Shown: positions 1 through 40,945 of the stretch, one piece after another | How the letters are laid out: every line of letters starts with the position of its first letter | How positions within the stretch are numbered: the first letter of the stretch is position 1 | Assembly: GCA_031270705.1 (NCBI GenBank) | Contig: JAISWW010000078.1 | Location: 1 to 40,945 of the forward strand | Source: Deltaproteobacteria bacterium | GTDB taxonomy: Bacteria > Desulfobacterota > Desulfarculia > Adiutricales > Adiutricaceae | Length of the DNA stretch: 40,945 nucleotides | Direction: 5' to 3' | Position numbers and translations under genes: made by a program | Notes under the pieces: generated by a model | Seen by the model: only the letters and a program-made list of their open reading frames with translations | The model's database searches: none | What the model was told of the DNA's origin: nothing

Positions 1-547
1 ACCCCGCTAAACCTAAGGTCTTTTATCCATCATGACCTAGGCAGGGGGAGGAACGCGCGAAAAATCATGGGTCATCATAACATAAATTGAGCCAACTAAA
101 AAAACGCTCAAAAGCCCTCAAAAGCCCTTAAAAAAATTTTCCTAGCCTTAAGGCCAAACTATAAAGACGGGATAAAGCTAGATCTGGAGTTTTTAAGCCT
201 TAGCCCGCCCAGAGAAAACTTCTTCCCTGAGTAGCGCGTTTTCGGCCCGAAGCCGCGTCTATTTTAACTATTTATCTATAAAAAGAAATATAAATAAATT
301 ATATCATATAATTTATAAAAGAAAAAATATCTATTTTATGATTAAGGACTTTTGAGTAAATAGTCTTTTGAGAAGAGCCAAAAAACCTAGCTAATTTTTA
401 GTTTTAAGGCTTTTTGGGGATTTGGCTAGCCAGCGCCACTATATAATTATAGGCGCTAAGGGTCAGAGGCGCGAATTCATCTCCAGCGGGCCAAACAAAA
501 ACGGTTCCGGACGAAAAAAACCCGCCCTTAGGGAAAGAAACCGTGGC
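1..547. other. AT-rich gene-free stretch with small hairpins
   Basis: No convincing gene is seen. Two inverted repeats stand out: CCTAAGGTC (12-20) against GACCTAGG (34-41), and AGCGCC (432-437) against GGCGCT (452-457) with an AT-rich loop. The second lies about 90 bases beyond the stop of the minus-strand gene at 548 and could be its terminator, though no T tract is obvious. Around 285-345 the DNA is almost pure A/T, with a near-palindrome at about 297-315. The minus strand of 12-41 contains GGTCATGA, which partly resembles the RNA element described near 27.2 and 34.8 kb. Confidence 0.5.
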
Positions 548-847
548 CTAAGGCCTTAAAGGGCTGACGGAATAACCCAAAAGATCTTTGAGATTATCCG
601 GGATCTCCATTTGCGGCAAATCCAGGCGCGTCAAAGCTTGCCGAAAAAGCTCCACTTGCTCCTCAAAGGGTTGGGTGCGGTCAACTATGAGCCAGGGTTC
701 TTGGCGAAAAGAACACTGGCCGCTTTTGAGTTTTAAACCGGCGTAGAGGAGTTTGCCCGTGGAGACCTTCAAACCCACTTTTTTGGCCAATTTTTCCAGA
801 TCGCTTAACAAAATTTTTTGTTTTTTGACCGAGCCAGTCAAACGCAT
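548..847 (-). CDS. small conserved hypothetical protein (99 aa)
   Basis: A soluble 99-residue protein with a basic N-terminal half and an acidic C-terminal half; no catalytic motif, signal peptide or membrane segment is visible. The start is supported by AGGAGG six bases upstream of the ATG. It follows the fumarase beta-type gene by 27 bases on the same strand, so it is probably the last gene of the hemerythrin operon. The central stretch (residues about 45-75: QEPWLIVDRTQPFEEQ) looks like a folded core, and from memory similar short proteins occur in deltaproteobacteria, but I cannot give a function. Confidence 0.75.
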   Translation of the reverse strand: MRLTGSVKKQKILLSDLEKLAKKVGLKVSTGKLLYAGLKLKSGQCSFRQEPWLIVDRTQPFEEQVELFRQALTRLDLPQMEIPDNLKDLLGYSVSPLRP

Positions 848-874
848 TTAGGCCTCCTAAAAATTAAAAAAACC

Positions 875-1429
875 CTAAAGCCGCCAGGCGGCTGGGCCAC
901 TCTCATAAAGATCTTGACCGGCCAGGTCATTAATGACCACGGCCGGCATGGCTTCCACCGTTAAGCGCAATAAGGCCTCAGGCCCCAGTTCCGGCCAGGC
1001 CAGAGTTTGGGCGGCGGTGATTTTTTGGCCATAAAAAGCCCCCGCGCCGCCCACGGCGGCCAGATAAACGGCCCCATGTTTCAGAAGAGCCTCTTTGACC
1101 TCTGGGCTCCGGCGACCTTTGCCGACCAAGACGCGCACCCCTTTGGACAATAAAGTGGGCGTAAAGAGATCCATCCGCCCGCTCGTGGTCGGGCCCGCCG
1201 CCCCAATGACCAAACCCGGCGGAGCCGGGGAGGGGCCGGTATAATAAATAATTTGCCCCTCGAGCTCAAAGGGGAGCTCTTGGCCAGACTTAATTAAATC
1301 GGCCAAAAAACGATGAGCCATGTCTCTGGCCGCGTAAACTTGGCCAAAAAGAGCCACTTCCTGACCCGCGGCCAGGGTTTTGAGGGTCTCCAAAGCCACT
1401 GGGGCTTGTAAGGCGATGGGTTGGCTCAC
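875..1429 (-). CDS. fumarase/tartrate dehydratase beta-type subunit (class I C-terminal domain)
   Basis: At 184 residues this matches the length of the beta subunit of two-subunit class I fumarases and L(+)-tartrate dehydratases, which hydrate or dehydrate dicarboxylates with an Fe-S cluster held by the alpha subunit. The diagnostic GAAGPTTSGRMD motif (about residues 77-88) binds substrate in this family, and the GKGRRSPEV and VGGAGAFYGQ segments also fit. The alpha subunit that carries the [4Fe-4S] cluster is not in the window, so this is either an orphan subunit or partnered elsewhere. The ATG lies two bases after the hemerythrin stop, implying co-translation. Exact substrate is not decidable from the beta subunit alone. 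Confidence 0.85.
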   Translation of the reverse strand: MSQPIALQAPVALETLKTLAAGQEVALFGQVYAARDMAHRFLADLIKSGQELPFELEGQIIYYTGPSPAPPGLVIGAAGPTTSGRMDLFTPTLLSKGVRVLVGKGRRSPEVKEALLKHGAVYLAAVGGAGAFYGQKITAAQTLAWPELGPEALLRLTVEAMPAVVINDLAGQDLYESGPAAWRL

Positions 1430-1431
1430 GC

Positions 1432-1821
1432 TTAGTTTTTCTTCTGGAGATAAAAGGCCGCGAACTCCCGGTCATGGCGCATGATGTGTTCCTTGAGCCA
1501 ATTGACGACGATGGAGTTGATGCCTAAAAGGACGGAGGTCTTGTTGGTGGCTTGCTTATACTCTTCCAGCTTCTTTTTAAAGATAGCCGCGAATTCCACG
1601 TGGAGCTTTCTATGATCCTCATACTTGGGATACTGACTGCCCCGTTGGTAAGCCTCCTCATCGGAAAAATGCTTGGAGACGTAATCCTTCAGAAAGTTTA
1701 AAGTGACCTCAACCTTATCGCTCTTGGAGCTATCCACCAGAAAGTCAGCCTGACGGAAAAGCTCTTTGTGCTGCTCATCAATCTTAGGTATACCCGTTTC
1801 CAGGTTTTTCGACCAAAGCAT
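1432..1821 (-). CDS. bacteriohemerythrin
   Basis: A 129-residue single-domain hemerythrin, a four-helix protein that reversibly binds O2 at a di-iron site. All ligand motifs can be read in order: H18 in DEQHKELF, H-x3-E in HFSDEE (about 51-55), H-x3-H in HRKLH (about 70-74), and H-x4-D in HIMRHD near residue 114. Length is usual for the family. An AAGGA sequence precedes the ATG. It heads an operon with the fumarase beta-type gene two bases downstream; class I fumarases are oxygen-sensitive, so oxygen storage or scavenging next to such an enzyme makes sense, but that link is inference. Confidence 0.93.
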   Translation of the reverse strand: MLWSKNLETGIPKIDEQHKELFRQADFLVDSSKSDKVEVTLNFLKDYVSKHFSDEEAYQRGSQYPKYEDHRKLHVEFAAIFKKKLEEYKQATNKTSVLLGINSIVVNWLKEHIMRHDREFAAFYLQKKN

Positions 1822-2065
1822 ATATAGTTTTCCTTAGTAAAACTTAAGAGGCCATAAAAAAGATATAAAAAAGGATATAAAAAGGCCAAAAAACAAACGC
1901 GCGATCAAAACCCGCCCTCGGCTCTAGGGCCCAGAGCTTTATTTAGCCCAAAAACATTACGTCTAAAATAGCGCTTAGAAAACCAAAAGGCAAACTTTTT
2001 TTTAAGATTTGATCCAACTAGAAAGGACTATCTTTAGCCGCTTAACCCCAAAAACCAAAAAACGC
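1822..2065. other. intergenic gap upstream of the hemerythrin operon
   Basis: About 240 bases between the stop of the YiiX-like gene and the hemerythrin start, both on the minus strand. It is A/T-rich with scattered GGCC, and presumably holds the hemerythrin promoter; I could not pick a convincing -35/-10 pair. Confidence 0.4.
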
Positions 2066-2773
2066 TTAAGGATTCTGGCCCCCTTTAATCCGGCCCGCCA
2101 AAGTCAGATAAGGGCTATTCAAAAAATCCGCCGGGGCCACGGCCAATTCCCCTAAGGGCGGATTTTGGCCAAAACGCTTTTCGATTAAGGCTTTAACGAC
2201 GGGATGGGTCAAATCATAGTCTTTAAAAGGCCTTAAGGGCACAAGCTCCAAGCCTAAACCCCTTTGGTAGATCTTATAAACCAGCTCTGAGCAATAAATT
2301 TGCTCATCAGACCATAAAAACTTAAAATCATAAGGCTTGCCATCAAAAACATTCCCAACTTCGATCATCTTGGCCAAAGCCTGGCCGGTTATGAGGCTAG
2401 GGTCTTTTAAGCGATACTGGAGTAGATCGCCTTTGGCTCTGGCCACAAAAACCGCCATGGGCGTTAAGGTGACATTGGCCAGGGCCTCGTAAACAAAAAC
2501 CTGGCCATCTCGCCAATAAACGACGCCCGTATGGGTGTATTGAGAGCCCGTGGCCAAGGTCAAAGCCAGGGTTTGGAAGGTGTCGACCGCCTGGAGGAGG
2601 ATATCCCCATCTTTAAAATCAGCCGCGGCCCAATCCTGGGCTTGGCTCTGGGCGCCCTGGGCCAAGCCCGCTTGAGGGCTGAAAAATCCCAAAACCAGAG
2701 CCGCCATCATGAGCCCCATGATGGCCCAAAAATAAAGTTTCGGCGCTAAGAAAGATTTTTGGCTTTTAGGCAT
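2066..2773 (-). CDS. YiiX/YebB-like permuted NlpC/P60 cysteine peptidase, exported
   Basis: A 235-residue protein with an N-terminal signal or anchor (about residues 13-39, hydrophobic, ending near GLAQGA). The body matches the permuted papain-like NlpC/P60 (YiiX) family: GDILLQ start, YTHTGVVYW with the likely catalytic His, a following acidic YEAL, and DEQIYCSELVYKIY with the nucleophilic Cys. Such enzymes hydrolyse amide bonds in peptidoglycan or lipid-linked substrates in the envelope. AGGAGA six bases before ATG supports the start. It stands alone, divergent from the HIT-mutS-amiC operon. The precise substrate is unknown. Confidence 0.85.
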   Translation of the reverse strand: MPKSQKSFLAPKLYFWAIMGLMMAALVLGFFSPQAGLAQGAQSQAQDWAAADFKDGDILLQAVDTFQTLALTLATGSQYTHTGVVYWRDGQVFVYEALANVTLTPMAVFVARAKGDLLQYRLKDPSLITGQALAKMIEVGNVFDGKPYDFKFLWSDEQIYCSELVYKIYQRGLGLELVPLRPFKDYDLTHPVVKALIEKRFGQNPPLGELAVAPADFLNSPYLTLAGRIKGGQNP

Positions 2774-2942
2774 AGGTCTCTCCTGAAAAAAAGCTGATTT
2801 TTCCTAGCTTAACCAAAAGACCCCTTTAGCGCAAACGGCCCAAAAAAATTGGCTCCTAAAAACTAGGGCTTCGCCGGTCTTTTCGCGCCGCCAAAGCCTG
2901 GCCCCTTGGGGGTTTTAGGGGGCTGACTTGGTCTAACTTATC

Positions 2943-2971
2943 TTTACAAAAAAGGTTTTTTGTCATATAAT
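2943..2971 (+). promoter_or_regulatory. sigma-70 promoter for the HIT-mutS-amiC operon
   Basis: TTTACA (2943-2948), a 17-base spacer, then a perfect TATAAT (2966-2971). The -10 lies inside a 15-base palindrome, GTCATATAATATGAC (2962-2976), which could be an operator. Transcription would start near 2978. Confidence 0.75.
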
Positions 2972-2992
2972 ATGACCTCATGTATATCTATA

Positions 2993-3033
2993 GGGAACAG
3001 GTTCGCTAGTTCCCGCGTTCCCTACTAGTTCCC
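2993..3033 (+). repeat. GGGAAC hairpin with three GTTCCC copies in the leader
   Basis: GGGAAC at 2993-2998 can pair with any of three GTTCCC copies (3009-3014, 3017-3022, 3028-3033), giving mutually exclusive hairpins in the roughly 120-base 5' leader of the HIT gene. No T tract follows. Role unknown. Confidence 0.5.
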
Positions 3034-3099
3034 TACTAAAGATTAACTATAGTCAAATTATAGTCTATTTTTGGTCGCTTGACCAAAAGGAGAGCCATT

Positions 3100-3579
3100 T
3101 TGTCGGACACGCTCTGGGCGCCCTGGCGCATGGATTACATTTTAGGCCCCAAAAAACCCGATTGTTTTTTTTGCCTGCCGCCTGACCATCTGGGCCCCGA
3201 TCCAGAACGCTTGGTTCTTTATAGCGACGCCCTAAGCCTAGTCATCATGAACCTTTATCCCTACAATAACGCCCATCTTATGGTGGCTCCCCGGCGCCAT
3301 GTGGCTTCTTTGGCTTTGGCCACGGAAGAAGAAAGAGTCTCTCTCATAAACCTAGCCGCCAAAACCACCTTGATCTTGGATCAAGTCCTGGCTCCCCAGG
3401 GCTATAACCTCGGGATCAACCAAGGTTTAGTGGCCGGCGCGGGTCTCGCCGATCACCTCCATTTCCATATCGCCCCGCGTTGGTCGGGCGACACCAATTT
3501 CATGACCGTCTTAGCCGAGACGCGGGTCATTCCCGAGCATATCCGGGCCACCTATGACCAACTGGTAGGGCGCTTTTGA
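3100..3579 (+). CDS. HIT-family nucleotide hydrolase/phosphorylase
   Basis: A histidine-triad protein of 159 residues. The active-site triad is DHLHFHIAPRW near residue 130, and the N-terminal LWAPWRMDYI plus DCFFC resemble Ap4A-phosphorylase-like HIT proteins. These enzymes act on nucleoside phosphoramidates or dinucleoside polyphosphates in the cytoplasm. I chose the TTG at 3100 because AAGGAG ends seven bases upstream; an in-frame TTG at 3079 would overlap that Shine-Dalgarno sequence. The stop overlaps the mutS TTG start (TTGA, 3576-3579), so the two are translationally coupled. Confidence 0.9.
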   Translation: MSDTLWAPWRMDYILGPKKPDCFFCLPPDHLGPDPERLVLYSDALSLVIMNLYPYNNAHLMVAPRRHVASLALATEEERVSLINLAAKTTLILDQVLAPQGYNLGINQGLVAGAGLADHLHFHIAPRWSGDTNFMTVLAETRVIPEHIRATYDQLVGRF

Positions 3580-6215
3580 GCCGCCAGACGACTCTGGGCC
3601 TGACGCCCGCCCTCAAACAGTGGCTAGCCATTAAGGAAGCCCACCCGGAGACTATTTTATTTTTTCAGGTGGGCGACTTTTACGAGCTCTTCTTTGAGGA
3701 CGCCACCTTAGCCGCGCCTTTGTTGGAGCTGACCTTAACTAGCCGCCAAAAACTCGAGGGCGCCCCAGTCCCCTTGTGTGGAGTGCCTCTCTCGGCTGGG
3801 GAAACTTATATCGCCCGTTTAGTCCAAATGGGCCATAAAGTGGCGGTTTGCGATCAGATTGGCCCCACGCCCACCAAAGGCTTAGCCGAAAGAGTGGTTA
3901 GCCGGGTGGTGACGCCGGCCACTATTTTGCCCCCGGACGGCGAAAATAGGGCCCGGTATTTAGTGGCCTTAAATCATGAGCCTAGCGCCAAAGCTTTCGC
4001 TTTGGCGGCCTTGGAAGTTTCCACGGGCGACTTTATCCTCGGCCAATGGCCGAGCGCCGAGGATCTGTGGTCGGAATTAACGGCTTTGGAGCCGGCGGAG
4101 CTCATTATTCCCCAGAGCGCGAGCCCTGAGCTCCAAAGCCTAGCCGAGGCTTTGGGCGTCTTTCAGACTATTTGGCCCGACGCGGCCTTTGTCCCTAGCG
4201 CCTCTTTAGCCAATTGGCGCCGGGTTTTTGGGGAGGATTTTCAGCCCGATCCCGTGGATAGCCCCTTGGTTTTGGCCGTGGGCTCGGTGGCTTTGGGTTA
4301 CGCTCTCTCTTTGAGTCCCAAGGCGGATTCTGGGACGGGTTCTGGGACGGATTCTAGGTCGGATTTAAGCTACCTGGCTCCTCCCCGAAGGCTCTGGGCC
4401 AATCCTTATCTGGGTTTAGACGAAGCGGCCATCCGCAATCTGGAATTGACCCGCTCTTTAAAGGACAATAGCCCCAATCACACCGTTTTAAAGCTCATAT
4501 CGCGGCACGTAACGCCCATGGGTGGCCGCTTATTAAAAGATTGGCTCTTAAAACCGCTCAGGAACCGCTCCCAAGTGAGCGCTCGCCATGAGGCCGTGGC
4601 TAGCTTGGTCGCGGATGGCTTAAAACGCGAAAAACTGCTGGAGCTTTTAAAAAGGGCTCTCGATCTAGAAAGAGCTTTAAGCCGCTTAACTTTGGGCCGC
4701 GGCTCCGTTCGGGATCTGGTGGCCGTCCGCACCACCCTAAGCCAAGCCGCGCCCATAAAAGAGCTACTATTAGATAACCCGGCCCCGCTTCTCCGCGAAT
4801 TAGCCCAAAACCTGGAGACTTGCCCCCAGATCTTGGCCCGGCTAGAGGCTTCTTTGGTCGATAGCCCCTTGATTCCGGGGGCTAGCCAAATCGTTAGACC
4901 CGGTTTGTCGCCCAAACTGGACGAACTAAGGGATTTGGAGAGCGGCGGCAAAAAACGGGTCGCGGCCATAGAAGCCCAAGAGCGAGGCCGCACGGGCATC
5001 AATAATCTCAAAGTCGGATTTAACAAGGTTTTCGGTTATTATTTAGAAGTCACCAAATCCAATTTGACTTCGGTTCCGCCCGAATGGATCCGCAAACAGA
5101 CCATCGCCGGCGGCGAAAGGTACGTGACGGCGGAATTAAAAGAGTGGGAAGAAAAAATTGTTACGGCTGGGGAAAAAAGGCAGACTTTAGAAAATAGGAT
5201 CCTCGAGCGCCTCAAAAGCCTCGTGGCCCGCCAAGCTCCCCAAATAAAACAATTGGCGGCCAACTTAGCCGCCATTGACGCTCTGGCGGCTTTGGCCGTG
5301 ACGGCTTTGGAGCGCTCGTGGGTGAGGCCCGAGCTCACCGACGACGATATCTTAGACATCAAAGGCGGTCGCCATCCCGTGGTGGAAGCCGCCCTGCCGC
5401 CGGGCGAGACCTTTGTGGCCAATGACACGCTTTTAAACCCTTGGGAGAGATTGTTAATTATAACTGGCCCCAATATGGCTGGCAAATCCACTATTTTAAG
5501 ACAAACCGCCCTAATTGTTATCTTAAATCAGATGGGCTCCTTCGTGCCGGCCGAAAAAGCCCTTTTGTCCATGCGCGACCAGGTCTTTACCCGGGTGGGG
5601 GCCTCGGATGATTTGGCTCGCGGCCAATCGACTTTTATGGTGGAAATGAGCGAGACGGCCCGGATCTTGCGCAAAGCCTCGCCTCGGAGCTTGGTTATCT
5701 TGGACGAGGTGGGCCGAGGCACTTCCACCTTTGACGGCTTAGCCATCGCCTGGGCCGTGGCCGAGAGTTTGCACGATCTGGGCCAGCGCGGAGTCCCGAC
5801 CTTATTCGCGACCCATTATCACGAGCTGGTGGATTTGGCCCGAACCAAGCCCTTAACGCGCAATTACAATGTCGCGGTCAAAAAATTGGGGCAAGGCATT
5901 ATCTTTTTACGCCGCTTAACCCCAGGCGGGGCTTCGCGCAGTTATGGCTTAGTGGTGGCCGCTTTGGCTGGGCTACCGGATCGGGTCATTCGCCGGGCCG
6001 GAGAGGTTTTAGCCGATCTGACCCGGCAGAAGCGGCTCTTGGTGCGGCCCGCTCAAGCCCCCCGGGATCTTTTGGCCGAGGCCGGCTTAAAAGACGACCC
6101 ACCCCAGGCCTTAGTGAGGGAGATCAGCCAATTGAAGCTAGAGGAATTTACCCCTTTGGAGGCTTTTAATCTTTTAACGGAGTTAAAGGCCCGAGCCCAA
6201 GAGATGACCCTTTGA
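3576..6215 (+). CDS. mutS: DNA mismatch repair ATPase MutS
   Basis: Full-length MutS (879 residues). The mismatch-recognition domain begins with FFQVGDFYELF, which contains the Phe-x-Glu wedge. The C-terminal ABC ATPase has Walker A GPNMAGKST near residue 630, then signature and Walker B in VILDEVGRGTSTFDG near 706, followed by the FATHYHEL switch. The protein binds mispairs and recruits MutL. A stretch of about 16 Gly/Ser/Asp residues near 250-265 is encoded by short direct repeats (4322-4363) and looks like a lineage-specific linker. The start is TTG, overlapping the HIT stop; the end overlaps the amidase start in the same way. Confidence 0.97.
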   Translation: MSRQTTLGLTPALKQWLAIKEAHPETILFFQVGDFYELFFEDATLAAPLLELTLTSRQKLEGAPVPLCGVPLSAGETYIARLVQMGHKVAVCDQIGPTPTKGLAERVVSRVVTPATILPPDGENRARYLVALNHEPSAKAFALAALEVSTGDFILGQWPSAEDLWSELTALEPAELIIPQSASPELQSLAEALGVFQTIWPDAAFVPSASLANWRRVFGEDFQPDPVDSPLVLAVGSVALGYALSLSPKADSGTGSGTDSRSDLSYLAPPRRLWANPYLGLDEAAIRNLELTRSLKDNSPNHTVLKLISRHVTPMGGRLLKDWLLKPLRNRSQVSARHEAVASLVADGLKREKLLELLKRALDLERALSRLTLGRGSVRDLVAVRTTLSQAAPIKELLLDNPAPLLRELAQNLETCPQILARLEASLVDSPLIPGASQIVRPGLSPKLDELRDLESGGKKRVAAIEAQERGRTGINNLKVGFNKVFGYYLEVTKSNLTSVPPEWIRKQTIAGGERYVTAELKEWEEKIVTAGEKRQTLENRILERLKSLVARQAPQIKQLAANLAAIDALAALAVTALERSWVRPELTDDDILDIKGGRHPVVEAALPPGETFVANDTLLNPWERLLIITGPNMAGKSTILRQTALIVILNQMGSFVPAEKALLSMRDQVFTRVGASDDLARGQSTFMVEMSETARILRKASPRSLVILDEVGRGTSTFDGLAIAWAVAESLHDLGQRGVPTLFATHYHELVDLARTKPLTRNYNVAVKKLGQGIIFLRRLTPGGASRSYGLVVAALAGLPDRVIRRAGEVLADLTRQKRLLVRPAQAPRDLLAEAGLKDDPPQALVREISQLKLEEFTPLEAFNLLTELKARAQEMTL

Positions 6216-8008
6216 CCCCTGGCCTAGCTTTCCGGTTATTGGCTAGCCTAGCGGCTTGGCTCTTTTGGCTGAGCGCTCCCCTCGAGGCGGCGGGGGAATT
6301 GGCTCGCGCCCAGGCGGCGCGAGCGGCCTTTTTGCAGAAAGCCTCGAGCCAAAAAAGAGCGGATTGGCTGGCTTTAATCGCCGAGTTCGCGACCGCGGCC
6401 AAAGCCCAGCCCAAGGCCGAGTTCGCGGCCAAAGCCCGCTTTATGGGCGCGGAATTGGCTTGGCTCAGCTACGAGCGTTTTGGCCAACCCGAAGACGCCC
6501 GCCAAACCCAAACCCTAGCCCGGCGAGCCATTCGCGATTGCCCGCGTTGCGAGACGGCTCCGGGGGCCCAAGTTTTGGTGGGCCGGGCTCTCATCGCGGA
6601 AAATAAACCCGATGAGGCTTACCGCGAATTAATGAAAGTGGAGCTCAATCATCCCCGGAGTTTGGAGACTGGGGCCGCTCGCGCTTTATTGGCTTCTTTG
6701 CGGCCTGGCCGAACTCCTCCGCCCGAGCCGGAAAAAGCTAGCCCCCCGGCTAAGCGGGCGGAAACCCCTATTAAACCCGAAAAAGCTCCCGCTCAACCCA
6801 AACCCGCGCCTAAAGAAGCGTTGCCTAAAACCCCGCGCCCAATCATTATAAATCCGCCCGCCTTTCCCAAACCCCGCGCGGACGGCTTGGCCCAGGTTTA
6901 TGGCCTAGAGCTAGTCGATTATGGGCCTTACCAAGAAGTCCTCATCTATGTGGATCAGGTGACCCCTTATGTGTATAACCTCATTCCGCCCAAGGGCTCC
7001 GGGGGCCATTTCCGGGTCTACGCGGATTTTAAAGGGGCCCGGTTTTCCCCGAAATTTAAAGCCCGCTTAAGCCAGTCCACGGATCTGGTCAAACTAGTCA
7101 AAGCCAATCAATTAACCAATGATACTGTCCGGGTGGTCGCCGATCTGCCCCAAGCCTATCCTTACCGGCCTTTGTTTTTGGAAAACCCCAAACGTTTGGC
7201 TCTCCAAGTGGCCAAGGAAGGCGCGGATCTGCCTCGGCCAGAAGCCGAAGCCGCCCCCAGCCCCCCGCCCAAACCCAAAGAAAAAGCCGCCCCGCCCGCT
7301 AAAGGGCCAGCTAGCTCCCTAGCCCGGCAACTTGGCTTAAAAATTCGGCGGGTGGCCATTGATCCCGGCCATGGCGGCAAAGACACGGGAGCCACGGGCC
7401 ACGGCGTCCGGGAAAAAGAGGTGGTCTTGCTAGCGAGCGAAATTTTAGCCGAAAAGATCCAGCGGATTTTGGGCTTAGAGGTCATTATGACTCGCTCGAC
7501 CGATAAATTTGTGACCTTGGATAGAAGAACGCGCCTAGCTAGAGAAAACCAAGCCGACTTATTTATCTCCATCCACGCCAACGCCAATAAAATCGCCAAG
7601 GTGGAAGGCTTTGAGACCTATATCCTCAATTTTACCGACGATCGCTCGGCTTTGGAGACCGCGGCCAGGGAAAACGCCGCTTCCGATAAATCCATGTCCG
7701 AGATGTATGGGATTTTGGAACTGATCGCCAAAAACACGCGGGTGGCCGAATCGAGAGTTTTGGCCAAAGCCCTCCACTCGGGAGCCCTGGCTAGCCTAGG
7801 ACAAAAACATAAAGTCCGGGATTTGGGCGTCAAAGAAGCCGTCTTTTTGGTCTTGGTCAATGTCAATGTGCCCTCGGCTCTTTTGGAAATTGGGTTTGTC
7901 ACCAACGCCAAGGAGGCTCAGCGCTTAAACCAAAAGGAGTATCTGGAGCTCTTGACCGACGGCTTAGTTAGTGGGCTAAAAGCCTATATAGATGGTTTGC
8001 CGAAATAA
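6212..8008 (+). CDS. amiC: N-acetylmuramoyl-L-alanine amidase (AmiC-like, AMIN + Amidase_3)
   Basis: A 598-residue exported amidase that cleaves the lactyl-peptide bond of peptidoglycan during cell separation. A signal peptide covers about residues 1-27 (cut near LEA-AGE). An Ala-rich helical repeat region follows, then a Pro/Lys-rich linker (about 170-215), an AMIN domain (about 225-335) that targets the enzyme to the septum, a second Pro-rich linker, and Amidase_3 (about 376-595). Zinc ligands and catalytic residues are visible: His in DPGHGG, Glu in VREKEV, His in SIHANAN, Glu in LLEIGFV. The start is TTG within the TTGA overlap with mutS. Confidence 0.95.
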   Translation: MTPGLAFRLLASLAAWLFWLSAPLEAAGELARAQAARAAFLQKASSQKRADWLALIAEFATAAKAQPKAEFAAKARFMGAELAWLSYERFGQPEDARQTQTLARRAIRDCPRCETAPGAQVLVGRALIAENKPDEAYRELMKVELNHPRSLETGAARALLASLRPGRTPPPEPEKASPPAKRAETPIKPEKAPAQPKPAPKEALPKTPRPIIINPPAFPKPRADGLAQVYGLELVDYGPYQEVLIYVDQVTPYVYNLIPPKGSGGHFRVYADFKGARFSPKFKARLSQSTDLVKLVKANQLTNDTVRVVADLPQAYPYRPLFLENPKRLALQVAKEGADLPRPEAEAAPSPPPKPKEKAAPPAKGPASSLARQLGLKIRRVAIDPGHGGKDTGATGHGVREKEVVLLASEILAEKIQRILGLEVIMTRSTDKFVTLDRRTRLARENQADLFISIHANANKIAKVEGFETYILNFTDDRSALETAARENAASDKSMSEMYGILELIAKNTRVAESRVLAKALHSGALASLGQKHKVRDLGVKEAVFLVLVNVNVPSALLEIGFVTNAKEAQRLNQKEYLELLTDGLVSGLKAYIDGLPK

Positions 8009-8022
8009 ATCGTTTTTTTCTT

Positions 8023-8877
8023 TTACTCAAAGACCTGGGCCATTTCATCTATATCTTTATCGGCCTTAACAATCAAAAGCTCCAAATAAATCGCCCCGCC
8101 CATGACGTTACTGAAAACTCGAGAGACACTAGTGATTATGAAGATGATTAGATAGAACATGACGGACATGGAGCCGCCCTCCGCGTCCAATTTAAAGGCA
8201 AATTGTTGAAAGCCCTCAACCGAGGCCAAATTCGGCAGCGAAAACATCGCCCCGAAGATTAGATAGCCCACATACATCAAAACGATTACGAGCGCGAAAA
8301 TCAGGAAATACAAAAACATAATTGAGCCGCGGTGGCCCTTGGTCAGCTCTTTGCTGCGCCGCATAGCCTCAATGGCGCCCAATTCTTCCACGACGATGAT
8401 CTGAATGGTTAAGCTCAGCATGGCGAAAAGCCAAAAGGCGAACCCCGCCAAACCCACGACTACGATGGCCATGAATAGGGAATTGAGCGACAATGACCTA
8501 GTCACGACAAATATAATCGAGACCGGGATAGAAAGGGCCACGACAATCAAAAATATTAATAAGCAGGCCAACAATAAAGTCGGTAACCGACAGACGCCCT
8601 TCGATAAGCACTCCTTAAACTCCACTTCCCGCTCTTGGTAATTTTTGACAATGGCTAAAGAGATCGAGCCTTGCGTGGCCAAGCCAATAACCGTCCCCGC
8701 GATACCCAATATACCCCCAAAGGATCCCATAAGGTCGCCCAAAAACCCGATGGCCTCGGCCATTAAAGTCAAACCCACGACGATAGGCAAGAGCTCGGAG
8801 AAAACCCAAGAGCAACGCGACAAGGTGGATTTGACGCTAAACTCTTCCTCGTAATTATCATAATCAACCATAGACAT
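8023..8877 (-). CDS. multi-pass integral membrane protein of unknown function
   Basis: 284 residues with about six hydrophobic segments (roughly 28-48, 53-72, 98-125, 134-162, 190-215, 235-262). The layout, including the EAMRRSKELTKGHRG loop between helices 4 and 5, is typical of the YciC/glycerophosphodiesterase membrane-domain type, where EA--RS--L--G is recurrent. That places it in a broad class without a defined biochemical role. It is convergent with amiC (14 bases between stops) and transcribed alone. The first ATG is used here; a second ATG two codons later is equally possible. Confidence 0.75.
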   Translation of the reverse strand: MSMVDYDNYEEEFSVKSTLSRCSWVFSELLPIVVGLTLMAEAIGFLGDLMGSFGGILGIAGTVIGLATQGSISLAIVKNYQEREVEFKECLSKGVCRLPTLLLACLLIFLIVVALSIPVSIIFVVTRSLSLNSLFMAIVVVGLAGFAFWLFAMLSLTIQIIVVEELGAIEAMRRSKELTKGHRGSIMFLYFLIFALVIVLMYVGYLIFGAMFSLPNLASVEGFQQFAFKLDAEGGSMSVMFYLIIFIITSVSRVFSNVMGGAIYLELLIVKADKDIDEMAQVFE

Positions 8878-8930
8878 AGGTAACCTGAGCCTATCCCAAC
8901 CAGAGCGTCGGAAAAAATATTAAAGCCATA

Positions 8931-9893
8931 TTACGATTTTAGACAATGAAGCGTAATTAAAGGAGCGCGAGTGGCCAGCCCTAAACCCTGATAGAGAGCC
9001 AAAGCCGGCAGATTATAAGAAGCGGTCTCCACGGCCAAAGTCTGACAGTCTTGCCGCCAAAGCTCCCGTAAGGTCTCTAGCATGAGCAATTCTCCCAAGC
9101 CCTCGCCCCGGCGATCCTCAGCCACGAAGAGAGCGGTTAAGCTGGCTTCCTGGCCTTTGACGCTGGCTAAAGAGACGGCCACGGGTCTTTGGCCGAGCTC
9201 TTCCCATAAAAACAAAGCGGGTAGGCCTCGGGAAAAATGGTTGAGAGCCACCGCTCGCCACAACTTAGCCGAAAAGTCGTGGGGCAAAAAAGGCCCATGC
9301 AAGTAGTGGCCATCATAAAAGAGTTCCCCCAAAGCCTCTAACCATTTCTCGCCTTCCCCGGTCAGAGGCGTCCTTAAAGTTAAACCCTCCCCCCTGGTAA
9401 AGGCGAACTCGGGAAATAACTTGGGGTTTATGGGTCCAGACAAGACCGAACTGATCTCGGCCACCACAAAACCGGCTTGGCCAAACCCGCGAATGATGGC
9501 TGGGTCATGAATGGCTTTAACGGCTAAAAAGCCTGGCCCGGGCTCCAGATCTTTGGCTTTTTGAGCTAAGGCCGCGGTTTTTTTCTGGCGCTCCAAGGGA
9601 TCTAGCTCAAATAACCATGGCCCCAAGAGCCGATGTGAGCTTTGGCCTAGGATGATGGACTCCAAAGCCTGGTCTTGGACAATTAAGAGACCGCGAGCCG
9701 GATAGGCCTCGTCGACCCAAACCACCCGGGCTTGCCCGGAAGCCACCTTAAGGGCTAAGTCCTTAATGTCGGCGGGCGTTAAAGGAGTCCGCCAGAGAGC
9801 GTAAGGGCTGGGCAAACTCTCCTCTTCTCGAGCCAATAGAGTTAAGGTGGCGGCCAAGATTCGGGCCTCGGCTTTGCGTTGCTCCGCGGTCAT
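8931..9893 (-). CDS. GNAT-family N-acetyltransferase
   Basis: 320 residues. The C-terminal third carries the acetyl-CoA-binding GNAT motif: LTALFVAEDRRGEGLGELLM (about residues 236-255), followed by VETASYNLPALALYQGLG, the usual motif B. The N-terminal two thirds do not show a second obvious GNAT fold and may be a substrate-recognition domain. Its ATG overlaps the stop of the radical SAM gene by ATGA, so the two proteins are made together. The acetylated substrate is unknown. Confidence 0.85.
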   Translation of the reverse strand: MTAEQRKAEARILAATLTLLAREEESLPSPYALWRTPLTPADIKDLALKVASGQARVVWVDEAYPARGLLIVQDQALESIILGQSSHRLLGPWLFELDPLERQKKTAALAQKAKDLEPGPGFLAVKAIHDPAIIRGFGQAGFVVAEISSVLSGPINPKLFPEFAFTRGEGLTLRTPLTGEGEKWLEALGELFYDGHYLHGPFLPHDFSAKLWRAVALNHFSRGLPALFLWEELGQRPVAVSLASVKGQEASLTALFVAEDRRGEGLGELLMLETLRELWRQDCQTLAVETASYNLPALALYQGLGLATRAPLITLHCLKS

Positions 9894-10930
9894 TGGAGTT
9901 CCTCAACTATCTCTGACTGAGCCCGCTTTAAATTGTCTACATTATCAGCCTTTTGATTGGCTAAATCTTTAAAAAGCTCATATTTAGTGGTGTTATGATA
10001 GCAATTACGGCAAACCGCGAACCGCTCGTGACCCAAAGATCGCCCCACGCTAGCCCGTTTGGCTTCCATGGCCGGACTCAGCCAAGCCGCGGCCAAAGAC
10101 ATGTCTTTAAGGTTGCCTATGGTGTGTTCCGCCAAACCTTGGGCGTCCTGGCCACAGTACTGAATGGAGCCATCATATTTCACTTCCAAAGCCAAAAAGA
10201 CGTCCACGCACAAACCTCTAGTCAAATTGGCCGATTGCCTAGCCAAATGGGGTTTAAGGCGTGGGCTTTGACTCACAAAATTGAGGTTGGTCAAATCCAC
10301 GGCCACTTTATCCACCACGCGCGACCACTCTTGAGTAAAGGCGATGGGATCGGCTTCCGCCAACTCATCAGCCAAAACCGAGGTCAATAAGCTTAAAAAT
10401 GGCCTCGGTCGATCCCCTCTTAAGTTTGAGGCCATAAGAATTTTTTCTTTTAAGACCGAAAAACTGGCCTTAACGCGGTTTTGCTCGTACTGCTCTGGAG
10501 TCAGGCCCTGGAGAGAAAACTGGAGATCGTCAACCTCCAAGTCAATAAAGAGCTTCATCAGCTCTGGGGTTAAGGCGAGGCCATTGGTGTAGATCTTGAT
10601 CTTGACGCCTTTGGTTTTAACCATCTCCACTAAGCGCCCAATTCGCGGGTGCAGAAGTGGCTCTCCCCAACCGGTCAAGCGCAAAGCCGCCCCAGGCCAC
10701 TTAGCCATTTCCTCAAAAAGCCCCTCCACCAAATCCAGATCCAAATAACCCAAGGGCCTTTGGGATAGTTGTCTGGAACAGAAAAGACAATCCAATTGGC
10801 AGACATTGGTGGGCTCTAAATTGACCCATATGGGGCGAGAACCTGGCGGATCATAGGATTTCAGCCAGCGATCCGAGCTAAATATATAATGAAAAGGGTC
10901 GCTTAAGGGGCCATGACGATAGGTCAGCAC
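9890..10930 (-). CDS. radical SAM protein with SPASM-type C-terminal cluster domain
   Basis: 346 residues. The radical SAM cluster motif is CQLDCLFC (C-x3-C-x2-C, near residues 43-50), followed by the LTGWGEPLLHP glycine-rich SAM-binding strand. The C-terminal part has Cys residues in LCVDVF, YCGQDAQG and AVCRNCYH in the order expected for a SPASM domain holding an auxiliary Fe-S cluster, plus the HTIGNLKD segment common to that group. Such enzymes often modify peptides or cofactors by radical chemistry. The start is GTG, inside the end of the GDT1-like gene (seven-base overlap). No small peptide substrate gene is seen nearby. Confidence 0.88.
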   Translation of the reverse strand: MLTYRHGPLSDPFHYIFSSDRWLKSYDPPGSRPIWVNLEPTNVCQLDCLFCSRQLSQRPLGYLDLDLVEGLFEEMAKWPGAALRLTGWGEPLLHPRIGRLVEMVKTKGVKIKIYTNGLALTPELMKLFIDLEVDDLQFSLQGLTPEQYEQNRVKASFSVLKEKILMASNLRGDRPRPFLSLLTSVLADELAEADPIAFTQEWSRVVDKVAVDLTNLNFVSQSPRLKPHLARQSANLTRGLCVDVFLALEVKYDGSIQYCGQDAQGLAEHTIGNLKDMSLAAAWLSPAMEAKRASVGRSLGHERFAVCRNCYHNTTKYELFKDLANQKADNVDNLKRAQSEIVEELQ

Positions 10931-11214
10931 GCCTTGGCCCCCACGGCCTGGTAGATAAAATAACCGCCCATAATGATAAAAGCCACTCCAGCCAAAATTT
11001 TCAGGACATAAGGCGAGATGAACTGGCTAATAAAATCCCCAGCCAAAACCGCGACTAAAGTGGAAAGAACCAAAGCCAAGCTCGCGGCCAGAAAAATCTC
11101 CCACCGGCCCGCCGCCCCACCCGCGGCGAAGGTTAAGGCCGCCACCTGGGTTTTATCGCCCAGCTCGGCCAAAAGAACGCTTAAAAAAATAGGCCACATA
11201 GCTTTAATTTCCAT
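10924..11214 (-). CDS. GDT1/TMEM165-type (UPF0016) cation transporter, single-repeat form
   Basis: A 96-residue membrane protein with the UPF0016 signature ELGDKTQ (residues about 17-23), whose acidic residues bind the cation, and three hydrophobic helices. Family members export Mn2+ or exchange Ca2+/Mn2+. Most have two copies of the signature in about 190 residues; the single-repeat form needs a dimer or a second half elsewhere, and none is adjacent. AGGTGA precedes the ATG. It is the first gene of the operon with the radical SAM and GNAT genes. Confidence 0.85.
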   Translation of the reverse strand: MEIKAMWPIFLSVLLAELGDKTQVAALTFAAGGAAGRWEIFLAASLALVLSTLVAVLAGDFISQFISPYVLKILAGVAFIIMGGYFIYQAVGAKAC

Positions 11215-11388
11215 CGGGTCACCTGGCTTAAATTTAATATTTTAACACGATAGCCCCTTAGCGTTAGAAAAAAACGAAGGGCTTTGGCGTCTTAAGAGGA
11301 AGAGCCGCGCGGCCTTGAGGCGGCTAAGCCTATAAGGGGAGCGGATAAGAAAAGTCGGGTTTTCGTGATCGCGGTTCGTCGCGTATCC

Positions 11389-11580
11389 CTTTTTGTCAGT
11401 AAGAACGTTGAGCCAGGTTCTACAGTCGTAACAGATGGTTGGAGTGAGTACTGATCTCTCCAAAATATAGCGCGCGGAGGGGTCGGATTCGAGTTGGGGA
11501 TCAATGACGCGCTCGATCGAAGATTTCGAGGGTCTTTTTTTGTCCGGGGCCGGAGTCGGGAAAATGAGCAACCAAAAATA
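11389..11580 (+). promoter_or_regulatory. decayed third copy of the CRISPR leader
   Basis: This stretch aligns by eye to the leader at 11781-11973 with many differences: the GGATTCGAGTTGGGGATCAA block (11483-11502), the GATTTCGAGGGT block (11522-11533), the following T tract and the AAAATGAG end. No repeat follows, although CAACCAAAAATAG (11569-11581) resembles the end of repeat plus spacer in the neighbouring array. The minus-strand open frames here are by-products of this sequence, not genes. Confidence 0.55.
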
Positions 11581-11594
11581 GTCTATTTTCTCAT

Positions 11595-11973
11595 GTTACA
11601 GCTATCATAAGTTTTTGATTGGATTATATGATTTGAGAAGTAGAAGTATAGCGCGTTTATTCATATGAAATTAACTAAAAAAATTCTAAAATATAACGAT
11701 TATGATCCATAGAACAAGCGACCCCTGTGTCGTGACACGATTGATATGGTGGTTTTTGAAAAATAGTAAATAAATTTTTTGGGTTGATTTCAGCTATAGC
11801 TTGTGATAGACTTTTTGGAATAAGACTTTAGCCTACGGTCTAGCCAGATTTGGCGCTTAAGATATGACGCGTGAAAGCGGTGGATTCGGAGTTGGCGATC
11901 AATGGCTTGCTCGCTCAAAGACTTCGAGGGTATTTTTCTTGTTCGGGTACAGAAAATACTGAGTTTTTTAAGC
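11595..11973 (+). promoter_or_regulatory. CRISPR leader A (with about 190 bases of extra upstream homology)
   Basis: The last 190 bases (from GGTTGATTTCAGCTATAG at about 11782) match the leader of the second array, read from its minus strand, including CCTACGGTCTAGCCAG, the GGATTCGGAGTT block, GGCTTGCTCGC, GAAAATACTG and the TTTTTTAAG just before the first repeat. Weaker but clear similarity continues upstream to about 11595 (ATCATAAGTTTTTG, GATTATATGA, GAAGTATAG). The leader would drive crRNA transcription rightward and guide spacer insertion. Confidence 0.75.
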
Positions 11974-12061
11974 GCTGTCCCCACGCGTGTGGGGGTGAAC
12001 CGAAAATAGCGCCTTTGGCATTCTACTATTTAGTTGTTTCCACGCGTGTGGGCCTGAACCC
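11974..12061 (+). CRISPR. degenerate mini CRISPR array A (2 repeats, 1 spacer)
   Basis: Repeat 1 (11974-12002, 29 bases) matches the array B repeat except for its first two bases and keeps the CCCCAC/GTGGGG hairpin arms. Repeat 2 (12033-12061) has about six differences, several in the stem, as expected for a decaying leader-distal repeat. The spacer (12003-12032) is 30 bases rather than 32. The repeat is type I-E-like. No cas gene lies in the window, so this is an orphan, probably inactive remnant. Confidence 0.75.
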
Positions 12062-12524
12062 CTCCTTCAAAAACGCTGGTCAAGATAAAAATTTTTCAAA
12101 AGCCTCCTAAACAGACCCTGGTCAATGTCATATAATTATATACATTACAATTTAAATTTACCCTAAAAACCGTGAACATATTTTTACGCTTTTAGGCTGT
12201 TTTAATTTTGTATATTCCTTTAATTAGTCTTTTTCGTATATTATTAAAAATGAACTTTAAGTTTATTATTATATGTTAAAAAGTCATATAAACGTCATAA
12301 ATTTTTATATTTCTTAGAATAAATTCCATTACAAACAATGGGGCCATGAAAAATTATTTTGCTTCTCCTGCCCTAGCTACCTTCAAAATTTGCGGTTACG
12401 TTCAAATTTCGCTATAATCATTCAGCGTATAAAGTAAATTGTTTTCCCTTTTTAATTTTTGTCGTGGCCAACGAACCGCGAACCGTCTCCAACAAAAGAC
12501 GCCTCAACTAATAAGGAAACCGTA
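12062..12524. other. AT-rich gene-free stretch upstream of the AAA/nuclease gene
   Basis: Strongly A/T-rich with several short self-complementary runs (for example around 12127-12160). It separates the CRISPR remnant from the nuclease gene and probably holds that gene's promoter. An in-frame upstream GTG at 12459 is not used as start because a good ribosome site lies before the ATG at 12525. Confidence 0.5.
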
Positions 12525-14480
12525 ATGACCTTAAGGCTACCTCTAGGCGATCAATCCTTCGCGCAAATTCGGGACGAGGGTTTATTATACGCCGATAAAA
12601 CCGAATATATCTATAAACTCCTTAAAAGCGCGAAACAAAATTATTTTCTGTCCAGGCCTCGCCGGTTTGGCAAAACCCTTTTGCTCCATACTATTAACGA
12701 GCTTTGCTCGGGTAATCGCGAACGATTCCAGGGTCTTTGGATTGATTCCTCGGATTACGCCTTTCCTGAGCTTCCAGTCATCTTTCTAAGTTTGTCCATA
12801 GACGCGACGACTCCAGAAATGCTGAGACAAGGCCTTATGGACAATCTAAGGGACATAGCCGCCACGGAAAACCTCGAAGTTCAAGACGCTTCCTATGATA
12901 TTTATTTCGGGTTCCTTATTGAGGCTCTTTGCCTCAAGAAAAATCAACCTGTTTTAATTCTTATTGATGAATTTGACTCTCCCGTGATCCGAAATATGGA
13001 CAACAACAATATCGCTCAGGCCAACGCCAATATCCTCCAACATTTTTTAGCTATTCTTAAAGCCCCTTTAGTTTCGCCATGTATAAGCTTTACCTTGGTT
13101 ACTGGCCTAACCAGATACGCCCTAAGCTCCATGGAGTCGGATCCTAACCACCTTAATGACATCTCGTTAGAACCGGAATACGCGGGTATCTGCGGTTTCA
13201 CCCTTAACGAATTTGAGTCTCTTTTCGCCGACCGTCTGGATCTAACCCTTACGCGCCTTAAAAAATCCGGTGAAATTGATTCTTCAGCCAACCTGGTAGA
13301 TTTGAAAGATAAAATTTATGAATGGTATGATGGTTATAGTTGGGATGGTTATTCCAGGATTCTCAATCCATATTCAATTCTGAATTTTTTTGACAAAAAC
13401 TCTTTTGATAATTATTGGATCCAATCCAGCCGACCTGGCTATTTGACCTCTTTAATCAAGGCCAGGCCTTGGAATTTTCTAGACCCACAATTGGAATCAT
13501 ATCTCTCTGAGGACGTTAAAAATTCGGAATTAAGCCAGCTTCGGGCCACGCCGCTTCTTTTCCATAGTGGGTACCTGACTGTGGATAGAATATCCAAAAT
13601 CGAAAAGATCATCCCTCTTACTAGTATCTCAATTAAAGTCACTTCCTACAGCTTCAAACTCCCTAATTATGAGATCACTTCATCTTACTATGAGGATTGT
13701 TTCAAGGTTATTCTGGATTTTGAAACGACAGACACGCTAAAAAACTATGGCCAAAATCTGCTAAACGCTTTCCTAACCAGAAATGGTCAAACTGTCAGCT
13801 CAATCCTCAGCGATTTATTCGCTCGAATCAATTTTTTTCAAAGGCCAAAGGATCCGAAAACTTTCCTCGTTTTTCTCCAATTGCTCCTCTCAGCTATGAG
13901 ATTTAAGGCTCAAAGCGAGCGTCTGGATCTATGTCTTGCGCTAACGAGCCAAATCAGCCTCATCATTGAGTTAAAGTATTGCTCGGATCAAGCGAGCCCG
14001 ACCGAGGATGAAAATAATGAGGCCCTGGTCAAGGCGACCGAGGTTATTCTTCCCGAACAGACGCTAAATAAGGTTCTGGCCAAAGCGGTTCAAAATAAAC
14101 TCTCCAGCGTTGAGCTTCTATGGTTATTATTAAAAGGCCAGACTACGTCTCAATATGAGGATAAAATCAAGATTTTAGCTAACTCTGCTACTGAATACTT
14201 AACAGAAGCTGAAATTAACCATGATCTAGCTATTTTAGCAAAAAAAGAGTTTTCAAAAGAAGATATCGCCACAATTTTAAAAAATGTTAAGTCAAAATCG
14301 GCCCTTACAAATGAGCAAGTTGATGAAATATTGTCTAAAGCCGCCGCAAACGCCTTAAAAGATATTACTGAACGGGATTATCATAGTATTATTGGAGGCG
14401 AGGCTAAAGAAATTATAGACCTTGGTCTAGCTGTCTACGGCGATGGCTCTAGAGTTATGGCCATATTCGGCTCTAAATAG
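12525..14480 (+). CDS. AAA-ATPase-like plus PD-(D/E)XK nuclease protein (PF09820/PF08011 type)
   Basis: 651 residues from the ATG preceded by AAGGA seven bases upstream. The N-terminal AAA-ATPase-like domain shows FAQIRDEGLLYADKTEYI, the P-loop-like SRPRRFGKTLL (about 43-53) and Walker B LILIDEFDSP (about 147-156), all hallmarks of this family. The nuclease part has the acidic/ELK pattern (LDLCLALT then IIELKYC, about 465-482). The conserved closing helix (ALKDITERDYHSIIGGEAKEI to the end) is separated from it by an unusual insertion of about 110 residues with helical, Lys/Glu-rich sequence. The family is often expanded in host-associated bacteria and its biological role is unproven; defence or mobile DNA functions have been suggested. 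Confidence 0.9.
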   Translation: MTLRLPLGDQSFAQIRDEGLLYADKTEYIYKLLKSAKQNYFLSRPRRFGKTLLLHTINELCSGNRERFQGLWIDSSDYAFPELPVIFLSLSIDATTPEMLRQGLMDNLRDIAATENLEVQDASYDIYFGFLIEALCLKKNQPVLILIDEFDSPVIRNMDNNNIAQANANILQHFLAILKAPLVSPCISFTLVTGLTRYALSSMESDPNHLNDISLEPEYAGICGFTLNEFESLFADRLDLTLTRLKKSGEIDSSANLVDLKDKIYEWYDGYSWDGYSRILNPYSILNFFDKNSFDNYWIQSSRPGYLTSLIKARPWNFLDPQLESYLSEDVKNSELSQLRATPLLFHSGYLTVDRISKIEKIIPLTSISIKVTSYSFKLPNYEITSSYYEDCFKVILDFETTDTLKNYGQNLLNAFLTRNGQTVSSILSDLFARINFFQRPKDPKTFLVFLQLLLSAMRFKAQSERLDLCLALTSQISLIIELKYCSDQASPTEDENNEALVKATEVILPEQTLNKVLAKAVQNKLSSVELLWLLLKGQTTSQYEDKIKILANSATEYLTEAEINHDLAILAKKEFSKEDIATILKNVKSKSALTNEQVDEILSKAAANALKDITERDYHSIIGGEAKEIIDLGLAVYGDGSRVMAIFGSK

Positions 14481-14788
14481 AAATAAACTATACTAATCGC
14501 TTCTTTTTATATCTAATATATATACTCAAAACTATTAACCTCAAAAAGAGGTTTAGTATTTGGACATTTTAAATTCTTAATTTTTCGTTTTATCTCGCCT
14601 TACGCCTGCCACCTTCCAAAGCTCTGGCCCAATGAGCCATCGCCCTACCCCTCCGCTTCTTATAATTATAGTTAAATATTTGACCGCCTGAGATCAGTAT
14701 GGCAATATAAGCTATTGAAACCTCCGTCCCTTTAGCTTTACGGCTCATTATAAAGCCAACCAATTTTTTTTTATTATGGCGGCCCATC
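14481..14788. other. gap with weak terminator
   Basis: A 6-bp hairpin AACCTC-AAAAA-GAGGTT (14537-14553) followed by a mixed T-rich stretch may end the nuclease transcript. A 66-codon minus-strand open frame (14590-14790) fills the rest but has no ribosome site and overlaps the next gene's start, so I do not call it. Confidence 0.45.
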
Positions 14789-15808
14789 ATGATAAGGCGT
14801 CTTCCCGTCTATCTGCTTTTGGACTGTTCCGAGTCCATGGCTGGCGATCCTTTAAACTCCGTGGAAATTGGGTTCCACAAAATGCTTAGCGCCTTAAAGC
14901 GTAACCCTTACGCTTTGGAGACGGTTCACATTTCCATCATCTCCTTCGCGGCCAAAGCCAAAGTCTTAGCTCCTTTAACGGAGCTATCCAAGGTCAATCC
15001 CCCGCCCTTAACCTTACGACCCGGCACTAGTCTCGGAGCGGCTTTGGATTTGCTTCGGGAATCCATCCAAAACGATGTCATAAAAACCACCTCCACGGTT
15101 AAGGGCGACTACAGACCCTTAGCTTTTATCTTAACGGATGGCTACCCCACGGACGATTGGGAAAGCGCCTTAAATCGCTTAACCGCCGTCAAACCCGCCC
15201 CAGCCCATATCTACGCCATTGGTTGCGGGTCGGAAGTGAATTTTGAGACTTTAAGCCAAATCGCCGACGTTTGTCTCCAAGTGGACGCGGTGACTGGGGA
15301 GAGTTTGGCGAATCTTTTCGTCTGGCTGACCGCGAGCATCCAATCAGCCAGCGTCAGCCCAGAGGCCCCTTTGAGCTTGCTTAAAAATATTCCCCTCGAA
15401 AAAAACCTGACCCTAATCGACAAAGAGCGGCCCCCCAAATATACTGACCAAAAAAATTACCTATTTTTACACGTGACCTGCCGCAAAACTCGCCAACATT
15501 TTATGTCGCGTTACCGTTACAGCCCCCAGAGTCAGTTTTACGTAGCCGAGGCCGCCATCCCTTTGCCAGATGATTTTTTCCAGGAAGGCTCCATGAAAGC
15601 TCCAGCCGTGGACGCGGGCCTTTTGGCTGGTCTCTTGGAATGTCCCTATTGTCATGACCAGGGTTGGGGCAAATGCGGTTTTTGTGGTCACCTTTTTTGT
15701 CTGCCTAGCGACCATTTTCTGCCCGAGATTACTTGTCCCTTTTGCCAAACTACTTTAAAGATGCGACCTGATGACGAGCCTTTTAGCGTGGATGGCTCTG
15801 TGGGGTAA
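14789..15808 (+). CDS. TerY-like VWA domain protein with C-terminal zinc-ribbon (TerY-C)
   Basis: 339 residues. The N-terminal von Willebrand A domain starts RLPVYLLLDCSESMAGDPL with the MIDAS DxSxS (here DCSES), then the conserved Thr in RPGTSLGAAL and Asp in ILTDGYPTDDW, so the metal site looks intact. The C-terminal region (about 285-330) has CPYC, KCGFC, LFC and CPFC pairs typical of the TerY-C metal-binding domain. TerY proteins usually sit with a PP2C phosphatase and a Ser/Thr kinase; neither is here. Cytoplasmic; function probably in assembling a metal-linked stress complex, by family analogy only. The ribosome site is poor. Confidence 0.88.
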   Translation: MIRRLPVYLLLDCSESMAGDPLNSVEIGFHKMLSALKRNPYALETVHISIISFAAKAKVLAPLTELSKVNPPPLTLRPGTSLGAALDLLRESIQNDVIKTTSTVKGDYRPLAFILTDGYPTDDWESALNRLTAVKPAPAHIYAIGCGSEVNFETLSQIADVCLQVDAVTGESLANLFVWLTASIQSASVSPEAPLSLLKNIPLEKNLTLIDKERPPKYTDQKNYLFLHVTCRKTRQHFMSRYRYSPQSQFYVAEAAIPLPDDFFQEGSMKAPAVDAGLLAGLLECPYCHDQGWGKCGFCGHLFCLPSDHFLPEITCPFCQTTLKMRPDDEPFSVDGSVG

Positions 15809-15916
15809 CCTTTTTTACGTTAGTTAATAATCTTAATTGTTTAAATTTCTTAAATTGTCAAGATTTGGCTTCAATAGGTTTGGCCCATTCGCTGAGCGGG
15901 GTCATTGGAGGATATA

Positions 15917-18900
15917 GTGTCTTTATTGTCTCGAGCCTGCCTCGCGCTGTTTTTTGGCCTAATATTAATAGCCCAAACCGCCCCAGCCCCCGCCTTGACC
16001 GTGGAAGAGACTGGGGCTCCCCCAAATCTCGCCGCTTGGAAGGACTGGGTTTTGTTTGGCCTAGGAGATGAGCTCCACTGTCCCAAACACGAAAACCTCA
16101 ATAAGCCCGCTTGCGTTTGGCCTAGCTCCCTAAACCTAAATTTAACCGACACCGGCGGAACCTTTGAGGGCGTTTGGCTCCTTTTTCAGCCCAAAGCCGT
16201 CCCTATCCCTGGCGGTTCTGGAGCTTGGCCCGAAAAAGTCACCGATAGTCTCGACAATGGCCCCCCCAAGCCAATTCCCGTCTCTGACCAAGAGAACCCT
16301 TTTGTTTTTCTGACTACTGGTCGCCATGTTCTGAAAGGCCAATGGTCTTGGTCGGAATTGCCGGACACCTTGGAATTGCCTTTAGGGCCTCTGGTCACGG
16401 TCACGGTCAAAGGCGAGGAGAAAATTTTTCCTTACCAAGAGAATTACAAAAATAACTCGGTGCTTTATTGGCTAAAAGATCCCCAAAAAAAAAGCGATCC
16501 CCAACCCGCCAAACCCAATGACCTGGATCAGGTTCAGACGACTATAGATCGCCTCATTACTGACGATCAGCCCATGATCGTCCTCACTAGAATAAAAATC
16601 ACCGTCTCTGGTCGCGACCGCGAAGAGGTCATTGACCGGGTTTTATTGCCTAACTCCAGGCCCACCCAACTCGTATCCCCCCTCCCCACGCGTTTGGTGG
16701 ATCAAGGTTTAAGGATCCAGGCCAAACCTGGCATCCACGAGATCTTCTTAACGGCCCGTCTTTCTGGGCCAGTGGAAGCCTTAGGGCCTTTGGAGGGAGC
16801 TCATGGCCCGGAAAATTGGGCGGTTAATTTAAATCCCGCTTTAAGGCAAGTTGATATTTCCGGGGCCCCGCAAATCGACGCTTCCCAGGTCAATCTGCCT
16901 CGGAATTGGCGCAATTTTCCGATCTACGCCCTGGAGCCTGGCCAAACCCTCACCTTTAAAACATTGAGAAGAGGGGATCCTGAGCCTGGCCCCAATCTCT
17001 TGACCTTAAATCGCTCTTGCTGGCTGGATTACGATGGCCAAGGCTTAGCTTGCCGCGATGACTTGTCTGGCCAGATGCGTCGCGATTGGCGCGTGTCGGC
17101 CGATCCGCCTTTTGTTCTAGGGCAAGCCAGTCTCAATGGCCAGCCTCAGGTCTTAACCTGGCAAATCAATTCCCAAGGCCAAAAAAGCCCCGGCCTCCAA
17201 GTGCGACAAGGCTCCTTTAACGTGACGGCGGATCTGCGTTTGGCTGATTTCCAAGGCCTTCTGCCCGCTTCCGGCTGGGATCATAACCTCCAAAGCGCCG
17301 ACCAAAAGCTCAATCTACCCCCAGGTTATCGGCTCTTCCATGTTTCTGGGGCTCGGGCGGCCAATGATCGCGGTCGACCAATTACCTGGGTCGACCGCTG
17401 GAACGCTTTGGATCTTTTTATTGTTTTGGCCATCTTTTTAGCGGCCTTAAAATTAAAAGGCCGCGCCTTCGCCATCCTGGCTTTGGCCGTTTTGATCTTG
17501 TCGTATCATGAGCTGATGTCCCCTCGCCTAGTCATCCTCCATATTTTTGGCGCGGTGGCCTTATTAAAAGTTCTGCCGGCGGGTCTCCCCAGAGTTGTCA
17601 CCAAAGTCTGGTTTGGCTTAGCCGCTCTCTTTTTGCTTTTAACCACCGTCGTTTTTCTCATTCACCAAGCCCGAATCGCCATGTATCCCCAGTTGGAGGA
17701 TGTCTCGGCTTATCAACCTGGCTCCTTTGGCTACCCCATGTCCGAGGCTTTATACCAAAGACCCTGGACGGTAGGCCCGGCGGCTAGCCCTGGTTACGAT
17801 GACTACCGAGAGGATGGCTACCGAGAGCCGGCCCCTGTGGCCCCTATGGCTGACTCGGCCAACGAATTTATGGAGCCAGAAGCGCGAAAAGACATGGCTC
17901 TCATGGGCGCCCTCCCGGAGGTTGGCAAACCGGCGGTTGGCAAAGGGGCTAGCGCGAACAAATCCCTCTCCCAATCCAGAGCCGCGGAGATCAGCCAATC
18001 GTCTTTGGCCCGCCCCAATCCCGAGGCCGTGGCCCAAAATAGCCTGGCTCGCCCCAAATGGAGCTGGCAGTCGGTGGTCTTGGACTTTAATGGCCAAGTG
18101 GCTAGAGACCAAGAAGTCAAAATCTACCTTTTGACCCCGAAAGTTGTTTTCGCGTCCCGTCTTTTAAAGATCGCTTTAATGGCCATTTTCGCCTTGAAGC
18201 TTTTGGGCCTGACTCGCGGCTTAAAGCCAGCCAGACCCCATCCAGCTCCCAAACCCGCCCCAAGCGGCGGCGCGACAACCGTTACGGCGATTATTCTGGC
18301 CCTATTTTTAACTTTGACGATAAGCCAGCCGGTCGCGGCTCAATCTTGGCCAGACCAGGAGATTTTGGATGATTTTAAGTTCCGCCTTTTAAAATCTCCG
18401 GACAACGAAATTCGGCCCGCCTGGACTTATTTAGGCCTTGAGCCTAGCGCCGAAACCCTAAAGCTGACTTTTCGGGTTGAGGCCACAGTCCCCACGATCA
18501 TGGAGCTCCCGGTTTTGGACGAGAGCCTTTTTCAGCCCGTAAGCTTAAAAAAGACGGACAAAAGCGGCCCAGAAACTGGCGAGGCCAATCTCCCCATTTT
18601 GGCGGTTGATTTAAATAAAGCCTACGTCCTTGTTCCGGCTGGCCTCAATAGCTTTGTTTATGAGGGTCGCTTAAAAAAGACCGATAATTTCCAATTGCGT
18701 TTGCCCGATGACTTTAAGCCGAAAAAAGTCGAGCTTTTAAGTCCGGATTGGGAGCTAAATGGCCTCGATCCTCAAGGCGCTCCCTTTGGCCCGGCTCTCT
18801 ATTTATCGACCAAAGCCTCTTTGGCGCCCCCAGATACCTCCAAAGAGCCTGAGCCAGAGCCCGAGCCCGACCAATCCGTGGATCAGGTTTTAGAGCCCTA

Positions 18901-20404
18901 CTTTAGCGTTATGAGAACCATCTCTTTGGGCTTAGAGTGGAAAGTCATTAATCACATAATCCTAACCACCACAATAGATCGCCCGGTGACTTTGCGATTG
19001 CCGCTTTTGCCTGGCGAACGGCCTCTATCAACCAAATATCAAGCTCAAGATGGCTATGTTGTTTTAAATTTCTCAAAATCCACAAAAAATATAACTTTTG
19101 AGTCTGATTTAAATAAAGACGCTTTAAAAGGCCAATTGATCCTGGAGGCTAAGGAAGGTCTCTACTCCGAGACCTGGATCTTGGACGCCTCCACCCTCTG
19201 GCGCGTTGAGCCCCAAGGTTTAACGCCCATGGTCAACGTCAGCCCCAGCGGTTATTGGAATCCCCAGTGGCGGCCTTGGCCTGGGGAAAAGTTGACCATC
19301 AATATCACTAAGCCCGAGCCCGTCCCCGGCTCTTACCAAGTCATTGACGAGGCCCAATTATTAGTTAACTTAGGCGAGCAAAACCGGAAAAACGAATTGA
19401 CTTTCAAGCTCCGCTCTTCCAAAGGCGGACAACATAGCTTTAGATTGCCCAAAGGCTCGGAAGTCCAGTTATTGACGGTCAATCACCGGAGTTTGCCCAT
19501 AAGTTCCTCGCAAGCCGCCCAAGGACCAGAAGTCAATTTTCCTTTTGATCCTGGCTTTCACGAAGTCTCGGTCTCTTGGCTATCCCCCGAGCCCCTAAAA
19601 ACCTTAACCGAAACTCCTCAGCTGGATCTGGGTCTGCCGGTGGCCAACATTGAAATCAAAGTCGCCACGCCCGTGAATCGATTTGTTTTTTGGGCCAAAG
19701 GACCAACCCAAGGCCCAGCGGTTCTCTTTTGGTCCATCGCCGGGGCTTTATTGATCGTCTCCCTCATCTTAAGTCGGGGCAAACTGACTCCCTTAGGCCC
19801 TATCTCTTGGTTTTTGCTCTTTTTGGGTCTGGCCCAGCTCAGTCTCGGATCCGCGTCGGTAGTGGCTATTTGGCTACTGTTATTGGGCTTAAGGGGTCAG
19901 CGCAATACCATAAAATCGCCTGGTCTTTTTAACTTAGCCCAAATTGGCTTGGCTTTGTGGACCCTGATGGCTTTCCAAATGATTTATCAGGGTTTAAAGC
20001 ATGGCCTTTTGGAAGCTCCCTCCATGGGGGTGACTGGCAATAGCTCGTCTGATTCCCTCTTAATCTGGTTTCAAGATCGAACCCCAGGGCCAATGCCTGA
20101 GGCTTGGTGCCTAACTCTATCCAACACGGTTTACCACTATATAATGTTGGCTTGGGCTCTTTGGCTGGCCATCTCCACCATCCGCTGGCTCATTTGGGGC
20201 TGGAAATGCTATTCGGCCAAAACACTTTGGAAAACGCCCCCGCCTTTGCCCAAAGCCCCGGGGAAACCGAAAAATAATCCGTCGCCCCCGAAACCAGAGG
20301 ACGACTCGGCCCCAACCCCGGCTAATGAATCGGAAGCCAATAGACCTGACCGAGCGGATCCCCCAGACCCGAACCAGCCAGACAATGAGGATCCGTCATC
20401 ATGA
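15917..20404 (+). CDS. giant multi-domain membrane protein, unrecognised family
   Basis: 1495 residues from a GTG five bases after GGAGG (15907-15911); an upstream TTG at 15905 would overlap that site. Order: signal peptide (about 1-28), a large beta-rich periplasmic region with a Trp/Cys motif WKDWVLFG...CP...CVWP (about 43-75), four hydrophobic segments (about 495-590), a low-complexity Pro/Ser/Ala loop (590-740), a helix near 745-765, and another signal-like helix (about 785-808, ending QPVAAQS). A second large beta-rich region follows to 1260, then five or so helices (1266-1435), and a Pro/Asp-rich acidic tail. The two-part layout suggests a duplication or fusion. I do not recognise a named family; similar Trp/Cys N-termini exist, from memory, in uncharacterised envelope proteins. 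Confidence 0.85.
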   Translation: MSLLSRACLALFFGLILIAQTAPAPALTVEETGAPPNLAAWKDWVLFGLGDELHCPKHENLNKPACVWPSSLNLNLTDTGGTFEGVWLLFQPKAVPIPGGSGAWPEKVTDSLDNGPPKPIPVSDQENPFVFLTTGRHVLKGQWSWSELPDTLELPLGPLVTVTVKGEEKIFPYQENYKNNSVLYWLKDPQKKSDPQPAKPNDLDQVQTTIDRLITDDQPMIVLTRIKITVSGRDREEVIDRVLLPNSRPTQLVSPLPTRLVDQGLRIQAKPGIHEIFLTARLSGPVEALGPLEGAHGPENWAVNLNPALRQVDISGAPQIDASQVNLPRNWRNFPIYALEPGQTLTFKTLRRGDPEPGPNLLTLNRSCWLDYDGQGLACRDDLSGQMRRDWRVSADPPFVLGQASLNGQPQVLTWQINSQGQKSPGLQVRQGSFNVTADLRLADFQGLLPASGWDHNLQSADQKLNLPPGYRLFHVSGARAANDRGRPITWVDRWNALDLFIVLAIFLAALKLKGRAFAILALAVLILSYHELMSPRLVILHIFGAVALLKVLPAGLPRVVTKVWFGLAALFLLLTTVVFLIHQARIAMYPQLEDVSAYQPGSFGYPMSEALYQRPWTVGPAASPGYDDYREDGYREPAPVAPMADSANEFMEPEARKDMALMGALPEVGKPAVGKGASANKSLSQSRAAEISQSSLARPNPEAVAQNSLARPKWSWQSVVLDFNGQVARDQEVKIYLLTPKVVFASRLLKIALMAIFALKLLGLTRGLKPARPHPAPKPAPSGGATTVTAIILALFLTLTISQPVAAQSWPDQEILDDFKFRLLKSPDNEIRPAWTYLGLEPSAETLKLTFRVEATVPTIMELPVLDESLFQPVSLKKTDKSGPETGEANLPILAVDLNKAYVLVPAGLNSFVYEGRLKKTDNFQLRLPDDFKPKKVELLSPDWELNGLDPQGAPFGPALYLSTKASLAPPDTSKEPEPEPEPDQSVDQVLEPYFSVMRTISLGLEWKVINHIILTTTIDRPVTLRLPLLPGERPLSTKYQAQDGYVVLNFSKSTKNITFESDLNKDALKGQLILEAKEGLYSETWILDASTLWRVEPQGLTPMVNVSPSGYWNPQWRPWPGEKLTINITKPEPVPGSYQVIDEAQLLVNLGEQNRKNELTFKLRSSKGGQHSFRLPKGSEVQLLTVNHRSLPISSSQAAQGPEVNFPFDPGFHEVSVSWLSPEPLKTLTETPQLDLGLPVANIEIKVATPVNRFVFWAKGPTQGPAVLFWSIAGALLIVSLILSRGKLTPLGPISWFLLFLGLAQLSLGSASVVAIWLLLLGLRGQRNTIKSPGLFNLAQIGLALWTLMAFQMIYQGLKHGLLEAPSMGVTGNSSSDSLLIWFQDRTPGPMPEAWCLTLSNTVYHYIMLAWALWLAISTIRWLIWGWKCYSAKTLWKTPPPLPKAPGKPKNNPSPPKPEDDSAPTPANESEANRPDRADPPDPNQPDNEDPSS

Positions 20405-20871
20405 TCTTTCGCCAAAGCCTAAGCCTAACCATTGAAGAGCTGAAGATGATCTTGCCCTTAAAGCCGACCACGCGAAACGGGGATCTGATCATTTTCTTAG
20501 AGGAACGGAAAAAGCTCGTTTTGGCCTTTTTTGGCCAAATCACGCGCCTTTCGCCCATAAACCCCCAAAGCCACTTGATCCAGGCCCACATTTGTTTTTT
20601 TGGCTTGCCGCTTAAATTTAGGTTTTTGGCCTTAAAAACCGAACAGATCACCGGCCAAGAACTCTTCGCCTTAAATGACCGCCGCTGTTATTTAAGGGCT
20701 ATTGACATGGCCGTGGTGGCTAACGAGGCCACTAGCGCCGAGCCTTTTTGGGAGATTGGCCTGGAGATCGAAAACGCCGAGGAGATCGAAACCAACTCCT
20801 CAGAAGATCCCGACCCCCGGCCACCTCATAAACCGACCAAAACTCGGCCTAATCTTCGGCTCATAAAATAA
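20401..20871 (+). CDS. hypothetical protein coupled to the giant membrane protein
   Basis: 156 residues; the ATG overlaps the upstream stop (ATGA, 20401-20404), so its translation is coupled to the giant gene and the two likely act together. The sequence is soluble, mixed alpha/beta over the first 125 residues, then a Glu-rich stretch and a basic Pro-rich tail (PHKPTKTRPNLRL). No known motif seen. A perfect long hairpin begins 12 bases after the stop. Confidence 0.75.
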   Translation: MIFRQSLSLTIEELKMILPLKPTTRNGDLIIFLEERKKLVLAFFGQITRLSPINPQSHLIQAHICFFGLPLKFRFLALKTEQITGQELFALNDRRCYLRAIDMAVVANEATSAEPFWEIGLEIENAEEIETNSSEDPDPRPPHKPTKTRPNLRLIK

Positions 20872-20882
20872 CCGTTAATAAT

Positions 20883-20917
20883 AAGACATCCCCGGCCCTC
20901 TGGGCCGGGGATGTCTT
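20883..20917 (+). terminator. perfect 16-bp hairpin after the giant-protein operon
   Basis: AAGACATCCCCGGCCC (20883-20898), a 3-base loop, and its exact reverse complement (20902-20917). Position right after the stop at 20871 fits a terminator, but there is no T tract. It shares the CCCCGGCC core with the hairpin at 21242, so it may instead belong to a small repeat family. Confidence 0.65.
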
Positions 20918-20995
20918 GGAAACCCGCGAAATGGCCATTTTTTTGGTCTTTGGCGGCTTAAGGAGCAGGCTGGCCAATAAGCCAAAAAGGCCTCA

Positions 20996-21100
20996 AAATC
21001 TGGGCCCGGCTTCCAAATATTGGCCAAAATCTTAATATTGAGACCATATCTTCTAATCTGACTAAACAAATCGTAATAAAACAATACTACATAAAACTTT
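20996..21100 (-). repeat. diverged direct repeat, copy 1
   Basis: About 105 bases that align to 21606-21711, sharing TATTGGCCAAAA, CAATATTGAG-like and AACAATACTAC blocks. Read on the minus strand both copies stay open and encode a similar peptide start (F-Y/H-Y-D-x-F, then LNI-x-x-LANI), which suggests either a small gene in two copies or an RNA element. Confidence 0.5.
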
Positions 21101-21241
21101 CAACTTTGGCCAGAACTATTTAGGTCTTGTTTGGGAACCCAGCCGCGCCTCGCTCTTTGGGCCAAAAATAATTGACGAATAATATTGACCCCGACCTTCG
21201 CCAAACCAGATAGCTAGCCAATAACTCCCTTAAAATAGAAT

Positions 21242-21272
21242 CCCCGGCCACGAGGGCCGGGGAAACTTTTTT
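21242..21272 (+). terminator. GC-rich hairpin with T tract
   Basis: CCCCGGCC (21242-21249), loop ACGAG, GGCCGGGG (21255-21262), then AAAC and six T. This has the form of an intrinsic terminator on the plus strand, although no plus-strand gene is seen just upstream. Confidence 0.65.
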
Positions 21273-21605
21273 AGGCGTGGGAGTCGTAGAAAAATAGGGC
21301 GGGCTAGACGTTTTTTGAGGCTAGCCGAACGGTAGCCTCTGGGGAGATCGATAGCCTGGTTTTTAAATTCTAAAAATCTTCGGAAATGTCCTTTTTTTTG
21401 GTTCTTACTCCCGAAAATGTCTAAAACGAAAATAATCCGTCTTTAAATGTTCCTCAGTCAAAGCCTAGCCAGACCAAAAGCCCACCATTTTTAGGCCCCA
21501 ATAGGCCAAAAAAATAGCTTCAGCCTAACAACAAGGTTTAAGGGGCAAACTTTTGAGAGCCAGTCGCGAGGTTCTGGTTAGCCAAAAATTTTCCAAACCG
21601 CGGGC

Positions 21606-21711
21606 CAAATCTAGCCCCCCGGTTTCGGATATTGGCCAAAAACTCAATATTGAGGTCAATAGCGTATACGAGGTTAAACCAATCATAATGAAACAATACT
21701 ACTTAAAACTT
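21606..21711 (-). repeat. diverged direct repeat, copy 2, with an upstream minus-strand promoter
   Basis: Second copy of the 105-base repeat. Just upstream on the minus strand TTGACA (rc of about 21718-21723), a 17-base spacer and TAGTAT form a plausible promoter that would transcribe the copy. The peptide frame starting TTG (FHYDWF...LNIEFLANI) is open for about 45 codons. Not called as a gene. Confidence 0.5.
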
Positions 21712-21933
21712 TTGGATCTGTCAAGTATTTTTCGCGGGGATTTTGCGAGGAACCACAAAATTTTTTCTTGGCCCGGGCCGGGGACAGTAGGACTAGCCAT
21801 ATATATTTAGCCAGTAAGAATAGTAAATTTTGTTTAAACTAAATTACAAATAGACTCTTTGACTAGTATTAGTCTATTTAAAGCTAATGCTAAATCTTCG
21901 TGGACGAAAACTTTTCTAAAAGGTGGGGAATCC

Positions 21934-21962
21934 CCGGTCGGCCACCTTAAGTGGCCGACCGG
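21934..21962. repeat. perfect 12-bp GC-rich hairpin
   Basis: CCGGTCGGCCAC (21934-21945), loop CTTAA, then GTGGCCGACCGG (21951-21962). It lies about 100 bases beyond the metQ stop on the minus strand; no T tract on either side. Could be a factor-independent transcript end or a REP-like element. Confidence 0.6.
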
Positions 21963-22059
21963 AGTCTCAAATTGGGGAAAGCAGAAGTCTTTATGGTGAG
22001 TCATTTATGTCGACGCGCGCCGAATGGCCGCGTCTGGAAGAGTTTTTATCAATACGTCC

Positions 22060-22920
22060 TCAAAAAGGACGATTAAAATCGAAGACCGGAATGATGGTTC
22101 CGTTAAAATTTTCTAGCAAAAACTGGGCCATTTCTAAGCTTTGGTAATCCCGCATAAAATCCAAGAGCCACGGGTTTTCGCGTCGAGAGGCTCTAGCCGC
22201 CACCACCATGACATAAGAGCTAGCCACGTCTTCTTGGCACAAAGGCTTAAAATGGCTGGTCTTCTCAGCTAAGCTAGCCATATCTTTGGACAAGCCGCTA
22301 AAGGCTATGGCCGTTATGGAAGAATCGCCCACCAAGGTTCGTAAAACCGTGGCCTCCACAAAATTGAGGTTTAAAGGGTTTTCCACAATATCATTTTTAG
22401 TCGGCCACTCAACCTCGCCATTCAGCTTGATTAAGCCATTTTGGCTTAAGAGCTGGTAGGCCCGGCGTCTTTTGTCGGCCTCGTCTTGAACGGCGATCCG
22501 AGCCCCCGCGCCTATCTCGGCCAGGGTTTTGATTGTTTGGGAATAGAAGGCCATTGGCGCGACATAGATATTGCCCAAAGAAATCAATTTCGCTTTGGTT
22601 TCCAGAACAAAAGCCTCTAACTGAGGTTTATGCTGGCTAACCGAAAGATGGATTTGGCCCTCGGCCAAAGCTTTTAAGCTTTCTTCTGGGCTGGAAAAGA
22701 TGACCAATTCCAGCTCCTGGCCCCGGCGGCTGGTTATCTCTTTCAGCCGCTCCAAAATTATGCGATCGGGCCCTAAGACGTGGCCAACCCTAAGAAGCTG
22801 GCCTTCCGACTGGGCCTCGGCTCTAGCCTGATCAAACAAGAACCAGGCGGCCAGAGCGAAAAATAATATAATTAAGGCTTTTTTTATCCAGCTCATGGGA
22901 AAAAAAAACGCCGAAAACAT
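22060..22920 (-). CDS. metQ: MetQ/NlpA-family substrate-binding protein
   Basis: 286 residues of the NlpA/MetQ type, the periplasmic binding component of methionine ABC importers. Signs: signal or anchor segment (about 10-35, no lipobox Cys seen), VGHVLGPDRIILERLKEI, the SVSQHKPQLEAFV motif equivalent to FNQH.PYL, and RIAVQDEADKRRRAYQLL corresponding to PND..N..RAL. No metN or metI is adjacent, so it is an orphan binding protein or serves another importer. GGAGG lies ten bases before the first ATG; a second ATG eight codons on is possible. Several strong promoters lie upstream. Confidence 0.82.
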   Translation of the reverse strand: MFSAFFFPMSWIKKALIILFFALAAWFLFDQARAEAQSEGQLLRVGHVLGPDRIILERLKEITSRRGQELELVIFSSPEESLKALAEGQIHLSVSQHKPQLEAFVLETKAKLISLGNIYVAPMAFYSQTIKTLAEIGAGARIAVQDEADKRRRAYQLLSQNGLIKLNGEVEWPTKNDIVENPLNLNFVEATVLRTLVGDSSITAIAFSGLSKDMASLAEKTSHFKPLCQEDVASSYVMVVAARASRRENPWLLDFMRDYQSLEMAQFLLENFNGTIIPVFDFNRPF

Positions 22921-23018
22921 TTGTCTTCGGCCTCCAGTACTCTGATCAGCGAAAACTGATTCTAAGGGTGGTCAGCTTTTAAGAGCGAGCTCTCAAAAAC
23001 CCTCGGAATCAATAAAAA

Positions 23019-23047
23019 ATAATATTGTCAAGTTCTCCTCTTGACAA
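23019..23047 (-). promoter_or_regulatory. candidate metQ-proximal promoter inside a palindrome
   Basis: On the minus strand TTGTCA (23047-23042), a 17-base spacer and TATTAT (23024-23019). It overlaps the inverted repeat at 23021-23051, so a repressor could block it. Start of transcription would be about 90 bases before metQ. Confidence 0.5.
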
Positions 23048-23051
23048 TATT
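23021..23051. promoter_or_regulatory. perfect 12-bp inverted repeat (operator or attenuator)
   Basis: AATATTGTCAAG (23021-23032), 7-base spacer, CTTGACAATATT (23040-23051). Read in the metQ direction, the loop is AGGAGAA and the second arm is followed by ATTTTTTATT, so the RNA could also form an AU-rich terminator with a ribosome-site-like loop. It lies about 13-43 bases downstream of the consensus promoter at 23071-23099. Confidence 0.6.
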
Positions 23052-23070
23052 CCCAAAAAACATTCCAACG

Positions 23071-23099
23071 ATTATAGTTTTTTAGTTGGCTCTTGTCAA
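23071..23099 (-). promoter_or_regulatory. full-consensus sigma-70 promoter towards metQ
   Basis: Minus strand: TTGACA (23099-23094), exactly 17 bases, TATAAT (23076-23071), with an A tract just upstream of the -35. All twelve consensus positions match. Confidence 0.75.
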
Positions 23100-23353
23100 G
23101 AAGTTTTTTTCATCTTCCAGCCCTGACAACAAAATTTTTTCATTTTTTCCTGACCGCCCCGACCTTCTGGCCTTTGGAGGCTGATTCTAGATCCGATTTT
23201 TTAAAACCGGACGCATTTAAAAACCCACTTTTTTAATAGCCAATTCTTTTTTTAGAAAAGTAACTGACCAAAAAAACCATATAACTAACTATACTTAACT
23301 GAAATAGAAACAGAACTAAACCACAAAACAGTAAATATTTCTATAACTCAGAT

Positions 23354-23496
23354 AAAAAAAGAACGAAAACCCTAATTTCTAGGCCTTCAGTTCTTCTGAT
23401 TGGCTGTTATTCTAATTTGTTTAGGCTTGGCCTAAACGGCTAACTTGGAACTTAACCTTTGGTTTAAAAGTCAAAATTTAAAGCGCCAAAATAATT
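23354..23496 (-). ncRNA. candidate small RNA of about 140 nt
   Basis: A strong promoter ends at 23503, and no open frame follows. The transcript would contain a perfect 8-bp hairpin (GTTTAGGC, 3-base loop, GCCTAAAC; 23419-23437). It would end in an imperfect stem (GAAC...CCTA/TAGG...GTTC) followed by seven U (23354-23360). It does not match an RNA family I recognise; it could also be the start of a long metQ leader. Confidence 0.4.
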
Positions 23497-23502
23497 AAGT
23501 AG

Positions 23503-23531
23503 ATAATACGACTTTCCAAAGGCCTTGTCAA
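23503..23531 (-). promoter_or_regulatory. strong promoter with upstream A tract
   Basis: Minus strand: TTGACA (23531-23526), 17 bases, TATTAT (23508-23503), preceded by nine A as an UP-like element. It drives the candidate small RNA. Confidence 0.65.
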
Positions 23532-23715
23532 GTTTTTTTTTCGGTCCCGAAAAAAATTTTTTCGCTCGCCGAGCAAAAGCTTGGATCCAAGCCAGTTTAG
23601 GGCTCAGTCAGTAGCCAAAAAATTTATTTTCGCCGATCCTCGACTCTAACTGGCTGGGTTGGTTTCTCTATGAAAACCAAAAGCGCCCCCTCAATATATG
23701 GTCAAACCCCTTTTT

Positions 23716-24375
23716 TTAGGCTTCCGTTAAGCGTCCCTTCTCTAGACAATAACTTTTTTGGGTCATTTTGGCCAAAAAACCCCGATCATGGCTAACAATA
23801 ATCCCAGGTAGCCTTAGTTCCAAAAGAATGGCCTCTAACCTCGCCACCGCCTCCAGATCTAAAAAATTAGTGGGCTCGTCTAAAATCAAAAGCCGGGGAT
23901 TTAAGGCTAAAGCTGTGCCTAAGGCCACTAATTTTTTCTCCCCGCCCGAGAGATCATAGGTCACTCGAGGCCCAAAATCAGATAAACCTAGTTTATCAAG
24001 AACTTCCTGGGCTATCCGGTCGGCTTCTTGGCGGCTAGCTCCCAGGTTTAAAGGGCCAAAAGCCAAGTCATCGGCGACGGTGGGGCAAAATAGTTGATCA
24101 TTCGCGTCTTGGAAGACAAAACCCATTTTCGGCCTTAAAGGCCGAAAATGCTTTTCCTCCAAACAATCTTGGCCTAAAATGGTCACCAGGCCCGCCTGGG
24201 GTTTTAGTAGCCCCATGATGATCTTTAATAAGGTGGTCTTGCCACAACCATTGGGCCCAATGAGCCCCACCAAGCCCTCGGAGCCTAGCTCAAAATCGAC
24301 CCCATTAAGGACAGCCGCTCGGCCTGGGTAAGAGTAAACGAGGCCTTTAAGCTTAATTAAGGACTCAATCGTCAA
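23716..24375 (-). CDS. cbiO: ECF-type ABC transporter ATPase CbiO
   Basis: 219 residues with a complete ABC cassette: Walker A GPNGCGKTT (about 40-48), Q-loop FVFQDANDQLF, signature LSGGEKKL (about 142-149), Walker B LLILDEPTNFLD and the switch His in VSHDRG. The FQDANDQLF form is typical of energy-coupling factor ATPases for cobalt or nickel. It powers uptake together with CbiQ. Start is TTG, overlapping the end of cbiQ by 11 bases; GGGAG lies upstream. The family usually runs 250-280 residues, so the C-terminus is on the short side. Confidence 0.92.
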   Translation of the reverse strand: MTIESLIKLKGLVYSYPGRAAVLNGVDFELGSEGLVGLIGPNGCGKTTLLKIIMGLLKPQAGLVTILGQDCLEEKHFRPLRPKMGFVFQDANDQLFCPTVADDLAFGPLNLGASRQEADRIAQEVLDKLGLSDFGPRVTYDLSGGEKKLVALGTALALNPRLLILDEPTNFLDLEAVARLEAILLELRLPGIIVSHDRGFLAKMTQKSYCLEKGRLTEA

Positions 24376-25114
24376 GGAAAGTCACTCCCAGGCCCAAAGC
24401 CAAAATCAAACAGACGAACCCCAGATCTAATGGTTTGATCTTAAAGTCCCCTCGAAACCAGAAGCGCCCATTATAACCGCGGCAAATCATGGCCGCGTGG
24501 ATTCGCTCGGCTCGGTCTAAGCCGCCCACCAGCATGTAGCCAGCCAAATTAGCGTAGGCCCGCAAAGAACGTAGATCGGATCGGCCCTGAAACCCCCTAA
24601 CCCGCATGGCTTGCCGAAGCCTAGCGTATTGCTGGCCAATAACTGAGATATAACGCGTCATGAGCTGAAAAATGGCCAATAACTTTTCTGGGGCCCCTAA
24701 ACCTTTCGCCCCGGCCAATAACTCAAAAACCGAGCTCGCTCTAGTTATGGCCATGGCTCCTAAAGTGATCGCCAAAGCTTTTAAGGATAATAATATGGAG
24801 AGATCCAAGCCCTCTTGGGTCACGACTAAGGGGCCGAGACGCTGGATGGCCGTGCCGGGCGTGGAAAACGAAAATGGCAAAAGTAGCCATATAAAAAGAA
24901 GGAAGGCGTTAATGGCTAATAATTTCGTTAGATCTTTAAAAAATTGTTTCGGCCCAGAAAGAGCGTAAATAAGGCTTGAGCCCCCTAAGCCAACCAGGGC
25001 GGCTTTGGGGGTTTCGAGCAAGGCCAACAAAAACGACCAAAGAACCAAGATTAAAACCTTAAGGCGAGGATCGCTTCGAGCGAGAAAACTGGCTGAGCGA
25101 GCCGCTCTAGTCAT
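24365..25114 (-). CDS. cbiQ: ECF transporter T component CbiQ
   Basis: 249 residues with about five to six membrane helices and the two coupling-helix Arg-Gly motifs of T components (MRVRGFQGR near 175-185 and MICRGYNGR near 215). SDPRLKVL near the N-terminus is also typical. It links CbiO to a substrate-binding S component such as CbiM, but no CbiM/CbiN/NikM gene is present in the window. It lies 257 bases after tonB with weak ribosome signals. Confidence 0.9.
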   Translation of the reverse strand: MTRAARSASFLARSDPRLKVLILVLWSFLLALLETPKAALVGLGGSSLIYALSGPKQFFKDLTKLLAINAFLLFIWLLLPFSFSTPGTAIQRLGPLVVTQEGLDLSILLSLKALAITLGAMAITRASSVFELLAGAKGLGAPEKLLAIFQLMTRYISVIGQQYARLRQAMRVRGFQGRSDLRSLRAYANLAGYMLVGGLDRAERIHAAMICRGYNGRFWFRGDFKIKPLDLGFVCLILALGLGVTFLDD

Positions 25115-25371
25115 GTCGCTCTCGCGATGGGGAACTATTTGGCCATCTCCAAAAAAGGCCTCTTTGATACTCTGCCGCCATCTTAGGCCTTTCCAAGTCC
25201 TCGAAATAATTACGGATTAAGGATAATAGCAAAAAACTGGGCAAAAACCCACTATTAAAATCCTAGCTAAAATGATCATAAAAATGGAGATTTTTAACCT
25301 GAGGTCAACATGAATAGAGGCCATCGCCTGAAAGGCCTAAAATAAGTCGATTTGGAAAACCAAAAGCCGCG
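25115..25371. other. gap between tonB and cbiQ
   Basis: No gene or clear terminator seen. The size (257 bases) is large for an operon, so cbiQ may have its own promoter. Confidence 0.4.
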
Positions 25372-26154
25372 CTATTTCATGGAAAACCTTAAGGGCACGG
25401 ATAATGGCATAGTATTAGCGTCAATTTCTGGCGGAATAGGCGGTAACGGCGAGACCCTAGCCAAAAGAGCCACCGCCTCGTCATCCAAGCGTTTGTGCCC
25501 AGAGCTAGTCACCAAGCGCGGAGAGGTGACGGCGCCATTTTTCAGCACAATAAAGCTCACCACGGCCACCCCGGTCTCGCGTCGACTTTGGGAGGCGGGG
25601 GGATATTTTTTGTTTCTCTCTAATTTGACGCGAATTTTGTTTTTATAGGCGGCCAGCGCGTTAGAAGTTCCCCGTCCGGTTCCGCCAGGAGTTCCGCCTG
25701 GGCCAGGGCCCCCTGGCCCAGGCCCAGAAGCGACATTTTCCCCACCACTAGAGACCGGGCCCGCGGGTTTGGGTTTAGGTTTGGGTTTAGTTTTGGGTTT
25801 TTCCACCGGTTTAGGCTTTTCTATGGGAGGCGGCGGCGGCGCTTCTTCCGCCATGGGCGAGAGGCTTTCCACGACCTTAACTTCTTCTTCTGGGACTTCC
25901 GGCTCGGGCTCGGGCGCGGGTTCCGGCTCCGGCTCGGGCTCAATAATCTCTTCCCCACCGCCGCCTTGGCCACCCAAAGGATCATAATCCCCAAACTCCA
26001 TAACCGCCAAAGGGACATACTCCCTGGCCTTATGAGCGTTATCTTGGAATAATCCCCAGACAATCAAAGCGTGAAAAACGAAGCTTAAAGTCAAAGCCTT
26101 TTTTAAGGCCACTGAAGCTAAGGAATCAAACTTATCTAGCGCCGCCACCCTCAA
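25372..26154 (-). CDS. tonB: energy transducer TonB
   Basis: 260 residues. One N-terminal membrane anchor (about 19-37), then a long periplasmic spacer of Glu-Pro and Lys-Pro repeats (about 70-130), a Gly/Pro-rich hinge, and the TonB C-terminal domain from about 165: NKIRVKLERNKKYPPASQSRRETGVAVVSFIV with the family's YP motif, ending VPLRFSMK. It passes proton-motive force to outer-membrane receptors such as the one at 32551. It lies 16 bases after the DUF4198 gene. Confidence 0.95.
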   Translation of the reverse strand: MRVAALDKFDSLASVALKKALTLSFVFHALIVWGLFQDNAHKAREYVPLAVMEFGDYDPLGGQGGGGEEIIEPEPEPEPAPEPEPEVPEEEVKVVESLSPMAEEAPPPPPIEKPKPVEKPKTKPKPKPKPAGPVSSGGENVASGPGPGGPGPGGTPGGTGRGTSNALAAYKNKIRVKLERNKKYPPASQSRRETGVAVVSFIVLKNGAVTSPRLVTSSGHKRLDDEAVALLARVSPLPPIPPEIDANTMPLSVPLRFSMK

Positions 26155-26170
26155 AGCTTATCCCCTATAA

Positions 26171-26953
26171 TTAATTGTTGACCCGGAAAGTGTAAGTGGC
26201 CGTGTGATTTATGACGTCACAAACTTTAGAGTCGCTATAAGGCTCCTCAACCGAAACCTTAGCCAACCAATCCCCAGCCTTTAAAGGAATGATGTTGACA
26301 AGACCTTCGGGATCCGTTCTGGCCTGGAAAAACAAAGCCGCGTTGTTCTTAACTAAGCCAGCGATATAAGCCGAGACCTCTTCTCCCCGCAAAGCTTGGC
26401 CTTTATAAAGAACCTTAACCGGGAAAGGCTGGCCAACTTTAATCTTGGAAGGATCAGCCTGAGGCACGATCTCCAGCTCATGGCCAAGAGGTTTGGCGGC
26501 TAATTCATTGTATTTGGCCGAGCCTAAAACAATAGCTTCTTTGCCATACCGAAAATAATTGGAGCACTTAACGGAGTCAGTAACCTCGTTTTTGGGTTTG
26601 CTCTCCCAACCGCTTTTGGTTCTGGTGGAAAAAGCGGGGTTGGTTTGGGTCGAAATTACATAATTGCCAGGCCCCAATTTGTCCGCGGTCAGATAAAAAC
26701 GGTTATTTTGACCAGGCTCTAAGGTCAACTCGCCCTTATCGCCAATGACTTTGGGTTGAGTGAAACGGGCCGCGAAAGCCTCAGGCTTAATCTCTTCGCC
26801 CTCGGGGAAATTGTGCCCATAGCCAATAACCGCCGTCAGTTGTTGATTGGCTTTGGGACTTTTGGCCTCGGCCCAAAAATCATGAGCCAGGGCTTGGCCA
26901 GCCAAAGCGATAAACGCCGCGAGAGAAATAATGGTCGAAATTTTAAACTTCAT
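26171..26953 (-). CDS. periplasmic DUF4198 protein (NikK-like, metal uptake context)
   Basis: 260 residues, cleavable signal peptide (about 1-23, ending ALAHD). The beginning HDFWAEAKSPKANQ and the conserved closing NHTATYTFRV fit DUF4198, proteins found beside nickel or cobalt ECF importers and TonB systems in deltaproteobacteria. The mature N-terminal HDFW and the GYGHNFPEGE stretch could bind metal. First gene of a minus-strand cluster with tonB, cbiQ and cbiO. It has a leader of about 480 bases with a structured element. Confidence 0.85.
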   Translation of the reverse strand: MKFKISTIISLAAFIALAGQALAHDFWAEAKSPKANQQLTAVIGYGHNFPEGEEIKPEAFAARFTQPKVIGDKGELTLEPGQNNRFYLTADKLGPGNYVISTQTNPAFSTRTKSGWESKPKNEVTDSVKCSNYFRYGKEAIVLGSAKYNELAAKPLGHELEIVPQADPSKIKVGQPFPVKVLYKGQALRGEEVSAYIAGLVKNNAALFFQARTDPEGLVNIIPLKAGDWLAKVSVEEPYSDSKVCDVINHTATYTFRVNN

Positions 26954-27154
26954 GGTTCTTTCCTTGACTTGAAATCAGTACTTGGAACTGGCTTAAATCA
27001 GCCAATCACGGTTAAATAACCTTATGGTTATTTTTTATCTTTTAAATAATTTACTCTTTTCTAATTATCGCTGTTTTGTAAGTGGGCCAGGCCAGGTCCA
27101 GCCCACTATTCGGGTTTTATCAATAATTGGTTCTTCTTCTATAAAAGTCTCCTT
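26954..27154 (-). promoter_or_regulatory. 3' part of the DUF4198 leader with two hairpins
   Basis: Between the terminator-like element and the gene lie two perfect stems: AGTGGGC (27081-27087) with GCCCACT (27101-27107), and AATAACC (27015-27021) with GGTTATT (27026-27032). The second is followed by T on the plus strand and could also end plus-strand transcription. Confidence 0.5.
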
Positions 27155-27209
27155 AAAAAAAAGTCGCCCCCTTCTAACCAGAGGCCAAAAAGGGACGGTC
27201 TTCATGACC
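27155..27209 (-). promoter_or_regulatory. candidate riboswitch/attenuator element, copy E1 (DUF4198 leader)
   Basis: Minus strand: core GGTCATGAAGACCGTCC (27209-27193), then an imperfect hairpin and eight T (27162-27155). Just upstream is a perfect 8-bp stem (27220-27227 with 27254-27261). GGUC and GACC pair around an AUGAA loop; the same CC is needed by the terminator, so the two folds compete. Copies E2 and E3 before the receptor gene have the same layout. See findings. Confidence 0.6.
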
Positions 27210-27646
27210 TAACATAATCTTTTAGAACCACTAGATCGGGGAGAATCAGATAATTCTAAAAGGGCTTTAAAAACTATGAGGACAAAAAAAAGCCATTCCC
27301 CAATAACCAAAAATGGTTTAGGAAATAGCCTTCTTGACTAACATATTAATTTAAAAACGAGACGCCATTTCTAAAAATAGCGACCACAAAAAATCTTAAG
27401 AAATTTTCCGCGATCCCCAAATGGCTACAAAATTCTAAAACCTTTTATACAGCCATGGGATATTTTTGTCAAGATTTTTTTGCCTTGACGCGTTTATTAA
27501 ATCCAGCCGACCAAAAAAAATAGCCGCGCCGACTTCAGCGTTAAAGCCCCTCTGGCGGAGATCGCCAGCCAATAGCGCGCGAGGTTTATCTATGATATAA
27601 AGAATCTAATAATTAAACCCACTTGGGTTACTTTTTAAGGTTAGAC
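27210..27646. other. divergent intergenic region between DUF4198 and cbiB
   Basis: Holds the minus-strand promoter and leader described separately. On the plus side a hairpin CTGGCG-GAGAT-CGCCAG (about 27551-27567) lies before cbiB. No B12 box of the known cobalamin riboswitch is visible on either strand. Confidence 0.5.
27444..27472 (-). promoter_or_regulatory. promoter of the DUF4198-tonB-cbiQO unit
   Basis: Minus strand: TTGACA (27472-27467), 17 bases, TATAAA (27449-27444), with seven A just upstream. Transcription from about 27437 gives a leader of about 480 bases. Confidence 0.7.
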
Positions 27647-28648
27647 ATGACCGCCCTTATTACCGCTGTGGCCTTTGTGGTCGACTGGCTGTTAGGAGAT
27701 CCTCAGTCTTGGCCTCATCCGGTCAGAATGATTGGCTCTCTCATCCACCGTTTGGAAAAAGACCTCCGCCAGATTCTCAATAAAGACCCTAATCCTTCCG
27801 ACAAGAGGGTTTTCTGGTTTGGGGCCATCCTAACTGTGGTCATTCTTTTGATAGTAGGGTTCTCGGTCTGGCTAATTTTGACCATAGCCTTCAAACTTTC
27901 GATAATTCTTTGGTATTTGATTTGTCTTTATTTTATCTATAGCCTCTTTTGTCTAAGAGATCTCTTAGATCATGTTAGACGGGTGGAATTGGCTTTAGGC
28001 CATGGCGATCTATCCGAGGCGCGGTTGGCTCTTTCTTGGATTGTTGGTCGCGACACGGCTAATTTAAATGAGGAAGCCATTCGTCGAGCCGAAATTGAGA
28101 CTTTGGCGGAAAACTTCTCCGATGGCTTGGTGGCTCCTTTATTCTACTTGGCTTTAGGCGGCCCTATCCTCGCTTGGATCTATAAGGGCGTCAATACCTT
28201 AGACTCCATGGTGGGCTACAAAAACCCCACTTACCTTTTTTTTGGCCGATTTTCAGCTAAACTAGACGATGTTCTAAATTTCCTGCCTTCTAGGTTCGCG
28301 GCCTTGGTTCTCATAGGCGCGACTTATTTGGCCAAAATGGATTATAAAGCCGCTTTAAAAATGTGGCGCGAAGAAGGGCATCTCCACTCCAGCCCCAATT
28401 CCGGCCAAACCGAGGCGGCTGTGGCCGGGGCGGTGGGAACAAAGCTCGGTGGGCCTAATTATTATGGCGGCCAACTGATTGATAAACCCTATATTGGGGC
28501 TTCTAATGGGCCAGCCACTCAAGAAGCCCTTCAAGCTACTGAGCGCTTAGTGGTGACGGGTTCTTTTTTAACTTTGCTCATCGTTATGATAGTTTTGCTA
28601 ATCATTTTTTATATGGCCGGACAAGCTCCTTGGGGCTGGGGTTTTTAA
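27647..28648 (+). CDS. cbiB: adenosylcobinamide-phosphate synthase CbiB
   Basis: 333 residues from the ATG at 27647, which has AAGG six bases before it; an in-frame TTG 24 bases upstream lacks such a site. Membrane protein that joins the aminopropanol linker to adenosylcobyric acid in cobamide synthesis. Family motifs: DWLLGDPQSWPHPVRMIG at the N-terminus, GRDTANLNEEAIRRAEIETLAEN in the middle, and NPNSGQTEA-like SSPNSGQTEAAVAGAVG near residue 250. About four membrane helices. Followed by the cobD-like gene, which makes the linker precursor. Confidence 0.95.
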   Translation: MTALITAVAFVVDWLLGDPQSWPHPVRMIGSLIHRLEKDLRQILNKDPNPSDKRVFWFGAILTVVILLIVGFSVWLILTIAFKLSIILWYLICLYFIYSLFCLRDLLDHVRRVELALGHGDLSEARLALSWIVGRDTANLNEEAIRRAEIETLAENFSDGLVAPLFYLALGGPILAWIYKGVNTLDSMVGYKNPTYLFFGRFSAKLDDVLNFLPSRFAALVLIGATYLAKMDYKAALKMWREEGHLHSSPNSGQTEAAVAGAVGTKLGGPNYYGGQLIDKPYIGASNGPATQEALQATERLVVTGSFLTLLIVMIVLLIIFYMAGQAPWGWGF

Positions 28649-28664
28649 GCGTTCTGATTAATAA

Positions 28665-29753
28665 GTGAGTATTAGACCTATGACCAGAATACATGGTGGT
28701 CGAATTTTTGAGGCTTCCGCGAAATTAAATCGTGGGTGGTTTAATATTATTGATTTTTCCGCCAATATTAATCCATTTGGCCAACCAGCTAGACTTAAAG
28801 ATGTCCTCTTTGAGGCTTATGACCTCACGCTCCATTACCCTGAGGAAAGAGCTCAATCATTTATAAGCGGCTTAAGTCGATATTTTGACCTAGAGGAGTC
28901 TTATTTCCTGCCCGGGCCTGGCTCGACCATCCATATTTATCTTTTGGCTAGACTACTGGGTCAAGGCTCAAACGTTATAATTGGACCGGCTTTTTCCGAG
29001 TACGAAGCCGCCATTAAGGCCGCTGGTGGCCAATTTGTTTACGTTAACGCCGGGCCAGATAATTTATTCGCCGTGACCATGGCCATGGTTGAGACTGTTT
29101 TTAGCCATAACCCCACCGCCATTTTCCTGGCTAACCCCGCCAATCCCACTGGTCGCTTAATCCCCGAGCCCGTCTTGGAGGCTCTGCTCGCGGAATCCCA
29201 GGCGAAAAAAATTCCCCTCATTGTTGACGAGGCTTTTTTGGATTTTACGACCGCCGAGACTTTGCTCCATAAGGTTAAGACCCATCCCAATCTAGTGGTT
29301 TTAAGGTCTTTAACCAAAATCATGGCTGTCCCGGGTTTGCGTTTGGCCTATCTAGTCGCCGCCCCGGATCTGGTCAGCCGTCTATGGGATCATTTGGGAC
29401 CTTGGCCTTTAAGCGCCTTAGCCATCCAAGCGGGCAATTTCTTCGTGGACATCCAATATGGCTCTTCTTTTGATTTAAGAAAAAAATTGGATCCTCTGGA
29501 GTCGGCCCTCTATCCGGTTTTAAATCAGATTGGCCATCCTTACCCGACCCAGGCTAATTTCGCCCTCCTCCATATGGTGCCTCAACACACGGATGAGGCT
29601 ATTGACTTTTTCTTCCAAAAGGGCCTTTTGGTTCGCGACTGCCGCGACTTTAATGGTTTAGGGCTAGGTTGGTTGCGTTTCGCCATCAGACCCAAAAAAG
29701 AGATTGAGATTTTAGATCAATTAATAAAGGAACTTTGTGCCCGAGCTACCTGA
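28665..29753 (+). CDS. cobD: CobD-like L-threonine-O-3-phosphate decarboxylase
   Basis: 362 residues of the PLP-dependent aminotransferase fold. The start RIHGGRIFEASAKLN...IDFSANINPFG is characteristic of CobD rather than HisC, and the PLP lysine is in RSLTKIMAVPGLRLAY (about residue 222); NPANPTGR and IVDEAFLDF also fit. It makes (R)-1-amino-2-propanol phosphate for CbiB, its upstream neighbour. Start could be GTG 28665 or ATG 28680; neither has a strong ribosome site. The end overlaps mutM by 17 bases. Confidence 0.88.
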   Translation: MSIRPMTRIHGGRIFEASAKLNRGWFNIIDFSANINPFGQPARLKDVLFEAYDLTLHYPEERAQSFISGLSRYFDLEESYFLPGPGSTIHIYLLARLLGQGSNVIIGPAFSEYEAAIKAAGGQFVYVNAGPDNLFAVTMAMVETVFSHNPTAIFLANPANPTGRLIPEPVLEALLAESQAKKIPLIVDEAFLDFTTAETLLHKVKTHPNLVVLRSLTKIMAVPGLRLAYLVAAPDLVSRLWDHLGPWPLSALAIQAGNFFVDIQYGSSFDLRKKLDPLESALYPVLNQIGHPYPTQANFALLHMVPQHTDEAIDFFFQKGLLVRDCRDFNGLGLGWLRFAIRPKKEIEILDQLIKELCARAT

Positions 29754-30561
29754 AGCCGAAACCATGGCTAGGGAATTGGCGGCCAAAACCCTAGGCTGGA
29801 AGATCGCCGAGGTTTTGGTCAATTTCGCCCCTATTGTGGCCTCGGATTGGCAATCTTTTACCGACTTATTGACTGGCCGAGAGATTGAGCTGGTTAAAAG
29901 AATCGGCAAATGGATCCATTTTGTCTTAACCCAGGATCATCATCTTTTAATTCACCTTAAAATGACTGGGCAATTCCATTTTGACGCCTGGCCTAGCTCT
30001 GAATGGCCATCTCACTGCCACGCCGCTTTCCGTTTAACTCACCAAAGCCAAGAACAAACCCTCTTTTACAAAGACACGCGCAAGTTTGGTCGCTTAAGAG
30101 CTTTTGGCCCTGGCCAATTGGAGATTTTTCTCAATCACCTGAACCTTGGCCCTGACGCTTTGCTTGCCTCGGCTAAGGACTACCACGAGCGCTTGGTTAA
30201 TACTAAAGGCAAGCTCAAAGCCGTTCTTTTGGATCAAACCGTTCTCGCGGGATTTGGCAATATTTACGCTGACGAGTCCTTATTCGCCGCCAAACTTTCT
30301 CCTTTAAGAGAGGCTAAAACTTTAACTTTAGAAGAGGTTAAAAATCTTCATGGCCAGGCGCAAAGGATCCTGAAAAAAGCCATTGATTGCCGAGGCTCAA
30401 CGGTTTCTAGCTATCAAGCCCCAGAAGGCGCGGGTTCTTATCAAGATCATCATAAAGCTTATGGGAAAGCTGGCCAACCTTGCCCCCATTGCGGCCAAGT
30501 TCTAGTCAAAACCGTCGTGGCTGGCCGCTCTACTGTCTTTTGTCCTAAGTGCCAGAAATAA
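29737..30561 (+). CDS. mutM: formamidopyrimidine-DNA glycosylase MutM/Fpg
   Basis: 274 residues starting PELPEAE from a GTG; mature Pro1 and Glu2 are the catalytic pair. Lys in RIGKWIHF (about 57), the LLIHLKMTGQF strand, GFGNIYADESLF, and a C-terminal zinc finger CPHCGQ...FCPKCQ complete the family set. Removes 8-oxoguanine and cuts the strand. AAAGGAA precedes the GTG. It is read through from cobD, so the operon mixes cobamide synthesis and DNA repair. Confidence 0.96.
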   Translation: MPELPEAETMARELAAKTLGWKIAEVLVNFAPIVASDWQSFTDLLTGREIELVKRIGKWIHFVLTQDHHLLIHLKMTGQFHFDAWPSSEWPSHCHAAFRLTHQSQEQTLFYKDTRKFGRLRAFGPGQLEIFLNHLNLGPDALLASAKDYHERLVNTKGKLKAVLLDQTVLAGFGNIYADESLFAAKLSPLREAKTLTLEEVKNLHGQAQRILKKAIDCRGSTVSSYQAPEGAGSYQDHHKAYGKAGQPCPHCGQVLVKTVVAGRSTVFCPKCQK

Positions 30562-30593
30562 CCTCATATTTTCCCCTCGTTAAGGATTAGATC

Positions 30594-31766
30594 TTGCCTA
30601 AAGTAGTCACGGGTTTGGAAGTTTTTTTGGCTGAGCGCTCAAAACTTTATAAAGGTCGGCCTTTGGGTTTATTGGCTAACCAAGCCTCAGTAAACTCTAA
30701 CTATAAACACGCTTTAACGCTCATTGACGAATCTCTGCCGAAAGCCATCAAAACCATCTTTGGCCCACAACACGGCTGGGTCGGCGAAAAACAAGACAAC
30801 ATGGTCGAGTCCAATCACGGGCAAACCTCTGATGGTCGGCCTATTTACAGTCTTTATGGGCAAGATAGGCAACCAAAGCCCGAGACGCTAAAAGACATTG
30901 AGGTCTTATTGATAGATCTGCCGGACGTGGGAACTAGAGTTTACACCTTCGCTCAGACCATGGCCTTATGTTTAGAGATCGCTCAAGATAACCACTTGGA
31001 AATCGTTATCTTAGATCGCCCTAACCCCATTGGCGGCTTAGAAGTGGAAGGCCATCTCTTGGCTAACGACTGCCGCTCTTTTGTGGGTCTTTATCCTATT
31101 CCCTTAAGGCATGGGCTCACTTTAGGGGAATTGGCTCTTTTTATTAATAGCCAGCTCAAGACCCCAGCCCCATTAACCGTAATCGCCTGTCAAAACTGGA
31201 GAAGATCTCAATATTTTCCCGAAACAGGCCTCCCATGGGTCATGCCCTCCCCAAACTTACCGACCTTTGAGAGCGCTTGGGTTTATCCGGGCCAGGTTCT
31301 TTGGGAAGGGACTAATGTTTCTGAGGCGAGGGGCACGACTCGGCCTTTTAACCTAGTAGGGGCCCCTTATATTGATTCCAAAGTTTTGTTTAAAGAGCTG
31401 ATCCAGAAAAATCTTCCTGGCCTAGTCTTTCGAGAAGCCTTTTTTCAACCAACTTTTCACAAATGGGCGGGGGAATTATGTCGAGGCTTAGATCTCCATC
31501 CCCAGGATCCAGCATTTCTTCCTTATTTAAGCTCTCTAACCATTTTAGAGATCATCTTAAAATATTGGCCAGAAAGCTTTAGGTTAAAAGATCCTCCTTA
31601 TGAGTATGAATTTGTTAGAAGGCCCATTGATCTGATTTTAGGCCATAAGAGCGTCTTTAACGATCTAGTAGCGGGTCGGCCAGCCCGCGATATTTGGGCG
31701 GATGAGGCTCCTTCGCTGGCCAGCTGGCTAAAGACTCGGGAAGAGTTTTTGCTTTATGGAGATTAA
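30594..31766 (+). CDS. namZ: DUF1343 protein, NamZ-type exo-beta-N-acetylmuramidase
   Basis: 390 residues matching DUF1343 (GH171): TGLEVFL, GLLANQASV, IFGPQHGWVGEKQDNMVE, LIDLPDVGTRVYTF, VILDRPNPIGG, LPWVMPSPNLP and the WEGTNVSEARGTTRPF block. Characterised members release MurNAc from peptidoglycan fragments. No signal peptide is present, so this one should act in the cytoplasm, in wall recycling. TTG start with AAGGA seven bases upstream. Last gene of the cbiB-cobD-mutM run, 32 bases after mutM. Confidence 0.9.
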   Translation: MPKVVTGLEVFLAERSKLYKGRPLGLLANQASVNSNYKHALTLIDESLPKAIKTIFGPQHGWVGEKQDNMVESNHGQTSDGRPIYSLYGQDRQPKPETLKDIEVLLIDLPDVGTRVYTFAQTMALCLEIAQDNHLEIVILDRPNPIGGLEVEGHLLANDCRSFVGLYPIPLRHGLTLGELALFINSQLKTPAPLTVIACQNWRRSQYFPETGLPWVMPSPNLPTFESAWVYPGQVLWEGTNVSEARGTTRPFNLVGAPYIDSKVLFKELIQKNLPGLVFREAFFQPTFHKWAGELCRGLDLHPQDPAFLPYLSSLTILEIILKYWPESFRLKDPPYEYEFVRRPIDLILGHKSVFNDLVAGRPARDIWADEAPSLASWLKTREEFLLYGD

Positions 31767-31857
31767 AATGGCCGGAAGGCTATCTAACCCTTCGGCCACA
31801 ACTTGCGTGTCAAAAATGAAGAAACTTTTAAATGTTTGGCTCCATAATTCTCACTAA

Positions 31858-32008
31858 CGATTCACCCCCACGCGCGTGGGGACAATGTAAGTCTGCCAAT
31901 CCATCCCATCAAAATTAACGGTTCACCCCCACACGCGTGGGGACAATACATTTTCAGCCTCCCAACGCAATGCCGCCGCCGGTTCACCCCCACACGCGTG
32001 GGGACAAT
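31858..32008 (-). CRISPR. CRISPR array B, type I-E-like (3 repeats, 2 spacers)
   Basis: Three 29-base repeats at 31858-31886, 31919-31947 and 31980-32008, exactly 61 bases apart, so both spacers are 32 bases (31887-31918, 31948-31979). The two leader-near repeats are identical; the far one has two changes, as expected for the terminal repeat. The repeat forms the CCCCAC/GTGGGG hairpin and ends GTGAACCG on the transcribed minus strand, the usual I-E form. The leader is on the right. No cas genes are in the window, and neither spacer matches this window by eye. Confidence 0.95.
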
Positions 32009-32368
32009 ACTTAAAAAAGCCAGTATTTTCGGTACCCTAACAAGAAAAAACCCTTAGAAGTCTTTGGCGAGCAAGCCATTAATCCTCAACTCCGAATCCG
32101 AAGCCATCGCAAACTATCGCTCTAATACATCATAACATAAGAGCCAAACCTGGCTAGACCGTAGGCTGAAATCTTATTTACAGAGTATATCAAAAACTAT
32201 AGCTGAAATCAACCCATAAAAAATCACCTCTCAACCCAGCCACCGCTCGTTCTAAGGATCGTAACCACCTTTTTTAGTGTTATTTAATCAATTTTATATA
32301 AACAGATGAGCATTAACTATACTTCTCCATTCATATAATTCAATAAAAACTTATGATGGTGGTAACAT
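32009..32368 (-). promoter_or_regulatory. CRISPR leader B with extended homology to leader A
   Basis: Read leftward, the sequence matches leader A base for base in several blocks (CCTACGGTCTAGCCAG, GGATTCGGAGTT, GGCTTGCTCGC, GAAAATACTG, TTTTTTAAG at the repeat). Weaker similarity extends to about 32368 (ATCATAAGTTTTTAT, GAATTATATGAA, GAAGTATAG). It should drive leftward crRNA transcription. Confidence 0.8.
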
Positions 32369-32550
32369 TGTCATATTTTGCCTTGTAAAAACGAAATCGC
32401 CATCGCATCAAATTTATAGTAACTGATCGGACATTTTATATTTTAAGTTTCGTAGTATCCGGGATTTTCCTTATCAACGCTCTTCCAGAAAATCCCGGAT
32501 ACAACTTACAGTTTTATAATTGTTATGGCTAATCAGACTTAATTATTAAA
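32369..32550. other. short gap between CRISPR leader B and the receptor gene
   Basis: Contains ATCCGGGATTTTC (32457-32469) and its near complement GAAAATCCCGGAT (32489-32501), a 13-bp inverted repeat about 50 bases after the receptor stop; it probably terminates receptor transcription. Confidence 0.55.
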
Positions 32551-34638
32551 CTAAAACTCCATTTCCACCGTCAAATAGACGGCGGTAGGATTGGCAGGCC
32601 AATAGGCGAAATATCCGCCAGGGTTCGGAACCGCTTGTCTAGGACGATCATTAAAAACATTTAAAACGTCCAAGCTAATCTTGTATTTCTTGTTAAATCT
32701 GTAATTAACTTGCATATCCAGCGTCCCATAGTCCTCGGCTCGATAATACTGATGGATTGCCGCTGTAGGATCGTCTCTAAGCATCATATCGGCGTTCCAG
32801 TTGAATGTCGCCCGGCCTCCCCAGCCTTCTAAGGGAGCGTAAGCCACTTCCGCGTTAAATATATGCCTAGGAATGCTAGTATAGCGCCTTCCATTAAGAT
32901 GCGGACTGGCCAGGTTTTTACGATACTTTACGTCTTGATAGGTATAATCGGCTGATATGGTCAGATATTGAATTGGATAAAATTTGACATAGGTCTCCAA
33001 GCCCCTTCTTCTGGTTTTACCGACATTTTCCAATTCATCATTCTTGTCTGGATTTGCTTGGATGTCGTTACTGGTATCAGCCAGATAATAAACCGAGCCA
33101 AAATCCAGCCAATTAAAAGGCGACGCCCGGAATCCTAATTCCCACTGCTCTCGCTCGGTAAACTCTAATTGGTGTTGGCTAAAAAACTGAGCGCTATTTA
33201 ACCCAGGAATATTAAAACCTTTTCCATAATTGGCGTATATTTCAATAATCTCGGTAGGAGTGAATAACAAGCCGAATTTTGGACTAAAGAATCCCATTTT
33301 CTTTGAGTTAAAATGGCTTGGCCCAACAATTCCAGAAGCGTTATGGTCAGGGCCAAAAGTGACATCGCCCCATAAACGATCATAACGACCACCAACTCTG
33401 ATTTTTAGCTTGTCAATTATTTGGTAATTTGTTTCTCCAAAAAATGATATCGTATTTAAAGTGTACTCTGTATCATTATAATGCTCAAAATGTTTGTTTC
33501 CATATCCCCAATGAAGTCTATACTGATCTCTTTTTTGTTTTTCCCACAAATAGTCCGCGCCTACTGTCAAAGAAAAATCTCGGTTAGCGATAGCCCCTTT
33601 GTAACTATACGCGAGGCCTGTTCCATATGCTTCCCGTTTCCCGGTCTGGTCATTGCCATCTTGTTCATTAAGAACGTAGTTATTATTGGGACCAACTGGT
33701 GATTTATAATAAAATTCCGCCAAATTGTTTTCTAAACTAGTAGCAAAAAAATAAAAACTTACCTGAGAATTCTGGTTTATGAAATAATTCATAAAAAGTC
33801 TGGCGTCAAACCGATCTCTATGCCCGCCGACCATATTTCCTTGACCCGAGCCATCATCTGAGCCTTTCTTGGGATCCAACCAACTGAGAGCTTGAAGAGC
33901 CGAATCCCATTTGGCCAAAGCCGCCCTTAGGTTTAAGCTTATCTCAAAATTGTCGGAAACGTCATATGTCCATCTAGCGGAGAGATTTAACCTTTTCCAG
34001 TTGGTATTGTCGCGCCAAGTGTCTGTGTGGTAGCCCTGAAACGCGTAAACGTGATGAAGTTTCCCATCGTCCTTGGCCACGACTCCTTGAAAGTCAAACG
34101 TTTTATACAACCCCATTCTGATCAAAAATCGGCTGAAGTCGCCCCGTTTGATTCCTTGATAAGCGGCGGTTCCGGCGGCGTTGCCTCGACCATACAAGGC
34201 TGAGACCGGGCCTTTTATTACTTCTATGGACTCAATTTCCAGGGGAATTAAAATTGTGGTGTCCGAATAATTGTCAGCGTGGCCTGAATCATTTAATGGG
34301 ATTCCATCAAAATAAAACCCAACTTCGCCGCCATGTCCACCGCTAAAACCCCTTATTTGAATTGATGAGGCCACCCCTTGCTCATTAAATTCATTAATCC
34401 TAACCCCTGGAGCCTGACGAAGCATGTAAAGTGGCGAAATATAAATTCTGTCTGAAATGTCTTTATTGCTCAGAACAGTAGCGCTGGTCGACTGCAACTC
34501 TTCCCTTCGTATTGCGCTCCTTATCTCAATTTCCTCTATTTCGCTCATTTCTTGAGCCTTGGCTATTGAACCCAACTCTGTAACTAAAGCTGTGAGGAGG
34601 AGGATAAAAATAAGCCATCCCCGGTTAATTTTGCCCAT
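32551..34638 (-). CDS. TonB-dependent outer-membrane receptor
   Basis: 695 residues from the ATG at 34638, which has AAGGGAG six bases upstream; an in-frame start 24 bases earlier lacks this. Signal peptide about 1-28 (ends AKAQE), then EIEEIEI as possible TonB box, a plug domain (about 40-150: LYMLRQAPGVRINEF, IQIRGF, GFYFDGIPLND, IESIEVIKGPVSALYG), and a 22-strand barrel ending in the canonical terminal Phe (VEMEF). Substrate cannot be read from sequence; its leader shares elements with the DUF4198 metal unit, which favours a metal chelate or cobamide. Confidence 0.95.
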   Translation of the reverse strand: MGKINRGWLIFILLLTALVTELGSIAKAQEMSEIEEIEIRSAIRREELQSTSATVLSNKDISDRIYISPLYMLRQAPGVRINEFNEQGVASSIQIRGFSGGHGGEVGFYFDGIPLNDSGHADNYSDTTILIPLEIESIEVIKGPVSALYGRGNAAGTAAYQGIKRGDFSRFLIRMGLYKTFDFQGVVAKDDGKLHHVYAFQGYHTDTWRDNTNWKRLNLSARWTYDVSDNFEISLNLRAALAKWDSALQALSWLDPKKGSDDGSGQGNMVGGHRDRFDARLFMNYFINQNSQVSFYFFATSLENNLAEFYYKSPVGPNNNYVLNEQDGNDQTGKREAYGTGLAYSYKGAIANRDFSLTVGADYLWEKQKRDQYRLHWGYGNKHFEHYNDTEYTLNTISFFGETNYQIIDKLKIRVGGRYDRLWGDVTFGPDHNASGIVGPSHFNSKKMGFFSPKFGLLFTPTEIIEIYANYGKGFNIPGLNSAQFFSQHQLEFTEREQWELGFRASPFNWLDFGSVYYLADTSNDIQANPDKNDELENVGKTRRRGLETYVKFYPIQYLTISADYTYQDVKYRKNLASPHLNGRRYTSIPRHIFNAEVAYAPLEGWGGRATFNWNADMMLRDDPTAAIHQYYRAEDYGTLDMQVNYRFNKKYKISLDVLNVFNDRPRQAVPNPGGYFAYWPANPTAVYLTVEMEF

Positions 34639-34693
34639 TTGTTTCTCCCTTTTGGATGACAATAATTTGCCCAGTCATCCCATCCAACGTCCC

Positions 34694-34749
34694 AAAAAAT
34701 AAACCGCCCCCCTTAGCGATTTTCGCCAAAGAGGACGGCCTTCATGACC
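34694..34749 (-). promoter_or_regulatory. candidate riboswitch/attenuator element, copy E2 (receptor leader, proximal)
   Basis: Minus strand: core GGTCATGAAGGCCGTCC (34749-34733), a long hairpin closing with GGGGGCGG, then TTTATTTTTT (to 34694). A hairpin with an 11-bp stem and 2-base bulge precedes it (34762-34800). Lies about 60 bases before the receptor start. Confidence 0.6.
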
Positions 34750-34845
34750 TATTAAATCGAGACCATTTGTTAATTTAAAAGCCCATCTAACAAAAATGGT
34801 CAAGATTTTTATTTTATTTTTATCGCTAAATTACTCCTTAAAAAC

Positions 34846-34879
34846 AAAAAAACCGCCCCTAAGGACGGCCTTCATGACC
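34846..34879 (-). promoter_or_regulatory. candidate riboswitch/attenuator element, copy E3 (receptor leader, distal)
   Basis: Minus strand: the same 17-base core as E2 (34879-34863), short terminator stem CCGUCC/GGGCGG and seven T (34852-34846). A 6-bp stem lies upstream (34904-34909 with 34886-34891) and contains a G-U pair that only works in the minus-strand RNA. TATAAT just before the core could alternatively be a -10 box. Confidence 0.6.
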
Positions 34880-34920
34880 ATTATAGATTCCCTCACAAAT
34901 ATTGGAACCCTTTTGCCCCT

Positions 34921-35125
34921 TTAAAATTCATAGCGTAATTTTAACGCTCTAACCGTTACCCACACGGTTATTCAGCTTAGAGACCCAAAATTCATAAATG
35001 GGAAATGGAAAATTAGAACGAATAGATTAATCAGAAGATCGCTAACCTTCAGGTTAGCGGTTCGCTTTTAGGCGAAAACCATACTACCCAAAAAGACTGT
35101 TCTGGCTCCAATTAAATTCTCCCCG
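34921..35125 (-). promoter_or_regulatory. 5' part of the receptor leader with four consecutive hairpins
   Basis: Stems: TTCGC/GCGAA (35061-35076), GCTAACCT/AGGTTAGC (35041-35058), TAACCGT/ACGGTTA (34950-34970), AGCGT/ACGCT (34932-34948). The density of stems in a non-coding leader suggests a folded RNA. It does not show a B12 box. Confidence 0.5.
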
Positions 35126-35154
35126 ATTTTAGGCGGACTTTATTCTAGTGTCAA
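35126..35154 (-). promoter_or_regulatory. promoter of the TonB-dependent receptor gene
   Basis: Minus strand: TTGACA (35154-35149), 17 bases, TAAAAT (35131-35126), with seven A just upstream. Start near 35119 gives a leader of about 480 bases. A weaker TTGACC-17-TTTTAA lies near 34797-34769. Confidence 0.7.
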
Positions 35155-35221
35155 GTATTTTTTTGACTAATATTAAAAAATTTTTATCTCGCTCAAAAAT
35201 GAATTAAAACTAAAAAATGCT

Positions 35222-35264
35222 TAAAAAAAATAGGCTTCCAGACTATAAAAGTTTGAAAGCCTAT
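35222..35264 (-). terminator. intrinsic terminator of the hrcA-grpE-dnaK operon
   Basis: Minus strand: ATAGGCTTTC (35264-35255) pairs with GGAAGCCTAT (35239-35230) with one mismatch, then eight T (35229-35222). Confidence 0.85.
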
Positions 35265-35274
35265 CTTTATAAAT

Positions 35275-35297
35275 CCGTGGGCTCTTGGAGCCCACGG
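35275..35297 (-). terminator. perfect 10-bp hairpin after dnaK
   Basis: CCGTGGGCTC (35275-35284), 3-base loop, GAGCCCACGG (35288-35297), 18 bases past the dnaK stop. It has no T tract and stands before the true terminator; may protect the 3' end. Confidence 0.65.
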
Positions 35298-35314
35298 AGA
35301 ATATAGTTTTTGGT

Positions 35315-37246
35315 CTACTTCTTGTCCAGATCCACTTCCTCAAACTCGGCGTCGACCACGTTTTCGTCTTGGGTTTGGCCAGTATCGCCACCGCCAAAAT
35401 TTTGGCCTTGGGTTTGGCCTTGGTCTTGGCTCTGGTTCTGGCTAGCTTGAGCGTACATCTGCTCGGCTAGTTTATGGCTGGCTTGGGTCAAGGCGTTAGT
35501 TTTGGCCTCAATGGTGGCTTTGTCGCCTTTGTCCAAAACCGCTTTCAGATCAGCCACCGCCGTCTCCACTTGGCTCCTGGTCGTGGGCTCGACTTTTTCC
35601 CCTAAATCGGCCAGGCTCTTTTCCGTGGAATAGATGAGGGTATCGGCCTTGTTCTTCAGCTCAACTAGCTGTTTTCTGGCTTTATCCTCTTCCGCGTGGA
35701 TCTCGGCGTCTTTTATGAGGCGCTGGATCTCGTCTTCGGACAAACCACTAGAGGCCGTAATCTGAATGGACTGCTCTTTGCCGGTGCCCAAATCCTTGGC
35801 TGAGACGTGGACAATTCCGTTGGCGTCGATATCAAAGGTCACCTCAATCTGAGGAACGCCGCGCGGAGCCGGGGGAATGCCGACCAACTCAAAACGCCCT
35901 AGGGTCTTGTTGCCGCTAGCCATCTCGCGCTCCCCTTGAAGAACATGGATGGAAACAGCGGGTTGGTTATCGGTGGCCGTGGAATAAATCTGGCTCCGCT
36001 TAGTGGGGATGGTGGTGTTCTTCTCAATAAGCCGAGAAAAAACCTCGCCCTGGGTCTCGATGCCTAAAGACAAAGGCGTAACGTCCAAGAGCAAAACATC
36101 CTTAACGTCGCCTTTTAAGACGCCACCCTGGATAGCCGCGCCCACGGCCACGACCTCATCGGGGTTCACGCCTTTATGGGGCTCTTGGCCAAAAATCTGC
36201 CTGACCTTCTCCACCACTTTGGGCATTCTGGTCATGCCGCCAACCAAAATGACCTCATTGATGTCTTTGGCCGCTAAGCTCGCGTCTTTTAAAGCGGTCT
36301 GGCAGGGGCCAACCACTTTATTGATCAGATCGTCCACCAAGCTCTCCAGCTTGGAGCGAGTTAACTTCAGATTGAGGTGTTTCGGCCCAGAAGCGTCGGC
36401 GGTGATGAAGGGCAGATTTATGTCTGTCTCCATGGAGGTCGATAGCTCCATCTTGGCCCGCTCGGCGGCTTCTTTCAAACGCTGAAGGGCCATCTTGTCG
36501 TTTAAGAGATCGATCCCGGACTCTTTGCGGAACTCGTCGGCCAACCAGTCAATGACCCTTTTGTCAAAATCCTCGCCGCCTAAAAAGGTGTCGCCGTTGG
36601 TGCTTTTGACCTCAAAAACCCCATCGCCAATCTCTAGGATGGAAATATCGAAGGTGCCGCCGCCTAAGTCAAAGACGGCGATTTTTTGGTCGCTTTTCTT
36701 ATCCAACCCATAAGCCAAAGCCGCGGCCGTGGGCTCATTAATAATCCTTAAAACGTTTAGGCCAGCGATCCGACCCGCGTCTTTGGTGGCTTGGCGCTGG
36801 CTATCATTAAAATAGGCTGGCACCGTAATGACCGCGTCCGTGACTGTGGATCCCAGATAGTTTTCGGCGGTCTGCTTCATTTTGGTTAAGACCATGGCCG
36901 AAATCTCAGCGGGCGAGAAGGTTTTGCCCCGCACTTCCACGGCCGCGTCGCCATTTTCGGCTTTCACGATGGAATATGGGGCCACATCCCGATCTTTACT
37001 GACTTCTTTGGAATCAAACTTGCGGCCAATGAGCCTCTTAACGGCGTAAATGGTCGCCTCTGGGTTGGTGACGGCCTGACGTTTAGCGGTTTGGCCTACT
37101 GGCCTTTCCCCATTTTCCGCGAAAGCCACCACTGAGGGCGTGGTGCGATTGCCTTCGGTGTTGGGAATGACCTTCGGCTCGCCGCCTTCCATTAAGGCCA
37201 CGCAAGAGTTGGTGGTTCCTAAATCAATGCCAATAACTTTTGACAT
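35315..37246 (-). CDS. dnaK: molecular chaperone DnaK (Hsp70)
   Basis: 643 residues. The nucleotide-binding domain has [17 protein letters not shown] at the start, [26 protein letters not shown], and [14 protein letters not shown]. The substrate domain follows from about 385 ([14 protein letters not shown]), then the helical lid and a Gln/Gly-rich tail ending [12 protein letters not shown]. Works with GrpE, encoded just upstream. GGAGGA seven bases before ATG. Last gene of the operon, 137 bases after grpE. Confidence 0.98.
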
Positions 37247-37383
37247 AAAAAATCCTCCGAATTATATTTTTAACCTTTAAAGGTATTAAATTAAAATCAT
37301 TTTAAAGCTAAATAAGCTTAAATAAATCTTTTCCCAGCCAAAATTGTCTGGCTTTAAAAGGATCCCTAAAACCTTGGAACCCT

Positions 37384-37944
37384 TTAAGCCTGGTTTTTCA
37401 CCACCATAACTTTGGCCGGACGAATCAAGCGATCATGGAGCAAATAGCCCTTAGCCACTTCCCGAGAGATGGATCTTTCCGCCAACTCCGGATCTGGCTC
37501 TTGGCCTAGGGCCTCATGGATGTTGGGGTCAAAGGGTTGGCCGCGATCAGCCTCGACTTCCTTTAAGCCTTTTTCGGCTAGAAAATCCAGCATCCCTTTT
37601 AAAGTCATCCGCACGCCTTCGGCTAAGGCTTTAACCAAAGGATTGGACTCATCGGCGTAACTTAAAGCTAACCTGAGGTTATCCATCACGGGCACCAAGC
37701 CTTTTATGACCTCCGAAGCCGCGTAACGATAGGCCTCCTCGCGATCCTTTTGGGCCCGGCGCCGGATATTCTCGCACTCGGCTAAGGCTCTGAGGTATAA
37801 GTCGTAGTTCTTCTGAGCCTCCAACTCCCAGTTGGTTTCCCCTTCTTCCGGGTTTAGCTCTTCCGCCGGAGCCGCGTTAGCCAAGCCAGGCTCAGCTTGA
37901 TCCACTATTTCCTCAGTCTGGGCCCCGTATTCGCCGTTATCCAT
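37384..37944 (-). CDS. grpE: nucleotide exchange factor GrpE
   Basis: 186 residues. Acidic unstructured N-terminus (1-40), long coiled coil (about 40-100 with LRALAECENIRRRAQKDREEAYRYA), then the beta wing carrying PFDPNIHEAL and GYLLHDRLIRPAKVMV. Promotes ADP release from DnaK. GGAG lies eight bases before the ATG; it follows hrcA by 25 bases. Confidence 0.97.
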   Translation of the reverse strand: MDNGEYGAQTEEIVDQAEPGLANAAPAEELNPEEGETNWELEAQKNYDLYLRALAECENIRRRAQKDREEAYRYAASEVIKGLVPVMDNLRLALSYADESNPLVKALAEGVRMTLKGMLDFLAEKGLKEVEADRGQPFDPNIHEALGQEPDPELAERSISREVAKGYLLHDRLIRPAKVMVVKNQA

Positions 37945-37969
37945 TATGTTTTCTCCAAAAAATTGAAGT

Positions 37970-39001
37970 TTATTTTTTCATTAAGCCGCTTAAAACTCGG
38001 GCCGCGTAATCGACCACTGGCAACACTTCAGAGTAATTAAGCCGTCTGGGCCCTAAAACGCCCAAAGCCCCGGCCCCTTTATCGCCCCGAAAATACGGGG
38101 AAGCCACGAGGGCCAAGCCATCGTCTTTTTGTCCCGAAGGCCCAAAAACCACCTGAACCTTGCCCGCCTCGGCGATATCGTCCAATAACTCCACCAAGCG
38201 TCTTTTGTTCTCAAAAGCCAAAAACAAAGCCCGCATGGTTTCGGCGGCGGCCAGATCTGGATGTTCCCAAAGGCGCTCTCGACCCTCGCCATCCAAAAAA
38301 ATGGGCCTTTCCAGAGTTTCTTCCTTAGCCGCGGCTTCCGCGACTAAGGCCAAGACCCTTTGATAAAGCCGCTCAAACTCTCGACGTTCCCGACTCATAG
38401 CCGCGAGACCAATATCTCGAATTTCCTCTAGGGTAAAAGGCGTGGCTAGAGTCTCAAGGAAGTTATTGACCTCATTGAGTTGGTCTTGGTCGTAATCCTC
38501 GGAAGGGCTTAAAATTCTATTGTGGATCAGGCCATTTTCCGTGACCAAGACCGCCAAAGCCTCGCCTGGAGCCAAACTGACAAAAAAAAGCCTTTTCAGC
38601 CACAAGCGATCGGCTCCTGGAGCCACGATCAAGCCCATTTGGCTGGTCAGATTGGATAAGACCCGCGAGCAGAGGCTAAATATGGATTCTGGATCCCCAG
38701 CGGCCAAACTTTCCTCAATGATGTCCTTGGCCCGCTCCGACAAAGCCATATTGGCTAGGAGATCATTGACATAAGACCGAAAACCCATTTCCGTGGGCGT
38801 CCGACCAGCCGAAGAGTGGGCTTGGCTCAATAAGCCTAAGCCTTCCAACTCCGCTAAGGACTTCCGAATCGAGGCCGGGGAGAGCCCGACATTGCCCAGC
38901 CGAGCCAAAGCTCCAGAGGCTACTGGCTCGCCGACCCGGATATATTCCTCAACCAAAGTGGCCAGAATCAGCCTTTCCCGATCATTGCGGGGCCCTTTCA
39001 T
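37970..39001 (-). CDS. hrcA: heat-inducible transcription repressor HrcA
   Basis: 343 residues from the ATG at 39001, which has GAGG six bases upstream and matches the family start (NDRERLILATLVEEYIRVGEPVAS); the longer open frame to 39145 has no family similarity. N-terminal winged helix (to about 75: SPASIRKSLAELEGLGLL...AGRTPTE), then the HrcA core with dimer and effector region, ending NYSEVLPVVDYAARVLSGLM. HrcA normally binds the CIRCE element, but no CIRCE is visible upstream of this operon. Confidence 0.95.
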   Translation of the reverse strand: MKGPRNDRERLILATLVEEYIRVGEPVASGALARLGNVGLSPASIRKSLAELEGLGLLSQAHSSAGRTPTEMGFRSYVNDLLANMALSERAKDIIEESLAAGDPESIFSLCSRVLSNLTSQMGLIVAPGADRLWLKRLFFVSLAPGEALAVLVTENGLIHNRILSPSEDYDQDQLNEVNNFLETLATPFTLEEIRDIGLAAMSRERREFERLYQRVLALVAEAAAKEETLERPIFLDGEGRERLWEHPDLAAAETMRALFLAFENKRRLVELLDDIAEAGKVQVVFGPSGQKDDGLALVASPYFRGDKGAGALGVLGPRRLNYSEVLPVVDYAARVLSGLMKK

Positions 39002-39069
39002 AAATAACCTCGAAAAGCTTGGGCAAGAGTGGCCATAAAGGTCAGAGGCCTTACCCATCCCGAGCCTAA

Positions 39070-39097
39070 AAAATAAGCATGTTCGCGCCAATGTCAA
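39070..39097 (-). promoter_or_regulatory. candidate promoter of hrcA-grpE-dnaK
   Basis: Minus strand: TTGACA (39097-39092), 16 bases, TATTTT (39075-39070). A vegetative form; it does not fit the sigma-32 consensus (no CCCCAT-like -10). About 60 bases of leader precede hrcA. Confidence 0.6.
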
Positions 39098-39862
39098 GGG
39101 ATTGGGGCGAGGAAATATTTCGCCCCTTATAATTTTGGCGGCCAACTGATAAATTAGTTAAATTAGCTTTATAGTCGTGTTAACTAAGAGTGTTTTGAGA
39201 TTATATTAAAAGATTTATAAATATCATATTATTTTCAACTATTATAATATAAAACTAAAGCGCTGACGCTATAATTATATAGCCTATCTTTAATTTAGCC
39301 TTAAAATTAGGCCTTTTCCAGAACCTTAGAGAGCTGATTTTTTTAAATTTTCCATTGATTAGCCGGAGGTTTCTTTTGGAACTAAATCGGATAAGTCTTT
39401 GAATTTACGTTGTTTTTAAAAATACTAGCCAAAAATCGCCTAAACCAGCGGCAAAAAAGATTTCGCTAATTTTTCCGCTCTTGGCTATCTAAAAAGCTGG
39501 GGAGGAAAATCTGGCAGAGGAGAGCTGATTGGGCCAGATGGTCTTATGGGCGCCTATCTATATTAATGATGTCTGACACCGCGCGGGCGGCCAAAATATC
39601 CTGGCCAAGGCTCCTCGCCCCAAGTCTATTAGACATCTTTTGGCCGAAAAACTTCCGAATAAAGAGGAATATATAAAGTCTCTAGCGTATAAAAATGGTA
39701 TTTAAGTAAAATTCCGCTCAAATTTTTTGAGTATCAGGTTAAATGACCTGGCAATTCTCTAAAAAATTGAGGAACCGCCAGACCAAAATAAATTGAGGGC
39801 GCCCCAAATTTTAAGGCGCCCTCGCGGTTAAACGACAAACATCAAATTAAAAGCCCAGATAA
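39098..39862. other. AT-rich gene-free stretch with a possible gene remnant
   Basis: No complete gene. At 39577-39705 a plus-strand frame stays open to a TAA and reads like a protein C-terminus (APRPKSIRHLLAEKLPNKEE), but it starts after a TGA and has no initiation signals, so it may be the tail of a decayed gene. Confidence 0.35.
39795..39823 (-). terminator. terminator-like hairpin after the adhesin remnant
   Basis: GAGGGCGCC (39795-39803) and GGCGCCCTC (39815-39823), perfect 9-bp stem. On the minus strand it lies 40 bases past the stop at 39863 and is followed by CAATTTATTTT. Confidence 0.7.
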
Positions 39863-40921
39863 TTACTCATCTTCATCTTCATCTTGACTTTGATTATTGT
39901 CGCTGGGGTTATTGTTGGCCAGGCCAGTTGACTCGGCTGGCTGGTTTATATTCGAATTACTGGTTGAGCCAGTATCCGAGGCGGGCGAAACAGCTGGCCC
40001 AGAGTTTGATACCGAGTTCGGATTAGAATTACTGGTTGAGCCAGTATCAGAGGCGGGCGAAACAGCTGGCCCAGAGTTTGATACCGAGTTCGGATTAGAA
40101 TTACTGTTTAAGCCAGTATCGGAGCTCAGAGAAAAATCTTGCCCAGAGGTTGACACTCTATCAATATCAGCCTGATAAGAGGCTGGAACAAATTCCTCGC
40201 CTAAACCGGAAGAGCCAGCCAGCGAACTTATAACTGAGTCTGAAGGCGATGAGTCACTAGCCATGGATACCAAAGCTAATGGATTATTGCCCGAGGACAA
40301 CCCGCGATTTAGATTGGCGGTTTGCGCGCCCACCTCTATCGAGGCCCGCAAAGCCTCTTGACGCTGGATCAGATAAAGACGATTTTGTTCTTGACGCTCT
40401 TCTTCCAGCCTTATTTCCTCTAAACGCAGTTCCTCTTGTTGGCGCTATTCTTCTAAGCGGATCGACTCTAAACGCTCTTCCTCTAAGCGGATTGCCTCCA
40501 AACGTTGCTCTTCGCGAATTATAAAATTGCCGACCGCTTCTTGAACATCGCCGCCTGAAAGAATGGTCGATCTTATGTCAGAATCGTTAAATTGATTTTG
40601 ATCCAAAGTTCCAATATCGCTACTTGTTCCTGGATAGTTATTGTTATTATAGCGTCCATAGAATCCCATATCAGTATTTAAATCTGAATTATAGTAACTG
40701 TTGGTGATGCTACCACCAATTATGCCCGCCAAACCGCCAATATCAGCGCCTAGCTCGCCAGACACTAAACCAGTAGCGTATGAATTGCTTATTGAGCCAA
40801 TGCTTAAGCCAACCAAACCACCAACCCCATAAAACCAACCAGACCTTTTTTGACGCCTGTCTGAGGCATAATGGTCTTTAACCCAGGTTTCGCGCCCGTT
40901 CCAAAGACCCCCGCCTTGAGC
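39863..40921 (-). pseudogene. broken GLUG-repeat adhesin/autotransporter-like remnant
   Basis: One minus-strand frame runs from 40921 to 39863 with a single in-frame TAG at 40445-40447 and a TAA just before it (40922-40924). The first part has GLUG-type repeats (VGGLVGLSIGSISNSYATG, then IGGLAGIIGGSITNSYYN), found in large surface adhesins. Then follows a charged coiled coil of LEEERLESIRLEE units that continues across the TAG, and then a Ser/Asn/Pro repeat region and an acidic end (SQDEDEDE). With no proper start and two stops it is most likely a decayed C-terminal fragment of a secreted protein; readthrough of the UAG is the alternative. Confidence 0.7.
39954..40125 (-). repeat. 72-bp tandem repeat in the adhesin remnant
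   Basis: The GAATTACTG block recurs at 39954, 40026 and 40098, exactly 72 bases apart, giving about 2.4 copies of a 24-residue Ser/Asn/Pro unit (SNSGPAVSPASDTGS). The first two are nearly identical and the third diverges. Confidence 0.85.
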
Positions 40922-40945
40922 TTAAGGCCGGGTCAAATTCCAATT

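Follow-up and report, generated by a model that had tools for sequence, protein, structure and literature searches.

Ahead of a TonB-dependent receptor gene in a 40,945-nt contig of a Deltaproteobacteria bacterium (the whole of this stretch is hereafter called the window), two closely spaced copies of one short core, each running into a terminator, raise the question of what kind of regulator they form and what it responds to. A preliminary description, made from the sequence alone, had read these copies (E3 followed by E2, with a further copy E1) as a candidate undescribed riboswitch or attenuator.

Tandem copies in the two leaders of the window

The core, GGTCATGAAGGCCGTCC, occurs exactly on the minus strand at 34863-34879 (E3) and 34733-34749 (E2), which bears out the tandem arrangement with an identical 17-base core before the receptor, and it returns as E1 at 27193-27209 of the same strand with 1 mismatch. 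The chance expectation for this 17-mer in the window is 0.08, and three copies were found in 0 of 100 shuffles. While all three of the copies named previously are real, a fourth had been missed: E0 (AGTCAAGAAGGCT, 27339-27327), which lies 130 nt upstream of E1, has diverged and is recovered by a looser core pattern at 27322-27338. Tandem pairs (E3 with E2, E0 with E1) head both leaders of the window. A terminator-like stem and then a U tract follow each copy, as had been described, with the second half of the core forming the 5' arm of the stem. Run with filters off, the family covariance model gives 44-57 bits for the four copies against 14 for the next-best site in the window. The features of the two leaders and of the genes behind them are as follows.

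35126..35154, minus strand: sigma-70-like promoter of the E3-E2 leader, TTGACA-17-TAAAAT, 11 of 12, a consensus match only
35040..35059, minus strand: upstream hairpin of the E3 leader, CGCUAACC-UGAA-GGUUAGCG, with a GAA loop; possible P1, a putative role
34846..34887, minus strand: copy E3, with putative antiterminator hairpin GGUC-AUGAA-GGCC (34879-34867) overlapping the terminator GAAGGCCGUCC-UUAG-GGGCGGUUUUU and its U tract; 44 bits with model R2
34695..34757, minus strand: copy E2, GGUC-AUGAA-GGCC (34749-34737) overlapping a long terminator; 56.7 bits
32551..34662, minus strand: TonB-dependent receptor (PF00593, PF07715), downstream of E3-E2
27444..27472, minus strand: promoter-like site of the E0-E1 leader, TTGACA-17-TATAAA, read in the sequence
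27284..27347, minus strand: copy E0, hairpin AGUC-AAGAA-GGCU (27339-27327), whose first pair is A-U in place of G-C, overlapping the terminator GGCUAUUUCC..GGGAAUGGCUUUUUUUU; 47.5 bits
27219..27262, minus strand: upstream hairpin CUUUUAGAA..UUCUAAAAG with internal UUCUCCCCGAUCUAG
27155..27217, minus strand: copy E1, hairpin GGUC-AUGAA-GACC (27209-27197); 46.3 bits
26171..26953, minus strand: DUF4198 (NikK-type periplasmic protein; PF10670, E=4.5e-32), first gene behind E0-E1
25372..26154, minus strand: TonB (PF03544), second gene of the E0-E1 operon
24365..25114, minus strand: CbiQ/NikQ permease (PF02361), E0-E1 operon
23716..24375, minus strand: CbiO/NikO-type ABC ATPase (PF00005), E0-E1 operon

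Each pair sits between its promoter-like site and the genes it precedes, E3 and E2 before the receptor (for which all NCBIfam matches are below cut-offs) and E0 and E1 before the DUF4198-TonB-CbiQ-CbiO operon. The E0-E1 site was not listed by the promoter scan, since the scan demands a T at the last position. The products of nikK and nikL are predicted periplasmic components of nickel transporters (PMC545781, PMC2667541).

The upstream hairpins that had been assigned to E3 and E2 can be read in the sequence, yet they lack conservation and fall outside the conserved unit; that of E2 overlaps a possible promoter. The hairpin at 27219..27262 is common to other leaders of DUF4198/TonB operons (L062/L102, L042:7391, L105, L106:2410). 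A conserved block, UUCUCCCCRAYCU, precedes the copy, inside a variable hairpin, in several such leaders (window 27262-27219, L062:1476-1489, L042:7364-7377, L105 and the L106:2410 leader), and TTCTCCCCGATTTT, at 35117-35130 of the plus strand, is nearly the reverse complement of this block and overlaps the -10 of the E3 promoter. Pairing of CUCCCC with the 3' arm of the terminator was considered and rejected as not general.

Competing helices and the invariant loop

Models were built from 14 copies (R1) and from 73 copies (R2). The conserved unit is a hairpin of 13 nt, GGYY-AHGAA-RRYC; its 3' strand doubles as the base of the intrinsic terminator, an overlap present in nearly all copies. In alignment A2 of 73 copies, 98.0% of the terminator-stem cells are paired, with 165 cells changed on both sides. 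For the small hairpin (columns 9, 10, 13 and 14 with 23, 22, 21 and 20), 99.3% of cells are paired over the 73 copies and six are double changes (A-U for G-C four times, U-A for C-G twice), whereas sliding the pairing partner as a control gives 24-68%. Since A2 was fitted to the terminator and not to the small hairpin, the covariation of the latter does not stem from the fitting; the search itself, however, was guided by the core sequence.

Each of two mutually exclusive helices covaries, as expected of an attenuator, with E1 as a partial exception. The competition between the folds had been proposed at the outset, and folding predictions agree for E0, E2 and E3, but not for E1, which has two mismatches at its terminator base and whose minimum-energy fold is predicted to retain both hairpins. 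When E0, E2 and E3 are folded as growing transcripts, the predicted order is the small hairpin, then the terminator as soon as its 3' arm exists.

The loop, A-H-G-A-A, is nearly invariant over the 73 copies, with A in 70/73, then U, C or A, G in 73/73, A in 71/73 and A in 73/73. The last loop A pairs in the terminator. Neither fold pairs the central G and A, so their conservation must have a cause other than base pairing. Kissing loops of the guanidine-II type were rejected as AAGAA loops are unable to kiss.

The size of the minimal unit is set by the arrays. In locus L103 a CO-dehydrogenase gene is preceded by four units at intervals of 51-53 nt, so the minimal unit is about 50 nt, and such close repetition leaves little room for a classical aptamer. 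Other arrays hold three to four units (L100), three (L060) or two (L090).

Small hairpins with 4-bp stems and five-base loops were also counted over the 130 nt that precede the first core, for every 3' loop triplet (64), the triplet not having been chosen beforehand. Loops ending in GAA occur in 17/61 leaders, the next triplet in 3, and GAA loops in the controls in 2/53 and 3/61. The loop of these upstream NNGAA hairpins is constant while the stems vary between leaders, the spacing to the core hairpin varies widely (21-108 nt), and in over half of the leaders no clear hairpin of this kind is seen upstream. The enrichment of a second NNGAA-loop hairpin points to a dual-hairpin site bound in trans, rather than to a riboswitch.

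Distribution and the genes downstream

The preliminary description had proposed a covariance-model search of related genomes, with confinement to the one genome or to mobile repeats as the result that would count against it. Copies with covariation were found well beyond the genome of the window. R1 has matches in 29/63 genomes of the class at E<=0.01, and across the phylum in 8/395 genomes at E<=0.001, all within three families: that of the window (f1), a second of the same class (f5) and one outside the class (f41). In the order of f41, R2 matches 5/194 genomes, every one in f41, and the best match in 114 kb of unrelated loci reaches 17 bits. The genomes surveyed are draft MAGs, the E-values are rough, and the model search is biased towards copies retaining the terminator. 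A core-pattern scan of genome contigs gave 13 stretches, of which five (L036, L038, L041, L043 and L045) were set aside as coding or stray matches and the others are from Desulfobacterota, with two records being the same contigs as loci from a same-genus genome. The host bacteria are presumably of termite-gut origin, to judge from isolate names.

The genes downstream were tabulated by hand from the search results, one entry per leader, for the 59 leaders with enough downstream sequence. Metal-uptake genes, methyltransferase-led operons or Ni-CO-dehydrogenase follow 52/59.

TonB receptors: 18 leaders
DUF4198/NikK: 13 leaders
NikL: 1 leader
TonB or ExbB: 5 leaders, including L042:7391 (upstream of TonB-CbiQ-CbiO in L145)
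CbiM/NikM: 1 leader
NikA-like or FecB-like binding proteins: 5 leaders
FecCD: 1 leader
Methyltransferase-led operons: 4 leaders, two of which run on into ExbBD-receptor-DUF4198 or NikBC
Ni-CO-dehydrogenase: 4 leaders (TIGR01702 in L103)
Seven other leaders: IS630 transposases 3, ABC exporter-like 1, AraC regulator 1, FmdE 1, no nearby gene 1

The element is therefore not confined to mobile repeats, as only the three leaders of the 59 listed above precede IS630 transposases. In f41, NikK or NikM lies downstream of all five copies, one of which adjoins hypF-hypD-hypE-like genes (identified by eye). Nickel best unites the members of the regulon, judged from NikK, NikL, NikA and the CO-dehydrogenase. 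Cobalt fits some members (the CbiM name, a BchI-like gene in L097), the FecCD, FecB-type and TonB receptor genes could serve other metals, and cobalt could not be separated from nickel on this basis.

Several features of these loci are of interest in themselves. The Ni-CO-dehydrogenase genes at L103:943-3201, L100:436-2400, L072:2-1387 and L069:2159-3052 stand behind arrays of up to four units, and their products have an unusual N-terminal extension of ~130-160 residues rich in A/E/K/L; AAGAA is the prevailing loop in these arrays, a feature of possible relevance. Of four copies that combine an AAGAA or ACGAA loop with a strong terminator (L076:1214-1267, L150:1038-1090, L153:181-233, L091:250-306), three directly precede IS630-type transposase genes, where the element may have been captured or may shield the transposase from read-through; L153, which stops at the contig end, is almost the same as L150. 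In several operons (L028/L155, L077, L094, L143, L152) a SAM-dependent methyltransferase comes first, ahead of ExbBD-receptor-DUF4198 or Nik/Opp-type permeases, and could act on a metallophore.

Comparison with other metal regulators of these genomes was also made. The NikR regulon of delta-proteobacteria covers the same targets, nikKMLQO and related genes (PMC545781), but NikR is a DNA-binding repressor with no copy in the 63 genomes of the class, while the element here is RNA. Whether the element replaces NikR in f41 was an uninformative comparison, NikR being rare across the whole order (3/194). The NiCo (czcD) riboswitch RF02683 shares the metal theme and transcriptional control, but it has no match at the copies, is found above cut-off in 0/63 class genomes and is far larger than the present element. 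Cobalamin riboswitches (RF00174) likewise precede TonB receptors and cobalt uptake genes, and their B12 box loosely resembles the core. They are found in 62/63 class genomes but at none of the element copies tested. A cobalamin variant was accordingly rejected, since some leaders are only ~50 nt long and the true elements lie elsewhere, and corrinoid supply appears to be handled separately. The genome of the window (G000) itself has eleven cobalamin riboswitches, all of them outside the window despite the CobD/CbiB gene there (27623-28648). More generally, no Rfam family matches at or above the gathering cut-off in the window and 20 related loci, and otherwise only chance-level matches appeared, in agreement with the earlier remark that the core could not be matched to a family known to its author.

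What may read the hairpin

Comparison of the copies shows overlapping, covarying and mutually exclusive predicted helices with an invariant loop, placed between promoter and metal genes. In our estimation the copies probably make up a family of transcription-attenuation RNAs through which Desulfobacterota control the acquisition of nickel and probably of cobalt, the hairpin serving as an antiterminator bound by a trans-acting factor. We infer the whole of its expression logic as follows. By default, the terminator would form and the uptake genes would be silent. When metal is scarce, a trans factor, most likely an RNA-binding protein and perhaps a dimer engaging two hairpins, would hold the small hairpin by gripping the invariant G-A of the loop, such that the terminator would be unable to close and polymerase would read on, with tandem units tightening the off state. 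Since a bound hairpin means expression, and uptake is wanted at scarcity, the binder is more likely the apo-form of a protein than the metal. The Ni-CO-dehydrogenase under the same element fits poorly with a simple scarcity switch, and the genes beside the copies include no recurrent RNA-binding regulator.

The original proposal finds support as far as an undescribed tandem cis-regulatory element is concerned, and its riboswitch part stays a candidate reading. A metalloriboswitch, in which Ni2+, Co2+ or a complex of the metal would be bound by the RNA itself, at its NNGAA hairpin(s), and would favour the terminator, seems rather unlikely. It would supply the sensor that is missing from the class, which has nickel/cobalt uptake genes under the element, no NikR and no NiCo riboswitch above cut-off, and both the invariant loop purines and the tandem units with terminators are typical of or consistent with such RNAs. 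However, only 13 nt are conserved within a repeat of ~50 nt, the distance between the hairpins is very variable (21-108 nt), and a ligand that keeps the small hairpin in place would turn the genes ON when metal is present, opposite to what uptake calls for. In ANTAR antitermination, a protein dimer binds two hexaloop hairpins (A1, G4), of which the second overlaps the terminator (PMC3369931). The architecture here resembles that of the eut, nas and ami leaders where an upstream NNGAA hairpin is present (17/61 leaders): two small hairpins have a common loop, the second excludes an intrinsic terminator and read-through would be under the control of a factor. An ANTAR protein as the binder is nevertheless improbable. 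Such proteins are present in f5 and in 4/5 f41 genomes, but the domain (PF03861) is found in 0/37 genomes of the window's family, which has the motif most often, and is absent from genome G565 as well; the loop is a pentaloop, AHGAA, with its closing pair backed by covariation, in place of a hexanucleotide with A1 and G4; and the element fronts nickel/cobalt genes.

Intrinsic terminators are common and GGYC-N5-GRCC resembles the inverted repeat of an operator, yet the chance sharing of a 5' arm among ordinary terminators, or a DNA operator, is a very improbable account of the position between promoter and gene, the invariant loop, the covariation of the small hairpin, the loss of matches outside three families (8/395 phylum genomes) and the lack of any copy above 17 bits in the 114 kb of unrelated loci. 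A leader-peptide attenuator is suggested by the E3 and E2 cores, which read ATG AAG GCC GTC and could start a short frame, but this is refuted by the loop variants: the T of the ATG is C or A in 32/73 copies (loops ACGAA and AAGAA), the ATG is missing in E0, and no ribosome-binding site was seen upstream, which leaves it next to no probability.

We thus return to antitermination by a bound hairpin. Nickel uptake in delta-proteobacteria has previously been attributed to the DNA-binding repressor NikR (PMC545781), and yet the class of the window is without NikR and rich in nickel/cobalt uptake genes, many of which the RNA element precedes. It seems somewhat likely that nickel (cobalt) homeostasis in these NikR-less bacteria involves a new system of antitermination by RNA, in which metal would be sensed through NNGAA-loop hairpins, by an undescribed class of RNA-binding regulator or by the RNA itself, and which would control the whole acquisition regulon, including the Ni-CO-dehydrogenase. 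The element defines a regulon and gives a handle for annotating nickel/cobalt genes, including TonB receptors lacking an assigned substrate, and it poses the testable question of what reads the NNGAA hairpin.
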